From Pseudovibrio exalbescens (GTDB lineage Bacteria; Pseudomonadota; Alphaproteobacteria; Rhizobiales; Stappiaceae): DNA of 64,000 nt. The notes below the pieces were generated by a model. That model saw nothing but the letters and a program-made list of their open reading frames with translations. It had not been told where the DNA came from and made no database searches. Location of the stretch: assembly GCF_028737195.1 (NCBI RefSeq), contig NZ_JAQZAJ010000004.1, forward strand, positions 248,001 to 312,000, given 5' to 3'. Of this stretch, positions 1-64,000 are shown in pieces. The position numbers and the translations under genes were made by a program. Positions within the stretch are counted from its first letter, which is position 1. The number at the start of each line of letters is the position of its first letter.

Positions 1-1
1 C

Positions 2-1177
2 GCGTTTTTGTTTTGGGTTCGCAAGGGGTTGAAGCCCCTATTGCACCGTTTTGGGGTCAAGCCCCGGCTTGCCGATGTCATCACCAAAGCCGGACCCGTC
101 GCTGCCGTGGTTGCGACCACCCTGACCGTCTGGGCATTTGGTCTGGCGCAAAAGGGTGTTGCCATTGTGGGCGAGGTGCCGCAAAGCCTGCCGCCGCTCA
201 CGGTGCCCTCGTTTTCGCCAGACCTGCTGTTGACCCTCGCAGTGCCAGCCCTGCTCATCTCCATAATCGGGTTTGTGGAGTCCGTTTCCGTGGCACAAAC
301 GTTGGCGGCCAAAAAGCGTCAGCGCATCGACCCGGATCAGGAACTGATCGGCTTGGGGGCTGCCAATCTGGGCGCCGCATTCACCGGGGGCTATCCGGTG
401 ACAGGCGGTTTTGCCCGCTCCGTGGTGAACTTTGATGCCGGGGCGGAGACGCCCGCTGCCGGTGCCTACACCGCAATTGGCCTTGCGATTGCGGCCGTTG
501 CCCTGACGCCGCTGATTTTCTTCCTTCCCAAGGCCACTCTTGCGGCAACCATCATCGTGGCAGTGTTGTCTCTGGTGGACTTCAGCATTTTGACCCGCAC
601 CTGGGGCTACTCCAAGAAAGACTTTTCTGCCGTTGCCGCCACAATCTTGCTCACCCTCGGGTTTGGTGTGGAACTGGGCGTTTCTGCGGGCGTTGCCATC
701 TCCATTCTGCTGTTTCTTTACAAGACCTCTCGGCCGCACGTCGCGGAGGTGGGGTTGGTGCCGGGCACGGAGCACTTTCGCAACATCAATCGGCACAGCG
801 TGTTGACCTCGCCGGAGCTGGTGACGATCCGGATTGATGAGAGCCTTTACTTTGCAAATGCTCGGTTCCTTGAGGACTACATCTACGAGCGCGTTGTGGG
901 CGAAGACCGGCTAAAGCATGTGGTGCTGATGTGCTCTGCGGTCAATGAGGTGGATATGAGCGCGTTAGAGAGCCTTGAGGCGATCAACCACCGCCTGCAG
1001 GACATGGGCATTCAATTGCATCTTTCAGAGGTGAAAGGCCCGGTGATGGACCGGCTGAAACGCTCTCATTTTCTTGAGGAGCTGACGGGCAAGGTCTTCC
1101 TTTCCCAGTTCAATGCGCAGGAAACACTGGCCCCGGTTTCAAATGGTCAGGATGCCATTCGTTCTCTTGCGGTCTAG
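2..1177 (+). CDS. SulP family anion transporter, C-terminal part
   Basis: This is the 3' part of a SulP/SLC26 transporter; the frame is already open at the left edge, so the start codon lies outside the window and the TTG at 8 is not a real start. The visible 390 or so residues hold the later membrane helices (for example the segment around VPALLISIIGFVESVSVAQT and the two following ones to about residue 240), the SulP loop with GGYPVTGGFARSVVN, and a cytoplasmic STAS domain from about residue 265 to 370 (VNEVDMSALESLE is the region of the STAS anti-sigma-antagonist-like motif). SulP proteins carry sulfate, bicarbonate or dicarboxylates across the inner membrane; the substrate cannot be told from this fragment. 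Confidence 0.9.
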   Translation, partial: AFLFWVRKGLKPLLHRFGVKPRLADVITKAGPVAAVVATTLTVWAFGLAQKGVAIVGEVPQSLPPLTVPSFSPDLLLTLAVPALLISIIGFVESVSVAQTLAAKKRQRIDPDQELIGLGAANLGAAFTGGYPVTGGFARSVVNFDAGAETPAAGAYTAIGLAIAAVALTPLIFFLPKATLAATIIVAVLSLVDFSILTRTWGYSKKDFSAVAATILLTLGFGVELGVSAGVAISILLFLYKTSRPHVAEVGLVPGTEHFRNINRHSVLTSPELVTIRIDESLYFANARFLEDYIYERVVGEDRLKHVVLMCSAVNEVDMSALESLEAINHRLQDMGIQLHLSEVKGPVMDRLKRSHFLEELTGKVFLSQFNAQETLAPVSNGQDAIRSLAV

Positions 1178-1342
1178 GGCCTGCGTATTCTTCGGTGCAT
1201 GAGGCCGCGCCCCATGGTGCACTCTCCTTCCAGATCGCCTAGGCTGGTTGCATTGCTTTCCAAACAGAGTGCGGCCCAACCGGTGCTGGCGCAGCCCAAG
1301 CCCGGACCTGCCGCGCTTTCTTCCAGAGACGAGACAAAGAGA

Positions 1343-2164
1343 ATGCGAATTTTCATTTCCGTAGATATCGAAGGCGTGGCGGGTGTGACCGAAGCCCTTC
1401 AAGGCACACGAGGCAACGCGGAATACGAAACTGCCCGCCGTTTGATGACAGAGGAAGCCAATGCGGCCATTCGCGGCGCGTTTGCCGGAGGCGCAACCGA
1501 GGTGATCGTGGCAGATTCCCACGGGCCTCTTCGCAATATGATGGTGGAGGATCTGGACCCTCGGGCCCGCGTTGTGTCCGGTCGTCCGCGCCCGCACTCC
1601 ATGGGGCAGGGGCTGGATGCCTCTTGCGACGGGGCGATCTTCATTGGTTACCATGCTTCTGCTGACCATCAGGGCGTTTTGGCGCACACCATCAATGGCC
1701 TCGCCTTTGCCCGCATTGAGATCAATGGCGTGCAAGCCGGAGAACCAACGATTTTCGGCGGGTTTGCTGCAGAGCTTGGCGTGCCGTTGCTGGCGGTAAG
1801 CGGGGATGATCAGCTGGCCAAGGAGATCGCAGGTCAGTTTCCATCCAGTCGGCGCATTGTTGTGAAGGAAGCGCTGGGGGGCAGCGTGGCCAGCAGCCTG
1901 TCGCCAAAAGCCGCCCGCGAACTCATTGAAGCAGAGGTAACCGCCGCTCTGAAAAATGCCGGTTCGGCAAAGCCAGAGGGCCCATGTATCACGCCGCTGA
2001 ATGTGACTGTGCACTTCAACAAGCAGATCTTTGCAGATGCCGCGGTGATGGTGCCAACAGTGGAACGAGCGGGCGCGCGCGCAGTGCGCTTTACCAGCGC
2101 CAATCATGAGGAATTGATTGGCACCTTGACCATTCTCTCCATGATTTCTTCTTCACTGGCCTGA
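1343..2164 (+). CDS. M55 family D-aminopeptidase (DppA-like)
   Basis: 273-residue zinc peptidase of family M55, whose type member is the Bacillus D-aminopeptidase DppA. Metal and catalytic residues line up with the family by position: D8 and E10 in SVDIEG, H60 in ADSHGP, H104 in GYHA, the catalytic H115 and E134. I chose the ATG at 1343 because homology begins exactly there (MRIFISVDIEG); a longer in-frame opening to 1199 encodes a low-complexity stretch with no family resemblance. It starts 165 bases after the transporter and may share its transcript. The likely job is trimming D-amino-acid peptides released from cell wall or scavenged from outside. No signal peptide is visible, so it is probably cytoplasmic. 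Confidence 0.88.
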   Translation: MRIFISVDIEGVAGVTEALQGTRGNAEYETARRLMTEEANAAIRGAFAGGATEVIVADSHGPLRNMMVEDLDPRARVVSGRPRPHSMGQGLDASCDGAIFIGYHASADHQGVLAHTINGLAFARIEINGVQAGEPTIFGGFAAELGVPLLAVSGDDQLAKEIAGQFPSSRRIVVKEALGGSVASSLSPKAARELIEAEVTAALKNAGSAKPEGPCITPLNVTVHFNKQIFADAAVMVPTVERAGARAVRFTSANHEELIGTLTILSMISSSLA

Positions 2165-2478
2165 TTTCCCTGCGTAAAAAACTTCTCTGCGCTCGTGGGC
2201 TGTGCTAGGAACGGATCGCTTCATACGCGCGGAGAGGTTGCAATCTTGCCTTTGTAAAGCTGGTCTCAATTTGAACACCTCGTGAACCGGAGAGTGCCTT
2301 TGGGCGCTGCTCCCTTTTGTGCGTTCACCGCGTGGCAGTTGAGACCGGCTTGGCAACACCTGCTGCGCTTTTTATGAAGCCATTTTGGCAGACCGCTGTC
2401 TGCCGCTTTCCTTCAACCGGCCACGCCGTTCTTGGTGCCCGTCTGGTGGACTTCCGTTTTTTGGAAGGCCAAGACGGT
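2165..2478. other. Intergenic stretch, nothing recognised
   Basis: About 310 bases between the M55 peptidase and the DUF1062 gene. The downstream frame stays open through its last 160 bases, but that part reads like random sequence and carries no ribosome binding site. I see no RNA gene, strong hairpin or repeat here. Confidence 0.5.
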
Positions 2479-3108
2479 ATGTCTTTACATCTCAAGGTCC
2501 GTTGGACCCTTACGCCTCTGTCCGCGCCGCGCCCCTGGCACATGTGTGGCGGATGCGGCCGGGCACGGGCATTTTCATTCAGCGGCAAAGCCCGGCTGAA
2601 TGCCAACAGTCAGCGGTTGGATGCCTGGCTGATTTACAAATGCACCAGTTGCAATGCCACCTGGAATTTGCCGGTTTTTGAAAGGTCGCCGGTAAAAAGC
2701 GTGCCGCCCGCTCTCCTGGAAGCCATGGAGGCAAACCTCTCGGCTCCTTTGATGGCGCTAGCCTGTAATGCCGGACGGCTGCGTCAACATTCGGCCCGTA
2801 TCGACCCGCCAGAAGGGGTGCACATTGTAAGCCAAGTGCTTCAGAACGCTCGTTTTTGCGAGGATGCGGAGCTGAGCCTTGTAAACACGAGCGGGTGCCA
2901 TGTACGGCTCGACCGGCTTCTGGGCGCGGCACTCGGGGTGCCCCGCAGCGCGTTGCAGGGTTATATGCAGGAGGGCAGACTGGAGGTCTGGCCTGATACG
3001 CGGAAAGTGCTGAGCCGTCCCGCACGGGATGGCCAGACCATTATGCTCCGGCAGATGCCGGAGGAGGTGCGGGGTCGGCTTGCGCAGGAAGCCGCGGTGC
3101 CCGCCTGA
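2479..3108 (+). CDS. DUF1062 family protein, zinc-ribbon plus S4-like region
   Basis: 209-residue protein of the DUF1062 family. The N-terminal half has two CxxC pairs (MCGGCGRARAF and KCTSCNATW) that would form a zinc ribbon, and the family signature LNANSQRLDAWLIYKC between them. The C-terminal part (VRLDRLLGAALGVPRSALQ, then GRLEV and RPARDGQTIML) reads like an S4-type RNA-binding fold; that is my inference. Start at 2479 is chosen because GGAAGG lies about 10 bases upstream and homology begins with MSLHLKVRW. Function is unknown; zinc ribbon plus S4-like fold would suit an RNA- or ribosome-associated protein. Confidence 0.78.
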   Translation: MSLHLKVRWTLTPLSAPRPWHMCGGCGRARAFSFSGKARLNANSQRLDAWLIYKCTSCNATWNLPVFERSPVKSVPPALLEAMEANLSAPLMALACNAGRLRQHSARIDPPEGVHIVSQVLQNARFCEDAELSLVNTSGCHVRLDRLLGAALGVPRSALQGYMQEGRLEVWPDTRKVLSRPARDGQTIMLRQMPEEVRGRLAQEAAVPA

Positions 3109-3109
3109 A

Positions 3110-3141
3110 AAAGGGGAAGGCCCCGAAGTGGGGCCTTCCAT
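3110..3141. terminator. Bidirectional terminator between convergent genes
   Basis: Perfect 10-bp stem GGAAGGCCCC / GGGGCCTTCC with a 5-base loop (3115-3139) sits between two converging genes. On the minus strand the stem is followed by CCTTTTT, so it should end the thiol-transferase transcript well; the plus-strand side has no T run. Confidence 0.75.
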
Positions 3142-3149
3142 CTGAGTGC

Positions 3150-4028
3150 TTAGTTCTCTTCTTTTTCGCCGATCTTGTCTTGCGTGCGCAGCTCGAAGTC
3201 GGAGGCGTCATGACGCTCGTGAAGCTGCTCATGCAGCTCACCGAAGGAACGATTGACGATACGGCCACGCTGAACGGCAGGGCGCTCAAGAATTTCCTTG
3301 GTCCAACGCTGAACGTTCTTGTAGCTCTCAACCTCGAGGAACTCGCCAGCGCCGTATTGCTTGCCAAGGGCGAGATTGCCGTACCAAGGCCAGATCGCCA
3401 TGTCGGCGATGGTGTACGCGTCGCCGCCGAAATAGCGGTTTTCAGCAAGGTGGCGGTCCAGAACGTCAAGCTGGCGCTTGGCTTCCATGGTGAAGCGGTT
3501 AATGGCGTACTCGATCTTTTCAGGGGCGTAGTGGTAGAAATGGCCAAAGCCACCGCCGAGGTAAGGCGCGGAGCCTTGAAGCCAGAACAACCAGTTCATC
3601 ACTTCGGTGCGCTTGGCGTGGTCGGTTGGCAGGAACTTGCCGAACTTTTCCGCCAGATAGAGCAGAATATGACCGGACTCAAACACTCGGATCGGCGTAT
3701 CGCCGGAGTGGTCCATCAGCGCAGGGATCTTGGAATTGGGGTTTGCGCTCACAAAGCCGGAACCAAACTGATCGCCTTCGCCAATCTTGATGAGCCATGC
3801 ATCATACTCGGCACCAGTTTCGCCCAGAGCCAGCAGCTCTTCCAACAGGATCGTCACCTTCTGGCCGTTTGGGGTGCCAAGAGAGTAAAGCTGGAGCGGG
3901 TGCTTGCCCACTGGCAGCTCCTTCTCGTGGGTTGCACCGGCGATCGGGCGATTGATGCTTGCCCAGGTGCCTTCACCTTTTTCCCAAACCCAAACCTTTG
4001 GTGGCTGATACGCGTTGTTATCGGTCAT
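3150..4028 (-). CDS. yghU: YghU-like glutathione S-transferase / disulfide-bond oxidoreductase
   Basis: 292-residue protein closely resembling E. coli YghU, a glutathione-transferase-fold enzyme that reduces disulfides with glutathione and shows organic-hydroperoxide activity. The N-terminal family segment (YQPPKVWVWEKG, then the ASINRPIAG block) precedes a thioredoxin-like domain with SLGTPNGQKVTILLEE and an all-helical GST C-domain (GDAYTIADMAIWPWYG). The start at 4028 has AAGGAGA a few bases upstream; a longer opening to 4136 lacks family similarity. It is a single-gene unit ended by the hairpin at 3110-3141. Expected to be cytoplasmic and involved in thiol homeostasis. Confidence 0.9.
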   Translation of the reverse strand: MTDNNAYQPPKVWVWEKGEGTWASINRPIAGATHEKELPVGKHPLQLYSLGTPNGQKVTILLEELLALGETGAEYDAWLIKIGEGDQFGSGFVSANPNSKIPALMDHSGDTPIRVFESGHILLYLAEKFGKFLPTDHAKRTEVMNWLFWLQGSAPYLGGGFGHFYHYAPEKIEYAINRFTMEAKRQLDVLDRHLAENRYFGGDAYTIADMAIWPWYGNLALGKQYGAGEFLEVESYKNVQRWTKEILERPAVQRGRIVNRSFGELHEQLHERHDASDFELRTQDKIGEKEEN

Positions 4029-4309
4029 GAGCGGCCGATCTCCTTTTGCTCTTCTTGCTAATTCCTTGCGTTGGTCGCTTCCAAAGCCAACCAACCATAA
4101 AAACAGCAGGTGTTTCCCAAAAAAGGCGAGGCACAATACTTAGTTGACCCCATGCGCTTGCGCAACCAGCGATGGCTTGCGTGGGCGCATTAGCAATGAG
4201 ATGGGCAGAGTGCCCCGGCACGTCAACGCCGGAACCGCGCAATGGTTGGTTTCGCCATCACAGTTTGGTGAGAACGCAGCTCGTTTGCTGAGCCTCCGCC
4301 CTCCCAACA

Positions 4310-4415
4310 TACCATGACCATCATACCGGAGAAGCGAAGCGCACATCCGGTATCCAGAGCCACACGCACGGCAGGTGGTGAGACGCCGGGCTGGATCCCG
4401 CATCAAGCGCGGGAT
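4310..4415 (+). repeat. Dispersed intergenic repeat, copy A
   Basis: Starts with ACCATGACCATCATACCGGA, passes through ATCCGGTATCCAGAGCC and ends with CTGGATCCCGCATCAAGCG and CGGGATGA. The same blocks in the same order occur at 4600-4717, inverted at 28212-28325, and in part at 34558-34590. It contains inverted-repeat cores (CCCGCATCAAGCGCGGG). The unit is non-coding and confined to spacers, like REP/MITE-type repeats of other alphaproteobacteria. Confidence 0.8.
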
Positions 4416-4477
4416 GACGCCGGTGGTTGGGACGAGCATGGTGGAGGACGCCGGTGGTTGGGACGAGCATGGTGGAG
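4416..4477 (+). repeat. 31-bp tandem duplication
   Basis: Two exact 31-base copies in tandem (4416-4446 and 4447-4477), each starting GACGCCGGTGGTTGGGACGA. The duplication sits at the right edge of dispersed repeat copy A. Confidence 0.85.
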
Positions 4478-4599
4478 GACGATGGGTTGCGCGCAGCTCA
4501 GTGCGACAACCGAGAGGATAGTTGTCCAAGGAACGCCAGCATTGCAACGTGACTGTATATGCGCGGTACGCTGGCTAGGTCTCTTGCGCTACCACACAT

Positions 4600-4717
4600 C
4601 ACCACCGTCATGCCGGACAAGGTGAGCGCAGCGAGACGCCGATCCGGTATCCAGAGCCGCACGCACGGTGGGTGTTGAGCGGCTCTACTGGATCCCGCAT
4701 CAAGTGCGGGAGGACGC
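4600..4717 (+). repeat. Dispersed intergenic repeat, copy B
   Basis: Second copy of the repeat at 4310-4415, same orientation: it contains CCGTCATGCCGGACAAGG, GCCGATCCGGTATCCAGAGC, GGCTCTACTGGATCCCGCAT and CAAGTGCGGGAGGACGCC. Point differences from copy A show that it is not a recent duplication. Confidence 0.8.
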
Positions 4718-4795
4718 CTTTGGGTAGGCGAGCGTCGGGGTTGATGAGAGAGGCGAGAGAAGCGCGGTATGGCAAAAGAGGACCTCAAGCGGGCC

Positions 4796-5821
4796 TCAAT
4801 GTTCCTCGCCTACATCTTTCACGATGCGGAACCCGATGTGGTTAGAACCTAAGCTGCGTTCGGCACTTTGGCGGGCGGCGGGACGGTAGCGCAGGCAGTA
4901 GGATGGGGCGCAGAGCCATGAGCCCCCCTTGACCACATGCATGGGGCCTACAGCTTGATTGGCAAAACTGGCGGCAATTGCTTCTGGTGGTCCTTGCGGG
5001 TCAATCTCTTCTCGCGCCGGATGACCGGGCACCCACCAGTCCGCCACGTGTTCCCAAACGTTTCCTGCCATGTCATAGAGCCCGTAGCCATTTGCCGGAA
5101 AGGAGCCCACGGGCGCGGTGCCATGGTGGCCATCTTCCGCCAGATCCACATTGGGAAACAGCCCTTGCCAGGTGTTTGCTTTCCAACCCTCAGACGGGTC
5201 ATAGCTATCGCCCCAAGTGTAGGTCGCACCGTCAAGCCCGCCACGGGCGGCGAACTCCCATTCCGCTTCACTGGGCAAGCGTCCACCTGCCCATTTGGCA
5301 TAGGCGCGGGCGTCTTCCGGTGACACGTGAACAACCGGATGATCTTCCTTGCCTTGAATGGTGCTGCCAGGGCCAGAAGGAGCCCGCCAGTTTGCTCCCG
5401 GCACATAGCGCCACCATTGACGGAAATCCTGAAGATTTTGCTTCTCAGCGGGCTCGGCAAACACCATGGAGCCGGCTTTGAGCAGGTCTGGTGGAACATC
5501 GGGATAGTCTGCAGGATCAAGCGCTTGTTCGGCTGTTGTCACATAGCCTGTTGCCTCAACAAAGGCTTGAAACTCGGCATTCGTGACTTCAGTTGCCTTG
5601 ATCAAGAACGGCCCGACGGTCACCTGCCGGGTGGCAGCTTCTTCCCGGTAGTGCGCCTCAGACCCCATTGTGAACGTGCCGCCGTCAAGAGGAATGAAGC
5701 CCTCCGCTTCAGAGGCGAGGGCAGGCGTGGTTGCGAGCAGGGTGTAAAGACAGAGCGCCCACACGATGTTGCCCGGACGACGAGCGCCGCCCGGACATGG
5801 AGTTTTTAATGAAACATGCAT
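4796..5821 (-). CDS. Formylglycine-generating enzyme family protein, apparently exported
   Basis: 341-residue member of the FGE/SUMF1 family, which oxidises a cysteine of sulfatases to C-alpha-formylglycine. The fold-defining motifs are present: GGTFTMGS, KATEVTNAEFQAFV, RLPSEAEWEFAARGG, GLYDMAGNVWEHVADWW and, at the active site, GGSWLCAPSYCLRYR with both redox cysteines (C304 and C309). The N-terminus looks like a signal peptide (hydrophobic NIVWALCLYTLLATTPALAS, probable cut after ALAS), which is unusual because most characterised bacterial FGEs are cytosolic. It begins 3 bases after the sulfatase stop codon, so the pair should be one transcript and translationally coupled. The sulfatase is the obvious substrate. 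Confidence 0.9.
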   Translation of the reverse strand: MHVSLKTPCPGGARRPGNIVWALCLYTLLATTPALASEAEGFIPLDGGTFTMGSEAHYREEAATRQVTVGPFLIKATEVTNAEFQAFVEATGYVTTAEQALDPADYPDVPPDLLKAGSMVFAEPAEKQNLQDFRQWWRYVPGANWRAPSGPGSTIQGKEDHPVVHVSPEDARAYAKWAGGRLPSEAEWEFAARGGLDGATYTWGDSYDPSEGWKANTWQGLFPNVDLAEDGHHGTAPVGSFPANGYGLYDMAGNVWEHVADWWVPGHPAREEIDPQGPPEAIAASFANQAVGPMHVVKGGSWLCAPSYCLRYRPAARQSAERSLGSNHIGFRIVKDVGEEH

Positions 5822-5824
5822 CGC

Positions 5825-7402
<1,578 letters not shown>

Positions 7403-7605
7403 CTTAGAGAGACCTCCGGATCTTATTGTTGTTTTCCCGGTTTCACTTCATCGAAAGCGGCGGATCATGACGACCTGAAATGAGCTGCTATTCTGTTTGC
7501 GCGGCCCAACAGGCGCGCGGCAGGGACAATAGCACGTGTTACCCTAACGGAATATTGTGTCCGAGCAAGGATTGATGCTCATAACGGTTACCAAATGCGA
7601 GCAAC

Positions 7606-7623
7606 CCATAATGCGCATTATGG
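7606..7623. promoter_or_regulatory. 18-bp perfect palindrome, probable operator
   Basis: CCATAATGCGCATTATGG is perfectly self-complementary. It lies between the divergent sulfatase (start 7402) and the exported HHIIP protein (start 7699), about 75 bases from the latter. Size and symmetry fit a dimeric repressor site; no regulator gene is adjacent. Confidence 0.5.
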
Positions 7624-7698
7624 AACCTTGGCTTGCATCTTCACAAAGCATGGACGCAGGCGTCATCTCACGGCCCCTACAACCGTGGAGTGATAACC

Positions 7699-8334
7699 AT
7701 GCGAATAAACAGCTTGAAAACAAAGCTTGTGCTTACAGCCACTGCGCTCACCCTGACTGCACTGGCCGCGGGCACTGCAGCCGCGCAACAACGCCCCAAC
7801 TATCCGTGGCAAGCGAATGTTCCCTATGCCCTGCAGGCCAATCAGTCTCGGCATCACATCATTCCATGGCAGGAACTCATCAGCTATGGCGTGGGTGAAT
7901 ACGTAACGCTTGCGGAAGTTCAAGGTTTTTTGGACACCTATAATCTCATTGGTCAGGCAAACATCGGCAGTTTTGCCAATACCAACGACCTGGCTGCCGC
8001 CTATGTCGATGAAGATAATGGAGACCATAACGAAGCCAATGACGTGATGTTCTCCTTGTTCGCGTGGATGCAAGGCAACCTTGTGGTTGGCCCGAACAAT
8101 GCCAATCGCCCGCACGGCGATCCAGGAGATGCTTTTGATCAGCGCGCCTATGACTGCAAGATGCACTATGCCAACGCCGGTGTGCGGAACCAGTTCCAGA
8201 ACTTGCAAGCTCGATGGAACGGAACGCCAAACCAAGAGCGCGTGGTTTTCGATACGCTTTCACAAGACGCCATGGCTGCCAATGCGACCGCCACCGATCA
8301 AGCTGCGCCCCCGGCTCCCGCCTGCGCGTGGTAA
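7699..8334 (+). CDS. Exported protein with HHIIP motif, possible HNH-like nuclease
   Basis: 211-residue protein with a signal peptide (MRINSLKTKLVLTATALTLT, probable cut after AAA). The mature part contains QSRHHIIPWQELISY and then NLVVGPNNANRPHGDPGD. The HHxIP pattern followed by an Asn-rich loop and a late His/Asp region resembles HNH/ββα-Me nuclease cores in secreted toxins, but I cannot confirm a full catalytic set. The start at 7699 is taken because the signal peptide begins there; an upstream in-frame ATG at 7633 would bury it. It is a single gene, divergent from the sulfatase. Secretion into the periplasm or beyond is fairly safe; the nuclease idea is only a suggestion. Confidence 0.65.
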   Translation: MRINSLKTKLVLTATALTLTALAAGTAAAQQRPNYPWQANVPYALQANQSRHHIIPWQELISYGVGEYVTLAEVQGFLDTYNLIGQANIGSFANTNDLAAAYVDEDNGDHNEANDVMFSLFAWMQGNLVVGPNNANRPHGDPGDAFDQRAYDCKMHYANAGVRNQFQNLQARWNGTPNQERVVFDTLSQDAMAANATATDQAAPPAPACAW

Positions 8335-8903
8335 GCAAGGGCAAAGCCAAGCCAGAGGAGCGCGGGATCGGCCGTGCTCCGTTTTATCTTCGCCTCGTCT
8401 GCGATGTTCGCTACTGTCATTTTTTGGAGGCAATGGCGCGATAGACTTGCGGAAGTGTCCATTTCGGGCCGGTTTCGAATCCTGTTCTCTCATCTTCATG
8501 GCCCACTAACCGGATCTGCTTTATCTTTTTGACCATGAACGGCCAGTGTGATGTATTAGGCTGTTGTTACTGTGATGCTCGGTACGCGGACGCCCCAAGA
8601 ACGACCATAGAAGCAATGAAGAAGTAAAGCTGGTCGTTGTTTGGAAATAAAAATGCGCCTATTGAAGAATGATAAAGAATATATGGCGCGCTTAACATAA
8701 CTTTCACAAATGACACAAAACAGAAACGAAGGTTTCCGTTTGTAACAAAACGTAACAACGCGTAACAATCGGCAAAATGCGTATTGTTGTGCGCCCCCCT
8801 CGTACCGATCATCTCCCCAACTAGTAGTGAGACCCGTTCTAAATTCGGAAGCATAACCGGGCCTCCATAATCTAGGCACTACCTAGAAACCGGGAGAAAA
8901 ACG
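8335..8903. other. Long leader region before the glucose PTS genes
   Basis: About 570 bases with no convincing gene; the minus-strand openings here have no family resemblance. It holds the three phased GTAACAA repeats (8742-8768) and, near its right end, the ribosome binding site of the PTS fusion gene. Confidence 0.6.
8742..8768 (+). promoter_or_regulatory. Three phased GTAACAA direct repeats
   Basis: GTAACAA occurs at 8742, 8752 and 8762, an exact 10-base period, so all three face the same side of the helix. This is the layout used by OmpR/PhoB-type response regulators. They lie about 140 bases upstream of the PTS start codon. Confidence 0.5.
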
Positions 8904-11474
8904 GTGAGGGACCAAACCAACACATTTTCAATTCTGCTGCCAATGAAAGGCGTGGTTCAGCCGATTACTGAGCTGCCTGACCCGGTGTTTGCAGAAAAGA
9001 TGATGGGTGATGGTGTCGCGATTGATCCGCTTGACACCGTGCTCTACGCCCCCTTCGCAGGCAAGATCACACAGATCCACCCATCTCATCACGCTGTAAC
9101 CATCCAACAGGGTGATGTTGAACTTCTCATGCACATCGGTCTGGATACCGTGGCGCTGAAGGGCCGAGGCTTCGAGCTCAAGGCACAGGAAGGCGACAGT
9201 GTTCAGGCTGGCCAGCCACTCATTCAGTTCGATGCTGATGTCATCGCTCGCGAATGTGTCTCCGTACAGTCCGCGATCGTCATAACCAGCGGTCAGGAGA
9301 TCAACATCGCGATGCCTTATAACAGCGCGCAGACCGATCTGTCTCAGCCGCTGTTTACCGTTGCAAGCGGCAACGATCCGGCCGATGCGCCAGCGCCGTC
9401 AACACGCCCTTCTGCGTCAACCGATGCACCAGCAAAGCCAAGCGGGCCGAAGGCGACCGGCGCCGTGCAGATACCGAATGCAACCGGCCTGCATGCGCGT
9501 CCGGCGGCCCGTCTGGCTGTTGTTGCGCGTGAGGCTGACGCTGATGTGACCCTGACCGTCAACGGCAACAGCTGCAGCGGCGCCAGTGTTACCGGCATCA
9601 TGTCCTTGAAGACCAAGCTTGGCGACACGCTGGAAATCGAGGCGGTGGGTGCAGGTGCTGAAAAGGCAGTTGCCGACATCGTGGCTGCGGTGAAAAGTGG
9701 CTTGGGCGAAGAAATCTCCGAGATTCCAACCGCTCCAAAGGCAGAAGTGGTCAAGGAAACCCCTCTTCTTCAGGTGAAATCTGGCGAAGAAGGCGTTCTG
9801 CTTGGTTTCACAGCATCTCCCGGCCGTGCCATCGGCAAGCTGGTGAAGCACAGCAAGGCCCTTCCAGAAGTAACCCGCGAAAGCATGGGTGCGGCTGAAG
9901 AACGTGCGGCCTTCAAGGCCTCCGTCAAAGCCAGCATGGAAGACCTGCAGAACGTGATTGCGCGGTTGAATGCAAACGGCCAGGAAGAGCTGGCTGAGGT
10001 GTTTAACGCCCACATTCAGCTACTGGCAGATCCGGAACTCTCTGAAAAGCCACTGGCAGACATTGCCTCTGGTCAGAGCGCTGCATGGAGCTGGAAGCTG
10101 GCCTATGAAGCGCAGGCTGAGACGCTTGCCAAGATGGACGATCCTCTGTTGGCTGGCCGTGCAACCGACGTTCGTGACGTTGGCCTGCGTGTCCTGAAGA
10201 AGCTGATGGGTGTTGATGAAGGCAATGAAATTCTTGAGGAAGGCACCGTCCTTCTGCAGGAAGACATCACCCCTTCAGAAATTGTGGCGCTTGACCTGAC
10301 CAAGATCGTGGGCCTATGCACCACTCATGGCGGCGCATCCTCCCACGCAGCCATCATCGCACGCTCCAACAACCTGCCGTACTTGGTCAATGTTGAAGAA
10401 GAAATGATGGATCTGGAAGACGGCACCGTGCTGCTTCTGGACGCCAAGCGCGGCAAGGTGAAGGTTGCCCCTTCTGATGAAGAACAGGCAGCGTTCAACC
10501 AGAAGATCGCGGATGCAGCAAAGCTGGCTGAAGAGTACCAGCGTGACGCTCACAAGCCTGCGGTGACAACAGACGGCGTGCGCATCGAGATTGCGGCCAA
10601 TATCGGCAGTCTTGAAGACGCGGAAAAAGCTGTTGCGGCCGGGGCCGAAGGTGTTGGCCTGCTGCGCTCCGAGTTCCTTTATCTGGAACGTCTGACCGAG
10701 CCGACTGAAGAAGAGCAGGCTGAAAAGGTTGGCAGCATTCTGGAAGTGATGGGCAAGGACCGTCCTGTCATCATTCGTACGCTGGATGTGGGCGGTGACA
10801 AGCCTCTGCCTTACCTGCCAATGCCACAGGAAGAAAACCCGTTCCTTGGTGTGCGCGGCATCCGCATCGGCATTGAGCGTCCCAGCATCCTGCGCCGTCA
10901 GGTACGCGCCATTCTGTCTCAGGCGAACAAGGGGCATGCACGCATCATGTTCCCAATGATCGCAGCACTGGACGAGCTGGTAGCTGTGAAGGCCTTGGTG
11001 CGAGAAGAACAAGCCAATCTGGGCATCGAGAACGTGGAAATCGGCATCATGATCGAAGTGCCGTCCGCAGCCCTGATGGCAGACAAACTGGCAGAAGAAG
11101 TTGACTTCTTCTCCATCGGTACAAACGACCTCACACAATACGTCATGGCGATTGACCGTGGCCACCCTGGTCTGGCTTCCCGCGCGGATGCCCTGCACCC
11201 GGCTGTGCTGCGCATGATCGACATGACCGTGAAGGCTGCTGACAAGGCAGGCAAATGGGTCGGCGTCTGCGGTGGCCTCGCAAGTCAGGTCGAAGCAGTA
11301 TCCGTTCTCATCGGCCTTGGCGTGAAAGAACTTTCCGTTTCAGTGCCAGCCCTTCCTGAGGTCAAACACAAGGTTCGCTCAGTATCCATGGAGGAATCCA
11401 AGAAGCTTGCAAAGGAAGCTCTTGATTGCGCGGATACGAGTGATGTTAAGGAGCTCCTCAAGTCACAAAAGTGA
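8904..11474 (+). CDS. Fused glucose PTS EIIA-HPr-Enzyme I
   Basis: 856-residue fusion carrying three PTS components in one chain. Residues 1-155 are an EIIA of the glucose type: the helper His is H63 in SHHAVTIQ and the phosphorylated one is H77 in LLMHIGLDTV. Residues about 186-270 are HPr with the phospho-His H197 in NATGLHARPAA. From about 298 on is Enzyme I, with H481 in GGASSHAAI, the PEP-binding TLDVGGDKPL block and the C-terminal VGVCGGLAS cysteine motif. It takes phosphate from PEP and hands it to the EIICB encoded next. The start is GTG with GGGAG upstream. PtsG follows after 103 bases with its own strong ribosome site. A Pro/Ala-rich linker (160-182) separates EIIA from HPr. Confidence 0.95.
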   Translation: MRDQTNTFSILLPMKGVVQPITELPDPVFAEKMMGDGVAIDPLDTVLYAPFAGKITQIHPSHHAVTIQQGDVELLMHIGLDTVALKGRGFELKAQEGDSVQAGQPLIQFDADVIARECVSVQSAIVITSGQEINIAMPYNSAQTDLSQPLFTVASGNDPADAPAPSTRPSASTDAPAKPSGPKATGAVQIPNATGLHARPAARLAVVAREADADVTLTVNGNSCSGASVTGIMSLKTKLGDTLEIEAVGAGAEKAVADIVAAVKSGLGEEISEIPTAPKAEVVKETPLLQVKSGEEGVLLGFTASPGRAIGKLVKHSKALPEVTRESMGAAEERAAFKASVKASMEDLQNVIARLNANGQEELAEVFNAHIQLLADPELSEKPLADIASGQSAAWSWKLAYEAQAETLAKMDDPLLAGRATDVRDVGLRVLKKLMGVDEGNEILEEGTVLLQEDITPSEIVALDLTKIVGLCTTHGGASSHAAIIARSNNLPYLVNVEEEMMDLEDGTVLLLDAKRGKVKVAPSDEEQAAFNQKIADAAKLAEEYQRDAHKPAVTTDGVRIEIAANIGSLEDAEKAVAAGAEGVGLLRSEFLYLERLTEPTEEEQAEKVGSILEVMGKDRPVIIRTLDVGGDKPLPYLPMPQEENPFLGVRGIRIGIERPSILRRQVRAILSQANKGHARIMFPMIAALDELVAVKALVREEQANLGIENVEIGIMIEVPSAALMADKLAEEVDFFSIGTNDLTQYVMAIDRGHPGLASRADALHPAVLRMIDMTVKAADKAGKWVGVCGGLASQVEAVSVLIGLGVKELSVSVPALPEVKHKVRSVSMEESKKLAKEALDCADTSDVKELLKSQK

Positions 11475-11577
11475 TTGCGGAGTATTCGTGGGAGCAAGTC
11501 GTTCCACTTGGAATTACTTGTAATTTATCAGAGGGATCGGCGCCAATAACGCGCCATCCATCTCTGGGGGACAAAAA

Positions 11578-13293
11578 ATGAGCATTTTTGCAAACAGCTT
11601 TGGAGCCTTGCAGAAGGTTGGTAAGTCCTTGATGCTGCCAGTATCAGTTCTTCCAGCTGCAGGTATCCTTCTTGGGGTTGGTGCTGCTGACCTATTCTTC
11701 ATTCCGGATATCGTGAACCACCTGATGGAACAAGCCGGTGGCTCGATCTTCGGCAACCTGCCGATCATCTTTGCCGTTGCCGTGGCGCTCGGCTTTACCA
11801 ACAACGATGGTGTTGCTGGTCTTGCCGCTGTGGTTGGCTACGGTGTTCTGCTTGCGACCATGGGTGTGATCGCAGCCGAAATCGGCGTTGAAACCAAGCA
11901 AATCATGGGCATTCAGTCCATCGACACAGGTGTGTTCGGTGGTATCCTGATCGGCGGCGTGGCCGCGTCCATGTTCAACAGGTTCTACCGCATCAAGTTG
12001 CCCGATTATCTCGGCTTCTTTGCTGGCAAGCGCTTTGTTCCCATTATTACCGCGTTCTCCGCAATCGCTCTTGGTGTGGTTCTGGCATTCATCTGGCCTC
12101 CAATTGGCGGCGCAATCAATGCGTTCTCCAACTGGGCTGCCAACGAGAACCCGGAAACCGCTTTCTTCATCTATGGTATTGTAGAGCGTTCTCTGATCCC
12201 ATTCGGTCTGCACCACATCTGGAACGTGCCATTCTTCTTTGAAGCTGGTTCCTACGTTGATCCGGCAACTGGTCAGACTGTAACCGGTGAAATCCAGCGC
12301 TACCTGGCTGGCGATCCAACCGCTGGTAACATGGCTGGTGGCTACCTGTTCAAGATGTGGGGTCTGCCTGCAGCAGCTCTTGCGATCTGGCACTGCGCGA
12401 AGCCTGAAAACCGCACCATGGTTGGCGGTATCATGATCTCCGCAGCTCTGACTTCCTTCCTGACCGGTATTACAGAGCCAATCGAGTTCGCATTCCTGTT
12501 CGTTGCTCCACTGCTGTACGTTGTACACGCTCTGATGGCTGGTATCGGCTACGCGCTGATGATCATCCTCGGCATCAAGCACGGCATGACCTTCTCTCAC
12601 GGCTTCATCGACTACATCCTGCTGTATCCGCTGTCCACTCAGGGCTGGATGCTGGTCGTCTTCGGTCTGGGCTATGCAGCGCTGTACTATGTGGTGTTCC
12701 GCGTGCTCATCACCACCTTCAACCTGAAGACCCCTGGTCGTGAAGACGCGATTGAAGGTGCAGCTGCTGGCGTACCTGGCAGCGAAGACGAAATGTCTGC
12801 CGCTCTGGTCAAGGCCTTTGGCGGTGCAGACAACATCACGAACCTTGACGCCTGTATCACCCGCCTGCGCATCAGCACAGCGGACGTGTCCAAGGTGGAT
12901 GATGAAGCTCTGAAAAAGCTCGGCGCACGTGGTGTGGTCCGTGTAGGTAACGGCGCTCAGGCGATCTTCGGTACTGCCTCCGAAAACCTGAAGACCGACA
13001 TGGAAATCTACCTGCGCAACATGGGTAGCCAAGCCGCAGACGCTCCAGTTCCAGCAAGTGCCTTCGATGCAGACAGCATCCTGTCACAGCTGGGCGGCAA
13101 GGCGAACCTCGTTGCAGCCGAGCCTGTTGCTCACACCCGTGTTCGCGTCGAAGTACGCGACATTGCCAAGGTCTCCGTCGGCGAACTGTCGAAGGCTGGC
13201 GTCCAGGTAATGCAGGCGGGTGACAAAGCACTGCACCTCGTTGTTGGTGATAGCCATGACAAGCTCGCCAATGACCTGACTGCTCTGATCTGA
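11578..13293 (+). CDS. ptsG: Glucose-specific PTS EIICB (PtsG) with extra EIIB-like tail
   Basis: 571-residue inner-membrane glucose permease. Residues 1-390 match the EIIC of E. coli PtsG almost motif for motif ([55 protein letters not shown]). A linker ending KTPGRED leads to EIIB with the phosphocysteine C426 in [11 protein letters not shown]. coli PtsG ends about there; this protein adds residues 500-571 that again look like EIIB, but an Ala stands where the Cys should be ([11 protein letters not shown]). Phosphate should flow from the upstream fusion protein to C426 and on to incoming glucose. A strong GGGGGA ribosome site precedes the ATG. The close likeness to enteric PtsG is unusual for this class and suggests gain by transfer. 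Confidence 0.93.
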
Positions 13294-13309
13294 TCAGGGC
13301 CTCCCGAAG

Positions 13310-13407
13310 GGCGTCGCTGGAGTTTCAAGCTCTCTCCCCTTTGTCTCCGGCGATGCCCATCGACATTTAACCTCCCAGTCAGCCTCGAGATTAACGTCTC
13401 GGGGCTG
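13310..13407 (+). terminator. Two hairpins after ptsG, possible terminators
   Basis: The first has arms 13310-13322 and 13345-13357 (GGCGTCGCTGGAG with CTCCGGCGATGCC, two G-U-type pairs). The second has arms 13380-13390 and 13397-13407 (CAGCCTCGAGA with TCTCGGGGCTG). Neither is followed by a T run, so termination is likely but not certain to be intrinsic. Confidence 0.45.
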
Positions 13408-13585
13408 ATGGCGTTTCAGGCCGGGCAAAACACCCTCAGACCGGCCAACTGGAAGCGGTGCCCTTTAAAAACCAATCCCGGAATTTGCGCCGCCATAACT
13501 GCGAATTTTGGGCGGTTTTCTGGCGTGGTATATCTGGCAGCCTGTCAATACAGGGGCATAAAGCGCCTCAGGGGGAAGCCAGAAA

Positions 13586-14206
13586 ATGCTGAATTTTGAC
13601 GCTCTTAGAGCCTCTAGTACACGCACGACTCCCTACCGCTATCTTGTGGGTGAAGGGGTTCTGACGAAAGAGCAGGCCGCGGATATTCGCCGCGACTATC
13701 CCGATATCAACGAGCCGGGCTATCTCCCCCTTTCCAAGCTTGAAGCTTCCGGTGCTTTCAAGCAGTTGATAGAGGATCTGCACAAGCCTGAACTGGCTGA
13801 CATCCTTTCGGAAAAGCTGGATCTGGACCTGAAGGACAAGCCCCGGATGATCACGGTACGCCGCCTTTCAAAGCATGGCGATGGTCGCATTCACCGGGAT
13901 TCAAAGTCGAAAATCTGCACCATGCTGATCTACCTCAACGAAGATTGGGAGGATGCGCAGGGCGGAGCAATCCGTGCGCTCAACAACGAGCGTGACATGG
14001 AGGATTATGTTGAGGAAGTATCGCCGCTTGCCGGCAATGTGTTTGCGTTCAAACGCGCGGACAACAGCTGGCACGGTCACCCCTCCTACAAGGGCGAGCG
14101 GTATGTGGTGCAAACCACTTTCCTGATTTCTCAGGCAGAGCTGAACCGCAAGGAGCAGCGCGGCGGTTTTCAGACCAAACTGAAGCGGCTGTTGCGGATT
14201 GCTTAG
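13586..14206 (+). CDS. 2-oxoglutarate/Fe(II)-dependent oxygenase
   Basis: 206-residue soluble protein with the double-stranded beta-helix signature of 2OG-Fe(II) oxygenases: H103 and D105 in GRIHRDSKSK, strand LIYLNEDW, the GGAIRAL turn, the distal histidine in NSWHGHP (H163 or H165) and R172 for the 2OG carboxylate. It belongs to the branch often found beside surface-polysaccharide genes in rhizobia, but no such genes are next to it here. The substrate is unknown; prolyl or small-molecule hydroxylation are possibilities. It is a single gene, convergent with the sugar ABC ATPase with only 11 bases between. Confidence 0.8.
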   Translation: MLNFDALRASSTRTTPYRYLVGEGVLTKEQAADIRRDYPDINEPGYLPLSKLEASGAFKQLIEDLHKPELADILSEKLDLDLKDKPRMITVRRLSKHGDGRIHRDSKSKICTMLIYLNEDWEDAQGGAIRALNNERDMEDYVEEVSPLAGNVFAFKRADNSWHGHPSYKGERYVVQTTFLISQAELNRKEQRGGFQTKLKRLLRIA

Positions 14207-14217
14207 CCGAGCTCAAA

Positions 14218-15330
14218 TCAGGCGATCAGGTCGCGCGTGTCAGGGTCAAACAGGCAGATGCGGGAGGTGTCAACGGCCAGCTCGATCATTTCTCCGGGCT
14301 GCGGTGCCAGCATGGGCGAAACACGGGCCTTGGCGGCCTGCCCGGCCAGTTCGATAACGCAGAGCGTGTCTGCGCCGGTGGGTTCCAGCAGCTCGACGTC
14401 GCAGCTTATGATCGGTTGAGTGGCGGCGGCCCAAGAGGCGTGCAGGATCATCTCCGGCCGGATGCCGATGACCACTGGCTGGCCAATGCGGCCCTGCAAC
14501 CGCTCCGGATTGGGCAGTGGGATGAAGTGTTTGACGGTCTCTCCCACGCATTTGACCGGCAACACCACGCCAAGGTCGCCCGCCTGTTCGGCCACTTCCA
14601 CACTCAGAAAATTCATGGCGGGCGCGCCCACGAACCCGGCGACATACATGTTGGCGGGCTGGTTGTAGATCTGCGCGGGGGTGCCGACCTGCTGAATGCG
14701 GCCGTCTTTGAGGATGGCAATGCGATCGGCCAGCGTCATGGCTTCGATCTGGTCGTGGGTGACATAGACCATGGTTGCCTTGAGCGACTGGTGGAGCTTT
14801 TTGATCTCCGTGCGCATTTCAACGCGCAGCTTGGCATCGAGGTTGGATAGGGGCTCGTCGAACAGAAAAATCCTTGGGCGGCGCACCAAAGCGCGGCCCA
14901 TGGCGACCCGCTGGCGCTGTCCGCCGGAAAGCTGGGAGGGTTTGCGGTCCAGAAGATGCTCGATCTGGAGCATCTCCGCCACTTCCCTTACCGCTGCCTT
15001 GCGCTCTGCCTTGCCCACGCCGCGCATTTCCAAGCCGAAGCCGATGTTCTTTTCAACGGTCATGTTGGGATAGAGCGCATAGCTTTGAAACACCATGGCC
15101 GTATCGCGGTTTTTGGGGTGGATGTCGTTGACCACCTCCCCGTCGATGCGGATCAGGCCGGACGTGACGTGTTCAAGCCCGGCAATCATGTTCAGCAACG
15201 TGGACTTGCCGCAACCCGAGGAGCCGAGCAGCACGAGAAACTCGCCATCTTCCATGCTCAGGGAAATGTCCTTGAGCACTTGCGTGTCACCAAAGGCCTT
15301 CGAGACTTGTTCGATGGATAGCGTCGCCAT
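14218..15330 (-). CDS. Sugar ABC importer ATPase (MalK/UgpC type)
   Basis: 370-residue ATPase of the carbohydrate CUT1 class. It has Walker A (GSSGCGKSTL), the signature LSGGQRQRVAMGRAL, Walker B (RIFLFDEPLSNLD), the H-loop VTHDQIEAM, and a C-terminal OB-fold regulatory domain (GIRPEMIL). The start at 15330 is where homology begins; longer reading to 15582 is the neighbour's antisense. It is the last gene of the order binding protein, permease, permease, ATPase, 17 bases after the second permease. It powers uptake by the two permeases at the inner membrane. Confidence 0.93.
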   Translation of the reverse strand: MATLSIEQVSKAFGDTQVLKDISLSMEDGEFLVLLGSSGCGKSTLLNMIAGLEHVTSGLIRIDGEVVNDIHPKNRDTAMVFQSYALYPNMTVEKNIGFGLEMRGVGKAERKAAVREVAEMLQIEHLLDRKPSQLSGGQRQRVAMGRALVRRPRIFLFDEPLSNLDAKLRVEMRTEIKKLHQSLKATMVYVTHDQIEAMTLADRIAILKDGRIQQVGTPAQIYNQPANMYVAGFVGAPAMNFLSVEVAEQAGDLGVVLPVKCVGETVKHFIPLPNPERLQGRIGQPVVIGIRPEMILHASWAAATQPIISCDVELLEPTGADTLCVIELAGQAAKARVSPMLAPQPGEMIELAVDTSRICLFDPDTRDLIA

Positions 15331-15347
15331 TTGTGTTCTTGTTGTCC

Positions 15348-16235
15348 CTAGCCCTTGACGGCCCCTGCGGTAAGGCCGCGTACAAAGTAACGCCCTGCGA
15401 TGATATAGACCAGCAATGTTGGACTCGCTGCGATGAGCGCCGCGGCCATGTCCACATTGTATTGTTTGACGCTGGTGGTGGTGTTGATCAGATTGTTCAG
15501 CGCAACAGTGACAGGTTGCGCACCGCCGCTGGTAAAGCTGGCACCGAGCAGGAATTCGTTCCAGATCTGGGTGAACTGCCAAATGATGGCGACCACTACA
15601 ATGGGTTGAGACAGCGGCAACATGATGCGCCAGAAGATGCGAAAGAACCCGGCACCGTCAATGGTGGCCGCCTTAACCAGATCATCGGGGATAGTCACGT
15701 AAAAGTTGCGGAAGAACAGGGTTGTGAAGCTGATACCGTAAATGGTGTGCACCAGGATCAGGCCGCTGATCGAATTGGCAATGCCGAGAAAACCCAGGGT
15801 CTGCGCCATGGGCAGAATGACGATCTGCAACGGGATAAAGCAGCCGAACAGCATCAACGAGAAGATGGCGTTTGCGCCTTTGAAACGAAACTTGGAAAGC
15901 GCAAAGCCGCTGAGCGCGCCAAGCACCGTGGAGATGATCACCGCCGGAATGGACATGAGCAGCGAGTTCAGGAAATACGGCTTGAGCCCTTCACAGCGCA
16001 CGCCGATACAGGCCTCGGACCAAGCGGCCTGCCATGCGGCGAAGTTCAGCTCGTGCGGAAGATCGAGCAGCGCACCGGCCCGTATCTCTGCCAGATCCTT
16101 GAGTGATGTGGCCAGCACAACATAAAGCGGGGCCAGATAGACCAGTGCTGCAAACAGCAACAACGACCAGATGAAAAGGCGGCCAAACAAACGGCGCTTT
16201 CCGGTTGCTCCGGGCAGTCGTTCTGCTCTAGCCAT
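15348..16235 (-). CDS. Sugar ABC importer permease (MalG type, GtsC-like)
   Basis: 295-residue inner-membrane permease with six predicted helices. The first is LLFAALVYLAPLYVVLATSL; the cytoplasmic EAA loop that docks on the ATPase reads DLVKAATIDGAGFFRIFWRI. This matches the MalG-type half of CUT1 importers. Its start overlaps the end of the other permease gene by 8 bases, so the two are translationally coupled. It should form the heterodimeric channel for the sugar delivered by the binding protein. Confidence 0.92.
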   Translation of the reverse strand: MARAERLPGATGKRRLFGRLFIWSLLLFAALVYLAPLYVVLATSLKDLAEIRAGALLDLPHELNFAAWQAAWSEACIGVRCEGLKPYFLNSLLMSIPAVIISTVLGALSGFALSKFRFKGANAIFSLMLFGCFIPLQIVILPMAQTLGFLGIANSISGLILVHTIYGISFTTLFFRNFYVTIPDDLVKAATIDGAGFFRIFWRIMLPLSQPIVVVAIIWQFTQIWNEFLLGASFTSGGAQPVTVALNNLINTTTSVKQYNVDMAAALIAASPTLLVYIIAGRYFVRGLTAGAVKG

Positions 16236-17139
16236 GCCGCTTCCCTCTCAATTCTGAATAGAGGTAGGGCACCATGATTGCCGCCACGGTGAGCAGCATC
16301 ATCACGGCGGAGGCGGCACCAAGCCCGATTTGGTTCCGGCGAAATGTCATCTCGTACATGAAGTTTGCTGGCAGCGTGGAGGCGTAGCCCGGCCCCCCGC
16401 CCGTCAGCGCCACCACCAGATCAAAGCTCTTGATGGCCAGATGCGCAAGGATCACGAAAGCTGAAAGAAACACAGGCCGCAGCGAGGGCAGCAAAATGCC
16501 GAGATAAATGCGGGTCGTGCTGGCACCATCCAGATACGCCGCTTTGATGATCTCCTGATCCACCGAGCGCAATGCCGACAGAAACAGCGCCATGACGAAG
16601 CCGGAGGCCTGCCAGACGGCGGCAATCACAACCACATAGATCGCCATGTCCTTGTCAACGATCCAGTCAAACCGAAAGCTCTCCCATCCAAGGCCGCGAA
16701 TGTAGCTCTCAATGCCGAGTGACGGGTTCAGCATCCACTTCCAGGCCGTGCCAGTGACGATGAAGCTCACCGCCATGGGGTAGAGGTAGATTGTCCGCAG
16801 CGTTCCTTCCACCCGGATGCGTTGGTCCAGCAACACGGCCAGAAGACACCCGATGACAATGGAAAGGGAGATATAAAAACCGCCGAAGATCAGCAGGTTG
16901 TTAAAGGCCACATCCCACCGGTCCATGGCGAACAGGCGCAGGTACTGGCGAAAGCCCTCCAGTTCATAGCTGGGCAGCATGCGCGAGTTGGTAAAGGAGA
17001 TGTAGCCCGTCCAGATGATGAAACCATAGACGAAGAACAAAATGAGCAAGAACGACGGTGCCACCACCAATTGGGGTAGAACAGTTGAGAGTCTGTCGAG
17101 CACAGACGGACGCTTGTTCCCGGCAGGCCGGTGGGACAT
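16228..17139 (-). CDS. Sugar ABC importer permease (MalF type, GtsB-like)
   Basis: About 303 residues, an inner-membrane permease with helices such as LVVAPSFLLILFFVYGFIIW and an EAA loop DQEIIKAAYLDGASTTRIYL. I prefer the ATG at 17139, which has GAGAGAGA just upstream, over a GTG at 17163. It pairs with the MalG-type permease that overlaps its 3' end. The order and family match the Pseudomonas glucose importer gtsABCD. Confidence 0.9.
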   Translation of the reverse strand: MSHRPAGNKRPSVLDRLSTVLPQLVVAPSFLLILFFVYGFIIWTGYISFTNSRMLPSYELEGFRQYLRLFAMDRWDVAFNNLLIFGGFYISLSIVIGCLLAVLLDQRIRVEGTLRTIYLYPMAVSFIVTGTAWKWMLNPSLGIESYIRGLGWESFRFDWIVDKDMAIYVVVIAAVWQASGFVMALFLSALRSVDQEIIKAAYLDGASTTRIYLGILLPSLRPVFLSAFVILAHLAIKSFDLVVALTGGGPGYASTLPANFMYEMTFRRNQIGLGAASAVMMLLTVAAIMVPYLYSELRGKRHG

Positions 17140-17213
17140 GGGTTCTCTCTCTGGATAGGGCACGAGCAGAGCTTGATTATGGCTGATCCCTGCCCGCGTA
17201 TCCCAGCGTTGGG

Positions 17214-18485
17214 TCAGCGCGCAAGCATTACTGTTTCTGCTAGCAAGTTGACAGCCTCTTGAGAAGACATATCCGTGTTGAAATGTTCAGTGATCACATC
17301 AAGAAAGGCGCCGCGCACCGCCCCGTCCTGCACAATCTCATGGGCAAGGGAGTTGACGAGTGCGTCACTCTCTTCTGCGCTGGCCAAGGCCTCCATGGAT
17401 TGCAGGGCGCAAGGGTCAAACCCTTCCGAGCTTACACCCTTTCGGGCCGGGATGGAGCCCTTGAGAAGATTGAAGGCCCGCTGCAGCTCCTCATCAAGTA
17501 CCAGTGAGGCCATCAGTTTCTGCCCTTCGGCAACATCCTCGCCGGGCACGCGGAACATGGCAAAACTGTCGGAGTTTAAAATGAAGCCGTTGTTGGAAGG
17601 CGTCGGCGTGCAGATGAAGTCTTCGCCGGGAACCTCACCCGCTGCCAGAAACTCCGCTTTCGCCCAGTCCCCCATGATCTGCATGGCCGCTTCGCCGCGC
17701 ATCACCATGGCGGTGGCCAAATTCCATTCGCGGCCCGGAAAGCCCGGGTCCACGTAGGTGCTGAGTTTGCGCATCTGGTCAAACACCTTGACCATGGTGT
17801 CAGAACGCAGTGCGTCCTCGTTCAGCTCTTCAAGGGCGTTCTTGTAAAAGTCCGCCCCGCCGATGCCGAGCACAACCACTTCGAACAAGGTCGCATCCTG
17901 CCAAGGTTGTCCGCCATGGGCGAGCGGAATATAGCCCGCCGCCTTCAGCTTCTCCGCGGTTGCGTTGAATTCTTCCCAAGTTCTCGGCGGCTCGGCGTTT
18001 ACTCGCGCCAGCACCTCAGGATTGGACCAGAGCCAGTCCACGCGGTGAATGTTGATCGGCACGGCAACGTAGCTGCCCTCATACTTGACCACGCGTTTCA
18101 AGACTTCCGGGATCAAGGCGTCCCAGTTGCCCGCTTCAGCTTCGTCATCCAGTGTTTTCAGCGTGCCTGCCGCCGCCCATTCATGGATGTTCTGGCCCTT
18201 GATCTGCACGGTAGAAGGGGGATCACCGGAGAGCACACGGGCGCGCAGAACCGCTGCTTGTGCGTCTCCGCCGCCACCGGCAACGGGTGCGTCAATCCAG
18301 CGCCCGCCATTGGCCTCAAAAGCTTCCTTAAGCACCTTGACGGCTTCCGCCTCTCCGCCGGACGTCCAGTAGTGAAGCACCTCGGAGGTTGGCTGGGCAC
18401 TTGCCGTGGTGGGGCTTGCCAAAGAGGCGCACAAGGGTGCAAGTGCGAGCACGAGTTTGGCACCCTTAAGAAGCGATTGGACCAT
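17214..18485 (-). CDS. Glucose-type ABC importer binding protein (GtsA-like)
   Basis: 423-residue periplasmic binding protein with a signal peptide (hydrophobic LVLALAPLCASLA, cut near ASAQ). The mature start EVLHYWTSGGEAEAVKVL followed by PVAGGGGDAQAAVL is characteristic of the GtsA branch that binds glucose (and sometimes mannose). It is the first gene of the importer operon, with GGGAGG upstream of the ATG. A two-component system is divergent from it across 202 bases, the same company that gts genes keep in Pseudomonas (GltR/GtrS). Glucose is therefore the likely ligand, but this is inferred by family and context. Confidence 0.88.
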   Translation of the reverse strand: MVQSLLKGAKLVLALAPLCASLASPTTASAQPTSEVLHYWTSGGEAEAVKVLKEAFEANGGRWIDAPVAGGGGDAQAAVLRARVLSGDPPSTVQIKGQNIHEWAAAGTLKTLDDEAEAGNWDALIPEVLKRVVKYEGSYVAVPINIHRVDWLWSNPEVLARVNAEPPRTWEEFNATAEKLKAAGYIPLAHGGQPWQDATLFEVVVLGIGGADFYKNALEELNEDALRSDTMVKVFDQMRKLSTYVDPGFPGREWNLATAMVMRGEAAMQIMGDWAKAEFLAAGEVPGEDFICTPTPSNNGFILNSDSFAMFRVPGEDVAEGQKLMASLVLDEELQRAFNLLKGSIPARKGVSSEGFDPCALQSMEALASAEESDALVNSLAHEIVQDGAVRGAFLDVITEHFNTDMSSQEAVNLLAETVMLAR

Positions 18486-18687
18486 GGTTTTCCTCCCAGA
18501 TTAAAGCTCTAAGAGATTCGACGTTGTTTGGTAATCTAGCTACAAGTACGTAGAGATCGCGCATTTGCGCAAAATTAGTCGTGTGAGGTGTCGCAAAGGG
18601 CAGCGTATACACTCGCACTAGAGACAAGTTTTGCTATATAAATCAAGTGTTGGGCTCCCCTGAGCTGTAAAACAGGCACCCCCGGGT

Positions 18688-19410
18688 ATGATGACCTCAA
18701 ACAAGACACTTCTCATAGTTGATGATGATGAAGAAATCGCAAGCCTGACGGCGGAGTTTCTTCAAGATCGTGGCTACACCGTTTTGACCGCCAATTCTGC
18801 GGAGGAAGCTCATGGTGTGCTGGAAGCCAATGAAGTGGACCTGATGGTTCTCGACATCATGCTGCCGGGTGAAAGCGGCCTGGCTCTGTGCCAGCGGGTG
18901 CGCAAAAGCTCAAAGTTGCCAATCATCATCATCTCTGCGATCACTGGCGATACGGAGCGGATTGTGGGGCTAGAACTTGGGGCCGACGACTACTTGGAAA
19001 AGCCGTTCAATCCCCGCGAGCTTCAGGCCCGCATCTTCGCCATTTTCCGCAGGACGGAAGACCCGAACGCCCCCAAGGCTGTGCCCAAGGTGAAGCGCTA
19101 CGAATTCAGCGGCTGGGTGTTGGATGAGGCCACGCGCCATCTCAAGGCTCCTGACGGGGTGCTGGTGCACCTCAGTTCATCCGAGTTTGATGCCCTGCTG
19201 ACGCTGGTCAAGTCGCCGCAAAAGCCGGTCTCCCGTGATGCACTGGGCAAGGTGCTGCGCGGCGCGGCGGTTGAGAGCCATGATCGCAGCATCGACATTC
19301 TCATCAGTCGCCTGCGCAAGAAGCTGGCGCAAACGGAACCGGGCAAGGATTTCATCAGCACTGTGCGCCATCAGGGCTATCTGTTTTCCCAGCCCGTGCA
19401 GCAGGTATAA
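18688..19410 (+). CDS. OmpR-family response regulator
   Basis: 240-residue response regulator. The receiver domain has the acidic pocket VDDDEE, phospho-acceptor D56 in LMVLDIMLPG and lysine in EKPFNPRE; the C-terminal winged helix (RSIDILISRLRKKL, then TVRHQGYLF) is of OmpR type. Two ATGs in a row (18688, 18691) are possible starts. It is divergent from the glucose-type importer and followed after 36 bases by its kinase. By analogy to GltR it probably turns on the importer; that is inferred from position. Confidence 0.93.
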   Translation: MMTSNKTLLIVDDDEEIASLTAEFLQDRGYTVLTANSAEEAHGVLEANEVDLMVLDIMLPGESGLALCQRVRKSSKLPIIIISAITGDTERIVGLELGADDYLEKPFNPRELQARIFAIFRRTEDPNAPKAVPKVKRYEFSGWVLDEATRHLKAPDGVLVHLSSSEFDALLTLVKSPQKPVSRDALGKVLRGAAVESHDRSIDILISRLRKKLAQTEPGKDFISTVRHQGYLFSQPVQQV

Positions 19411-19446
19411 CAAAACAGGCGAAAGCGCCGCAGAAAGACCTCAACC

Positions 19447-20877
19447 TTGTTTGAACTCTCACTGGACCTGATGCCGAAGAAACTGGAGCAGCGGCTGGCC
19501 GGTTTGCTGATCGCAACCGCCGTCGCCATCTGTTTTGTCATCGGCATGGCCGTGAATGCGTTCAACCAACGGGAGATTGCGCTGGCAGCCTCGTTTCAGG
19601 TGGGTTCCGAGCTGGGTCAATACCTTGAAAACCTTGAGCGTGGCCGCCCCCTGCCCGCACCCTTTGCTACCGAAAAATTGCAGATAACTGCCGGGGATGT
19701 TGCAATCAGCCCGGCAAACAGCCGTCAACTGCCTGTGGTGATGGCGAGAGGCGATCGAACGCTCAAACTGTTCGTTCTGTTTGACGATGAACCGCGCCGA
19801 CCCGACCTTATCAGCGCCCACTATGATCTGAACCAGTACCCGGCGCGGCAGCTCGGCGATTTGGTGCGCGCCATCTCCCGGCAGGACTTGCGAGCCGTGC
19901 TCTATCTGCCCGCTCTGGATGGCACATCTGCCGGACGGTTGATCACCGCGCCCCTCGTCTGGAAAGACCGGATGACGGAGCCGGTGGTGGTTATTCTGTC
20001 TTGCCTCGCTGTCATTCTGGTGCTGGTGGTGGGACGCATGCTCGCCCATTACGTGGCCGTGCCGTTTCGTGCGCTGGCGGAAGACGACCGGGCGGACCTG
20101 AAACCCTGGGACACGGAAGAAGCCGTGGTCTTGCAGGACAAGATCCTGCTGCAACAAGACGCCCGTGCCGAGATGCTTTCCGAGCAGACCCGCATGCTGG
20201 CCTCCATCAGCCATGACCTTCGCACACCGGCCACGCGCCTGCGCTTGAGGTTGGAGCAGATCGACTCCGCAGCGCTGCGCAATCGCATGCTGCATGATGT
20301 GGAGGAAATGACCCAGCTGATTACCGCATCGCTGGACTTTTTGCGCTTTGATGTGCGCATGGAAGAACCCCAACAACTCTCGCTCGGGGCGCTTTTGCAA
20401 TCCTTGTGTGATGACTACACAGATACCGGGAGCCGGGTCGCCTTTATCCCCGAGCGGCAAGCTCGGGCCGATCAGGCCCACAGCATTTTTGGCGGCGGCG
20501 GCGAGGTGCAGCTTGCGGTGGAAGGCCGGGCCGTGATGAACGGACGCCCAACGGCCCTGCGCCGGGCGTTTACCAACCTCATTGACAACGCTCTGAAGTA
20601 TGGCGGGGCGGCCACCGTGCGCCTGCAAAGCCATATGCATGACAAGCTCACCATCATTGTCAGCGATCCGGGCCCCGGCATACCGTCGCATCTGCATGAG
20701 CGCGTGTTTGAACCGTTTTTCCGCAACGACAGCAATGAGCGCACTCGTTCTTCCAGCGTTGGCCTTGGCCTGTCCATTGTCCATCAGGTTGTAAAGGCGC
20801 ATGGCGGCGCCATCTTTCTGGGTGAAACAGATGAAGGCCAGTTTTGCATCACCGTTGAACTGCCCCGCGAAGCATAA
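19447..20877 (+). CDS. Two-component sensor histidine kinase
   Basis: About 476 residues. A first membrane helix (GLLIATAVAICFVIGMAV), a periplasmic sensor region of about 140 residues, a second helix (VVVILSCLAVILVLVVGRML), a short HAMP-like segment, the HisKA box with H256 in SISHDLRTPATR, and the ATPase core with NLIDNALKYG, DPGPGIP and SVGLGLSIVHQV. The TTG at 19447 and the ATG at 19471 are both possible starts; neither has a strong ribosome site and both leave the first helix intact. It should sense sugar or a derived acid in the periplasm and phosphorylate the regulator encoded just before it. Confidence 0.92.
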   Translation: MFELSLDLMPKKLEQRLAGLLIATAVAICFVIGMAVNAFNQREIALAASFQVGSELGQYLENLERGRPLPAPFATEKLQITAGDVAISPANSRQLPVVMARGDRTLKLFVLFDDEPRRPDLISAHYDLNQYPARQLGDLVRAISRQDLRAVLYLPALDGTSAGRLITAPLVWKDRMTEPVVVILSCLAVILVLVVGRMLAHYVAVPFRALAEDDRADLKPWDTEEAVVLQDKILLQQDARAEMLSEQTRMLASISHDLRTPATRLRLRLEQIDSAALRNRMLHDVEEMTQLITASLDFLRFDVRMEEPQQLSLGALLQSLCDDYTDTGSRVAFIPERQARADQAHSIFGGGGEVQLAVEGRAVMNGRPTALRRAFTNLIDNALKYGGAATVRLQSHMHDKLTIIVSDPGPGIPSHLHERVFEPFFRNDSNERTRSSSVGLGLSIVHQVVKAHGGAIFLGETDEGQFCITVELPREA

Positions 20878-21429
20878 ATGACAAGGCTGCCCATGTACTT
20901 CTTCAGTTCTGACCATCACTTCGGGCATGAGCGCATCATCGAGTTGTGTAACCGCCCCTTCAAGGACCGCGCGCACCAGACAGAGCAACTGATTAAGCGT
21001 TGGAACGCTGTGGTTGGGCCGGACGATCATGTATTCGTGCTGGGCGACTTCGCACACCGGGCAACCGAAGGGGAAGCGCGCGCCGCTTTTGACGCTCTCA
21101 ATGGCACCAAGAGCCTTGTTGTTGGCAACCACGACGGAGACGCCGTGAAGGCGCTGCCGTGGCAATCTCACGACCCCAAGGCACCCGAGCTGGCGGTTAC
21201 CGAGATGCTGCGCTTTTCTCATGAGGCGCAGGAATACTTCATGTGCCACTACGCTTGGCGCACCTGGCCCAATGACAACAAGGGCACAATTCACCTGTTC
21301 GGCCATTCACATGGTACGCTGCCTGACCTTGGCCGTTCCTGCGATGTGGGGGTGGATCGATGGGACTTCACGCCTGTCAGCACCCACCAGCTCATGGCCC
21401 GGTTTCAGTCCGTCCCTCCCCACGGCTGA
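20878..21429 (+). CDS. Calcineurin-like metallophosphoesterase
   Basis: 183-residue phosphoesterase with the di-metal motifs in order: SDHHFGHERII, VFVLGDFAH, VVGNHDGD, FMCHYAW and FGHSHG. The ATG directly follows the kinase stop codon, so it is the third gene of that transcript; a second in-frame ATG at 20893 (MYFFSSDHH) is an alternative. Substrate unknown. Ended by a hairpin with a T run at 21463-21482. Confidence 0.85.
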   Translation: MTRLPMYFFSSDHHFGHERIIELCNRPFKDRAHQTEQLIKRWNAVVGPDDHVFVLGDFAHRATEGEARAAFDALNGTKSLVVGNHDGDAVKALPWQSHDPKAPELAVTEMLRFSHEAQEYFMCHYAWRTWPNDNKGTIHLFGHSHGTLPDLGRSCDVGVDRWDFTPVSTHQLMARFQSVPPHG

Positions 21430-21462
21430 CACCGCAAGAGCTAACAGTATCCCCATCGGACA

Positions 21463-21482
21463 GCGCGCCAAGGCGCGTTTTT
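21463..21482 (+). terminator. Intrinsic terminator after the phosphoesterase
   Basis: Stem CGCGC / GCGCG (21464-21468, 21473-21477) with a 4-base loop and five Ts directly after. Confidence 0.7.
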
Positions 21483-21641
21483 CTCCGCTGCACTTCCCCC
21501 TTTTTTGTCTGATCAGGTTGCGCCTTGCAAAGCGGCACCGTGTCGGTTATGCGTTTAACCTTCACGTTTACTGCGACCCGACAATTTCCCGCCGGGTACT
21601 ATCATTCCCCCTCTGCCCGCCCTATTCTGGGCTTTTCGTAA

Positions 21642-22547
21642 ATGGATGTGCCCATGGCGCTCGTTCTTCCCACCCGTGTGCTCGGCATTAGCTGTGCCAT
21701 AGCGGCAACCTTCATCTTCTCCCTTCAAGACGCCATCACCAAACAATTGGTGGAGACCCACTCGGTCTGGTTCATCTTGATGGTGCGTTTCTGGGTGCAT
21801 CTTGTGGTGGCCGTGCTGTGGGCCGCCTCCACGACAAAGGGCCTTAAAGCAACTGTTCGAACCGGGAACATGAAGCTTCAGCTCATGCGCGGTGTGCTGC
21901 TCTTTGCAGAAATCGCGTTGATCACCATATCCTTCAGCCTGTTGGGACTTGCGGAAGTGACCGCCGTGATGATGGCGCATCCGCTCATCGCCACAGCGCT
22001 TGCGGCGCTTTTCCTTGGAGAAACAGTGGGTTGGCGCCGTGTCTCAGCCCTGTGCGTAGGGCTGATCGGGCTGTTGATCATCGTGCAGCCGGGCGGTGAA
22101 ATCTGGGGGCCGGCGGCTCTGGTGGTGCTCGCTGCCGCGTTCAGTTTCGCGACCTATCAGCTCTTCACCCGAATGGCGAGCGCTTATGATGGCGCGGTCA
22201 CACACTTCTTTTACGTGGGCGCAGTGGGGGCCGTGCTGAGCACCTACATGGGCGTGCAACACCTTCCCGCGCTGGCGGACATCGAATGGCTCTTGCTGGG
22301 TGCCATTTGCATTTCCAGCATTTGTGGGCATTTCAGCCTGATGAAAGCGCTGTCTCTCACCCTTGCCAGCGACATTCAGCCCTTTGCCTATTTGCAGCTG
22401 GTTTGGGCCATTCCCGTGGGTTTCATCGTTTTTGGCGACCTGCCAACCGGCGCGACCGTTTTCGGTGCGGCCCTCATTGTGGGGGCTGGGTTGTTCTCCC
22501 TCATGCGTCAGCGCAAACTTCAAGAAGCCCGCAGCGAGAGCAAGTAG
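21642..22547 (+). CDS. EamA/DMT-family transporter
   Basis: 301-residue inner-membrane protein with ten predicted helices arranged as two EamA repeats (first repeat from IAATFIFSLQDAITKQL, including the conserved LGLAEVTAVMMAHPLIA helix). EamA carriers export or import amino acids and other small metabolites; the substrate cannot be predicted. Single gene, convergent with the flagellin gene whose terminator lies between them. The window has two more EamA genes, at 34666 and 58331; this one and 58331 are the closer pair. Confidence 0.85.
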   Translation: MDVPMALVLPTRVLGISCAIAATFIFSLQDAITKQLVETHSVWFILMVRFWVHLVVAVLWAASTTKGLKATVRTGNMKLQLMRGVLLFAEIALITISFSLLGLAEVTAVMMAHPLIATALAALFLGETVGWRRVSALCVGLIGLLIIVQPGGEIWGPAALVVLAAAFSFATYQLFTRMASAYDGAVTHFFYVGAVGAVLSTYMGVQHLPALADIEWLLLGAICISSICGHFSLMKALSLTLASDIQPFAYLQLVWAIPVGFIVFGDLPTGATVFGAALIVGAGLFSLMRQRKLQEARSESK

Positions 22548-22591
22548 CGCGCAAAAGAACGCCAGTCAGGCAGCAATCGGGCACCCGACAA

Positions 22592-22625
22592 TAAAAAACG
22601 GCCGCCTCCTTTCGGAGACGGCCGC
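22592..22625 (-). terminator. Intrinsic terminator of the downstream flagellin gene
   Basis: Minus-strand stem CGGCCGTCTCC / GGAGGCGGCCG followed by a run of six Ts. The twin flagellin gene has a near-identical terminator at 24180-24211. Confidence 0.88.
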
Positions 22626-22662
22626 ATCAAGGCAACCGGGTTCAGTCGGCCTGCCTGTCCGA

Positions 22663-23598
22663 TTAACGGAACAGAGACAGGATGTTCTGAGAACCGGAGT
22701 TTGCGATGGACAGAGCCTGAATACCGAGCTGCTGCTGGGTCTGAAGAGCCTGCAGGCGGGTGGATTCAGCGTTCATGTCTGCATCAACCAGCTGGCCAAC
22801 ACCACGATCAACAGCGTCAGACAGGTTCTTCACGAATTCGGTCTGCATGTCGATACGAGACTTGGCGGAACCCAGTGCAGTCGCTGCGTCGGTCATCGTG
22901 CCAAGCTTTGTGTCTACTGCGGTGATCAAGGCTTCTAGGGCTGTCTGGTCCGCTGCTGAATCGGTGATGCCAGAGATATCGAAGTCTAGCATGTTTGCAC
23001 CAGCAATGTTTGCTGCGCCTGTGACTTCAGCCATGTCCGAGTTCAGGATACCAGTCGTCCCGCCAGTATCAATAAGTGCGATACTGGTGGTGTCGATTGT
23101 AATGTTCTGGAGAGCTGCGGCACCGGCGGCGTTACGTGTAAAGCCACCAGTTACGCTTTTAACGGCGTCAGCTGGGGTTGTCGATATGTCCTGAGACAGC
23201 CAATTTTCGCCATTGAAGGTCGCTGAGTCAGCAATTGTCTGCAGCTGTTCCTGAAGCGCTTTGATATCAGACTGGATCTTATTCTTGTCCGCGCCGTCAT
23301 CGGTGGCAGCAACAAGCTTGGCCTTAATTTCGCTTACGACGTCAACTGCGGAGTCCATGGCCGTAAAGGCAACGTCAACGGTTGCAGCACCAAGACCCAG
23401 AGCATCCTGAACAGCAGACAGAGCTTCGTTGTCCGAGTTCATGGTGGTTGCGATGGACCAGTACGCAGCGTTGTCAGAAGCGTCAGCAACGCGCATGCCG
23501 GTAGAGATGCGGTTCTGAGTGTCAGCCAGGTCGTTATTGATGTTGCGTAGGGTGGACAGTGCCACCATTGCGGAGGTGTTCGTCAGAAGAGAAGACAT
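22663..23598 (-). CDS. Flagellin, second of tandem pair
   Basis: 311-residue flagellin with the N-terminal D0/D1 domain (MSSLLTNTSAM, LADTQNRISTGMRV) and C-terminal D1/D0 domain ending GSQNILSLFR; the variable middle is short, as is usual in alphaproteobacterial flagellins. Start at 23598 is fixed by comparison with the upstream twin. The last 69 residues are identical to the twin, the middle (about 150-240) differs. It is exported by the flagellar type III system and polymerises into the filament. The leader carries a hairpin and a GTCCC/GGGAC pairing over the ribosome site, shared with the twin, which fits post-transcriptional control such as by FlbT. Confidence 0.95.
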   Translation of the reverse strand: MSSLLTNTSAMVALSTLRNINNDLADTQNRISTGMRVADASDNAAYWSIATTMNSDNEALSAVQDALGLGAATVDVAFTAMDSAVDVVSEIKAKLVAATDDGADKNKIQSDIKALQEQLQTIADSATFNGENWLSQDISTTPADAVKSVTGGFTRNAAGAAALQNITIDTTSIALIDTGGTTGILNSDMAEVTGAANIAGANMLDFDISGITDSAADQTALEALITAVDTKLGTMTDAATALGSAKSRIDMQTEFVKNLSDAVDRGVGQLVDADMNAESTRLQALQTQQQLGIQALSIANSGSQNILSLFR

Positions 23599-23677
23599 AG
23601 TATTTCGTCCCATAAAGAAGAGAAATCGGGACATTCCGGCCTAACTGCCGGTGGCAACGGGTTAAGAGCATCATGCA
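23599..23677 (-). promoter_or_regulatory. Structured leader of the second flagellin gene
   Basis: On the minus strand the order is TGCATGATGC (23668-23677), a CCGGC/GCCGG hairpin (23636-23651), GTCCC (23628-23632) and the ribosome-site GGGAC (23607-23611), 8 bases before ATG. GTCCC can pair with GGGAC and hide it. The twin leader at 25183-25257 keeps every element although the bases between them differ. Confidence 0.6.
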
Positions 23678-24179
23678 CTGCTAGGTTGTGTAGCAGCCCG
23701 TTACGCAACCAATGACGCCTACCAAACCTTGCGCGAGGCTTAACAAAACTCCTCAAAGTTGCATTTATTGAAAGATCGGCTGGCTAGGTTGTGGCCGCTT
23801 GCGCGTTCCGCCGCTGCCTAGCAATGACATCTACGATATTGGAATTAAACAGTAATATCGATAGAAGCAACCAAGGATTGCATTGATAATCAGCTTCGCA
23901 ATTTAAGAGGGAATTTTTCGATCCGTGTTGTGGATCAAGGCGTGCCCGAAGGCATAAAACGCGGCTATTTCAGGTTGTAATGCCTGAATCAGTGCGAATC
24001 TGGTTGCACGCTCAGCTACCCAAACGGGCCTATTGATGTGAGAAGCAGAAACAAAAAACGCCCTCTTGAGAGAGAGCGGCGAAAACTATGGTTGGATTTT
24101 GTGGGGCCTAACTAACACCAGTAAGTTGGTGAGCTGCCAACCGCGCTGGTGGGTGCTATGTGCCCCTTCCCGAGGCAAC
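23678..24179. other. Spacer between tandem flagellin genes
   Basis: About 500 bases with no gene. It should contain the promoter of the second flagellin gene, and it holds an extra terminator-like hairpin at 24053-24081. Confidence 0.6.
24053..24081 (-). terminator. Extra terminator-like hairpin between flagellin genes
   Basis: Stem CGCC-CTCT / AGAG-C-GGCG with one bulged base, followed on the minus strand by six Ts. It lies 100 bases beyond the true flagellin terminator with no gene between them. Confidence 0.6.
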
Positions 24180-24211
24180 AAAAAACGGCCACCTCCGTAA
24201 GGAGATGGCCG
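24180..24211 (-). terminator. Intrinsic terminator of the upstream flagellin gene
   Basis: Minus-strand stem CGGCCATCTCC / GGAGGTGGCCG with loop TTAC and a following T run. Same design as the terminator of the twin gene. Confidence 0.88.
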
Positions 24212-24249
24212 CTCGAAGTCCACCAGTTTCAGGTGTCCAGTCTTTCCGA

Positions 24250-25182
24250 TTAACGGAACAGAGACAGGATGTTCTGAGAACCGGAGTTTGCGATGGACAG
24301 AGCCTGAATGCCGAGCTGCTGCTGGGTCTGAAGAGCCTGCAGGCGGGTAGATTCAGCGTTCATGTCTGCGTCAACCAGCTGACCAACACCACGATCAACA
24401 GCGTCAGACAGGTTCTTCACGAACTCAGTTTGCATGTCGATACGGGACTTTGCTGAACCCAGAGAGGTAGCTGCATCGGTCATGTTCGACAGGACACCAT
24501 CAACACCCGTGATCAGAGCGGAGAGCTGTGCGAGATCAGCAGCAGAGTCCGTTGCGGCAGAGATGTCGAAGTCCAGCATATTTGCGCCGGTCACGATTGT
24601 ACCGTCAACGCCTGCCAGCGCGGCATTGAGAAGACCAGCAGTACCGCCAGTATCAACCAGCGCAATTGAGGTGGTGTCGATGGAGATGTTCTGGATGGCG
24701 GCATTGCCTGCTGCGTCACGGGTGAAGCCACCTACAACTGTTTTCACGGCATCAGCTGGTGTAGTCGTAACGTCCTGAGAGAGCCAGTTTTCGCCGTTAA
24801 AGCTGGCAGAGTCAGCAATGGTCTGCAGCTGGTTCTGCAGTTCGCTAAGATCGGACTGGATCTTTGTACGATCAACGCCCGGAGCTGTAGCAGCCACCAG
24901 CTTTGCCTTCATTTCGCTTACAACGTCAACTGCCTGATCCATTGCGGTGAAAGCGACGTCGACAGTAGCAGCGCCAAGACCCAAGGAGTCCTGTACTGCA
25001 GACAGTGCATCGTTGTCGGAGTTCATGGTCGTTGCGATGGACCAGTAAGCAGCGTTGTCAGAAGCGTCAGACACGCGCATGCCGGTGGAGATGCGGTTCT
25101 GAGTGTCAGCCAGGTCGTTGTTGATGTTGCGAAGGGTGGTCAGTGCCACCATTGCGGAGGTGTTCGTCAGAAGAGAAGACAT
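24250..25182 (-). CDS. Flagellin, first of tandem pair
   Basis: 310-residue flagellin, starting MSSLLTNTSAMVAL and ending GSQNILSLFR. Domain layout is the same as in the gene downstream. The two proteins differ mainly in residues 100-240, while both ends are nearly the same at the DNA level too, a pattern expected from gene conversion acting on conserved D0/D1 ends. Each gene has its own leader and terminator, so they are transcribed separately. Filament subunit, surface-exposed in the middle domain. Confidence 0.95.
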   Translation of the reverse strand: MSSLLTNTSAMVALTTLRNINNDLADTQNRISTGMRVSDASDNAAYWSIATTMNSDNDALSAVQDSLGLGAATVDVAFTAMDQAVDVVSEMKAKLVAATAPGVDRTKIQSDLSELQNQLQTIADSASFNGENWLSQDVTTTPADAVKTVVGGFTRDAAGNAAIQNISIDTTSIALVDTGGTAGLLNAALAGVDGTIVTGANMLDFDISAATDSAADLAQLSALITGVDGVLSNMTDAATSLGSAKSRIDMQTEFVKNLSDAVDRGVGQLVDADMNAESTRLQALQTQQQLGIQALSIANSGSQNILSLFR

Positions 25183-25257
25183 TGATTTCAGTCCCTAGAA
25201 AAAGTTCATTTGGGACATGCCGGAATCTAACCGGCCCACGGAAGAATGCATCATGCA
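25183..25257 (-). promoter_or_regulatory. Structured leader of the first flagellin gene
   Basis: Minus-strand order: TGCATGATGC (25248-25257), a GCCGG/CCGGC hairpin (25219-25235), GTCCC (25212-25216) and ribosome-site GGGAC (25191-25195) before the ATG. GTCCC and GGGAC are complementary, so the ribosome site can be masked. Confidence 0.6.
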
Positions 25258-25859
25258 ATGCGGCAAAGCACAGGTTCGGCAGTTCAGTAGGAGCCGGGAG
25301 CCGCATTCCGTGGAACGCCTTTAAGGTGAAGTCACCCCTCAGCGATGTAAAGTCAAAGAACTATCTTTCATCATAAAGCGCAATATGTGCGCCTAATGCA
25401 GTGGATACTTTCAAAAAAAATCTACAAAACTAAATCTGTGGTAGTTCTTTAGATAATAAGTACAACCAAAGATATTCATAATCTTGGAATACCAGTAATA
25501 AGACTCAATAGAGAGAATTTTATATAAATTGTTGCGCTATTAATACTATAGATAGCATTAGATTCAATCTGCAAGCTTTAGTTGCGTTTTGCTGAGATAA
25601 TCCCGCAGTTCAGGCGATTGGGGGCGGCACCCTTGAACATGTTCTTGCCGAGCTCTAAAGGACGTCCACCTTGTTAAAGAGTAGGAAGAGTCAAATAACT
25701 TGAGTAATGAACTCATGTATTATAGGGAGGGGATATCCAGCCAGACGGCCCATCACTTTGGTGTCCTTGTCCCGCCACTTCATCCGAAAACAGAAAAAAC
25801 TCCATGACGTTCTGATGAGCCAGCTCTAACGTCATGTGGCCAGTGCATTGGAGAGAGAG
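25258..25859. other. AT-rich intergenic region
   Basis: About 600 bases, markedly AT-rich from 25370 to 25570, between the divergent flagellin and ChaN-like genes. No gene or clear hairpin is visible. It must hold the promoters of both genes. Confidence 0.55.
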
Positions 25860-26831
25860 ATGAAGCGCTTTGCTGCCCTTGCAATGACTTTCATTTTAAA
25901 CAACGCGGCTTTTGCAGGTGAGGCTCTGCCGGGTGCGGAAGACCTGCTGCTCAACTCCCACCCTCTTGCCGAAACAATCTGGGATGTTGCTGCAGGGGAA
26001 CAAATTTCCCGTGAAGAGTTGATGTCCCGCGTCCTTTCCAAGGACCACGTGCTTCTCGGAGAGCGCCACGACAACCCGCGTCACCATCGCATTCAGGCCG
26101 AGGTGATGGCGGCATTGGGAGAAGCCGGCAGTCGCCGGACAGTGGTGTTCGAAATGGCGGAACCTGAGCACCGCGAGGTCTTGGCTGCGGCGGAAAAGGC
26201 CACCGTTGATGAGCTGGGCACGGCGCTCCGCTGGAGTGAGCGCGGTTGGCCCGACTGGAAAATCTATCAGGTCATTGCGGAAGTCGCCCTCACCTACGAC
26301 TTTCACATGGTGCCGGGTGGTCCGTCCCGAGATCTGCTTAAAGCGGTTGGCCAAGGCTCTGATCTTCCAAAGGAAATGGCAGATGAACTGCGCTGGCAGC
26401 AAGACTACCGGCCAGACCAGCTTCAGAGTTTGGAGCAAGAACTGGTGGATGCGCATTGCGGCATCTTGGGGCGTGAGAGCGTTGCGCCGCTTGTTCCCAT
26501 GCAGCGGCTGAAGGATGCCTTCATGGGCATGTTGATGCGCCGCGCCGTTGATGACGGCCAGGGGTCTGTTCTGATCGCAGGAAATGGTCACATTCGTCTT
26601 GACCGCGGGGTGCCCTACTATCTGGATGACACCAGCAGCCGCATTGCGATTGCGCCAGTGGAGGTTCAGCGCGATCTCGAAAATCCTCAGGATTACGCCA
26701 GTTTCGACCCGAAGGTTTACGACTACATCTGGTTCACGGGACGGGTGGATGAGGTTGATCCCTGCGTGAAATTCAAGGATCAACTTGAGCGAATGAAGCA
26801 GAGCCACGGCACCGCCACGACATCTGAGTAA
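25860..26831 (+). CDS. ChaN-family haem-binding-like protein
   Basis: 323-residue exported protein of the ChaN/PF04187 family. The signal peptide MKRFAALAMTFILNNAAFAG ends without a lipobox cysteine, so unlike Campylobacter ChaN it should be soluble in the periplasm. Family motifs are VLLGERHDNPRHHRIQ near the start and VLIAGNGHIRLDRGVPYYL near the end. Family members are linked to haem and iron uptake. GAGAGAG precedes the ATG at 25860. No iron-uptake genes are adjacent, so the role rests on family alone. Confidence 0.8.
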   Translation: MKRFAALAMTFILNNAAFAGEALPGAEDLLLNSHPLAETIWDVAAGEQISREELMSRVLSKDHVLLGERHDNPRHHRIQAEVMAALGEAGSRRTVVFEMAEPEHREVLAAAEKATVDELGTALRWSERGWPDWKIYQVIAEVALTYDFHMVPGGPSRDLLKAVGQGSDLPKEMADELRWQQDYRPDQLQSLEQELVDAHCGILGRESVAPLVPMQRLKDAFMGMLMRRAVDDGQGSVLIAGNGHIRLDRGVPYYLDDTSSRIAIAPVEVQRDLENPQDYASFDPKVYDYIWFTGRVDEVDPCVKFKDQLERMKQSHGTATTSE

Positions 26832-26937
26832 GGCTGCGCAGGTGCTGTTCCGGCGTTCTCAAGACAGCGCTCCACTATGACGAAAATTTAATAGTTCCTT
26901 GTTTGAACTGGCGAAATCTTCTTGATAGTGTCGGCGC

Positions 26938-27303
26938 ATGCTCCGATTTCTCGTCGCCCTGTTTATGCTTCTGCTCCCGCTGACGCACAGCTTTGCTGGC
27001 GGCTTCATGCCGTCTGGCGGCATGCCTGCACCGGCAACGCAACATGCCGCCGCCCAGTCTGTGGAAGGGCATGAGCTGGGCAACAAGAGCCAGCACGGTG
27101 GCCCCATGAGCGCCATGGCATGTTGCGACCACGGGCAAGAAAACGGCAGTTCGTCCATGGGCGACTGCATGGCGTTTTGCAGCTTTATCCCCGCCGCCGC
27201 AGGGCTGAGCTTCCAGATGGCAACGCCCGTATTTGCGCGCGTTGCCCAGCCAGAACTTGCGAGCTACAACCGTTTTTTCCTGCTGCGCCCTCCGATTGCC
27301 TGA
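26938..27303 (+). CDS. Small exported Cys/His-rich protein
   Basis: 121 residues with a signal peptide (MLRFLVALFMLLLPLTHSFA) and a mature part rich in His, Met and Cys (MACCDHGQENG, GDCMAFCSF). The pattern resembles small metal-linked proteins such as DUF2946/CopL types, but I cannot name the family firmly. The next gene, 50 bases on, is a DUF411 protein, which supports a copper-related pair. Confidence 0.6.
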   Translation: MLRFLVALFMLLLPLTHSFAGGFMPSGGMPAPATQHAAAQSVEGHELGNKSQHGGPMSAMACCDHGQENGSSSMGDCMAFCSFIPAAAGLSFQMATPVFARVAQPELASYNRFFLLRPPIA

Positions 27304-27353
27304 GTTTCAGACCCTCTAACACCCTGAAACCTATTGGTAATCGAGATAAATAC

Positions 27354-27812
27354 ATGAAAATTCAAGCTTCTGCCGCAGCTCTCGCTGTTGGCCTCTTCAT
27401 CCTGCCTGCCTCCCACGCGGTTGCTCAGTCCCTTGGTGAAGTCCATATGCATAAATCCCCCTATTGCGGGTGCTGCACAGATTGGGCGGATGCGCTGAGC
27501 GCAGCTGGCTACACTGTAAAAACCACCAGTGTGGAGGACCTCCACCCGATCAAGCAGCAGGCGGGGATACCGAATGACCTGATGAGCTGCCACACGGCAA
27601 CTCTCAACGGGTATGTGCTTGAGGGCCATGTGCCGCTGGAGGCGATCGCCAAGCTGCTCGAAGAAAAGCCCGAGATCCGTGGGCTGTCCGTTCCCGGCAT
27701 GCCACTGGGCTCTCTGGGAATGGGCGAGCCTGATGCTGAAACGCGCTACACCGTTTACGCCTATGGCGGCAAGGCCAAGGTGCCAAAACCGTATTTAGAG
27801 GTCGGTAAGTAA
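27354..27812 (+). CDS. DUF411 metal-binding protein
   Basis: 152-residue exported protein of the DUF411 family, often found with copper-resistance genes. Signal peptide MKIQASAAALAVGLFILPAS; mature motifs HKSPYCGCCTDWADAL, MSCHTATLNGYVLEGHVP and VPGMPLGSLGMG. The Cys, His and Met residues suit Cu(I) binding. Probably co-transcribed with the upstream small Cys/His-rich gene. No copper ATPase or oxidase is nearby, so this is a small stand-alone metal-handling pair. Confidence 0.82.
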   Translation: MKIQASAAALAVGLFILPASHAVAQSLGEVHMHKSPYCGCCTDWADALSAAGYTVKTTSVEDLHPIKQQAGIPNDLMSCHTATLNGYVLEGHVPLEAIAKLLEEKPEIRGLSVPGMPLGSLGMGEPDAETRYTVYAYGGKAKVPKPYLEVGK

Positions 27813-28356
27813 CCTTCCCTGAGTTTGCGTTGAAGATGCGTCGGTTTGAATGAAACCGGCGCATTTTGCGTCAGTTTCTGAAGATGCGGCTCAAGTGTAG
27901 ACACGAGACTGAAAAAGAGGTGTGGGCGGCAACAATCTTGACCACACATGGCCGAGGCTCCCGATGCCGCGCCCCGCCGAGCGGCCCACCGGGGCCGAAC
28001 TCGTCTTTTATGGTGCATGCGGCATGCACTTCATATGCTATTGGTGCCCTTCGCTTTCCCACGTGTTCTTAAGCAATAGTCGTTGACGCCATCTGCAAGA
28101 GGATCGGAAGTGCATAGGAATAATGGCCCCACTGAAGATTGGCAGCTGCCAAGTATGAACTTGGCAGAAAAGGTTAACGCCGTCATTGCAAGGCGTGGGC
28201 GACCCCACACCCGCGTCATCCCGCGCTTGATGCGGGATCCAGTAGAGCCCCTCACCACCTGCCGTGTGTGTTGCTCTGGATACCGGATCGGCGTCTCGCT
28301 TCTCCGGTATGACAGTGGTGGTAGTGGGTGAGTGAAGGAGACCCAAGCGAAAGGGG
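27813..28356. other. Intergenic region with an inverted repeat copy
   Basis: About 540 bases between the DUF411 gene and the convergent oxidoreductase operon. The right part is dispersed repeat copy C; openings in this stretch are repeat-derived and not credible genes. Confidence 0.65.
28212..28325 (-). repeat. Dispersed intergenic repeat, copy C
   Basis: Inverted copy of the element at 4310-4415 and 4600-4717. Reading this strand it has CGTCATCCCGCGCTTGATGC, GGGATCCAGTAGAGCCC, GCTCTGGATACCGGATCGGC and CTTCTCCGGTATGAC, the same blocks in reverse order. Confidence 0.8.
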
Positions 28357-29370
28357 TTAGCTCACCTGCCAGGTTTCGGCCTTGCGCAAGGTGGCACCTA
28401 GGCGTTTCAGCTTTTCCGCACGCGAAAGCGGTGCTTCCGGCAAGCCGTGCCTGGCGCCTTCCACGAACTCCTGCTTTTCATGGCGGTAAAGCACGCCGAT
28501 GACGACCGGCTCACCCTCATTCTCGCCAAGGGCTGCCAAGGCCTGAGCCAGATGAATGTTGGTTTCATCGTGGACCAGAAGGTCCTCTTGTGTGATCCCG
28601 CCTTCAAGCCGCACCACTTCCAGCCCAAAACCGCCCTTTGCCACGCGCAGGCCCTTGTCTTTGTTTACCCCAAAGACCATGGGCTGGCCGTGTTCCACAT
28701 GCAGGGTGTGATCCGGTCCGGTTTTCTTGTCCTTCAAGCCATCAAAGATGCCGTCATTGTAAATGACACAGTTTTGCAGCACCTCCACAAACCCGGTCCC
28801 TTTGAACGCCTTGGCCGCTTCCAGCACCGGCTGCAACACCTTGGCCTGCGTATCGATGCAACGGGCAACGAACTGGCCACCCGCCCCAAGGGCAAACACG
28901 CAAGGGTTCAGGCCCGTTTCGATGGAGCCTGTTGGAGAGCTTGGGCTCTTGGTCCCCTGCCTGGAAGTGGGAGAGAACTGGCCCTTTGTGAGGCCGTAAA
29001 TCTGATTGTTGAACAGCACCACCTGCAGGTCCACATTTCGGCGCAGCACATGCAGCAAATGATTGCCGCCGATAGACAGCCCATCCCCGTCACCGGTCAC
29101 CACCCAGACGTCCAGATCCGGATTGGACAGCTTGGCCCCTGTGGCCAGCGTTGGCGCGCGCCCGTGAATGGAGTGGAAGCCATAGCTTGCCATGTAGTAA
29201 GGCAAGCGAGAGGAACAGCCAATGCCAGAGACCACAAGCGTGTCTTCCAGCGTGGAGCCGCCGTCTGCCAGCGTTTTTTGCAGGGCTTTGAGCACCGCAT
29301 AGTCACCACAGCCCGGGCACCAGCGCACGTCCAGATCAGAAGCGAAGTCTTTTACCGTCAGTTTGGTCAT
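28357..29370 (-). CDS. korB: 2-oxoacid:ferredoxin oxidoreductase, beta subunit
   Basis: 337-residue thiamine-diphosphate subunit. It has the CxxC of RWCPGCGDYAVLKAL and the TPP/Mg motif in GDGDGLSIGGNHLLHVLRR, followed by NNQIYGLTKGQFSPTS, which is typical of the 2-oxoglutarate (Kor) type. It starts one base after the alpha-subunit stop codon, so the two are coupled. With the alpha subunit it would oxidatively decarboxylate 2-oxoglutarate to succinyl-CoA while reducing ferredoxin. No ferredoxin gene is adjacent. The substrate is assigned by family likeness and is the least certain part. Confidence 0.9.
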   Translation of the reverse strand: MTKLTVKDFASDLDVRWCPGCGDYAVLKALQKTLADGGSTLEDTLVVSGIGCSSRLPYYMASYGFHSIHGRAPTLATGAKLSNPDLDVWVVTGDGDGLSIGGNHLLHVLRRNVDLQVVLFNNQIYGLTKGQFSPTSRQGTKSPSSPTGSIETGLNPCVFALGAGGQFVARCIDTQAKVLQPVLEAAKAFKGTGFVEVLQNCVIYNDGIFDGLKDKKTGPDHTLHVEHGQPMVFGVNKDKGLRVAKGGFGLEVVRLEGGITQEDLLVHDETNIHLAQALAALGENEGEPVVIGVLYRHEKQEFVEGARHGLPEAPLSRAEKLKRLGATLRKAETWQVS

Positions 29371-29371
29371 G

Positions 29372-31261
29372 TCAGCCTCCGACCACGTTGTTGATGATCT
29401 CGGTGATTTCGCGCACCAGGAACGGGCGGCCCTTCACGCAGGAAACACTGCGGATCGGGCGGCCCAGCTCGGCCCGCAACAAGGTGGCAAGCTGGCCATT
29501 GTTCATTTCCGGCACCACGATTTCCTCAAAGCCCGCCAACAGCTCTTTCAAGTTGGGGGGCAGCGGCCAGATGTGGCGTAGATGAATGTGCGATACAGAT
29601 TTGCCTTGAAGCACCGCCCGGCGTGTTGCCACACGGATTGGGCCCCAAGAAGAGCCCCAACCCACCAGCGCCAACTTGCCGGAAGGGGCGCCGGATTCGA
29701 CCGTTTGCGGTGGCAGGTCCTTGGCGATGGCCTGCAGCTTGGCTGCGCGAATCTCCGTCATGCGCTGATGGTTGTCGCCGTCATAAGAGATGTTGCCGCG
29801 CCCTTCCTCGCGCTCCAGCCCGCCGATGCGATGCATAAGGCCCGGTGTACCGGGCACGGCCCACGGCCGGGCCAAGGTTTCCGGGTCGTGCTTGAACGGC
29901 TGAAAATCATTCGGATCGGTGGCCTTTGTCACCGGAAACGGCGCGAAATCACCTTCACCAAGATCGGGTAAACGCCAAGGAGCGGCAGCGTTGGCAATGT
30001 AGCCATCAGACAGCACGAAAATTGGCGTCATGTGTTTGGTGGCAATCTTCACCGCTTCCACGGCAACCTCGAAACAGTCGCCAGGGTGTGAGGCCGCAAT
30101 CACCGGAATGGGCGTGTCGCCGTTGCGCCCGAAAACAGACTGAAACAGGTCAGACTGCTCGGTTTTCGTGGGCAACCCGGTGGAAGGGCCGCCGCGCTGA
30201 ACGTTGACCACAACCAGTGGCAGTTCCGTTGCCACAGCAAGGCCGAGCGCTTCCGTTTTAAGGGCAATACCCGGCCCGGAGGAGCCGGTTATGCCCAGAT
30301 GGCCGGCATAGGACGCACCGATGGCCGATCCGATGGCGGCAATTTCGTCCTCTGCCTGAAAGGAGAGCGCCCCCAGCTCTTTCAGCTTGGCGAAGGTGTG
30401 CAGCAGCGGCGAAGCTGGCGTGATGGGATAAGAGCCATAAAACGCCTCAAGGTCCGCAAGCGTAGCGCCAGCATAAAGGCCATAGGCCATGGCCTCATTG
30501 CCATTGATTGTTCGGTATTCGCCCGCACGCAAGGGAGCTGGGGCAATGTGATACTGAGAAATGTCGGCGGGCAGCTCGGCAATTTCCCCATAAAGATGCC
30601 CGGCGCGCAGGGCCAGCAAGTTGGCCTCGGCAATCTCCGGCTTGTTGGCGAACTTTTCCGTCAGCCAGCTCTCAAGGGCGTCAATCTCGCGCTCAAACAA
30701 CCAGTGGATCAGGCCAAGGGTCCACATGTTCTTGCAGCGCTTTGCGTCCTTTGCGCTGACACCGCTCTCTTTAAGCGCCGACGTGGTGAGCTCGGTGATG
30801 TCGATCGGCAGCAGGCGAAAATGACTCAAGGTGCCATCTTCCCGCGGATCACTCTCATAGCCTGCTTTTTCAAGGGCGCGGGCCGAAAAGCTGCCACTGT
30901 CGAAAATGAGCAGGCCGCCCTTTTTCAACTCGCCCATGTATTTTTTCAAGGCCGCCGGGTTGAGCGCCACCAAAGCATCAGACTCATCGCCAAACGTGAG
31001 CACTTCCGTTTCGCCGATGTTCAGGGAATAGGCGGAAACGCCATAAACCGTGCCAGACGGCGCGCGGATATCCGCCGGAAAATCCGGAAATGTCGCAATG
31101 TCGTTGCCGAACCGGGCGGCACTTTCTGCCAGCCGTGTGCCTGTGAGCTGGATGCCATCACCGGAATCTCCAGCGATTCTGATGCGGACAAAATCTACTT
31201 CCGGGGTCTGTGAAACGGGAAGTTCCCGAAGGTTTGGGGCTTCCTGCGCTGTCTCTGGCAT
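29372..31261 (-). CDS. korA: 2-oxoacid:ferredoxin oxidoreductase, gamma-alpha fusion subunit
   Basis: 629-residue subunit with a gamma domain first (about 20-200, starting RIAGDSGDGIQLTG) and the TPP pyrimidine-binding alpha domain after it (NGNEAMAYGLYAGA, YPITPASPLLH, GSSGPGIALKTEAL, QRGGPSTGLPTKTEQSD). The ATG at 31261 has GGAG upstream; the frame also opens at a TTG at 31306 but with no ribosome site. First gene of a two-gene operon with korB. Such two-subunit enzymes are known in aerobic bacteria too. Confidence 0.9.
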   Translation of the reverse strand: MPETAQEAPNLRELPVSQTPEVDFVRIRIAGDSGDGIQLTGTRLAESAARFGNDIATFPDFPADIRAPSGTVYGVSAYSLNIGETEVLTFGDESDALVALNPAALKKYMGELKKGGLLIFDSGSFSARALEKAGYESDPREDGTLSHFRLLPIDITELTTSALKESGVSAKDAKRCKNMWTLGLIHWLFEREIDALESWLTEKFANKPEIAEANLLALRAGHLYGEIAELPADISQYHIAPAPLRAGEYRTINGNEAMAYGLYAGATLADLEAFYGSYPITPASPLLHTFAKLKELGALSFQAEDEIAAIGSAIGASYAGHLGITGSSGPGIALKTEALGLAVATELPLVVVNVQRGGPSTGLPTKTEQSDLFQSVFGRNGDTPIPVIAASHPGDCFEVAVEAVKIATKHMTPIFVLSDGYIANAAAPWRLPDLGEGDFAPFPVTKATDPNDFQPFKHDPETLARPWAVPGTPGLMHRIGGLEREEGRGNISYDGDNHQRMTEIRAAKLQAIAKDLPPQTVESGAPSGKLALVGWGSSWGPIRVATRRAVLQGKSVSHIHLRHIWPLPPNLKELLAGFEEIVVPEMNNGQLATLLRAELGRPIRSVSCVKGRPFLVREITEIINNVVGG

Positions 31262-31756
31262 CTGGCGCTCCGCATGTTTTGTCGTTGTTTTAGCGCGTTC
31301 TAACAAACGCGAGTGTTACCCCTACATTTCTTGGGTGCGCGGCGATAAATCTAGTCGGGTTTCTCCCTACTCACGCGCTTTTGCAGGCGGTTCTCCAGCC
31401 CTGCGCTACCCTTTGCTTTGCGGTAAACTGCCCAAGGGGCTTGCTTTGGTTTTGCAGCTTAGCAGAAAACAATTCTGCCTGTGAGAGCGCGAGAAGCTAC
31501 GCCGTTTCAGGAATGGAAAAGTGTCGGCACAGCCATTTCAACCAGTGTTTTAGGGGGTATGCCCGTAAAGTCACCGAAAAGTTGTTCTTGATATCGACAT
31601 CTTTTATCGCTACATGAGGGGCATCGATTTTTTGGCATTGCTGTTTATATGCCTCGCGCCCAAGTGCGCTAGCTGACGAAGCTATTTTCCAGAATTCGAT
31701 CGGAAAGTGACCCGGTTTGGTCACCGTCAACACGCGCACTATAAAGGATTCGCGAT
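31262..31756. other. Intergenic region with cold-shock gene leader
   Basis: About 495 bases between divergent korA and the cold-shock gene. The right 200 bases probably form the long 5' leader usual for cspA-type mRNAs. Confidence 0.5.
31707..31724 (+). promoter_or_regulatory. Hairpin in the cold-shock gene leader
   Basis: Perfect 6-bp stem GTGACC / GGTCAC with loop CGGTTT, ending 33 bases before the cold-shock ATG. It could be a leader structure that melts or rearranges with temperature, or an operator. Confidence 0.35.
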
Positions 31757-31966
31757 ATGGCAACTGGTACAGTTAAGTGGTTTAATGCCACCAAAGGTTA
31801 CGGCTTCATTCAGCCAGACGAAGGCGGAAACGACGTTTTCGTACACATCTCCGCAGTTGAGCGCGCAGGCATGCGTGAGCTTTCTGACGGTCAGAAGGTT
31901 TCCTACGAAATCGTTCAGGACCGCCGCTCTGGCAAGTCTTCCGCAGGTAACCTGGAAGCTCTCTAA
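31757..31966 (+). CDS. Cold-shock protein, CspA family
   Basis: 69-residue single cold-shock domain. RNP1 (KGYGFIQP) and RNP2 (DVFVHIS) are intact and the length is standard. These proteins bind single-stranded RNA and DNA and keep mRNA unfolded at low temperature. AAAGGA lies 9 bases upstream of ATG. Single gene with a strong terminator at 32009-32036. Confidence 0.95.
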
Positions 31967-32008
31967 GGCTTTCAGCTCTCATCAAGAGAGACTGCACTGA
32001 GTTTGAAG

Positions 32009-32036
32009 AAGGCAGGGCAAACGCTCTGCCTTTTTT
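32009..32036 (+). terminator. Intrinsic terminator of the cold-shock gene
   Basis: Stem GGCAGGG / CTCTGCC with a short loop and six Ts directly after. Confidence 0.85.
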
Positions 32037-32197
32037 GTTATGCTCCAGCAAACGTCTTCAGTAGCAAACGGGAGCATTTTCCGAAGTGCCTCCGCCGGGG
32101 TAGCGAAACCTGGATCTCAAAATTCCATGGAACCTGACGATCCGGCACCGAGGCCGCCTCCACATGGGCGCTTCCACATGGGCGCTTGGCACATGCT

Positions 32198-32959
32198 CTA
32201 GCTGACGACGCCAGCGTAGGCCTTCTTGAAGTCGGCAAGAAACTGGATAAACGGCGCAGGCCCGAAGCTCGCTCGGGAGACGCCCAAGGCGGCCACGTCT
32301 TTGACTGACGTCAGATCGCCAATCATCATGACATTGACAGGCAATGTTGCCGCATCGACAACGCGTGAGATCAACGCTGTCTCCGTCAACCCCGGTATGA
32401 AAAAGCAGTCCGCACCTGCCTCTGCATAGGCGGCTTCGCGTTCCCGCGCTTCTGCCAGACTGCTTTCGTGGGTGGCTGGGTCTGTCCCGAGGAACAGATC
32501 CGTTCTGGCATTCAGAAACAGGGGAACACCTTCGTCAGCGGCCGCCGCTTTGATTGCCTTGATACGTGCAGCCTGTGCTTCTATGGAATGAAGCCCTTCG
32601 CCCTTGACGATTCTGTCTTCGAAATTGATCCCAATGGCCCCGGCGCGGATCATCTTGCGTGCGTTTTGGGCAACCTCGGCAGGTTCGGTCGCATATCCGC
32701 CCTCGAAATCCACGGTCACAGGCACATCAACGGAAGCACAAATTCGCTCGACGATGTTCAAGAAGAAGTCCAATGGCAGGGCCTCTCCATCGCCGTAGCC
32801 ATGGGCTGCGGCCATGGACCAGCTTCCGGTGGCTACGGCAGGGGCACCGGCCTTCGCCAGAGCTTGCGCGCCCCCTGCATCCCAGATGTTGTAAAGCACA
32901 ACCGGGTTGCCCTTTTGGTGCAGGTCCGCGAAGCGAGATGCCTTTTCAGCTTGCGACAT
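32198..32959 (-). CDS. Isocitrate lyase / PEP mutase family enzyme
   Basis: 253-residue TIM-barrel enzyme of the ICL/PEPM superfamily. Signature pieces are NIWDAGGAQALAKAG, VTVDFEGGY, GAIGINFEDRI and LNARTDLFL. In this branch (often labelled oxaloacetate decarboxylase or carboxyvinyl-carboxyphosphonate mutase) the real substrate is rarely known. The start at 32959 has AGGAC upstream. The neighbour upstream, ada, ends 19 bases before this start, so they probably share a transcript. Confidence 0.85.
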   Translation of the reverse strand: MSQAEKASRFADLHQKGNPVVLYNIWDAGGAQALAKAGAPAVATGSWSMAAAHGYGDGEALPLDFFLNIVERICASVDVPVTVDFEGGYATEPAEVAQNARKMIRAGAIGINFEDRIVKGEGLHSIEAQAARIKAIKAAAADEGVPLFLNARTDLFLGTDPATHESSLAEAREREAAYAEAGADCFFIPGLTETALISRVVDAATLPVNVMMIGDLTSVKDVAALGVSRASFGPAPFIQFLADFKKAYAGVVS

Positions 32960-32978
32960 GAGGGGGTCCTTTTGTTTT

Positions 32979-34031
32979 TTATGGCAGATATTGCCGTTCG
33001 ATTTCGAGGAGCTTCTGTTTGCGCCACAGGCCGCCGCCATAGCCAGTCAGCGAGCCATCAGCGCCAACGACACGGTGGCAAGGAATGACCAGAGCGATCT
33101 GATTGGCCCCGTTTGCACGGGCGACCGCGCGAACCGCTGAGGCGCGACCGATGCTTGCGGCGATATCAGAGTAACTGCGAGTTTGCCCCGCTGGGATTTG
33201 CCTGAGCGCATCCCAGACGGCACCGCTGAAATCCGATCCGTGATAGGCGAGCGGGGTTTGAAAGTCTGACGACGAGCCCTCAAAGAAAGCGGCGAGTTCG
33301 GCCTTGATCTGCTCCGACGGGTCTGTTCGTCCGACGCCCAGTCGGCCTTTGACGAAGGTATCAAGCCGCTCCAGCTCTTTCGGCAGTGCCTTGCGATCAA
33401 AAAACTCAAGAAGATGAAGTTGCGATTTGCTGCAAACGGTGATCATGTCGCCAAGCGGTGTCGGGATCCACTCGGCGAACAGCAAAGGGTCCGAGGACAG
33501 GTTGCCCGGTGCCTTTCCCATCAGCTTCAAGAACGCCGCCCGGAACGCACTGGGAGAATCGAAACCTGCATCAAGCTGGCCTTCGATGACCGCGCCGCCT
33601 TCAGCTAGTGTTTCAAACCCTTCTCGAAGCCGCCTCTGACGCGCCATCTCCAGAAACGTCATGCCGAATTGGCGCTTGAAGCTGCGGCGAACCGTGGACA
33701 GATCGAACCCCATCCGCGCGATATCCCCCTCGCGCCAGCGGTAATTGGGGCGCTCGTCCAGCGCGGCCAACAATGCTGCAATCGCAGGGTCCGCCAAAGC
33801 CATAGGCTGCAACGGATGACAGCGTTTGCAGGCGCGATAGCCCGCTTCGATACACTCCCCGACCGTGCCAAAGAATGTGCAGTTTTCCTGCTTTGGCTTG
33901 CGGGCCGGACAAGTCAAACGGCAAAACACACCGGTCGAGGAAACACATACATAAACCCGCCCGTCAAATGCGGCGTTGCGGTCCAAAAGGGACTGATACA
34001 GAGTATCGTGGTCTGGAAGGTCAAATAGCAT
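32979..34031 (-). CDS. ada: Ada: methyltransferase and transcription activator
   Basis: 350-residue bifunctional Ada. N-terminal AdaA zinc domain with cysteines 37, 41, 68 and 71 (GVFCRLTCPARKP and CKRCHP); C37 matches the methyl acceptor for phosphotriesters. An AraC-type helix-turn-helix follows (about 85-170). The C-terminal domain is O6-methylguanine methyltransferase with acceptor C318 in VIPCHRVVG. On DNA methylation damage it methylates itself at C37 and activates its own gene and others. The start codon is at 34031; no ribosome site stands out. Confidence 0.94.
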   Translation of the reverse strand: MLFDLPDHDTLYQSLLDRNAAFDGRVYVCVSSTGVFCRLTCPARKPKQENCTFFGTVGECIEAGYRACKRCHPLQPMALADPAIAALLAALDERPNYRWREGDIARMGFDLSTVRRSFKRQFGMTFLEMARQRRLREGFETLAEGGAVIEGQLDAGFDSPSAFRAAFLKLMGKAPGNLSSDPLLFAEWIPTPLGDMITVCSKSQLHLLEFFDRKALPKELERLDTFVKGRLGVGRTDPSEQIKAELAAFFEGSSSDFQTPLAYHGSDFSGAVWDALRQIPAGQTRSYSDIAASIGRASAVRAVARANGANQIALVIPCHRVVGADGSLTGYGGGLWRKQKLLEIERQYLP

Positions 34032-34557
34032 GCGGCGTTTGTAGCATGCTTAAAGTACGGCACCGCCGAAAATCAGGCATGTATTCATTAAGAGCCTAAA
34101 AACGGAAACTGGCATTCTCCCACTGCGCAGCATCCGCAAAATCGGCCTTGCCAGCGCGAGTTGGCCCGGATAATTGAGGGATACCCGGTCTTGTTAGCAC
34201 AACAGGTCGATGTTGATGCAGCAGAGAGTGCAAACGCCTTTCATAGAGCTCTTCAAAGGCTTCGCGGCGATATCAACTCGCGGCCTTCTTGCGGGATAAG
34301 CGTTCCAACAGAGTGAGATACGAGAAACCCCCGGTGGTCATAGGCCCTTTCGAGAACAGCTTTCACGGTTCAGCGTACCGTTTGCCATGCCCGATCCAAG
34401 AACCTTTAGCGCATGGCGGATGACGATCTACTGATGGCCGTAAAGACGAGGCCCGATGAAACTCTCTCGGAGATTATGAGTCATCTGCATGAGGCATACG
34501 CTTTAGGAGCGTCGATCCCTTCTGCCGATCACCTCCTTGCCCGCAACGCCCGCCCAA

Positions 34558-34590
34558 CACACCATGACCGTCATACCGGAGAAGCGCGGT
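34558..34590 (+). repeat. Dispersed repeat fragment, copy D
   Basis: Contains ACCATGACCGTCATACCGGA and GAAGCG, the left end of the repeat found at 4310, 4600 and 28212. The rest of the unit is missing and a hairpin sequence follows instead. Confidence 0.6.
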
Positions 34591-34601
34591 GCGTCGGCGA
34601 A

Positions 34602-34640
34602 GGGGCTCTTTGCTTTGAGTTCAAAGCACAGAAGAGCCCC
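34602..34640. terminator. Long hairpin downstream of the EamA gene
   Basis: GGGGCTCTT-TGCTTTGA pairs with TCAAAGCA-(CAG)-AAGAGCCCC: 17 base pairs with a 3-base bulge. It lies 26 bases after the end of the minus-strand EamA gene but has no T run, so it may be a repeat-derived palindrome that serves as an mRNA 3' end. Confidence 0.5.
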
Positions 34641-34665
34641 CATCCCTCTGTTCTGGCCCCTGCCC

Positions 34666-35565
34666 TTACTCCGCTGGAGCAAGGCGGCGGCGGGAGAACA
34701 GCCCCTGTGGCGAGAACATGACCACATTGCCGAGCAAAGCCAGACACAAGCCCAGACCGTTGATCCAGCTCCAGGTGTAGCCCTCGAACACGGTGGACAG
34801 CGCCAGCGCGATGATGGGAAACAGCACGGTCGCATAGGCGGCCTTGGCAGAACCGAGACGCGCAACCATCATCAGATAGGTCGTAAAGCCAACAACCGAT
34901 CCGAAAACCGCCAGATAGATCAGCGCCCCCAAGTAAGTGATCGTGGGCGGCGTGACAATCTCCGTGCCGCTGATCCAGATGAGCGCCAGCAACACCGCCG
35001 CGCCATAGGGCATGCCCCAGGCGTTGGCCTGCACAGGCGTCAGGCCTGTGGAAGAGTTGCGCCGTGACACCATGTTGCCGAGGGAAAACAAAAGTGTTCC
35101 GGCAAGGGCGCAGGCAATGCCGATGAGGGTATCGGTGCTGGCAGAAATCGTCAGTTCCTGCGCAAACAGCAGCGTTAAGCCGAGCACGCCCAAACTGCCA
35201 GCAAAAACGGTCTTGCCGGTTATGCGGTCGCCAAAAAACAGGCGGGCATTGAGCGCGTTGAAAACCGTGGCGAACGAAAATACAACGGAGATGACACCGG
35301 ATGGTACATGTTCTGCCGCCATGTAGAACATGATGAAATTGAAGGAAAACAGGCACAGGGCCTGCATTAAGATCCAGGGTTGCTCGCTGCGTTGAGGCAG
35401 TTTCAAACGCCCCATGAGGACAAGGCCAATCAGGAACACAAGTCCGGCAAGGGCAAAACGATAAAACACAGAAACGAGGACCGGGACCGGCCCGACCTGC
35501 AGGGAAATGGCAATCCAGGTGGAACCCCAGATCAGCACCGTGACAGCGAATAACAGCGCGTTCAT
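34666..35565 (-). CDS. EamA/DMT-family transporter
   Basis: 299-residue inner-membrane carrier with ten predicted helices, starting MNALLFAVTVLIWGSTW (the WGSTW motif is typical of this RhaT/EamA branch). Start at 35565 has TTGGAG upstream. An AraC-type regulator is divergent across 167 bases, a layout that suggests the regulator controls this gene. Substrate unknown; many such carriers export amino acids. Confidence 0.87.
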   Translation of the reverse strand: MNALLFAVTVLIWGSTWIAISLQVGPVPVLVSVFYRFALAGLVFLIGLVLMGRLKLPQRSEQPWILMQALCLFSFNFIMFYMAAEHVPSGVISVVFSFATVFNALNARLFFGDRITGKTVFAGSLGVLGLTLLFAQELTISASTDTLIGIACALAGTLLFSLGNMVSRRNSSTGLTPVQANAWGMPYGAAVLLALIWISGTEIVTPPTITYLGALIYLAVFGSVVGFTTYLMMVARLGSAKAAYATVLFPIIALALSTVFEGYTWSWINGLGLCLALLGNVVMFSPQGLFSRRRLAPAE

Positions 35566-35732
35566 GCTTACTCCAATAAATGACTGCTTCCACATAGCCA
35601 CATCCAGTGCAGCAGTTTTGCATGATCTTGCGGTATTCGACCAAAGCGTGTGCACATGTCGGTTTGCGCTGCGATGGCGGTGCTCTATAGTTTTTTTGCC
35701 CAGTCATGAAGAAAGCATCTTGAAGTCCAGCC

Positions 35733-36590
35733 ATGCGCGCCCCTCAGCCCGTCTCCCGTTTCTTGTCCAGCTCGCCGTGCGCCCGCCTTGTGGGTGCGAT
35801 GGACCTGGGTGCTGACCGTTCAACGGCGATTTGGCGCAATCAGGACGACCATATGCTCTACACGGCACCGAAGGGGCACACGTTCAGCTTCTACCTGCAA
35901 AACGGAACGGGCACGCGCCGCGTTGACAGCGTGTCGGCGCGCGGTTGGGAAGGTGCTGTTGTGGTGCTGCCGGAGGGCTGCACTTCTGAATGGGAGATCA
36001 CGACACCGTTCGAGTTCATTCATCTTTACCTGAGCGATGAGGAACTCCGCCGCCTCTACTTCGAGACGTTCGACAAGGACGCGCGGCTCATGAATTTGAC
36101 GGACCTGACCTATTTCGAAACCCCAGCGCTGTCGCAGGGTTTTCGGGCTCTGCACCTGGCCTCTGTGCATGGGGCGGCAGGCCACGCGGATGAGGCGATC
36201 AGCGAAATCGTGCACGCTTTGTTTTCCGACGGGCGAGCGCTGAGCGAACACAAAAAACAGCTCAGTGGCGGTTTGTCGCCGCGCAAGCTCTCTCTGCTGC
36301 GGGAGTTCATGGACGCGCATCTGGGCCGGCCCGTAACCTTGCGCGAGCTGGCGGCAGAGGTGGACATGAGCGAGTTCCATACCCAGCGCAGCTTTCGGGC
36401 CTCAACCGGCGTGTCTCCGGCAGGCTGGATGGTGCGCCGTCGGATTGAACGGGCCAAAGAGATGCTGCGCGCAGGTGAACCCATGGCGCAAATCAGCGAA
36501 GCCTGCGGCTTTGCCAATCAGAGCCATTTTTCCCGCAGTTTCAAGCGGGCGACGGGGGCGAGCCCCAAGGATTTTCTAAGGTGTCTTTGA
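35733..36590 (+). CDS. AraC-family transcription regulator
   Basis: 285 residues: an N-terminal ligand or cupin-like part to about 170 and a C-terminal double helix-turn-helix (LRELAAEVDMSEFHTQRSF, then AQISEACGFANQSHFSRSF). Divergent from the EamA transporter, which is its probable target. The end of the gene is 22 bases from the convergent TM2 pair. Confidence 0.9.
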   Translation: MRAPQPVSRFLSSSPCARLVGAMDLGADRSTAIWRNQDDHMLYTAPKGHTFSFYLQNGTGTRRVDSVSARGWEGAVVVLPEGCTSEWEITTPFEFIHLYLSDEELRRLYFETFDKDARLMNLTDLTYFETPALSQGFRALHLASVHGAAGHADEAISEIVHALFSDGRALSEHKKQLSGGLSPRKLSLLREFMDAHLGRPVTLRELAAEVDMSEFHTQRSFRASTGVSPAGWMVRRRIERAKEMLRAGEPMAQISEACGFANQSHFSRSFKRATGASPKDFLRCL

Positions 36591-36612
36591 GGAAGCCGCT
36601 AGGAGAGAACTC

Positions 36613-37047
36613 CTAGCGGGAACTGGGAATGGCCACGAGGCGTCCCTTGCCATCCTTGGCTTTGCCGCAGATCAGCAAAATGAACACCCAGGAGGTGTGA
36701 ATGAAATCTGCGATAAAAAACGCAAATCCGAACAGCAGCTCTACGTCGCTCGGGTTGCTGCTGACGAAAAGCAGCACGAGCCAGCCCAGAAACAGTCCAA
36801 GGTCGACGAGACCATGAACAATGTTGCCCATGTAGAAATGATGGATGCCAATCATGCCAAACACGCCGCACAGGGTAACGGACACGCCGTAGCTCTTTGG
36901 GCTGATGTCGGCATTGCCCGCCAAGGTGCGTTTTGGCTGGGGGGCACCACATTTCGGGCAGGTTGGGGCAGCAAAGGCGATTTTTTGCCCGCAATAGGTG
37001 CAAAAGCTCCACCCGTTGTGGAGTGGAGCTTGAGGAACAGTGCTCAT
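36613..37047 (-). CDS. TM2-domain protein with zinc ribbon
   Basis: 144 residues. An N-terminal zinc ribbon (FCTYCGQKI, TCPKCGAP) precedes a TM2 domain with its IGIHHFYMGN motif, and two more hydrophobic segments follow. It overlaps the upstream paralogue by 4 bases (ATGA), so both are translated together. TM2 proteins are small inner-membrane proteins of unknown function. This copy has a longer C-terminal membrane part than its neighbour. Confidence 0.82.
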   Translation of the reverse strand: MSTVPQAPLHNGWSFCTYCGQKIAFAAPTCPKCGAPQPKRTLAGNADISPKSYGVSVTLCGVFGMIGIHHFYMGNIVHGLVDLGLFLGWLVLLFVSSNPSDVELLFGFAFFIADFIHTSWVFILLICGKAKDGKGRLVAIPSSR

Positions 37048-37394
37048 CGGTTGAGCGGCCGACCCTGCTTGTCCTTGAAGGACCCAACAATGATCATGAT
37101 CAGGTCAATGAAAGACCAGATACCTAAACAACCGAAAGTGATGAGCTGCAAAATGCCGGTGCCGATTTTGCCAACATAGAAGCGGTGAATGCCGAATATG
37201 CCAAAGAACAGGCAGAGCAGCAGCGCTGCAACAAATGACTTGTTGGAGGTTTCTGGACCAGCCAAGGCATTTGGTGCACCACATTTTGGGCAGTTCGGTG
37301 CTGTCTGAGCCATGCTCTGACCGCAAGTGTTACAATAGATCATATGCGCGCCAGCAGCTGGTGCTGCGGCAAGCGTTTCAGTTTCGGTAGTCAT
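37044..37394 (-). CDS. TM2-domain protein with zinc ribbon
   Basis: 116 residues: zinc ribbon YCNTCGQSM...NCPKCGAPN, then a TM2 domain with FGIFGIHRFYVGKIGTG and a short basic tail. First gene of a two-gene unit with the paralogue at 36613. The start at 37394 is chosen because family similarity begins soon after; longer reading to 37457 is possible. Function unknown. Confidence 0.82.
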   Translation of the reverse strand: MTTETETLAAAPAAGAHMIYCNTCGQSMAQTAPNCPKCGAPNALAGPETSNKSFVAALLLCLFFGIFGIHRFYVGKIGTGILQLITFGCLGIWSFIDLIMIIVGSFKDKQGRPLNR

Positions 37395-37658
37395 GAGGGA
37401 GCCCCTAATTTTACTAGTGTTGGTCCCAGTGAACGCCGGGACATGTGCTGCTAGCACACGTTATTTGACCACCAAAGCCCTAATTCACCCGAGTCATGTA
37501 ATTTTCAGTTGAAACTCTGGTCGTTCGTTAAGATATCATGAACAAAAGTATTAAAACGCATCATTTGATCATGCCGTAACGGTCAGCCAATTAAGGTTAG
37601 ACCATTACGCAAAGGGAGCCCCGCGGTCCCTGAAGGGGCGCGCGGCCGGTTGCCTGCC

Positions 37659-38978
37659 TTAGAACCGCCGGGCCAGAGACAAGGTCGCGGAGGTGCGTTC
37701 AAGATCGCCGACGAACTCGTAGGCTACTTTTGCCGCAACAAGGCCCGCACCATTGGCGAAATTGTACTTGATGCCTACATTTGCGCCTGCACCGCAATCT
37801 GAGCTGCCCGAGCCTTCATGGGTCATCTCGCAGATTGCCCGCGCGCCGACAAAGCCGTATTTGGCATTGAGCGTTTCATCCCGCTCTCCCCATGGCATGG
37901 CAAAACGCATCTCCGGCTCCAGAGCAATCCGTGTCAGTGTCACGCCGCTGACGTCTATCTTGCCCGTTGTGCTGCCATCGAGCGTATCAAAGGGAACTTT
38001 GTCCAGATCCGAGGTGCCACTCACCACAGAAAGCTGCGGAATGATGCTGAAGCCATCCCAATTGCCCCGGCCAGAGAGTGTGGCACCAGCCAGATAACGG
38101 GCGCTAACTTCCTCCGTTTCAATGGCAATGCTGTCGGCTTCCAAATCGAAGCGGTTGTAATCCAGCCCTACGGAACCAAAGGCCCCGATGGTGATTTTCT
38201 GCGTCAGCCGTGACACGCCATAAATGCCGAGGCCGCCGCCAACCCGCGTTGCGTGGCCTTTATAGGTGCCGTCGATGTGCGACTGGCTGCCATCCACGCT
38301 CATATAAAGCGCGAGGGCGGAGCGCTCGGAAAAATGCCGTTCTATCGCGGCGCGCATGTCGAAACGCCCGGTAAACGTGCCTTCCGAGTTGCCCTCGATT
38401 TCGAAGTCTCCGCTGACAATCGTGTGGTAGAGGTCGCCCGCGTCTGCCGCAAAGAAGTTGGCGAACGCGTGGGCTGCGCTGCCATTTTTACTGGCAAAGA
38501 AGTTCGTCAGGTAAAGGCCCTTGTTTGGCTGCAAGGCCCCGGACAATAGCCGTGTTGACGCCCCTTGAAGCATGGTCTTGCTTTCGCCCATCTGGTAGCG
38601 CAGGTCGGCCCCAAGCTCGTTCTCGATGAGAGTGACAGCGGATTTGCTTTCGCTGTCCAGGCTCCCTTCTTCCCCAGGCGTTGCTTTTACGGTCAGAACG
38701 AGGACGGCTTCTTTCTTGATGTTATAGTCGGAGAGTGTCCGGCCATCCTCTAGTTCTGTCCCGCCGAAGCTGAGGATTTGGTCCTCGGGGTCGATGTCCT
38801 CCATGTCGCTGATTTTCGTCTTCACGTCTTCGATGGAATCTGAGGATTCCACATCAAGCGTGATGATCTTGCCGCCGGGAAGGCTTGCGAATATCTGCAT
38901 GGCATGGGCTGACGCGATGCCACCGAAGATGAAGAACATGAACACACTCAGGCGCAGGATACTAACAGGATAACGCAT
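37659..38978 (-). CDS. Exported ubiquitin domain fused to an outer-membrane beta-barrel
   Basis: 439 residues in three parts. Residues 1-26 form a signal peptide (hydrophobic LSVFMFFIFGGIAS, site SAHA before MQIF). Residues 27-102 align with all 76 residues of eukaryotic ubiquitin without a gap; I count 44 identities, including MQIF and the block LEDGRTLSDYNI. K11, K27, K29 and K63 are kept; K6, K33 and K48 are replaced (S, M, T). The L8-I44-V70 patch is P-S-T, and the RGG tail is TPG. A helical linker (about 110-145) leads to a beta-barrel (about 150-439) ending in ARRF, as autotransporter and OmpA-like barrels do. The protein should sit in the outer membrane with the ubiquitin fold exposed or released. 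An XRE regulator is divergent across 196 bases. I know of no described protein with this layout. Confidence 0.9.
   Translation of the reverse strand: MRYPVSILRLSVFMFFIFGGIASAHAMQIFASLPGGKIITLDVESSDSIEDVKTKISDMEDIDPEDQILSFGGTELEDGRTLSDYNIKKEAVLVLTVKATPGEEGSLDSESKSAVTLIENELGADLRYQMGESKTMLQGASTRLLSGALQPNKGLYLTNFFASKNGSAAHAFANFFAADAGDLYHTIVSGDFEIEGNSEGTFTGRFDMRAAIERHFSERSALALYMSVDGSQSHIDGTYKGHATRVGGGLGIYGVSRLTQKITIGAFGSVGLDYNRFDLEADSIAIETEEVSARYLAGATLSGRGNWDGFSIIPQLSVVSGTSDLDKVPFDTLDGSTTGKIDVSGVTLTRIALEPEMRFAMPWGERDETLNAKYGFVGARAICEMTHEGSGSSDCGAGANVGIKYNFANGAGLVAAKVAYEFVGDLERTSATLSLARRF
38673..38900 (-). other. Ubiquitin-fold segment within the barrel protein
   Basis: This segment encodes residues 27-102, the complete 76-residue ubiquitin unit from Met1 to the Gly76 position. 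NEDD8 and other ubiquitin-like proteins fit less well, since LEDGRTLSDYNI and MQIF are ubiquitin-specific. Codons are ordinary for the window, so a recent eukaryotic origin is not evident from base use. Confidence 0.92.
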
Positions 38979-39174
38979 TGCTCTGCCATGATTTGGTCAA
39001 GGTTATGGTTCGAGCACTACCTGCAATTCCCTTAGAAAAGATTAGTAAAATTCACCAATATTTGCCACGCTGGTCCAGCGTTTGATGGAGGAAGCGCAGT
39101 ATGCGCCCTTCACCAAACGCCAGTTTCTGCGTCTTTCCTTCATGCTCTAGATGGATGCGGGTGGAGAAAGACGC

Positions 39175-39543
39175 ATGAGACCGTTGCCAGCGCCCACTGC
39201 GGATGCACAAGCCCGAAAGGCCCGCGAACGCCCCGTTTCTCTGGTCGGCCCCAAGGCACGCCCCCAAATGGTGGATCTGACTGACAAAAGGGAAGCGGCT
39301 CATTGGGGCGAGCGCTTGCAAGCCATTTCCCATGCGCAGGGGTGGACCAAGCAACTGTCATTGGCCAGTGCGCTGAATGTGGATGTGAGCACGGTGTCGC
39401 GCTGGCTTCGGGGCGGCAAGGTTTCTGTTGAACACTTGATCGCCCTCTCTGAACTCCTGAATGTTTCGCTGGATTGGCTCCTGCTGGGGCGCGGCACCCC
39501 AACAGGTGACCGAACTGATCAAGCCCCCTATGACCCGCAATAG
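39175..39543 (+). CDS. XRE-family helix-turn-helix regulator
   Basis: 122 residues with a basic, Pro-rich N-terminus and one XRE/Cro domain (LSLASALNVDVSTVSRWLRG, then LIALSELLNVSLDWLLLG). The ATG at 39175 has GGAGAAAG 6 bases upstream; an earlier ATG at 39151 has none. It is divergent from the ubiquitin-barrel gene and is the best candidate for its regulator; that link is inferred from position only. Confidence 0.82.
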   Translation: MRPLPAPTADAQARKARERPVSLVGPKARPQMVDLTDKREAAHWGERLQAISHAQGWTKQLSLASALNVDVSTVSRWLRGGKVSVEHLIALSELLNVSLDWLLLGRGTPTGDRTDQAPYDPQ

Positions 39544-39645
39544 CTGCATGTCACATGACGAAAGCACGCCTGTTTTCTCTCATGGCTCCTTTCGCGTTCC
39601 GCATCCGGTTACCAAGCTGTTTCAGTAGGCTCTAAATTTTGATGG

Positions 39646-40890
39646 GTGCTTCACGCAAGGCTTTTGCATGAAACGCAACCGGTTGCAGCTTCAAAAATAC
39701 CACCTGAACTGGTGTCATGGCAAAAAACCACGATAAGGACACCTGGCTTGCCATCATCCCCTCCTGCCCTTTTCGAGTTTGAGGTCTATCAGGCGTTTCA
39801 GAGCCTGCCTGAAGCTTTGCAGCCCCTGCTCGACCTGCTGGACCCGCTCTCCAAGACCGTGGCGAGCTTCAGCGGCATCCTCTCTGACACCAAGGGCATA
39901 ACCACACAGCTTCAACAGATTGCGGCTGAAGTCACCACCATCGAAGGGCTGCTAACGGCCGTGGATGAGGTGCCCATTGTGGGCGAAGCCACTGCGGCGC
40001 TTCAGGCAGTGATGCCGGAGATTACCGAGGCTCTCGACGGCCTTACTGGCACGATGAACGAAACCATTGAACCGATCGTGACAACGCTTGGTGCGGTGCT
40101 CAGTGAGCTGTCTGCGGCGCTCGACATCCTGAAAGAGTTCGTGGGTGATGCCGCTGACTTTTCCGGTGATTTCGCCAAGGTTTATGGATTGGTGGGGCTC
40201 GCGGAGACGGTGCTGCACGATGTTGCCGCCGTGATGGGGCCAGATGCTTTGCGCGCCCCCGCTCGTGACCTGGAAAGCGCCCTTGGCACGGCCCTGAAGG
40301 TGACCAACACGGACTTGGTGCCACTGGCACTGGCCCTTGGCCGTTTTTCTCAAGCCTTGAAACCGTTGAACAAAAGCCTGAGCGCTGATCTGAAGAGCGT
40401 TCAGCCTGCCCTCGACAGCGTCAAAGGGGATCTGGACAGCGTGCTGAGCAAGCTGGAGGACGTGACCTCGCCGCTGCGCACCTTGGAAAACGCCATTCCC
40501 GGCGGGTCGGCGCTGACGAACTGGATTGGCGACGGCATCAGCTGGTTGACCGACAAGATTGGTGCGTTGATCCCTTCCTCGCTGAAGAAAGAGGTGTTTG
40601 GGCCCATTGAGAACGATGTTCTGAACTGGCTGAACCTGAAGCCGCTGGAAGACGCGCTGACCGCCATCGGTGTATCTGACCTTCAAGCGCGCCAGAGGGA
40701 CGTTACCCCCGATCAGGCAAACCAGGCCAAATCTCAATGGCAGGGTATTGAAGGCGCGTTTCATCAGGCGAACCTCAGCCCGGCCACGCAATCAATCGAA
40801 CAGGTGGCGGCAGGCCTGCTGAAGTCGGTGATCTCCGGCCCTGTGCAGGCCGGGCCGCAACAGCGGCACCAGAAAGGGGCCGGCTCATGA
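39646..40890 (+). CDS. Unknown helical protein, first gene of a three-gene operon
   Basis: Up to 414 residues of mostly amphipathic helix, rich in Leu, Ala and Asp with heptad-like spacing (LPEALQPLLDLLDPLSKTVA and similar segments throughout). No family is recognised. No signal peptide or membrane helix is plain. The start is uncertain: GTG at 39646, GTG at 39712 or TTG at 39751 (AGGA upstream) are all in frame, and clear coding character begins near FEFEVYQAF. The stop overlaps the next start by 4 bases. It might form coiled bundles, or coat a surface as phasins do; that is speculation. Confidence 0.65.
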   Translation: MLHARLLHETQPVAASKIPPELVSWQKTTIRTPGLPSSPPALFEFEVYQAFQSLPEALQPLLDLLDPLSKTVASFSGILSDTKGITTQLQQIAAEVTTIEGLLTAVDEVPIVGEATAALQAVMPEITEALDGLTGTMNETIEPIVTTLGAVLSELSAALDILKEFVGDAADFSGDFAKVYGLVGLAETVLHDVAAVMGPDALRAPARDLESALGTALKVTNTDLVPLALALGRFSQALKPLNKSLSADLKSVQPALDSVKGDLDSVLSKLEDVTSPLRTLENAIPGGSALTNWIGDGISWLTDKIGALIPSSLKKEVFGPIENDVLNWLNLKPLEDALTAIGVSDLQARQRDVTPDQANQAKSQWQGIEGAFHQANLSPATQSIEQVAAGLLKSVISGPVQAGPQQRHQKGAGS

Positions 40891-41375
40891 GCGCGCCTCG
40901 ACCAGCCCTCCGCCAAGGTGTGGCCCGCACAGCGCCCTTGGTTCTTCGCGGTTATTACAATGGGTTGATCCGCTTGGCGTTTCTTTCTGGCGCCTATCAC
41001 ATTTCTGCGCCGTTGACCGTGTTGGAGCTACGGACGGAGCGCGACGTGCTTTTGGCCCACCCCGCACTGAAGGGCACCAATGGCTGCACCCCGACCCTTG
41101 AAACTCTGCAGGCCCATGGCCAACAGGCCCACGGGCTGGCCCATGCAATGGCGCGGGGGCTGGGCCTAAAGGCAGCTGGCCACCTTGGCCTGAGCCTGTT
41201 GGCGAGAACGCCGTTTGCAGCCGCGGTGCCCGTGACGCAGGAGGCCTTGAAGCTGGGGCTTGAGCGTCAGATCACACTCCTTTTTGCTGCCCGCACACTT
41301 GCGCGCGGCCTCCTGCCACCTGTCAGGGGTGGCTTTTCACAACCTCAAAACAAACCAACAAAACCAGAGGTCTGA
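40887..41375 (+). CDS. Unknown protein, second gene of a three-gene operon
   Basis: 162 residues, starting at an ATG that overlaps the previous stop (ATGA). It has a basic N-terminus, a central YYNGLIRLAFLSGAYHIS segment and a C-terminal part with alternating Ala, Leu and Gly. No recognised domain. Coupled on both sides: the next gene begins one base after its stop, so the three products are probably made in fixed ratio. Confidence 0.65.
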   Translation: MSAPRPALRQGVARTAPLVLRGYYNGLIRLAFLSGAYHISAPLTVLELRTERDVLLAHPALKGTNGCTPTLETLQAHGQQAHGLAHAMARGLGLKAAGHLGLSLLARTPFAAAVPVTQEALKLGLERQITLLFAARTLARGLLPPVRGGFSQPQNKPTKPEV

Positions 41376-41376
41376 C

Positions 41377-41979
41377 ATGCACGCACAACCCCAGAACCAC
41401 ACGGCTCCGCACAGCCAGAACCACACCCCCGCCGCGGCGCACCCCATGCCGAAGCCACAGCCGCCGCAACAGCCGAAAGCAGCAGGGCCTGCTGCGCCAG
41501 ATGCGACCGAATGGCGGTCCATCAAGAACGATCTCGATCTGGCCAAAGGCATTCTGGATGAGGCCGCGACCGTTGTGCCCAATCTGGTGCCCGCTGGTGA
41601 AGCCCGTGAGATCACCATGGCGGTGTTGTTTGCGCTGCGCGACATTTGCACCAGCGTGGATCAGGAGCTTGCAAAAACGCTCATGGGCCGGACAAAGCAG
41701 AGCGACGAAATCGACACCCTCATCTCCGGTGCCCTCGCCAACGTGAAATCCAGCAATATGATCCTGAACTTTGCTCTTCCGCTTCTGGGCAAGCTGGCGG
41801 GGCTGTTGATTGGCAAGATGAATGTCTCACCCTACCTGCAGGCGGTGCTGGTTGGCGTCTTGGAAGGGGTTGCTCAGCTCTTGCAAGAGCCTGCCTTGCA
41901 GAAGGACCTGAGCAACTTTCCCGTGCTTGGCGAGATTGAAAGCTTCCTTGGGGGCGGCACCCAGCACAAGGCAGCGTGA
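41377..41979 (+). CDS. Unknown protein, third gene of a three-gene operon
   Basis: 200 residues. The first 45 are Pro/Ala/Gln/His-rich and probably unfolded (for example PKPQPPQQPKAAGPAAP). The rest is helical with a hydrophobic hairpin-like stretch (NMILNFALPLLGKLAGLLIG, then YLQAVLVGVLEGVAQLL). AGAGG precedes the ATG. No family recognised. Length and the hydrophobic end suggest an association with a membrane or with the two other operon products. Confidence 0.65.
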   Translation: MHAQPQNHTAPHSQNHTPAAAHPMPKPQPPQQPKAAGPAAPDATEWRSIKNDLDLAKGILDEAATVVPNLVPAGEAREITMAVLFALRDICTSVDQELAKTLMGRTKQSDEIDTLISGALANVKSSNMILNFALPLLGKLAGLLIGKMNVSPYLQAVLVGVLEGVAQLLQEPALQKDLSNFPVLGEIESFLGGGTQHKAA

Positions 41980-42256
41980 CCTTGGCCCGCACCCGGCCTC
42001 ATCGCAGTCGCTGGGTGCGCGGTTGCCGGGTGTGCGGTGGGCGATGTCTTTCCGCCACCTGACAAAAGCCGTTGGTTGTGAACCTGTTAGCCTTCTCGCA
42101 CGCGTGCGAGTTGCACACCGAAAGGCTTCCTTAACCATGCCCGCCAACTTCAGCTGATAACCCTTTGAAACAGGAGCCCTGACAACTTCTTAGTAATTTC
42201 ATCACTGAAATAATTATTAGGTTAAAACAACGACTTCTATCGACTCGGGGCAATCA

Positions 42257-43522
42257 TTGAGTGTGTTGGCGCTGGATACGGGCATGAGCGCCCAAAAACA
42301 GCCTGACTTGGTGCAAGGCAGCGCGGTTTCGCTGGGAACCGTGAAGGGCTTTCACGTGTCCATTCGAAAGCACTGGCAAGAGGTGCGGGCTGACTGGCAG
42401 GCCCTGCTGGCAGTGGCGCAAACCTGTCCGTTTCAAGAAAGCGGTTGGATGGCGGCTTGGTGCGAGCTGACTGCCTCCCATCACCACGCCCCGCTCCTGT
42501 TCGTGATGGTTCACGACGGGCCAGAGCTTTTGGGCATGGTGCCGCTTCATGAACGCCGGTTTGCGGGCCACAAGGTGCTGGCTTGGCAGGGCGATGATGT
42601 CAATGATTACTGCGCGCCCCTTGTTGCGCCGCGCTTGTTTGAGGCCATGACCGCGCAGGACTGGGAACAGGTTCTGCAACGGGTTGCCAGCCATGTAGGC
42701 GGCGTTCACGGGGTGTTGCTGCGAAGCCAGCCTGCCGTTTTGGGCGGACGGACCAACCCTTTTGCCCAGCTTGGCAGCCATCAACAGACGGGCATTGCCC
42801 ACCATCTGGCCGTTGAGTGGCCGTGGCCCCGATTCTACGCCGGACTGCGGGGCAAGAACACGCGCCGACGGCTTGCGCAGAAACACCGCAAACTGAAGAC
42901 CAACGGGCCTGTTCATCTGCGAGGTTTACGCCGGGCGTGTGACCGGGCAGCTGCCGTGGCCCTGATGCTGCGGTGGAAAGCCGACCAACTGGATGAGCGC
43001 GGGAGCCGGAACCCGTTTCGCACCGCGTGCGGCGCGCCAACCAAGCTGACCGAGCACCTGCAAGCCGCAGTGAACCAGCCGGAAGCCCTTGGCTCCATGC
43101 GGGTTTATGGTTTGTTTGTGGGAGAGCAGATGATTGCAGGCTTTCTGTGCTTTGCCGAGAACAAACGCCTTTCCGTGCTCATCAACGCGTTCAACAAGGA
43201 CGCCTACCGCGAGCACTCACCGGGACAACTGCTCCTGATCCAGACCATGGAGCTGGCAGCGCGCGCGGGCATCACACACTATGACCTGATGCGCGGCGAT
43301 GAGGCCTACAAGCGCGAATGGGCAAGAGATCATACCATCCTGATTGACAGCATGCTGCCGATAACCTTGCGCGGTCAGGGGCTTGCGCTGCTGCACAAGG
43401 TGACACAGCGGGCCAAGCGCGCGGCGCTGAAACGCCCCCGTGTCATGGCTTTTCTGTATGCAGCAAACAGAGCCAGCCGCCATATGCAACGGGCGCTGCT
43501 GGGCCGGGAAAAAGACGCATGA
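42257..43522 (+). CDS. CelD/BioF2-like GNAT acyltransferase
   Basis: 421 residues with two GNAT-like halves of the CelD (cellulose synthesis) type, PF13480-like: PFQESGWMAAWCELTASHHH early and, in the second half, VYGLFVGEQMIAGFLCF, YREHSPGQLLLIQTMELAA and HYDLMRGDEAYKREWARD. In polysaccharide loci this family is thought to move acyl or aminoacyl groups onto surface polymers. The start is TTG at 42257 or ATG at 42284. First gene of a five-gene chain in which the stop codon overlaps the next start. Confidence 0.8.
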   Translation: MSVLALDTGMSAQKQPDLVQGSAVSLGTVKGFHVSIRKHWQEVRADWQALLAVAQTCPFQESGWMAAWCELTASHHHAPLLFVMVHDGPELLGMVPLHERRFAGHKVLAWQGDDVNDYCAPLVAPRLFEAMTAQDWEQVLQRVASHVGGVHGVLLRSQPAVLGGRTNPFAQLGSHQQTGIAHHLAVEWPWPRFYAGLRGKNTRRRLAQKHRKLKTNGPVHLRGLRRACDRAAAVALMLRWKADQLDERGSRNPFRTACGAPTKLTEHLQAAVNQPEALGSMRVYGLFVGEQMIAGFLCFAENKRLSVLINAFNKDAYREHSPGQLLLIQTMELAARAGITHYDLMRGDEAYKREWARDHTILIDSMLPITLRGQGLALLHKVTQRAKRAALKRPRVMAFLYAANRASRHMQRALLGREKDA

Positions 43523-44199
43523 GAACACGTGCCCCCTTCTTGTTTGGCCCGTTGACCGGCAAGGCCAAGGCAGCGCTGGCAGGGGTTCTTGTCGGGTTTA
43601 CCGGCCTGCTTCTTGGCGCAGTGTTCATTCAGCCATGGGCCGAGCCCAAATGGATGTTTCTTGATGCGCTGACAGCGGCGGAGCTTTCAGGCGATTGCTG
43701 CCACGTTTACTACGGCTTTATCTCCAATCTTGGCATCATGTTGTGGTCCGGTACGGCGGCAGCATGCCTGATCGCGGCTTGTTGTCTTTATGCCGCCAAG
43801 GCCTCGGCCCCGGCGCTGCGCTTTGCCGTGTGCGCTAGTGTTTTCACCGGATGGCTCGCGCTTGATGATGCATTTCTTCTGCATGAACTGGTGCTGCCCT
43901 CCCTTGGCCTGCCGCAAGCGCTAGTGCTTGGCGTTACTGCCGGGCTGGCGCTGCTTTATGTGGCCTTGAACTGGCGTTTGATCCTCTGTCAGGAGTGGTG
44001 GGTGCTCGCCCTCGGGGTGGGCGGCCTTGCCATATCCGTTGCGGTGGATCAGGTGTTTCACAGTCTGTCGCCGGTTCTGGTCTATCTGGAAGACAGTGCC
44101 AAGTTCTTCGGCATCGTGTGCTGGGCCGGTTTTCACCTGATGACCGTTTTTCTGCTGCTCACCGAGCTTTTGACAGACCGGCAAGGAGCGCGTTCATGA
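43519..44199 (+). CDS. Polytopic membrane protein of unknown function
   Basis: 226 residues with about six predicted membrane helices (first LAGVLVGFTGLLLGAVFI, last CWAGFHLMTVFLLLTELL). An acidic motif GWLALDDAFLLHE lies between helices three and four. It overlaps its neighbours by 4 bases on both sides (ATGA), so it is a fixed member of the cluster. No family recognised; a role in presenting or transferring a lipid-linked intermediate is possible. Confidence 0.7.
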   Translation: MRTRAPFLFGPLTGKAKAALAGVLVGFTGLLLGAVFIQPWAEPKWMFLDALTAAELSGDCCHVYYGFISNLGIMLWSGTAAACLIAACCLYAAKASAPALRFAVCASVFTGWLALDDAFLLHELVLPSLGLPQALVLGVTAGLALLYVALNWRLILCQEWWVLALGVGGLAISVAVDQVFHSLSPVLVYLEDSAKFFGIVCWAGFHLMTVFLLLTELLTDRQGARS

Positions 44200-45458
44200 C
44201 CGCTGATCGACATCGCATTCTGCTGCTTGGCAACTATCGGCCCACGCTGACCTTGGTGCGCACCCTCGGTGCTGCCGGGCACCACCTGACCGTGGGGCTG
44301 GAAGGCAGCGACGGCGGGGCAGAGTTCAGCCGCCATGCCAACGCCACATGGGACCACCCCAGCCTGCTGAAGGACGAAGACGCATTCCTGACAGCACTGG
44401 AGGCCTATGTAGCGCGCAATCAGATTACGCTGCTGTTTCCGGTTTCAGAAGAGTTCGTGACCTGCTTCGTGCGCCACCGGCAGCGGGTGGAAGCCCTTGC
44501 CCCTGTCGCCATGATGGAGCCGGAGCTGGTCTCTGCCTGTCTGGACAAGGTGGGCATGATGCAAAGATGTGTCCGTCTTCAGGTGCCGTGTGCGCCGTTT
44601 GCGCTGGCCCGCTCGGCGGAGGAGCTGCAAGCTGCCTGCGATACACTCGGTTTTCCGCTGGTGGTGCGCCCGGAACTTTCCACCCAGCGGCTTGGCGGCA
44701 AGAAAGCGGTGACGCTGCACACGGCGCAGGAAGTGGACGCTCTTGTGGCGCTGTGGCACAACCGCAGCTCTGCCCTGGTGCTGCAACAGCACTTCAGTGG
44801 GCGGCGCTACAACCTTTATTTTGCAGCGGAAAAGGGTGTTCTGACCCGCCATGTGCAGGCCGTCATTTTGCGCACGGACAGTCCGGACGGCTCTGGTCTT
44901 GCGGTGGAGGGAGAGACAATTCCCCCGCTGGAGCCGCTGCGCACCTATACCATGCGCTTGATTGCGGATCTTGAGTATGACGGCATCGGCTGTGCCCAGT
45001 ATCTGGTGGACGAGCGCACGGGCGCGATCAGCTTTCTGGAAATCAACGCGCGTATTGCTGGCAACCTGAATGTGCCAGAAGCTGCGGGCCTGGCTCTGGG
45101 GCCTTTGCTGGTGAGCAAGGCGCTTGGGGTGCGGACCACCGCCCACCCCGTCGCTTCTTTGACAGAGGGGCGTACGGGCATGCGTTATGTCTGGGTTTCA
45201 GGCGAGCTGCTGGCGGCAATTGTTGCGCAGATGAAAGGCGAAATCGGCTTTGCCACAATGGTCAAGCGCTTTGGCGTGGCGCTTGGCAGCGCGTTCCGTG
45301 CCGACCTCCACATGGTGTGGAGTTGGAAAGACCCCCTGCCCGCGCTGGTGACACTGTGGCGGCTGATGCCGTCGCTTTCCGGTGTTAAGCGTCGTTTAAA
45401 GAAGCTGTTTTTCAAGCAAGAGGAAAGCCGGGAGAAAGACAGGCAGGTGAGCCCGTGA
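44196..45458 (+). CDS. ATP-grasp family ligase
   Basis: 420 residues. The N-terminal pre-ATP-grasp fold begins RILLLGNYRPTLTLVRTLG; the ATP-grasp part shows FPLVVRPELS, the acidic motif ISFLEINARIAGNLNVPEA (Mg-binding E and N) and DGIGCAQYLVDE. Such enzymes form amide or ester bonds from a carboxylate via an acyl phosphate. The start at 44196 overlaps the previous stop. In this cluster it probably activates an amino acid or acidic sugar for attachment to the polymer built by its neighbours. Confidence 0.85.
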   Translation: MTADRHRILLLGNYRPTLTLVRTLGAAGHHLTVGLEGSDGGAEFSRHANATWDHPSLLKDEDAFLTALEAYVARNQITLLFPVSEEFVTCFVRHRQRVEALAPVAMMEPELVSACLDKVGMMQRCVRLQVPCAPFALARSAEELQAACDTLGFPLVVRPELSTQRLGGKKAVTLHTAQEVDALVALWHNRSSALVLQQHFSGRRYNLYFAAEKGVLTRHVQAVILRTDSPDGSGLAVEGETIPPLEPLRTYTMRLIADLEYDGIGCAQYLVDERTGAISFLEINARIAGNLNVPEAAGLALGPLLVSKALGVRTTAHPVASLTEGRTGMRYVWVSGELLAAIVAQMKGEIGFATMVKRFGVALGSAFRADLHMVWSWKDPLPALVTLWRLMPSLSGVKRRLKKLFFKQEESREKDRQVSP

Positions 45459-46570
45459 ACACACTTTCTCTAGCCCGGCGAGCAGCATGTGCGCAAACCG
45501 CAGCCGTGGAGCTGGCAGCCCTTTCCCCTGCTGACTGGGACGGGCTTTTGAGCGGTTTTGACGATGCGCTCCATGAGCAATCTGCCGCGTTCTTGCAGGC
45601 GCGATGGGGTGCCCATCGCTGTGCCTTTTTCAAGGTGAGCCAAGGCGGCCAAGTCCTTGGCGGTGCAGGTGTTGTTCTGTTGAAGATGCCCGTGATCGGC
45701 GGCGGCCTTGCCATCGTCAAATGGGGCCCTGTTTGGCGCAAAGCGGGTGAGCCTGCTGACCCGGCGCGGCTTGAGACAGTTCTTTCAGCTTTAAAGGCGG
45801 AACTTTGCGGGCGTCGGCGGTTGCATCTCACCGTGATGCCACGGGCGGAGCCTTCGTGGCCGGGCGCGGCCGTTGAGGCGTTGGAGCGGCTGGGCTTCCG
45901 TGGCGGGGCAAAACTGCCCGCGCCCGCTCGTTACTTTGTAAATGTGGACCAGCCCTTGAGCGGCCTGCGCCAATCGCTCTCGCAAAAATGGCGATACAAC
46001 CTGAAGAAAGCAGAGAAAAACGCCTTCTCCGTGCGCTTGACCGACGCCGATGAGGGGCTTGCTCCTTTCATGGCGCTTTATGAGGAGATGCTGGCGCGCA
46101 AGGGCTTTTCCGACCATTCCGCGATTGCGACCTTGCCTGCATTTTGCCAAAGCGCACCGGCGGCCTTGCAGCCAATCTTTGTGCATGTAGAACACAGCGG
46201 CAGGTTATGTGCCTCAGCGGTTATTCATCGTTGCGGTGATACCGCCGCTTACCTTTATGGCGCAACCAGCGATGACGCGCTGACCTTACGGGCGGGCTAT
46301 GCCCTGCACTGGGCGGTGGCAGAACGGCTGTGCGCGGACCTAGCCATCAAGTGGTATGACCTTGGGGGCAACGACCTTGACGCCGGCCTGCATCAGTTCA
46401 AGAGCGGTTTTCTTGGCAAGACCGGCGTGCAGATGGAATGCCCCGAGGACTATCATTTCAGCGCCAGCCTCAAGGCGGCGCTCGTTGCGCGTGGCGTTTT
46501 TTCCCTGCGCCGGGCCAAGCAGCAGACCGATCGTCTCCTGTCTGCGCTCAAAACACGCACTGGGCGCTAG
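45455..46570 (+). CDS. FemAB/GNAT-type acyltransferase
   Basis: 371 residues of the FemAB-like superfamily. Key parts are LSQKWRYNLKKAEKN (the arginine/lysine-rich turn seen in these enzymes), FMALYEEMLARKGF, SAVIHRCGDTAAYLYGATS and WYDLGGNDLDAGLHQFKSGF. FemAB enzymes move amino acids from tRNA to peptidoglycan bridges; the CelD/BioF2 branch uses other donors. The GTG start overlaps the previous stop (GTGA). It is the second acyltransferase of the cluster. Confidence 0.82.
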   Translation: MNTLSLARRAACAQTAAVELAALSPADWDGLLSGFDDALHEQSAAFLQARWGAHRCAFFKVSQGGQVLGGAGVVLLKMPVIGGGLAIVKWGPVWRKAGEPADPARLETVLSALKAELCGRRRLHLTVMPRAEPSWPGAAVEALERLGFRGGAKLPAPARYFVNVDQPLSGLRQSLSQKWRYNLKKAEKNAFSVRLTDADEGLAPFMALYEEMLARKGFSDHSAIATLPAFCQSAPAALQPIFVHVEHSGRLCASAVIHRCGDTAAYLYGATSDDALTLRAGYALHWAVAERLCADLAIKWYDLGGNDLDAGLHQFKSGFLGKTGVQMECPEDYHFSASLKAALVARGVFSLRRAKQQTDRLLSALKTRTGR

Positions 46571-46573
46571 GCC

Positions 46574-47848
46574 ATGAAGATTTCCACCTTGCTGCAAAGG
46601 TTTACCTCGCTCTTTGCCCTGCGCCTGTTTGGGGCGGTGCTCATGTTTGGCGCGAACCTTTTGATTGCCCGGATGTGGTCTGGCGAGGTGTTGGGGCTGT
46701 TTTCCTTGCTGCTTGCGGCAAACGCGGTGATGGCGCAGCTGATCGGGCTTGGCTTTTCTTCCATCGCCACGGTGCTTGCCTCTCGTTTCAAGGCAACGGA
46801 TCAACTGGCAAAACTGCGCGGCCTGTGCCGGGATACGGGCCAGCTTCGGGCGCTGGTAACTGTGCTCGTGCTGCCCCTCGGCGCGGCCTATCTGACGTGG
46901 GCAACGCCCCTTTCCGGTATGGGTTTGTGGGCAACAGCCGCCGTGTTGGCGCTGTCTGCCTACGCCATCGCCTCTCTGTCGTTTTTCGGTGCGGTATTGG
47001 TGGCGTTTGACCAGCAGGTCCGCGCTGCCTTGCCGGAAGTGGCCTTTCGTCCCCTGTTGTTTGCGGGTGCGCTCCTTGGAGCCAGTGCCCTTTCCTGGCC
47101 GCAAAACGCTTCGGGCCTGTTTTTCCTGTTTGCCGTTGCCAATGTGGCGGCGCTGTTGCTGAGCCGGACTTTCGTGCGTCGCTTTGTGCCCCTTGGAAGC
47201 GGCCCGCCAGACAACACCGAGCGGCCAGAATGGCGCCGGTCCGCCCCTCCATGGGTGGTGACCACGCTGGTCTGGGACTTTTTCATTGAGGTGCAAATCC
47301 TGTTGGCTGGGCTGTTGCTCTTGCCCGCAAAACAGGTGGCCATGCTGCATGTCTGTTTTCGCTTGCGCTCTCTGGCGGGCTTTGGAATGCGTGCGCTTTA
47401 CATGCTTTTGCTGCCGCGGGTTTATGAGCAGCACGCCAAGGGGCTGAGCACCACCAAAGGCATCTTGCAGATACAGGGCCTTGGAGCGCTTTACGGATTG
47501 GCCGTCCTTGCGGGGTGCGTGCTGTTGGGCGAGTGGGTGCTCGGGCTGTTCGGTCCCGCGTTTGAAGAGGCTCTGCCGGTGCTTCTTGTGGTATGCGCCG
47601 TCATCTTTTTCCGTGGGGTGTTCGGTCCAGCCTCAGCGCTGCTGGCCATGCACGGACAACACCGGCTTCCATCGCTGGTCATGGTGATGTGCCTTGTGGG
47701 GTCAGCGGCCTCCGCGCCGTTTGCCGTGAACCACTTGGGCATGATGGGCATCGCCCTCGGCTACACCTTCTGGAGCGCGCTTGGCACCGCCGTGCTCTAT
47801 GGTTTGCTTTTGATGCAGCCAAGGACCGAAATCGCGAAGGCCTCGTGA
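46574..47848 (+). CDS. Oligosaccharide flippase (Wzx-like)
   Basis: 424 residues with 12 or so membrane helices, in the MATE/MVF superfamily of lipid-linked oligosaccharide flippases (FALRLFGAVLMFGANLLIAR start, LLLPRVYEQHAKG middle, FFRGVFGPASALLAMHGQHR late). It starts 3 bases after the acyltransferase stop codon and ends the cluster. It should flip the lipid-linked product made by the upstream enzymes across the inner membrane. No glycosyltransferase or polymerase gene is present, so parts of the pathway lie elsewhere. Confidence 0.85.
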   Translation: MKISTLLQRFTSLFALRLFGAVLMFGANLLIARMWSGEVLGLFSLLLAANAVMAQLIGLGFSSIATVLASRFKATDQLAKLRGLCRDTGQLRALVTVLVLPLGAAYLTWATPLSGMGLWATAAVLALSAYAIASLSFFGAVLVAFDQQVRAALPEVAFRPLLFAGALLGASALSWPQNASGLFFLFAVANVAALLLSRTFVRRFVPLGSGPPDNTERPEWRRSAPPWVVTTLVWDFFIEVQILLAGLLLLPAKQVAMLHVCFRLRSLAGFGMRALYMLLLPRVYEQHAKGLSTTKGILQIQGLGALYGLAVLAGCVLLGEWVLGLFGPAFEEALPVLLVVCAVIFFRGVFGPASALLAMHGQHRLPSLVMVMCLVGSAASAPFAVNHLGMMGIALGYTFWSALGTAVLYGLLLMQPRTEIAKAS

Positions 47849-47932
47849 GCAGTGAACCTGCGCTGAGCGTCGGATGCAGGCTGCAAAACCCTTGTCTGTG
47901 CTGTTTGCGTGCCCGAGCAGAATCGATTCTAC

Positions 47933-47977
47933 TTGACCGAATCGTCAACTCGGGTGCTTAGATGACCATCTGGTCAT
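47933..47977 (+). promoter_or_regulatory. Promoter and palindromic operator of the ABC efflux operon
   Basis: A -35-like TTGACC at 47933 is followed 18-19 bases on by a weak -10 (CTTAGAT). Directly after it lies ATGACCA-TC-TGGTCAT (47962-47977), a 7-bp inverted repeat typical of TetR-family operators. The layout fits a repressor blocking the efflux operon start. Confidence 0.5.
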
Positions 47978-48034
47978 AAATGACGAGTTGCCCGCCGCCC
48001 GAGACGTCGGTCTAACAGATCCGGAACCATCGCA

Positions 48035-48754
48035 ATGCCGCAGAACGCCGTTCCTCTTGCCTTCCGAACCACGGGCCTTACCAAGGTTTATGGGGAGGGC
48101 GAGGCCGCCGTACACGCGCTGCGCGGGGTGGATCTGGAGATCCCCAGCGGCGAGATCGTTGTTCTGCTTGGGGCCTCTGGCAGCGGAAAATCGACCCTTC
48201 TCAACATCATTGGCGGGCTGGACCGCGCCAGCGATGGCACAGCATATTTCGAAAACGATGAGCTAACGGCCATGAGCGATGCGGAACTGACCGCCTATCG
48301 CCGCGAGCACGTGGGCTTTGTGTTTCAGTTCTACAACCTCATGCCCAGCCTGACCGCCTATGAGAATGTGGAGCTGGTTACCGAGATTGCCGATGATCCC
48401 ATGGCGCCAGAGGACGCGTTGGCACTGGTGGGCCTCAAGGAACGGGTCGACCACTTCCCGGCCCAACTTTCCGGCGGCGAGCAGCAGCGTGTCGCGATTG
48501 CGCGGGCGATTGCCAAAAACCCCCGCGTGTTGTTTTGCGATGAGCCGACCGGTGCGCTGGACAGCACCACAGGGCGCACGGTGCTGGAGGTGCTCAAGGA
48601 GGTCAACGAGAAGCTGGGGGCCACGGTGCTGATTGTAACCCACGCGGCCAACACTGCCGCCATGGCGGACCGCGTGATCCACTTTGCAGATGGGGCCATT
48701 CGTGAAGTGACCAAGAACACCCACAAACTGACACCCGACCAGATTGAGTGGTGA
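48035..48754 (+). CDS. ABC efflux ATPase (MacB/LolD type)
   Basis: 239-residue ATPase with Walker [13 protein letters not shown], signature [15 protein letters not shown], Walker [13 protein letters not shown] and H-loop VTHAAN. This is the MacB/LolD subclass that drives substrates out of the inner membrane without passing them through a channel. First gene of a three-gene operon with an FtsX-type permease and an HlyD-type adaptor. Confidence 0.92.
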
Positions 48755-48758
48755 TGCC

Positions 48759-51122
48759 ATGAGCCCGCTCAACAAGAAACTGGGACGCGATCTGTGGCGG
48801 ATGAAGGGACAGGCCCTTGCCATCAGCGCCGTGATTGCCACGGGCGTATTGCTGCTGGTGATGATGTCCGGCATCGTGACTTCGCTGGACCAGACGCGCC
48901 TTGCCTACTATGAGCGCAACCGGCTTGCCAACGTGTTTGCGCCGGTGGTACGTGCCCCGCTGCACATGCTGCGCAACCTCGCAGAAGTGCCTGGCGTTTC
49001 TGCGGTGGAAGGCCGGGTCAACGGGTCGGCTCTGGTAGACATCAAGGGGCTGGACTTGCCCATCCGGGCTCAGGCGCTGTCCGTGCCAGACGCAGGGCCG
49101 CCTCGGCTGAACCTGCCGGACCTGACCGCCGGGCGCTGGCTGGCCCGCAACCGGGCCGACGAGATCCTGCTGTTGAACAGCTTTGCAAGAGCCCACGGGC
49201 TTGAACCCGGGGACACTTTGTCTGCCACCATGAACGGCGCGCGGCGCACCTTTCACATTGTTGGTCTGGTGCACTCGCCCGAGTTTCTCTACACCGTTGC
49301 GCCCGGTGAGCTGGTGTCCGATGACAGCCGGTTTGGGGCGCTGTGGATGAACGAAACCGCCCTCGCAGCCGCCTATGACATGAAAGGCGCCTTTAACGAA
49401 GCCCTGCTGACCCTGTCGCGCTCCGCCAATGAAACGGCGGTACTCAACGCAGTCGACCGCATTCTGGAGCCCTATGGCAGCCGGGGCGCGTATCTGGTCA
49501 AGGATCACACCTCCAACCGCTTCGTGATGGAGGAGATCTACAGCATGCGCTCAACCAGCCAGACAGTGCCGCCGCTGTTCATGGCCGTGGCGGCGTTTCT
49601 GCTTTACATCGTCATCTCGCGCATGGTGCAGGCAGAACGGGAGCAGATTGGCCTGCTCAAGGCCTTTGGCTACACCAGTTTTGAGGTGGCACTGCATTAC
49701 TTCAAGCTGATCCTCATCATTTCGGCAGGTGGGGCGGCGATGGGCTGCGTGCTCGGCACAATGGCCGGGCGCGGCATGGTGGACATCTACCTTGAGTACT
49801 ACAAGTTCCCCCTGCTGGTGTTTCGGGTGGAACCTGCCTCGTTCCTCATTGGGGTGCTCTCCAGCGTATTGGCCGCCTCGGCGGGCGGTTTCATTGTGCT
49901 GAGGGGTGTCTTTACGCTGACCCCAGCGGTGGCCATGCGCCCCCCTGCCCCGGCAGACTACAGCCGCTCCGGCCGGATTGGCGCTTCCCTCAGCCGCCTG
50001 TTGGACCAGCCAAGCCGAATGGTGCTGCGCCGACTGACACGGCAGCCGGGCCGCATGCTGGGCTCCACGCTCGGCATTGCTGCGGGCATGGCGCTGGCTG
50101 TTGCCATGATCTCGCTGTTTTCAAGCTTTGAAAAGACGTTGGATCTGACCTTCAACGTTCTGGACCGCAGCGATGTGACCGTCACCTTCACCGATCCCCT
50201 GTCGGATACGGTGATTTACGAGCTGCAGCGCCTGCCCCACGTGATTGAGGTGGAACCAACCCGAAGTGTCTCTGCAACCCTTCGCAACGGTGTGGAGAGC
50301 TATCGCGGCGGCGTCAACGGGCTGGTCACACAGCCGCGTCTGAACCGCGCCGTTGACAAGAACGAGGACGCGCTGACAATGCCGAGCGACGGCATTGTGC
50401 TTTCCAAGTCTTTGGCCGGGGAAATTCGGGCCGCCGTTGGCGATACCATTCAGGTGGATGTGCATGAGGGCCGCAGGCCAATCCTGTCCGTGCCGGTGGT
50501 TGGCATCACCGAAAGCTTGCTTGGCGCGCCTGCCTATATGGAGCTCTCTGCCCTGAACGAGGCCATGCGCGAGCCCGGCCGCGTGTCCGGTGCCTACCTG
50601 CGCATTGATGCAGCTGAAGCTGGGTTTGTCTATCGGGCTTTGAAAGACATGCCCTCCGTGGCCGGTGTAAGCCTCAAGGAAGATGCCCGGCAGGCCTTCA
50701 TTCGTGTGATGAACACCGGCGCAGGCTCCATGCGGTTCATTATGGCGGCCATTGCTGGGGTGATCACCTTTGGCATTGTTTACAACGCGGCGCGCATTGC
50801 GCAGGCTGAACGGGGGCGCGACCTTGCCAGCTTGCGGGTCATTGGCTTTACCAAGGGCGAAGCCAGCTTTGTGCTTTTGGGCGAGCTGGCGGTTGTCACC
50901 TTGATGGCTCTGCCCCTTGGTGCGGTGTTGGGCTATTTTCTGACATACGGTGTTGCGGCGGGTTTCAGCACCGATATCTATCAAATACCTGTCGTTTTTG
51001 CGCCAAAGAGCTATGGCGGTGCAGCGTTGGCCGTGCTGGTTGCTGCGGCCTTTTCTGGCTGGCTGGTGAAACGCGACGTGGACCGGGCAGACATCATTAC
51101 TGCTTTGAAGACAAGGGAGTAG
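48759..51122 (+). CDS. ABC efflux permease with FtsX domains
   Basis: 787 residues. An N-terminal membrane helix (AISAVIATGVLLLVMMSGI) is followed by a periplasmic domain, a first FtsX core (FMAVAAFLLYIVISRMV and two more helices), a second periplasmic domain, and a second FtsX core near the C-terminus (FIMAAIAGVITFGIVYNAAR). The long chain with two FtsX cores is larger than MacB (about 650). Start at the ATG 48759, 4 bases after the ATPase stop. It should couple ATP hydrolysis to expulsion of a lipid-like or peptide substrate. Confidence 0.9.
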   Translation: MSPLNKKLGRDLWRMKGQALAISAVIATGVLLLVMMSGIVTSLDQTRLAYYERNRLANVFAPVVRAPLHMLRNLAEVPGVSAVEGRVNGSALVDIKGLDLPIRAQALSVPDAGPPRLNLPDLTAGRWLARNRADEILLLNSFARAHGLEPGDTLSATMNGARRTFHIVGLVHSPEFLYTVAPGELVSDDSRFGALWMNETALAAAYDMKGAFNEALLTLSRSANETAVLNAVDRILEPYGSRGAYLVKDHTSNRFVMEEIYSMRSTSQTVPPLFMAVAAFLLYIVISRMVQAEREQIGLLKAFGYTSFEVALHYFKLILIISAGGAAMGCVLGTMAGRGMVDIYLEYYKFPLLVFRVEPASFLIGVLSSVLAASAGGFIVLRGVFTLTPAVAMRPPAPADYSRSGRIGASLSRLLDQPSRMVLRRLTRQPGRMLGSTLGIAAGMALAVAMISLFSSFEKTLDLTFNVLDRSDVTVTFTDPLSDTVIYELQRLPHVIEVEPTRSVSATLRNGVESYRGGVNGLVTQPRLNRAVDKNEDALTMPSDGIVLSKSLAGEIRAAVGDTIQVDVHEGRRPILSVPVVGITESLLGAPAYMELSALNEAMREPGRVSGAYLRIDAAEAGFVYRALKDMPSVAGVSLKEDARQAFIRVMNTGAGSMRFIMAAIAGVITFGIVYNAARIAQAERGRDLASLRVIGFTKGEASFVLLGELAVVTLMALPLGAVLGYFLTYGVAAGFSTDIYQIPVVFAPKSYGGAALAVLVAAAFSGWLVKRDVDRADIITALKTRE

Positions 51123-51126
51123 CAGC

Positions 51127-52356
51127 GTGGCGAAGAAGAAACGTTCACGGCTCATTCTGACCACTGGGGCTCTGGTGTTGCTGGGCGCCGCGCTGACCTA
51201 TTCGTTCTGGCCGCAGCCGACGCCGGTGGACATGGGCGTGGCCGAACGCGGCCCCATGGTGGTGACCATTACCGAAGAGGGCCGAACCCGTGTGCATGAT
51301 GCGTATGTAGTGTCAACGCCGGTCACGGGCCGTCTGCTGCGTGTCGGGGTGTTGCCGGGAGACCCGGTGGTGCGCGGCGAAACGGTGGTGGCGCAAATGC
51401 TGCCCACCAACCCTTCTGCCCTGGATGTGCGCACCCGTGAGCAGGCCCGCGCGGCTGTAACGGCGGCTGAGGCGGCGCTGCGCGTGGCCCGTGCGGACCT
51501 TAACAAAGCCATTGCCGACATGGAGCTGCGCGAAAGCGACCTGAACCGGGTAAAGAAACTCATCGACTCGGGCACTGTCAGTCAGGTGGTTTATGAGCGC
51601 GCCCTGCGGGAAGCGCGGCTTGCCCAGGCCACAATGGATACGGCGGAGGCGGCCATTTCCATGCGCGAGGCGGAGCTGGCCAACACCCGTGCCCGGCTCA
51701 TCAGCTTCAACGATCCGGCGCATGCCGCTCAGGTTGATGCCATGGAAGGCATACCGCTGTTCGCCCCGGCCACCGGGCGCATTCTGCAAGTGATGCAAAA
51801 GAGCGAAACCACCCTGCCCGTTGGCACACCCATCATGGAAATTGGGGATGTGACCAGTGATTTGGAAATTGTGGTGGAGCTTTTGTCAACGGACGCAGTT
51901 CAGGTCTCCGCAGGGGACCGGGTCATCATTGATGCCTGGGGCGGGGATGAACCGCTGAACGGCGTGGTGGACCGGGTAGACCCATGGGGCTTTACCAAGT
52001 TTTCCGCTCTTGGGGTGGAGGAACAGCGGGTCAACGCGGTGGTCCACTTTACCGACCCGGCCGAGACGCGGCAGAGCCTTGGCCACGGCTACCGCATCGA
52101 GGCGCAAATCGTCGTGTGGGAGAACGATAACGCCTTGAAGATCCCGTCCAACGCCCTGTTTCGTGATGGCACCAACTGGGCGGTGTTCGCCGTGGAAGAC
52201 GGCATCGCCCGGCTGAAGACCGTGGAAGTGGGCCAGAACAACGGCATCCATGCTCAAATCCTCAGCGGCCTTGAAGAGGGCAATACGCTGATCCAATACC
52301 CCGCCTCCGGCATTGAAGATGGCCTCAAGGTCATCCCCCGGCATATGGGAGAGTGA
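51127..52356 (+). CDS. HlyD/MacA-type periplasmic adaptor
   Basis: 409 residues: one N-terminal membrane helix (LILTTGALVLLGAALTYSFW), a lipoyl-like half (GPMVVTITEEGRTRVHDAY), a long helical hairpin (110-200, e.g. AAVTAAEAALRVARADLNKA) and a beta-barrel domain. GTG start with GGGAG upstream, 4 bases after the permease stop. It would bridge the permease to an outer-membrane channel, which is not encoded here. The operon as a whole looks like a MacAB-type efflux pump. Confidence 0.9.
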   Translation: MAKKKRSRLILTTGALVLLGAALTYSFWPQPTPVDMGVAERGPMVVTITEEGRTRVHDAYVVSTPVTGRLLRVGVLPGDPVVRGETVVAQMLPTNPSALDVRTREQARAAVTAAEAALRVARADLNKAIADMELRESDLNRVKKLIDSGTVSQVVYERALREARLAQATMDTAEAAISMREAELANTRARLISFNDPAHAAQVDAMEGIPLFAPATGRILQVMQKSETTLPVGTPIMEIGDVTSDLEIVVELLSTDAVQVSAGDRVIIDAWGGDEPLNGVVDRVDPWGFTKFSALGVEEQRVNAVVHFTDPAETRQSLGHGYRIEAQIVVWENDNALKIPSNALFRDGTNWAVFAVEDGIARLKTVEVGQNNGIHAQILSGLEEGNTLIQYPASGIEDGLKVIPRHMGE

Positions 52357-52360
52357 AGCG

Positions 52361-53974
52361 CTAGTCCGCCTTCACCTCCAGTTCGGCTTCTCGTGAGGCA
52401 GAAGGGGCAAGCAAGGCTGGGCTGGAAAGTCCATTGAGATGAACCTTGATGCGCCAGAGGTGATAACTGACGCGGTGGAGCCAGCGCAGTCCGTCAAGGT
52501 GGCGCGCCGCATCTTCGTCACTGATTTCGCCGCTGACGGCCCGTGCGATGATGTTGTCTCGCTGTGTTTTTCGCTGGTGCCTCAAAAGGCTTCTCAAGTG
52601 GTTCAGTTCATCGGCACCGCGGCGATCTTCGTCCGGGGTCGCCAACAAACTGGCGCCCTTGGCCACAAGCCCTTTCAACCGGTGAAGCCGTGGATCTTCA
52701 TCAAGAGCCTTGATGCGCTCTCGTTGGTCACAGCGGTATAACAGCCGCGCCAGATGATCTAGGGCATGAAACTGGGTGTTGGTTTGGCCAGCCAGAACCG
52801 GATCTTGCGGGGGCACGTTGATCCGGTCCAGATACCCGCGTGTTTCATCGAGCGCGCTCAGCAAACTCTCGCGGCTATAGGTCGGGCCGGTCCGCTCTTC
52901 CTCAAGGGCCGCGGCAAGATGGTCCGCCACCGCTTGCGTAAGCTGGGTCAGCGCAGCGCCCGCCTGATCCGCCGCCGTCTTGGGCTCTCGCAGCAAGAGC
53001 GGGTCCAGCGATTTTGTCAGGCTCTCGCCCTTTTCGGGCACCAGCCACTCCATCAGCCGGGCGAACGGCTTTGCGAACGGCAGAATGAGCACGACGCCGA
53101 GAACATTGAAGATGCTGTGAAAAGCAACAAGGGCGACTTGCCCGTTGCCATCTGCCACGAACTGCTCAACCCCTTTGGCGTATGGCACCAGCAGGAAGAA
53201 CGCCATGACACCGGTGAGCACGTTGTAAATGACGTGTGCAAAGCCGGTGCGGCGCGCCATGGTGCCGCCCCCCAAGGTGGCAAGGGCGGCGGTAAACGTG
53301 GTGCCCACATCCATGCCAATGACCAAGGCCGCCGCTTGCGGGAAGTTGATCGCTCCTGCCCCCAGCGCCGCCAAGGCGGTCGCGACCCCGGCGCTTGAAG
53401 ACTGGGTAACGAGTGTTATGACAATGCCGATGATGATCAGTTGAAGGCGGCCGAACAGCGTATCCTGCGGAAAATCCGTTGGCGTCACGATGCCCTGAAA
53501 AGCATCAAGGCCATCCTTCATGCTGTCGATGCCGATAAACAGCAGGCTGAAACCGGCCAGCGCCTTGCCAAAGCTCGCAAGCCGGCCCTTGCCCATCAGC
53601 ATCATCAGGGCACCGACGAACACAAGCGGCAGCATCACTTCGCCAAGGTCCAGTTTGAAGCCAAGAACGGCAACAATCCAGCCAGTGAACGTGGTGCCGA
53701 TGTTGGCACCGAAGATGATGCCAAGCGCTTGAGGAAAGGTGAGCAGCCCTGAAGCGACAAACCCGACCGCAGCCACTGTTGTGGCGCTTGAAGACTGGAT
53801 GGTGGCGGTCGTTACAGCGCCGGTGACCGCGCCAGAAAGCGGGGTTGAGGTGAACCGGGCAAGCGCGGACCGAATGCTGGTGCCTGCCAATGAACGGCTG
53901 CCACTGGTGAGCAGGTGCATGCCCACCAGAAACAAGCCGATACCCCCAAGAGCCGACAGAAAACTGAGCACCAT
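52361..53974 (-). CDS. Na+/phosphate cotransporter family protein
   Basis: 537 residues. The membrane half (1-about 310) holds the two inverted NptA repeats with their QSSSATTVAAVGF and QSSSAGVATALAALG motifs and GANIGTTFTGW. The C-terminal 200 residues form a PhoU-like helical bundle. These proteins take up phosphate with sodium or, in some bacteria, export phosphate under PhoU-like control. Convergent with the efflux operon, 4 bases apart. Single gene. Confidence 0.9.
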   Translation of the reverse strand: MVLSFLSALGGIGLFLVGMHLLTSGSRSLAGTSIRSALARFTSTPLSGAVTGAVTTATIQSSSATTVAAVGFVASGLLTFPQALGIIFGANIGTTFTGWIVAVLGFKLDLGEVMLPLVFVGALMMLMGKGRLASFGKALAGFSLLFIGIDSMKDGLDAFQGIVTPTDFPQDTLFGRLQLIIIGIVITLVTQSSSAGVATALAALGAGAINFPQAAALVIGMDVGTTFTAALATLGGGTMARRTGFAHVIYNVLTGVMAFFLLVPYAKGVEQFVADGNGQVALVAFHSIFNVLGVVLILPFAKPFARLMEWLVPEKGESLTKSLDPLLLREPKTAADQAGAALTQLTQAVADHLAAALEEERTGPTYSRESLLSALDETRGYLDRINVPPQDPVLAGQTNTQFHALDHLARLLYRCDQRERIKALDEDPRLHRLKGLVAKGASLLATPDEDRRGADELNHLRSLLRHQRKTQRDNIIARAVSGEISDEDAARHLDGLRWLHRVSYHLWRIKVHLNGLSSPALLAPSASREAELEVKAD

Positions 53975-54193
53975 GACTGATCACCGCCTTGGTTCCGGCG
54001 TTGCCACGGAAGGCTGGCATGGTCAGGGGCAGCAAGCCGCCGCGGCGTAACGATCCATCAAGGGCCTTCACCAGAAGGCCCAGACATTGCTCTTAGTCTA
54101 TGCCCATTCCCTTTCCAGAATATTGCCCAATGGTATTAGCAGGCTAATAAAACCTAGCGCCCTAGGTCTCGTCTGTGGCGCTCGCCTCAGGCT

Positions 54194-54565
54194 CTAGTCC
54201 AGAGGGCTGACGCGGATCATGTGACCGTCCGGATCGCGCACCATGAATGTGCGGCCAAAAACCTCCGTGACTGGTTCAAGAACAACGTCCAGATCAAGGC
54301 GCTCCTGCCACTCGGCATAAAGCCGGTCCACGTCATCTCCCGTTGGCATCATGATGCCGATCTCGCCATGAGCGGGTGCGCCGGGCTGTGGTGCTTCTGC
54401 GCCAGACCAGAGCGCAAACAGCGCCTTGCCTTCCACGCCAAAAGCCACGTAACGGGGCACCTCCATGACCGGCTCGTCGTTCAGCAGGGCCTTGTAAAAT
54501 GCTGTAGAGCGTTCAATGTCAGACACATAGATCAATTGAAGGTTCGCTTTGACTGTTGTTGCCAT
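54194..54565 (-). CDS. VOC-family protein (glyoxalase/bleomycin-resistance fold)
   Basis: 123 residues with two beta-alpha-beta-beta-beta modules: LQLIYVSDIERSTAFYKALL early and VFGRTFMVRDPDGHMIRV at the end. GGAGG precedes the ATG at 54565. The fold supports many reactions and the substrate is unknown. The usual metal-binding histidines of glyoxalase I are not all visible, so it may be a binding protein. Confidence 0.8.
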   Translation of the reverse strand: MATTVKANLQLIYVSDIERSTAFYKALLNDEPVMEVPRYVAFGVEGKALFALWSGAEAPQPGAPAHGEIGIMMPTGDDVDRLYAEWQERLDLDVVLEPVTEVFGRTFMVRDPDGHMIRVSPLD

Positions 54566-54787
54566 TTCAGGCCTCCAAGTCTTTGTTTTACATGAATAAA
54601 AGAAGTTCAATTAAAGGTAGGAGGCAGGGGCTGCAGGCGCTCTTGCCCTCGACATCAAACCTACCAGAAGCCACGGATTGTGAAAGCGGCTGGCTGTAAT
54701 AAGCTGTGAACAAATAGAGAACAATTAATATCTGGGGGCTTGGGGCTGGTGGGCGAAATGACAGGACATCAAAGCGCAAAATGGGGC

Positions 54788-56410
54788 TCAGGGCCGATGC
54801 TCTTCGAGCGCTCGCCGGATGCGGCGCAGCAACACGCGCCGCGCTTTGTCGTCTGGCGCATTGCGCAGTTCATCCTGCATGTCCAGCAGCAGCTCTTGAA
54901 AATCGTTGTTCCAATCCCCGTGTCCAAGATGCATTGGGGCAAGGCGTGGTGGCGGCAGCTCATTCAGCTTCAGTTCTGGTCCCTGTGGCGTCAAATCGTA
55001 GGCCACATCAAGGGTTGGCACGATCACCCGCCCCTCCGGCAGGAACCGGCCGACCCGTTGGTGCAGGGCTTTGATTGCCTGATCCTCCCCATGAACCAGA
55101 AACAGGCCACTTCGGATCGGCAACCGGGCCTTGATCCAAGCTTCCAGTTCGGGCGCATCAGCGTGGCCGGAGTAAAGGTCCAGCTTTCTGATATGAGCGC
55201 GCACGGCCAGCTCCTGGCCCTGAATGCGCACGGTGCTTGCCCCGTCTTCCAACACGCGGCCCAAGGTGCCCGCCGCCTGATAGCCCACCAGCAAGATGGT
55301 GCCCTCTTCCCGCCACAGCCAGTTTTTCAAGCGATGACGAATGCGCCCGGCCTCGCACATGCCGCTGGCGGAAATCACGATGTGGAACCCGTGCATGTGA
55401 TCAAGGGCTTTGGATTGCTCCACCGTTTCGGTAAAGCGAACGTGGTGTGCTGTCATGGCTCGGTGGATCACATCGCCGTGCTCAAGTTCGTTGGCGTGGT
55501 CGTGGAAGATGGCAGAGGCCCGGGTCGCCAGCGGCGAGTCGATGATGATGGGGGCTTGCGGAACCTTGCCGCTGTCCATCAACCAGACCAGATCGGCCAG
55601 AAGTTCCTGTGTGCGTTCCACGGCGAACGACGGGATGATCAGCGCACCATCTGGCTTGTAAGCTTCCTTGACGATAGCGCGCAACATGCCGCGGCGCTGG
55701 CTCTCAGAGATTCCCAGCCGATCTTCATCGCCATAGGTGCTCTCGCAAATCACGTAGTCCCAACCGGACGGGGCTTCCGGATCATACTGCAGCAGCTTGT
55801 GGCCGGGGCCAATGTCACCGGAAAAGAGCAGGCGCACCCGTTGCTCGCTTTCTACCAGCTCCATTTCAATGGAGGCGGAGCCCAGCAGGTGGCCCGCGTT
55901 CCAAAACCGTATGCGGATGCCGTGGGCCACCGGTACCCATGTTTCATAGGGCTGGGAGACGAACTGGTGCAGCGTCCGCATGGCATCGGCAGCGGTGTAG
56001 ATCGGCTCGACACGGCGGCGCCCGCGCCAACTGTTGCGCTTGTTAAGGTGCTGAACTTCCATTTCCTGAATGTGGCCGGAGTCCGGCAGCATGACAGAAC
56101 AAAGGTCCCGCGTCGCCTCCGTGGCGTGGATCGGTCCGCCAAAGCCCGCCTTCACCAGCTTTGGCAGCAGGCCGGAATGGTCGATGTGGGCATGGGTCAG
56201 AATGACGGCATCCACGGCACCGGGGTCGAAGGGGAAGGCGCGGTAGTTCAGTTCCCGCTCCGTCTTCGAGCCTTGAAACATGCCGCAATCCACCAGCACT
56301 TTCGCCCGTTCCGTCACCACCAGAATGCACGATCCGGTGACGGTTTGAGCCGCGCCATAAAAGTAAAGGCTGACGGGACCGGAGGGCTGGGTCGTTTGGG
56401 GGTGTGCCAT
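54788..56410 (-). CDS. Beta-CASP metallo-beta-lactamase-fold hydrolase (RNase-like)
   Basis: 540 residues: metallo-beta-lactamase domain with HAHIDHSG (zinc ligands), the beta-CASP insert, and motif SGHADAPELEAW and VHGED in the RNA-specificity region. This is the Ysh1/CPSF73-like group. Proteins of this type are exo- or endoribonucleases. GGAGG lies upstream of ATG 56410. Divergent from the zinc alcohol dehydrogenase across about 150 bases; the family is often found beside that dehydrogenase, which suggests a common regulon. Confidence 0.88.
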   Translation of the reverse strand: MAHPQTTQPSGPVSLYFYGAAQTVTGSCILVVTERAKVLVDCGMFQGSKTERELNYRAFPFDPGAVDAVILTHAHIDHSGLLPKLVKAGFGGPIHATEATRDLCSVMLPDSGHIQEMEVQHLNKRNSWRGRRRVEPIYTAADAMRTLHQFVSQPYETWVPVAHGIRIRFWNAGHLLGSASIEMELVESEQRVRLLFSGDIGPGHKLLQYDPEAPSGWDYVICESTYGDEDRLGISESQRRGMLRAIVKEAYKPDGALIIPSFAVERTQELLADLVWLMDSGKVPQAPIIIDSPLATRASAIFHDHANELEHGDVIHRAMTAHHVRFTETVEQSKALDHMHGFHIVISASGMCEAGRIRHRLKNWLWREEGTILLVGYQAAGTLGRVLEDGASTVRIQGQELAVRAHIRKLDLYSGHADAPELEAWIKARLPIRSGLFLVHGEDQAIKALHQRVGRFLPEGRVIVPTLDVAYDLTPQGPELKLNELPPPRLAPMHLGHGDWNNDFQELLLDMQDELRNAPDDKARRVLLRRIRRALEEHRP

Positions 56411-56559
56411 TGTCAGGTGCCTCCACTTGCCGCCGCGCACTGCGTTGCCTTAAGGTCAGGAAGACTTCAGCCCGCGAAGGAACGTGGGTGGAGACTACCA
56501 TCTCCCCGCCTCCTTCCACCACTTGGCCAAGCGGCTAACGCCCATTCAAGGAGACTGCC

Positions 56560-57555
56560 ATGAAAGCAATGGTGTTTCACGGCAAGGGAGAGCCCCTTAC
56601 CTTGGAGAGCTGGCCAGACCCTGTCCCCGGCCCCGGCGAAATCCGGATCAAGGTGGAAGCCTGCGCTGTGTGTCGGACCGACCTGCATGTGGTGGATGGT
56701 GATCTGGACCACCCGAAGCTGCCGCTGATACCGGGGCATGAGATTGTGGGCCGGGTCGACCAGCTTGGTGACGGGGTGCGCGATCTGGCACTGGGGACGC
56801 GGGTTGGCATTCCGTGGCTCGGGCATACCTGCGGGTGCTGTTCCTATTGCGCGCGGCATCAGGAGAATCTCTGTGATGCCCCCTTGTTTACCGGCTACAC
56901 CCGCGACGGTGGCTTTGCCACCCACACCATCGCCGATCGCGCCTATGCGTTCCCGTTGGACGAGGAGGCAAATGCCATTGATCTGGCACCGCTTTTGTGC
57001 GCGGGCCTTATTGGATGGCGGAGCTTGAAGAAGGCGGGAGAATCTCAGCGGGTTGGGGTTTATGGGTTTGGAGCAGCAGCCCACATCGTCACACAGGTTT
57101 GCCTGTGGCAAGGTCGGGAGGTTTACGCTTTCACCCGCGAGGGGGATGATCAAGCGCAGGCATTTGCCCGCTCCTTGGGGGCCACGTGGGTCGGCCCCTC
57201 AACGGCGCTGCCGCCAGTGGCGCTTGATGCGGTCTTGATTTTCGCCCCGGTTGGCGATCTCGTCCCGTTGGCCCTCAAAGCCGTACGCAAAGGCGGCCGC
57301 GTGGTGTGTGGCGGCATTCACATGAGCGACATTCCAGCCATGCCCTACGCGTTGCTCTGGGAAGAGCGGGAGCTGCTGTCCGTTGCCAATCTTACCCGTG
57401 AAGATGGGGAGGAGTTTTTCCCCATTGCGAGGAAAGCAGGCGTTAAAACGCATTGGGTCACCTATCCGCTCCAAGCCGCCAATCAAGCGCTTGATGATTT
57501 AAGGCGGGGCCGCATATCCGGTGCAGCGGTTCTTGTTCCCCCAGAGGCTCCTTAG
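56560..57555 (+). CDS. Zinc-dependent alcohol dehydrogenase (AdhA type)
   Basis: 331-residue medium-chain dehydrogenase. Catalytic zinc site: CAVCRTDLH and GHEIVG. Structural zinc cysteines: CGCCSYCARHQENLCD. The nucleotide fold has VGVYGFGAAAHIVTQV, where the usual GxGxxG is changed. AAGGAG lies close before the ATG. It would oxidise alcohols or reduce aldehydes with NAD(P). Pairs with the divergent beta-CASP gene. Confidence 0.88.
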   Translation: MKAMVFHGKGEPLTLESWPDPVPGPGEIRIKVEACAVCRTDLHVVDGDLDHPKLPLIPGHEIVGRVDQLGDGVRDLALGTRVGIPWLGHTCGCCSYCARHQENLCDAPLFTGYTRDGGFATHTIADRAYAFPLDEEANAIDLAPLLCAGLIGWRSLKKAGESQRVGVYGFGAAAHIVTQVCLWQGREVYAFTREGDDQAQAFARSLGATWVGPSTALPPVALDAVLIFAPVGDLVPLALKAVRKGGRVVCGGIHMSDIPAMPYALLWEERELLSVANLTREDGEEFFPIARKAGVKTHWVTYPLQAANQALDDLRRGRISGAAVLVPPEAP

Positions 57556-57717
57556 TTCGGTGATGAACTTTCGCGGCAACCCGACTGCACTTAAAACGCC
57601 GATTCCTCACATTACTTGCAAGTTACGGTCAGTTACAGCTTGAGGTTGCCGATAAAAATGATGTAGAGCGCATATTTCACGGCGGTTTAAGCCAATATTG
57701 AAAATGGACTCAAACAC

Positions 57718-58251
57718 ATGAAGAAGACCTTTACCTTAGCGTTTGTGGGCGCTGCCATGATTTCAAGCGCAGCATCTGCACAAAGCGCATTTCTTGCGGA
57801 CGCCAACGAGCTGTGCCTCAGCATCATTGAAGGCGCTTCCATCGAAGAAATGGGCTTCACCCCCTCGGCTGAAGCAACTGAAGTGCCGTTTATGACCGCG
57901 GCTTATGAAGGCAAATTGACCGGGGTTGATGTGCGCATTGACCTTGGCGAACGTTTTGGCGCGCCCATGTGCGACATCAACGCGCCTGAGGCAAGCGTTC
58001 AGGACTATGAAGCCATTCATGCTGATCTGGTCGACAATTTCGGCGTGCGCGGTGTGAACTATGACAACCCGTCCAGCTCTACCGGCTACCGTGGGGAGAT
58101 CTGGGCTGACAAGGAAGCCATGTCTGGTCCAATCGAAGACATGCAAATTAACGGCACAGAGTTGACTTCGGTGTTCGTTCAATACGCAAAGTCCGGCTTC
58201 ATGCAAACCGGGGGGCGCGCTGGCGTCATTGTTTCCTATCAAGCCCGTTAA
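57718..58251 (+). CDS. Small exported protein of unknown function
   Basis: 177 residues with a signal peptide (MKKTFTLAFVGAAMISSAAS, cut near ASAQ). The mature part is acidic (FLADANELCLSIIEGASIEE) with two cysteines that could form a disulfide. No family recognised. Single gene; the neighbours give no clue. Confidence 0.75.
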   Translation: MKKTFTLAFVGAAMISSAASAQSAFLADANELCLSIIEGASIEEMGFTPSAEATEVPFMTAAYEGKLTGVDVRIDLGERFGAPMCDINAPEASVQDYEAIHADLVDNFGVRGVNYDNPSSSTGYRGEIWADKEAMSGPIEDMQINGTELTSVFVQYAKSGFMQTGGRAGVIVSYQAR

Positions 58252-58330
58252 GGTGCCTTGGCCGGCTGGTACATTCGAACCAGCCGGTTGCCCTTTTCGT
58301 GGAACCAGCGCCTGACACGCGCATAAATGT

Positions 58331-59209
58331 TCAACGGCCCTCGCGCACGTACATATAGGCCGCACAGGCGGCAATGATCATGGCACCCAAAATGGTCAGG
58401 TGGTCAGGATATTCCCCGAAGATCAATAGACCCGCCAGAGTGGCCCACAACAGACCGGTATAGTTGAAGGGCATGATCAGGGCGGCGGGCCCGGCTGCAA
58501 AGGCTTTCACCGAGCAGTATTGGGCCAGGCTCGAGACCAGCCCGATGGCAAAAATCATCACCCAGCCATCCAGATCGGGAGTGACCCAGACAAACGGCAG
58601 CACCGCGCAGGACAGCACGCCGCACAACAGCGCGGTATGGAACAACACGGTCATGGGCGTGTCATGGCGGTTGGCGATGCGGGTGAAGATGGCACCAAGG
58701 GCGAACGTCCCCACAGAGCCAAGGGCAAACAAGGTGCCCAGGCCCAATGTGGACAGGCCCGGTTTGACCACAAGCGCAGCGCCTATGCACGCCACCGCGA
58801 TGCAGCCCCACGCGGTCCGGCCAACCCGTTCTCCCAGCATGGGGGCGCAAAGGGCGGTCACGACCATGGGGGAGATCAGGCTGATTGCGTGAAAGTCTGC
58901 CACGGGCATCAGCTGAAATGCGGCGACCGCCAGCGCGGTGGTAATGAACACCAGCAACGCGCGGGCATAGATGACAGTGGGGTTCTTTGGCCGGGCGATG
59001 GCAGGCATGCGCGGCAAGATAAAGACGAGCATCAACGCCAAATGTACGAAGAACCGAGCCCAGACCACCATCAAGACGGGGTAGTCCTGTGTCAGGTATC
59101 TGGCCATGGTGTCGACGCTGACGAACAACAGCATGCTGAGCGTCATGAGCGCCATGCCCTGAGCCGCGGACGCATCCGCGCGCACAGTGGTGTGCAAAGT
59201 GGTCATCAC
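58331..59209 (-). CDS. EamA/DMT-family transporter
   Basis: 292 residues, ten predicted helices, two EamA repeats (start GMALMTLSMLLFVSVDTMAR, repeat motif QLMPVADFHAISLISPMVV). Related more to the carrier at 21642 than to that at 34666. Substrate unknown. It is convergent with the small exported protein gene. Confidence 0.86.
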   Translation of the reverse strand: MMTTLHTTVRADASAAQGMALMTLSMLLFVSVDTMARYLTQDYPVLMVVWARFFVHLALMLVFILPRMPAIARPKNPTVIYARALLVFITTALAVAAFQLMPVADFHAISLISPMVVTALCAPMLGERVGRTAWGCIAVACIGAALVVKPGLSTLGLGTLFALGSVGTFALGAIFTRIANRHDTPMTVLFHTALLCGVLSCAVLPFVWVTPDLDGWVMIFAIGLVSSLAQYCSVKAFAAGPAALIMPFNYTGLLWATLAGLLIFGEYPDHLTILGAMIIAACAAYMYVREGR

Positions 59210-60298
59210 TTAATTTCCTGCGCCTATGCGCGGCCCACATGAACCTGCGTCTCCGCTACGGCACCTGAGCTGTTAGATTTTTGAGTTGCAGCAATGGCGG
59301 CGATTAAACCTAGAGAATTACGCCCAAGGTCCGCGCCGGGCGGCACCTTTACGTGAAAACATGATGATTTAAACTACGTATCAACACTCATCCTGCGAAG
59401 GGGTTAATGGTTGCCTGATATCCAAGAAATGGGGCGAATGATTCCAACAATTACGAAAACGAAAGCACATGATTCCACAGAAAGTGAATCACTCTCCATG
59501 GAGGCGCTCACAGACAGGTTGCTCGTGTGAATTGCGGAATAAGGCTTAAATATCAGAGATTTGCGCGAAATACTGCGGTTTTTCAGGTGAAATTCTTTCC
59601 ATTGAGGAAAAACTTCTTCAAAATCCCCCTAATTCTCGCAGTATCACGGAAGAATCGCAGATTTCAGCCGATTTATCTAAGAGTCCGCCTAGTTGCTAAC
59701 AGTTCGCAGCTAGGCATGATCACGTAGCCTCCCCGGTTTCCCTTGACTAAAATATATTTGATGACAAAATCCAAAACGTGAAGAAAATTCATAGTTATAT
59801 CGCAGGTTGACATATGCGCTGGCACCAGCAGTATTGCACCCAAATAAAGAGTTCTAAACTCCTCTGGCACATCGATGATGTGACCGTTGCCTACGACTTT
59901 CCTGCTCGGTAACCACCGTGCCCGGGAATAGGCGGGGCGCGCCTGTTCCTCTGGACGTGAGGTTGCTGCTTCTGCGCTGCCAAGAAGAATTGACGGGATC
60001 AAGTCTTCCAAGGCCAAGCCAGAAAACTTCCTCCAAACAAAATGGGTCTCAACATTCCCGGCGTCGCAGTTTTGGTTCAAAGTTGCTGTTCTGGGTTTCT
60101 TGAGTAGATGGAAATACTTGATCCTCTCTGAAGTAAACAGTTGAGGATGCGGGTAAGTCTTGTCTGGCGGTCAGTCGCCGTCCGTTTTGTGTCCTGCATG
60201 GCACCGTCCAACAAATCGATAATCAAGTAAACGCGTAATAAAATGTAGGCGATGCCTATATTTATACTTACGTGAATGGGGCTCTACGCCTGTATATA

Positions 60299-60328
60299 TG
60301 TGAAAATAGACAAACTATATTTTCCACA
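60299..60328. promoter_or_regulatory. Imperfect inverted repeat upstream of tpl
   Basis: TGTGAAAATA and TATTTTCCACA-like arms around a short AT-rich centre; the arms match except for one extra base. About 250 bases before the tpl start. Confidence 0.4.
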
Positions 60329-60451
60329 GCGAAGAATAAACGAGGTGAAATAAGCATTAGATCTTACTTGAGAAACTCTGAAACTTCTGTTCAGTATAGC
60401 TCATGTAATTCACATGCAACACAAAGCCGAAGCTAAAGATGTCGCATCTGC

Positions 60452-60485
60452 ATTACATGAACAAATGGGAGTTTGTTCATGCAAT
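60452..60485. promoter_or_regulatory. 34-bp inverted repeat, probable operator of the tyrosine genes
   Basis: ATTACATGAACAAA and TTTGTTCATGCAAT flank TGGGAG: 14-base arms with one mismatch, the inner 10 perfect. Not followed by a T run. A related ATTACATGA word occurs inverted at 60401-60409. It does not match the TyrR box spacing. Confidence 0.55.
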
Positions 60486-60503
60486 GATTCCAGAATTACT
60501 TAA

Positions 60504-61955
<1,452 letters not shown>

Positions 61956-62008
61956 GGTCCTTACGTTAAACTGCTGAATACCAGCGACCTATAAGGCCTT
62001 ATGTGACA

Positions 62009-62031
62009 GAGGGGGGCCACAGGCTCCCCTC
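62009..62031 (+). terminator. Hairpin between tpl and the permease gene
   Basis: GAGGGGGGCC / GGCTCCCCTC, 10 pairs with one mismatch and a 3-base loop, without a T run. It may reduce permease expression relative to tpl or stabilise the tpl mRNA end. Confidence 0.5.
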
Positions 62032-62178
62032 AAGTCATTTGTACCGGGAAGACTAAGCTGACTAACCATCAGCTCTTGGGCCAGGAATTATGGGAACCCC
62101 AACTCAGCAGCTTTTGACGAAGCAACTATTTGAACCTTCACGTCAGATCTCGAATTTTTCGGAGTTGGGAGGCTCTTA

Positions 62179-63450
62179 ATGACTGATGTAACTGCAAAAT
62201 CTCAAACCAAAGAAAAGGCCTCGCCGCAAGGCACTGTTCTGGGCGCTGCTGTTATTGCAGCGGGCACAGGTGTGGGTGCAGGCATTTTCTCTCTACCCGT
62301 GGCAAACAGTGGTGTGTGGTTCACCATCGCCTTGGTGGTCATGGCAGCCGTTGCGTACATCATGCATAGCGCGTCTATGTATATCATGGAAGCAACACTG
62401 CACTTCCCTAAGGACTCGAACTACGACAGTATCGCAAAAGGCACGCTCGGCAATTTCGGTCGCTTGATCAATGGCTTGTCCGTTGCTTTCTTGTGCTACG
62501 TTCTCACTTATGCCTACATTTCCGGCGGTAGCTCGGTAATCACATATTCCCTGTCGTTGCTTGGCGATGGCTTTGCCCTGTCCTCCGGCATGGCCAGCTT
62601 CATCTTCGCGGCGGTGCTCATCTCCATCGTGATGTTGGGTGCGACTGCAGTGGACCGTGTGAACACCGTTCTTATCGGTGGTATGGTCATTACGTTCGTC
62701 ATGAGCCTTGGTGGACTGATTTCCAACTCTTCAACGGAAATCCTGTTCCCTCAGGTCAATCTTGGCGATCAACTACCTTACGTCTTCTATACAATTAGCT
62801 TCATGGTAGCCAGCTTCGGCTTCCAGATCACGGTGCCTACCATTACCAACTATCTCGGTCTCGACCCTAAGCGGACGAGTCGTGCACTGATCTATGCGAT
62901 GATGATCGCAGGTGGTTTCTACTTCTGCTGGATGCTGGCAGTATTTGGAAACGTTCCACGCGAGCAGTTCCCACAGATTATTGCAGATGGTGGTAACATT
63001 GGTAACATCCTTGCTGCACTGGCTGAAACAGGTGTAAGCGCGAACATTTCTACTGCTCTGCAGGTGTTCGGCAACATGGCAGTTGCGACCTCCTTCCTGG
63101 GTGTGTCTCTCTCCCTGTTCGACTACATTTGTGACCTGTGCAACTTCGATAAGCACACTTGGGACGGCAAGCTGAAGGCAAGTGCAATTGCATTCCTTCC
63201 TACTGTGGTTCTGGCTATCTTGTATCCAGACGGATTCATCACCGCGATTGGCTACGCAGGCGTTGTACTGGTCATCTTCAGCCTTCTCTCCCCAATCGTC
63301 ATGGTGATGATTTGCCGCAAGCGTAACCCGAACATGTATCAGGTTACAGGTGGCATGCCGCGCATGGCTCTGGTGTTCGGCTTTGGCATACTGATCTTCA
63401 TCGTTGCCTTCCTGGAAATCGCAGGTCTCCTGCCGATCTTCGGAGCCTAA
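62179..63450 (+). CDS. Aromatic amino-acid permease, tyrosine type
   Basis: 423-residue inner-membrane transporter of the aromatic amino-acid (ArAAP/HAAAP) family, about 11 helices. The first reads GAAVIAAGTGVGAGIFSLPVANSGVW; SFGFQITVPTITNYLGLDPK is also typical. Family relatives are TyrP, TnaB and TutB. Its position after tyrosine phenol-lyase points to tyrosine as substrate, as with TutB. GGGAGG lies 7 bases before the ATG. Two hairpins follow; the second has a T run. Confidence 0.92.
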   Translation: MTDVTAKSQTKEKASPQGTVLGAAVIAAGTGVGAGIFSLPVANSGVWFTIALVVMAAVAYIMHSASMYIMEATLHFPKDSNYDSIAKGTLGNFGRLINGLSVAFLCYVLTYAYISGGSSVITYSLSLLGDGFALSSGMASFIFAAVLISIVMLGATAVDRVNTVLIGGMVITFVMSLGGLISNSSTEILFPQVNLGDQLPYVFYTISFMVASFGFQITVPTITNYLGLDPKRTSRALIYAMMIAGGFYFCWMLAVFGNVPREQFPQIIADGGNIGNILAALAETGVSANISTALQVFGNMAVATSFLGVSLSLFDYICDLCNFDKHTWDGKLKASAIAFLPTVVLAILYPDGFITAIGYAGVVLVIFSLLSPIVMVMICRKRNPNMYQVTGGMPRMALVFGFGILIFIVAFLEIAGLLPIFGA

Positions 63451-63469
63451 GTTGCACCATAGGTTCTCA

Positions 63470-63494
63470 CAGGGATAGCCCCCCGCTATCCCTG
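63470..63494 (+). terminator. Perfect hairpin after the permease gene
   Basis: CAGGGATAGC / GCTATCCCTG, 10 perfect pairs with a five-base C loop, 20 bases after the stop codon; no T run. Confidence 0.5.
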
Positions 63495-63528
63495 AAAAGG
63501 GCCCGCAACTTCGTAGTGACAAAAGAAG

Positions 63529-63568
63529 TCCTCGCCGCGATTTGGTCGATCACGGCGGGGATTTTTTT
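63529..63568 (+). terminator. Intrinsic terminator of the tyrosine operon
   Basis: Stem TCCTCGCCGCGA / TCACGGCGGGGA with two G-U-type pairs, followed by seven Ts. Confidence 0.85.
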
Positions 63569-63612
63569 ATGATTCAGGCGAGGTGCCACAGCGGCGTCCC
63601 GGCCTGTGGTCC

Positions 63613-63930
63613 TTAGGGTTGGTGCCCGGTAGAGACAAGGGCTGGTGCGACCCCGGCGTGCGCGCCTTCAAAGGCAATGCCCACCTCATCGCCTTGTATC
63701 CAGCGGATGATGCCTTCAAACCGCGTGCCTTTGGACACAACGTTGATCACCACATGGGACCCGATTGTCAGATCTCTGGGATTGACCGATATCCGGCATC
63801 CGCCCTCGCCGATGTCTTCCACCACGCACGCGCGGTTAAAAGGCTCCACCAACAAAACGGCGCGCCAGCGGCAGGCCCGACGTGGATGCGCCCTGTTTTC
63901 CATCTCGATCAGCTTGGGCTTTGGAAGCAT
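63613..63930 (-). CDS. PilZ-domain protein
   Basis: 105 residues with a single PilZ domain: the RxxxR motif in HPRRACRWRA and the later DIGEGGCRISV, where the usual Ser of DxSxxG is Gly, then GIIRWIQGDEVGIAFE. PilZ domains bind cyclic di-GMP and act on motility, cellulose or secretion. The start is at 63930 (or the inner ATG at 63903). The altered motif may weaken ligand binding. Convergent with the tyrosine operon. Confidence 0.82.
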   Translation of the reverse strand: MLPKPKLIEMENRAHPRRACRWRAVLLVEPFNRACVVEDIGEGGCRISVNPRDLTIGSHVVINVVSKGTRFEGIIRWIQGDEVGIAFEGAHAGVAPALVSTGHQP

Positions 63931-64000
63931 GTTTTACTCGTAAGAAAAGCCGGAAATAATTGATTTGAATGCTCAAATGAAAATGCTCCTTTGTAGTAGC

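What the first reader, a model, noticed from the sequence alone, without database searches (positions are those of the whole stretch)
37659..38978. A ubiquitin displayed by a bacterial outer-membrane barrel
The protein has a signal peptide, an ungapped 76-residue ubiquitin (44 identities by hand count), a helical linker and a beta-barrel ending in Phe. The signal-peptidase site falls exactly before ubiquitin Met1, so the mature protein starts like ubiquitin. The known bacterial precedent, the secreted BfUbb of Bacteroides fragilis, has no barrel. Loss of RGG, K48 and the I44 patch (P8, S44, T70) while the fold core, K11, K27, K29 and K63 stay suggests a mimic selected for something other than conjugation: an adhesin, a decoy for host ubiquitin readers, or a proteolytically released effector.
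Basis: partly seen in the sequence, partly recalled or inferred. Interest (0 to 1): 0.97.

Follow-up and report, generated by a model that had tools for sequence, protein, structure and literature searches.

The report
Ubiquitin displayed on bacterial cell surface
A marine bacterium carries a gene for a ubiquitin head, a helical stalk and an outer-membrane barrel, and related genomes show exported, tail-less ubiquitin in many distantly related bacteria, which suggests that this hallmark eukaryotic protein is put to use on the outside of bacterial cells.

Summary
Window 37659-38978 (-) encodes 439 aa: signal peptide, ubiquitin domain (44/76 identical to human; Pfam 62 bits, cut-off 25.4), a 42-residue helix and a predicted barrel of about 12 strands; Foldseek matches include the EspP autotransporter. 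It is not a chimera: 5 of 16 Pseudovibrio genomes have such a gene (one copy broken).

The larger result lies outside the window. A scan of 84,980 species genomes kept 80 of 156 relatives, from 13 named bacterial phyla and Methanothrix. Nearly all have a signal-like run ending at ubiquitin Met1; 5 of 88 rows have Gly-Gly. Up to half carry a recognised anchor (autotransporter barrel, SLH, CTERM signals, T9SS tail). Profile searches that did not select for signal peptides agree (17 of 22 further domains exported, 0 of 22 with Gly-Gly).

Best reading: a minimal type-V-like autotransporter with ubiquitin as passenger, one of a sporadic class of exported, non-conjugatable ubiquitins. The window copy is divergent and lost the I44 patch; most relatives keep it. 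Display is predicted, not shown; function (eukaryote-facing mimic, adhesin, BfUbb-like antagonist) is inference. The papers found describe only BfUbb.

The parts
37659..38978 (-). whole gene, 439 aa, ubiquitin-barrel protein
38901..38978 (-). signal peptide, residues 1-26, ending A-H-A
   Evidence: read from the sequence; helix 5-19 in the model; same layout in relatives
38673..38900 (-). ubiquitin domain, residues 27-102
   Evidence: PF00240 62 bits; 44/76 identical to human; beta-grasp in the model
38541..38666 (-). long helix, residues 105-146 (stalk or in-pore helix)
   Evidence: model
38430..38540 (-). low-confidence linker, residues 147-183
   Evidence: pLDDT under 50 at 144-181
37662..38429 (-). 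predicted outer-membrane barrel, residues 184-439, about 12 strands, C-terminal Phe
   Evidence: model; Foldseek EspP barrel; homology to the L016 and L006 barrels

Best explanation
The gene encodes a minimal classical-type (type Va-like) autotransporter whose passenger is a single ubiquitin domain. Proposed course: Sec export; signal peptidase cuts at AHA|M so the mature protein begins with ubiquitin Met1; the C-terminal barrel is inserted by BAM; the helix-linker threads through the barrel; the ubiquitin folds outside and stays tethered. It cannot be a modifier, because Gly75-Gly76 is absent and the chain runs on into the barrel. It belongs to a sporadic class of bacterial exported, non-conjugatable ubiquitins in which ubiquitin is the N-terminal head of proteins that often carry lineage-specific surface anchors. 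The head most likely works as a binding module; in the class as a whole, conservation of the ubiquitin surface after loss of the tail points to partners that recognise ubiquitin, most simply eukaryotic proteins met outside the cell (protists or animal hosts such as sponges). Shown here: sequence layout, predicted fold, recurrence, tail loss, several kinds of anchor, purifying selection in several pairs. Inferred: cleavage, surface display, function, direction of gene transfer. The window copy has lost the I44 patch and may have a changed or relaxed partner.
For: Ubiquitin by profile. Model: beta-grasp, helix, about 12 strands; the same plan with 12 long strands for P. denitrificans L059. EspP barrel among Foldseek hits. 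PF03797 in relatives with ubiquitin at the head: L016 39 bits, L059 84.4, L022 41, L070 57.8, L043 145.1, L026 53.6, L083 103.1, L062 81.6, L109 61.9. Of 84 members scanned 25 hit PF03797, 7 IPTL-CTERM, 5 SLH, 3 T9SS tail, 3 OMP_b-brl. Of 45 rows found only by the pattern inside ubiquitin, 44 have a signal-like run and a small -1 residue. Gly-Gly in 5 of 88 rows and, by my reading of the table, 0 of 22 further domains. dN/dS 0.042 for ubiquitin and 0.097 for the rest between two Pseudovibrio species.
Against: No experiment. No direct PF03797 hit for the window barrel nor for P. flavus L017. Weak superposition on EspP (rmsd 7.1). The stretch between helix and barrel is low confidence, so whether the helix lies in the pore is unknown. 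At least 41 of 84 members hit none of the five anchor families counted. The I44 patch is gone in this copy. Holders include genomes from groundwater and other samples without an evident host. In 3 of 15 close pairs ubiquitin is less constrained than the rest. Many loci are MAG contigs. The 71-column tree is unresolved.
Confidence: 0.7

Rival explanations
1. The ubiquitin is a surface-attached antibacterial weapon, a tethered version of BfUbb, acting on competing strains by contact or after release.
For: BfUbb, also exported and without the terminal glycines, is needed for inhibition of other B. fragilis strains (PMC5705921, passages read). Patchy presence in the genus (5 of 16) and gene order without the gene in one relative are usual for competition genes.
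Against: No shared immunity-like neighbour was found: among 514 neighbouring ORFs of the loci examined the widest family spans 5 loci. Fusion to a barrel or to SLH domains does not suit a diffusible toxin. BfUbb ends in Cys (PMC3352274, passages); this protein does not.
Confidence: 0.15
2. Ubiquitin serves only as a hardy, fast-folding N-terminal cap or spacer; its surface has no partner.
For: In the window copy 14 of the 15 core positions listed keep the human residue while the I44 patch and many surface positions changed.
Against: Across 83 distinct exported ubiquitins surface positions are conserved too: mean fraction of the human residue 0.92 for lysines, 0.80 for the I44 patch. Of 15 pairs whose tails align at 65% nucleotide identity or more, ubiquitin has the lower dN/dS in 12. 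Positions 1-5 and 20-27 were partly selected by the search patterns.
Confidence: 0.2
3. Recent eukaryotic contamination or an assembly chimera.
For: Ubiquitin is a eukaryotic protein; L080 in the same scan is a tetra-ubiquitin without signal peptide and looks like eukaryotic DNA.
Against: 406 kb contig; four other genomes of the genus; ubiquitin GC3 0.684 against 0.57-0.73 in eight neighbouring ORFs; signal peptide and barrel in frame; the flanking gene order is kept without the gene in G011.
Confidence: 0.02

Closest known systems
BfUbb of Bacteroides fragilis (PMC3352274, PMC5705921)
   Same: Exported bacterial ubiquitin with a signal peptide, lacking the terminal glycines.
   Different: No anchor is mentioned for BfUbb in the passages read and it ends in Cys; here the domain is fused to a helix and barrel and is further from human ubiquitin (44 against 48 identities of 76).
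Classical monomeric autotransporters (type Va; e.g. EspP; PF03797)
   Same: Signal peptide, N-terminal passenger, helix, C-terminal barrel of about 12 strands ending in an aromatic residue (by model).
   Different: Passenger is a single ubiquitin domain; no direct PF03797 match of the window barrel; the helix is separated from the first strand by a low-confidence stretch.
Annotated 'ubiquitin family protein' WP_013483628.1, Ruminococcus albus plasmid pRUMAL01
   Same: Signal-peptide-like N-terminus followed by ubiquitin without Gly-Gly.
   Different: No anchor family among its Pfam hits.
Eukaryotic ubiquitin (PF00240)
   Same: Homologous beta-grasp domain; K11, K27, K29, K63 kept.
   Different: Behind a signal peptide, no Gly-Gly, no I44 patch, no K48.

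Membership tests
Ubiquitin family domain (PF00240) | profile match above the curated cut-off | tested here: met
   62 bits, cut-off 25.4
Ubiquitin family domain (PF00240) | beta-grasp fold | tested here: met
   model; Foldseek rank 1 is a ubiquitin, rmsd 0.7 over 73 columns
Ubiquitin as a conjugated modifier | C-terminal Gly-Gly, free after processing | tested here: not met
   residues 75-76 read P-G and the chain runs on into the linker
Classical autotransporter (type Va) | Sec signal peptide | tested here: inconclusive
   hydrophobic run ending AHA by eye, and in relatives; no dedicated predictor on hand
Classical autotransporter (type Va) | C-terminal 12-strand barrel preceded by a helix | tested here: met
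   by prediction only: strands 184-437, twelve by my count with two broken, helix 105-146; 12 long strands in L059
Classical autotransporter (type Va) | sequence match to PF03797 (a diagnostic, not a definition) | tested here: inconclusive
   no hit for the window protein; hit for the homologous L016 and for L059; linked by iterated HMM
Classical autotransporter (type Va) | passenger reaches the cell surface | not testable with these tools
   needs protease shaving or labelling
BfUbb-type secreted antibacterial ubiquitin | free, unanchored ubiquitin | tested here: not met
   fused to helix and predicted barrel
BfUbb-type secreted antibacterial ubiquitin | inhibits strains of the same species | not testable with these tools
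   needs an inhibition assay

The most novel reading that the evidence does not exclude
Bacteria of at least 13 phyla, and Methanothrix archaea, have taken up eukaryotic ubiquitin, dropped its conjugation tail, placed it directly behind a signal peptide and fastened it to whatever surface anchor their lineage uses, as a kept mimic that engages ubiquitin-binding or ubiquitin-cutting proteins of the protists and animals they meet; Pseudovibrio, often found with sponges, does this with an autotransporter.
Probability: 0.45. Interest if true: 0.95.

Novelty: new variant of a known kind. Interest (0 to 1): 0.87.

Why it matters
The 2017 BfUbb paper calls B. [quoted passage not shown] The data here suggest that exported, tail-less ubiquitin is a recurrent bacterial feature found with several anchors. 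If display is confirmed, it gives a new passenger class for autotransporters and a testable case of molecular mimicry outside the host cell. A conserved surface with the tail gone would also separate the recognition role of ubiquitin from its conjugation role.

Tried and rejected
Contamination or chimera: rejected. Phage origin: no tblastn match of P0001 in the phage collection; plasmids gave two partial matches, both to ubiquitin domains near a hydrophobic N-terminus. One origin within Pseudovibrio: could not be shown; the 71-column tree of 86 rows gives the 5 Pseudovibrio rows 4 changes, 0% of 200 bootstrap trees with one, 43 of 83 inner branches open, and the window row is a long branch. 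A shared partner gene: 514 neighbour ORFs clustered, nothing general. Direct PF03797 assignment of the window barrel: no. Search-pattern bias as the source of the signal peptides: tested, not supported; positions 1-5 and 20-27 stay biased in the conservation table. The iterated HMM includes its own members, so its E-values are not independent. One search keeps 80 of 156 confirmed relatives. Gene order without the ubiquitin gene rests on one genome, G011; in G013 the TM2-like genes have other neighbours and do not bear on it.

Row choices: the 88 rows include two species seen twice (L002/L017, L004/L059) and L080. One search aligned the window and 83 of the 88 rows (L002, L015, L059, L061, L080 left out). 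One search dropped L080, L015 and identical repeats, leaving 83. One search left out L002, L004, L015 and L061. One search printed 42 pairs; 3 had no measurable dS for ubiquitin and one pair appears twice.

Full report
Observation. The ORF 37659-38978 (-) reads 439 aa without interruption. Residues 27-102 match human ubiquitin without a gap, 44 of 76 identical. Pfam PF00240 scores 62 bits, E 4.6e-17. The PDB search returned 337 sequences at E<=0.01; the 60 shown are by name ubiquitins or their fusions and variants, apart from two affilin variants and one 79-residue chain named Uba1. This is far beyond chance. The 26 residues before Met27 carry a hydrophobic stretch and end A-H-A, a typical signal-peptidase I site (established knowledge; no predictor was on hand).

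Fold. AlphaFold2 on 19 aligned proteins gave mean pLDDT 77.5, pTM 0.63: beta-grasp at 27-97, helix 105-146, low confidence at 144-181 and strands from 184 to 437, twelve by my count with numbers 7 and 8 in short pieces. Foldseek against the PDB listed ubiquitins and, at rank 23, the EspP barrel of 8bnz (E 6.9e-8, 282 columns, 11% identity, rmsd 7.1, TM 0.38 and 0.53). A second model, P. denitrificans L059 on 23 proteins, has the same plan with twelve long strands at 235-484 (mean pLDDT 74.6, pTM 0.61). The window barrel has no PF03797 hit. Its phmmer matches among the fetched proteins are L016 (E 1.4e-22), whose barrel hits PF03797 (39 bits), the ubiquitin-free barrel of a large repeat-containing protein in G012 (L006, E 5e-20), P. 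flavus (L002/L017, E 5.8e-10) and the first piece of the broken G005 copy (E 3.4e-6). So the same kind of barrel carries another passenger in the genus.

Genus. Five of 16 genomes of the genus have a PF00240 match, the same five as with P0001; of 61 genomes in 31 genera, own included, only this genus rings. Contig lengths identify G012 with L017, Pseudovibrio flavus, and G006 with L059, P. denitrificans, hence the genus. P. flavus has signal peptide, ubiquitin (79% to human over the aligned 73 residues) and barrel; G006 and G009 have 90% and, in G006/L059, a PF03797 barrel; G005 has 93% but is split over two frames and looks broken. Neighbours differ (named by eye): an XRE-like regulator and zinc-ribbon TM2-like genes in the window, other genes in G012, an SDR-like gene in G006/G009, an integrase-like gene in G005. 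In G011 the XRE-like and TM2-like genes lie about 400 bp apart with no ubiquitin gene between them. This rests on one genome; in G013 the TM2-like genes have other neighbours. The gene was thus gained on the window lineage or lost in G011. GC3 of the ubiquitin part, 0.684, is like that of eight neighbouring ORFs, 0.57-0.73.

Beyond the genus. One scan of genome contigs (84,980 species) with a four-protein alignment found 156 relatives, of which the best 80 are kept. The tree labels name 13 bacterial phyla (Pseudomonadota, Verrucomicrobiota, Bacillota, Bacteroidota, Actinomycetota, Chlorobiota, Planctomycetota, Cyanobacteriota, Spirochaetota, Nitrospirota, Acidobacteriota, Synergistota, Lindowiibacteriota), an unplaced KSB1 genome and two Methanothrix-type archaeal MAGs (Nitrospinota L080 not counted). 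Many are MAGs, but named strains of Cohnella, Saccharibacillus, Paracidovorax, Pseudomonas, Neptunomonas, Rhodopirellula and Leeia are among them. L080, four ubiquitins in tandem with RGG and no signal peptide, is probably eukaryotic contamination.

Tail and signal. Of 88 ubiquitin rows 84 have small residues at -3 and -1 before Met1, 3 have RGG at 74-76 (two Clostridia MAG loci with the same ubiquitin, and L080) and 5 have Gly-Gly at 75-76. The scan used one pattern that selects A-x-A-MQIF and one inside ubiquitin. Of 82 rows in L016-L095, 29 match only the first, 8 both and 45 only the second; 44 of these 45 have a signal-like run with a small -1 residue, the exception being L080.

Second sample. 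PF00240 profile searches that know nothing of signal peptides gave: order of the window 1 of 297 (itself), phylum 2 of 398 (itself and one weak 26.6-bit match), family of a Cohnella 8 of 197, phylum of L027 13 of 337, family of Paracidovorax citrulli 5 of 200. The last three are centred on known holders, which are included. They and one search gave 22 ubiquitin domains not among the 80 kept loci (they may be among the 76 not shown). By my reading of the table, 17 of 22 have a signal-like run with a small residue before the domain and 0 of 22 have Gly-Gly. The five others: L096 (weak, no signal), L104 (inside a protein with LRR and SLH), and L121, L122 and L125, where no signal was seen upstream in three frames though L121 has an IPTL-CTERM tail (21.1 bits, cut-off 20.5) and L125 a MYXO-CTERM-like tail. 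Outside the genus the trait is rare, a few per cent at best in the groups sampled.

Anchors. Among 84 members scanned, 84 hit PF00240, 25 PF03797, 7 IPTL-CTERM, 5 SLH, 3 T9SS tail, 3 OMP_b-brl, and several hit Ig-like, fn3 and cadherin-like repeats (25 of 67 families shown). So at least 41 of 84 hit none of these five anchor families; some of those are cut by contig ends. Single cases: L059, L016, L022, L070 autotransporter; L041 IPTL-CTERM; L045 three SLH; L036 T9SS tail; but L017, L018 and L031 none, although these three match the iterated barrel HMM. L043, L026, L083, L062 autotransporter; L056 and L065 SLH; L030 T9SS tail; L058 (Methanothrix) SdrD-like repeats; L014 and L066 no anchor. L099, L103, L104 SLH; L109 autotransporter; L115 VPDSG-CTERM; L117 PEP-CTERM; L098, L121, L122, L125 none in Pfam. 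L085, L098, L116 and L122 none in NCBIfam.

Selection. Between the two close Pseudovibrio species dN/dS is 0.042 for ubiquitin and 0.097 for the rest. Of 42 pairs printed (one of them twice), 39 have measurable dS for ubiquitin; 36 of these give 0.021-0.243 and three give 0.393, 0.464 (tandem paralogues) and 0.558 (dS only 0.021). dS is above 1 in many, and tails that align at about 50% are probably unrelated. Of 15 pairs whose tails align at 65% nucleotide identity or more, ubiquitin is lower than the rest in 12 and higher in 3. Across 83 distinct sequences the mean fraction of the human residue is 0.97 at core positions, 0.92 at lysines, 0.80 in the I44 patch and 0.23 in the tail; positions 1-5 and 20-27 are biased by the patterns. 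The ubiquitin is kept, surface included, while the tail is lost. That bacteria keep this surface without the tail suggests that something reads it; this is the argument for partners outside the cell, and it is inference. Whether these genomes hold ubiquitin-conjugating enzymes was not searched.

The window copy. It is a long branch (0.91 changes per column), keeps 14 of the 15 listed core residues but none of L8, I44, H68, V70, nor K48. Either its partner changed or the surface is relaxed; this was not decided.

Known work. BfUbb is exported, lacks the glycines, inhibited ubiquitination in vitro and bound E1, and is needed for inhibition of other B. fragilis strains (PMC3352274 and PMC5705921, passages read). 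A Pseudovibrio comparative genomics paper lists autotransporters and links the genus with sponges; the search counted the word ubiquitin 0 times in it (PMC4811931, listing and passages). A review of extracellular ubiquitin names BfUbb in the passages read (PMC10892293). Passages of PMC4378268, PMC3482391 and PMC1949818 did not describe exported ubiquitin. Nine searches of the open-licence library showed, among the rows listed, no paper on surface-anchored bacterial ubiquitin; four of them listed only 20 of 58, 279, 34 and 218 papers, and subscription papers are mostly not held, so this is weak evidence of novelty.

Verdict. As a kind it is a new variant: known parts (exported ubiquitin, autotransporter) in a new union, beside other anchors elsewhere. 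Surface display and function await experiment.

Noticed in passing
L032:426-1433 and loci L019, L043, L055, L079: Five exported-ubiquitin loci labelled as three phyla share an adjacent gene family, a possible two-gene cassette; L032 and L055 are short MAG contigs, so their labels may be wrong.
   Followed up: partly
L052, L078, L111: Two exported ubiquitin genes in tandem with different ubiquitin variants.
   Followed up: no
L006 (G012:C3): Large repeat-containing protein (1717 aa open frame; repeats by eye) with the same barrel type as the window protein but no ubiquitin in the part read: passenger exchange on one barrel.
   Followed up: partly
window 39151-41979: XRE-like regulator and three unusual genes kept in the same order in G011; function not recognised.
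   Followed up: no
window 22663-25182: Two tandem flagellin-like genes (named by eye).
   Followed up: no
L034, L058: Methanothrix-type archaeal MAG contigs with exported ubiquitin heads, one on a 1491-aa SdrD-like repeat protein.
   Followed up: partly
L104: Ubiquitin domain inside, not at the head of, a leucine-rich-repeat and SLH protein.
   Followed up: no
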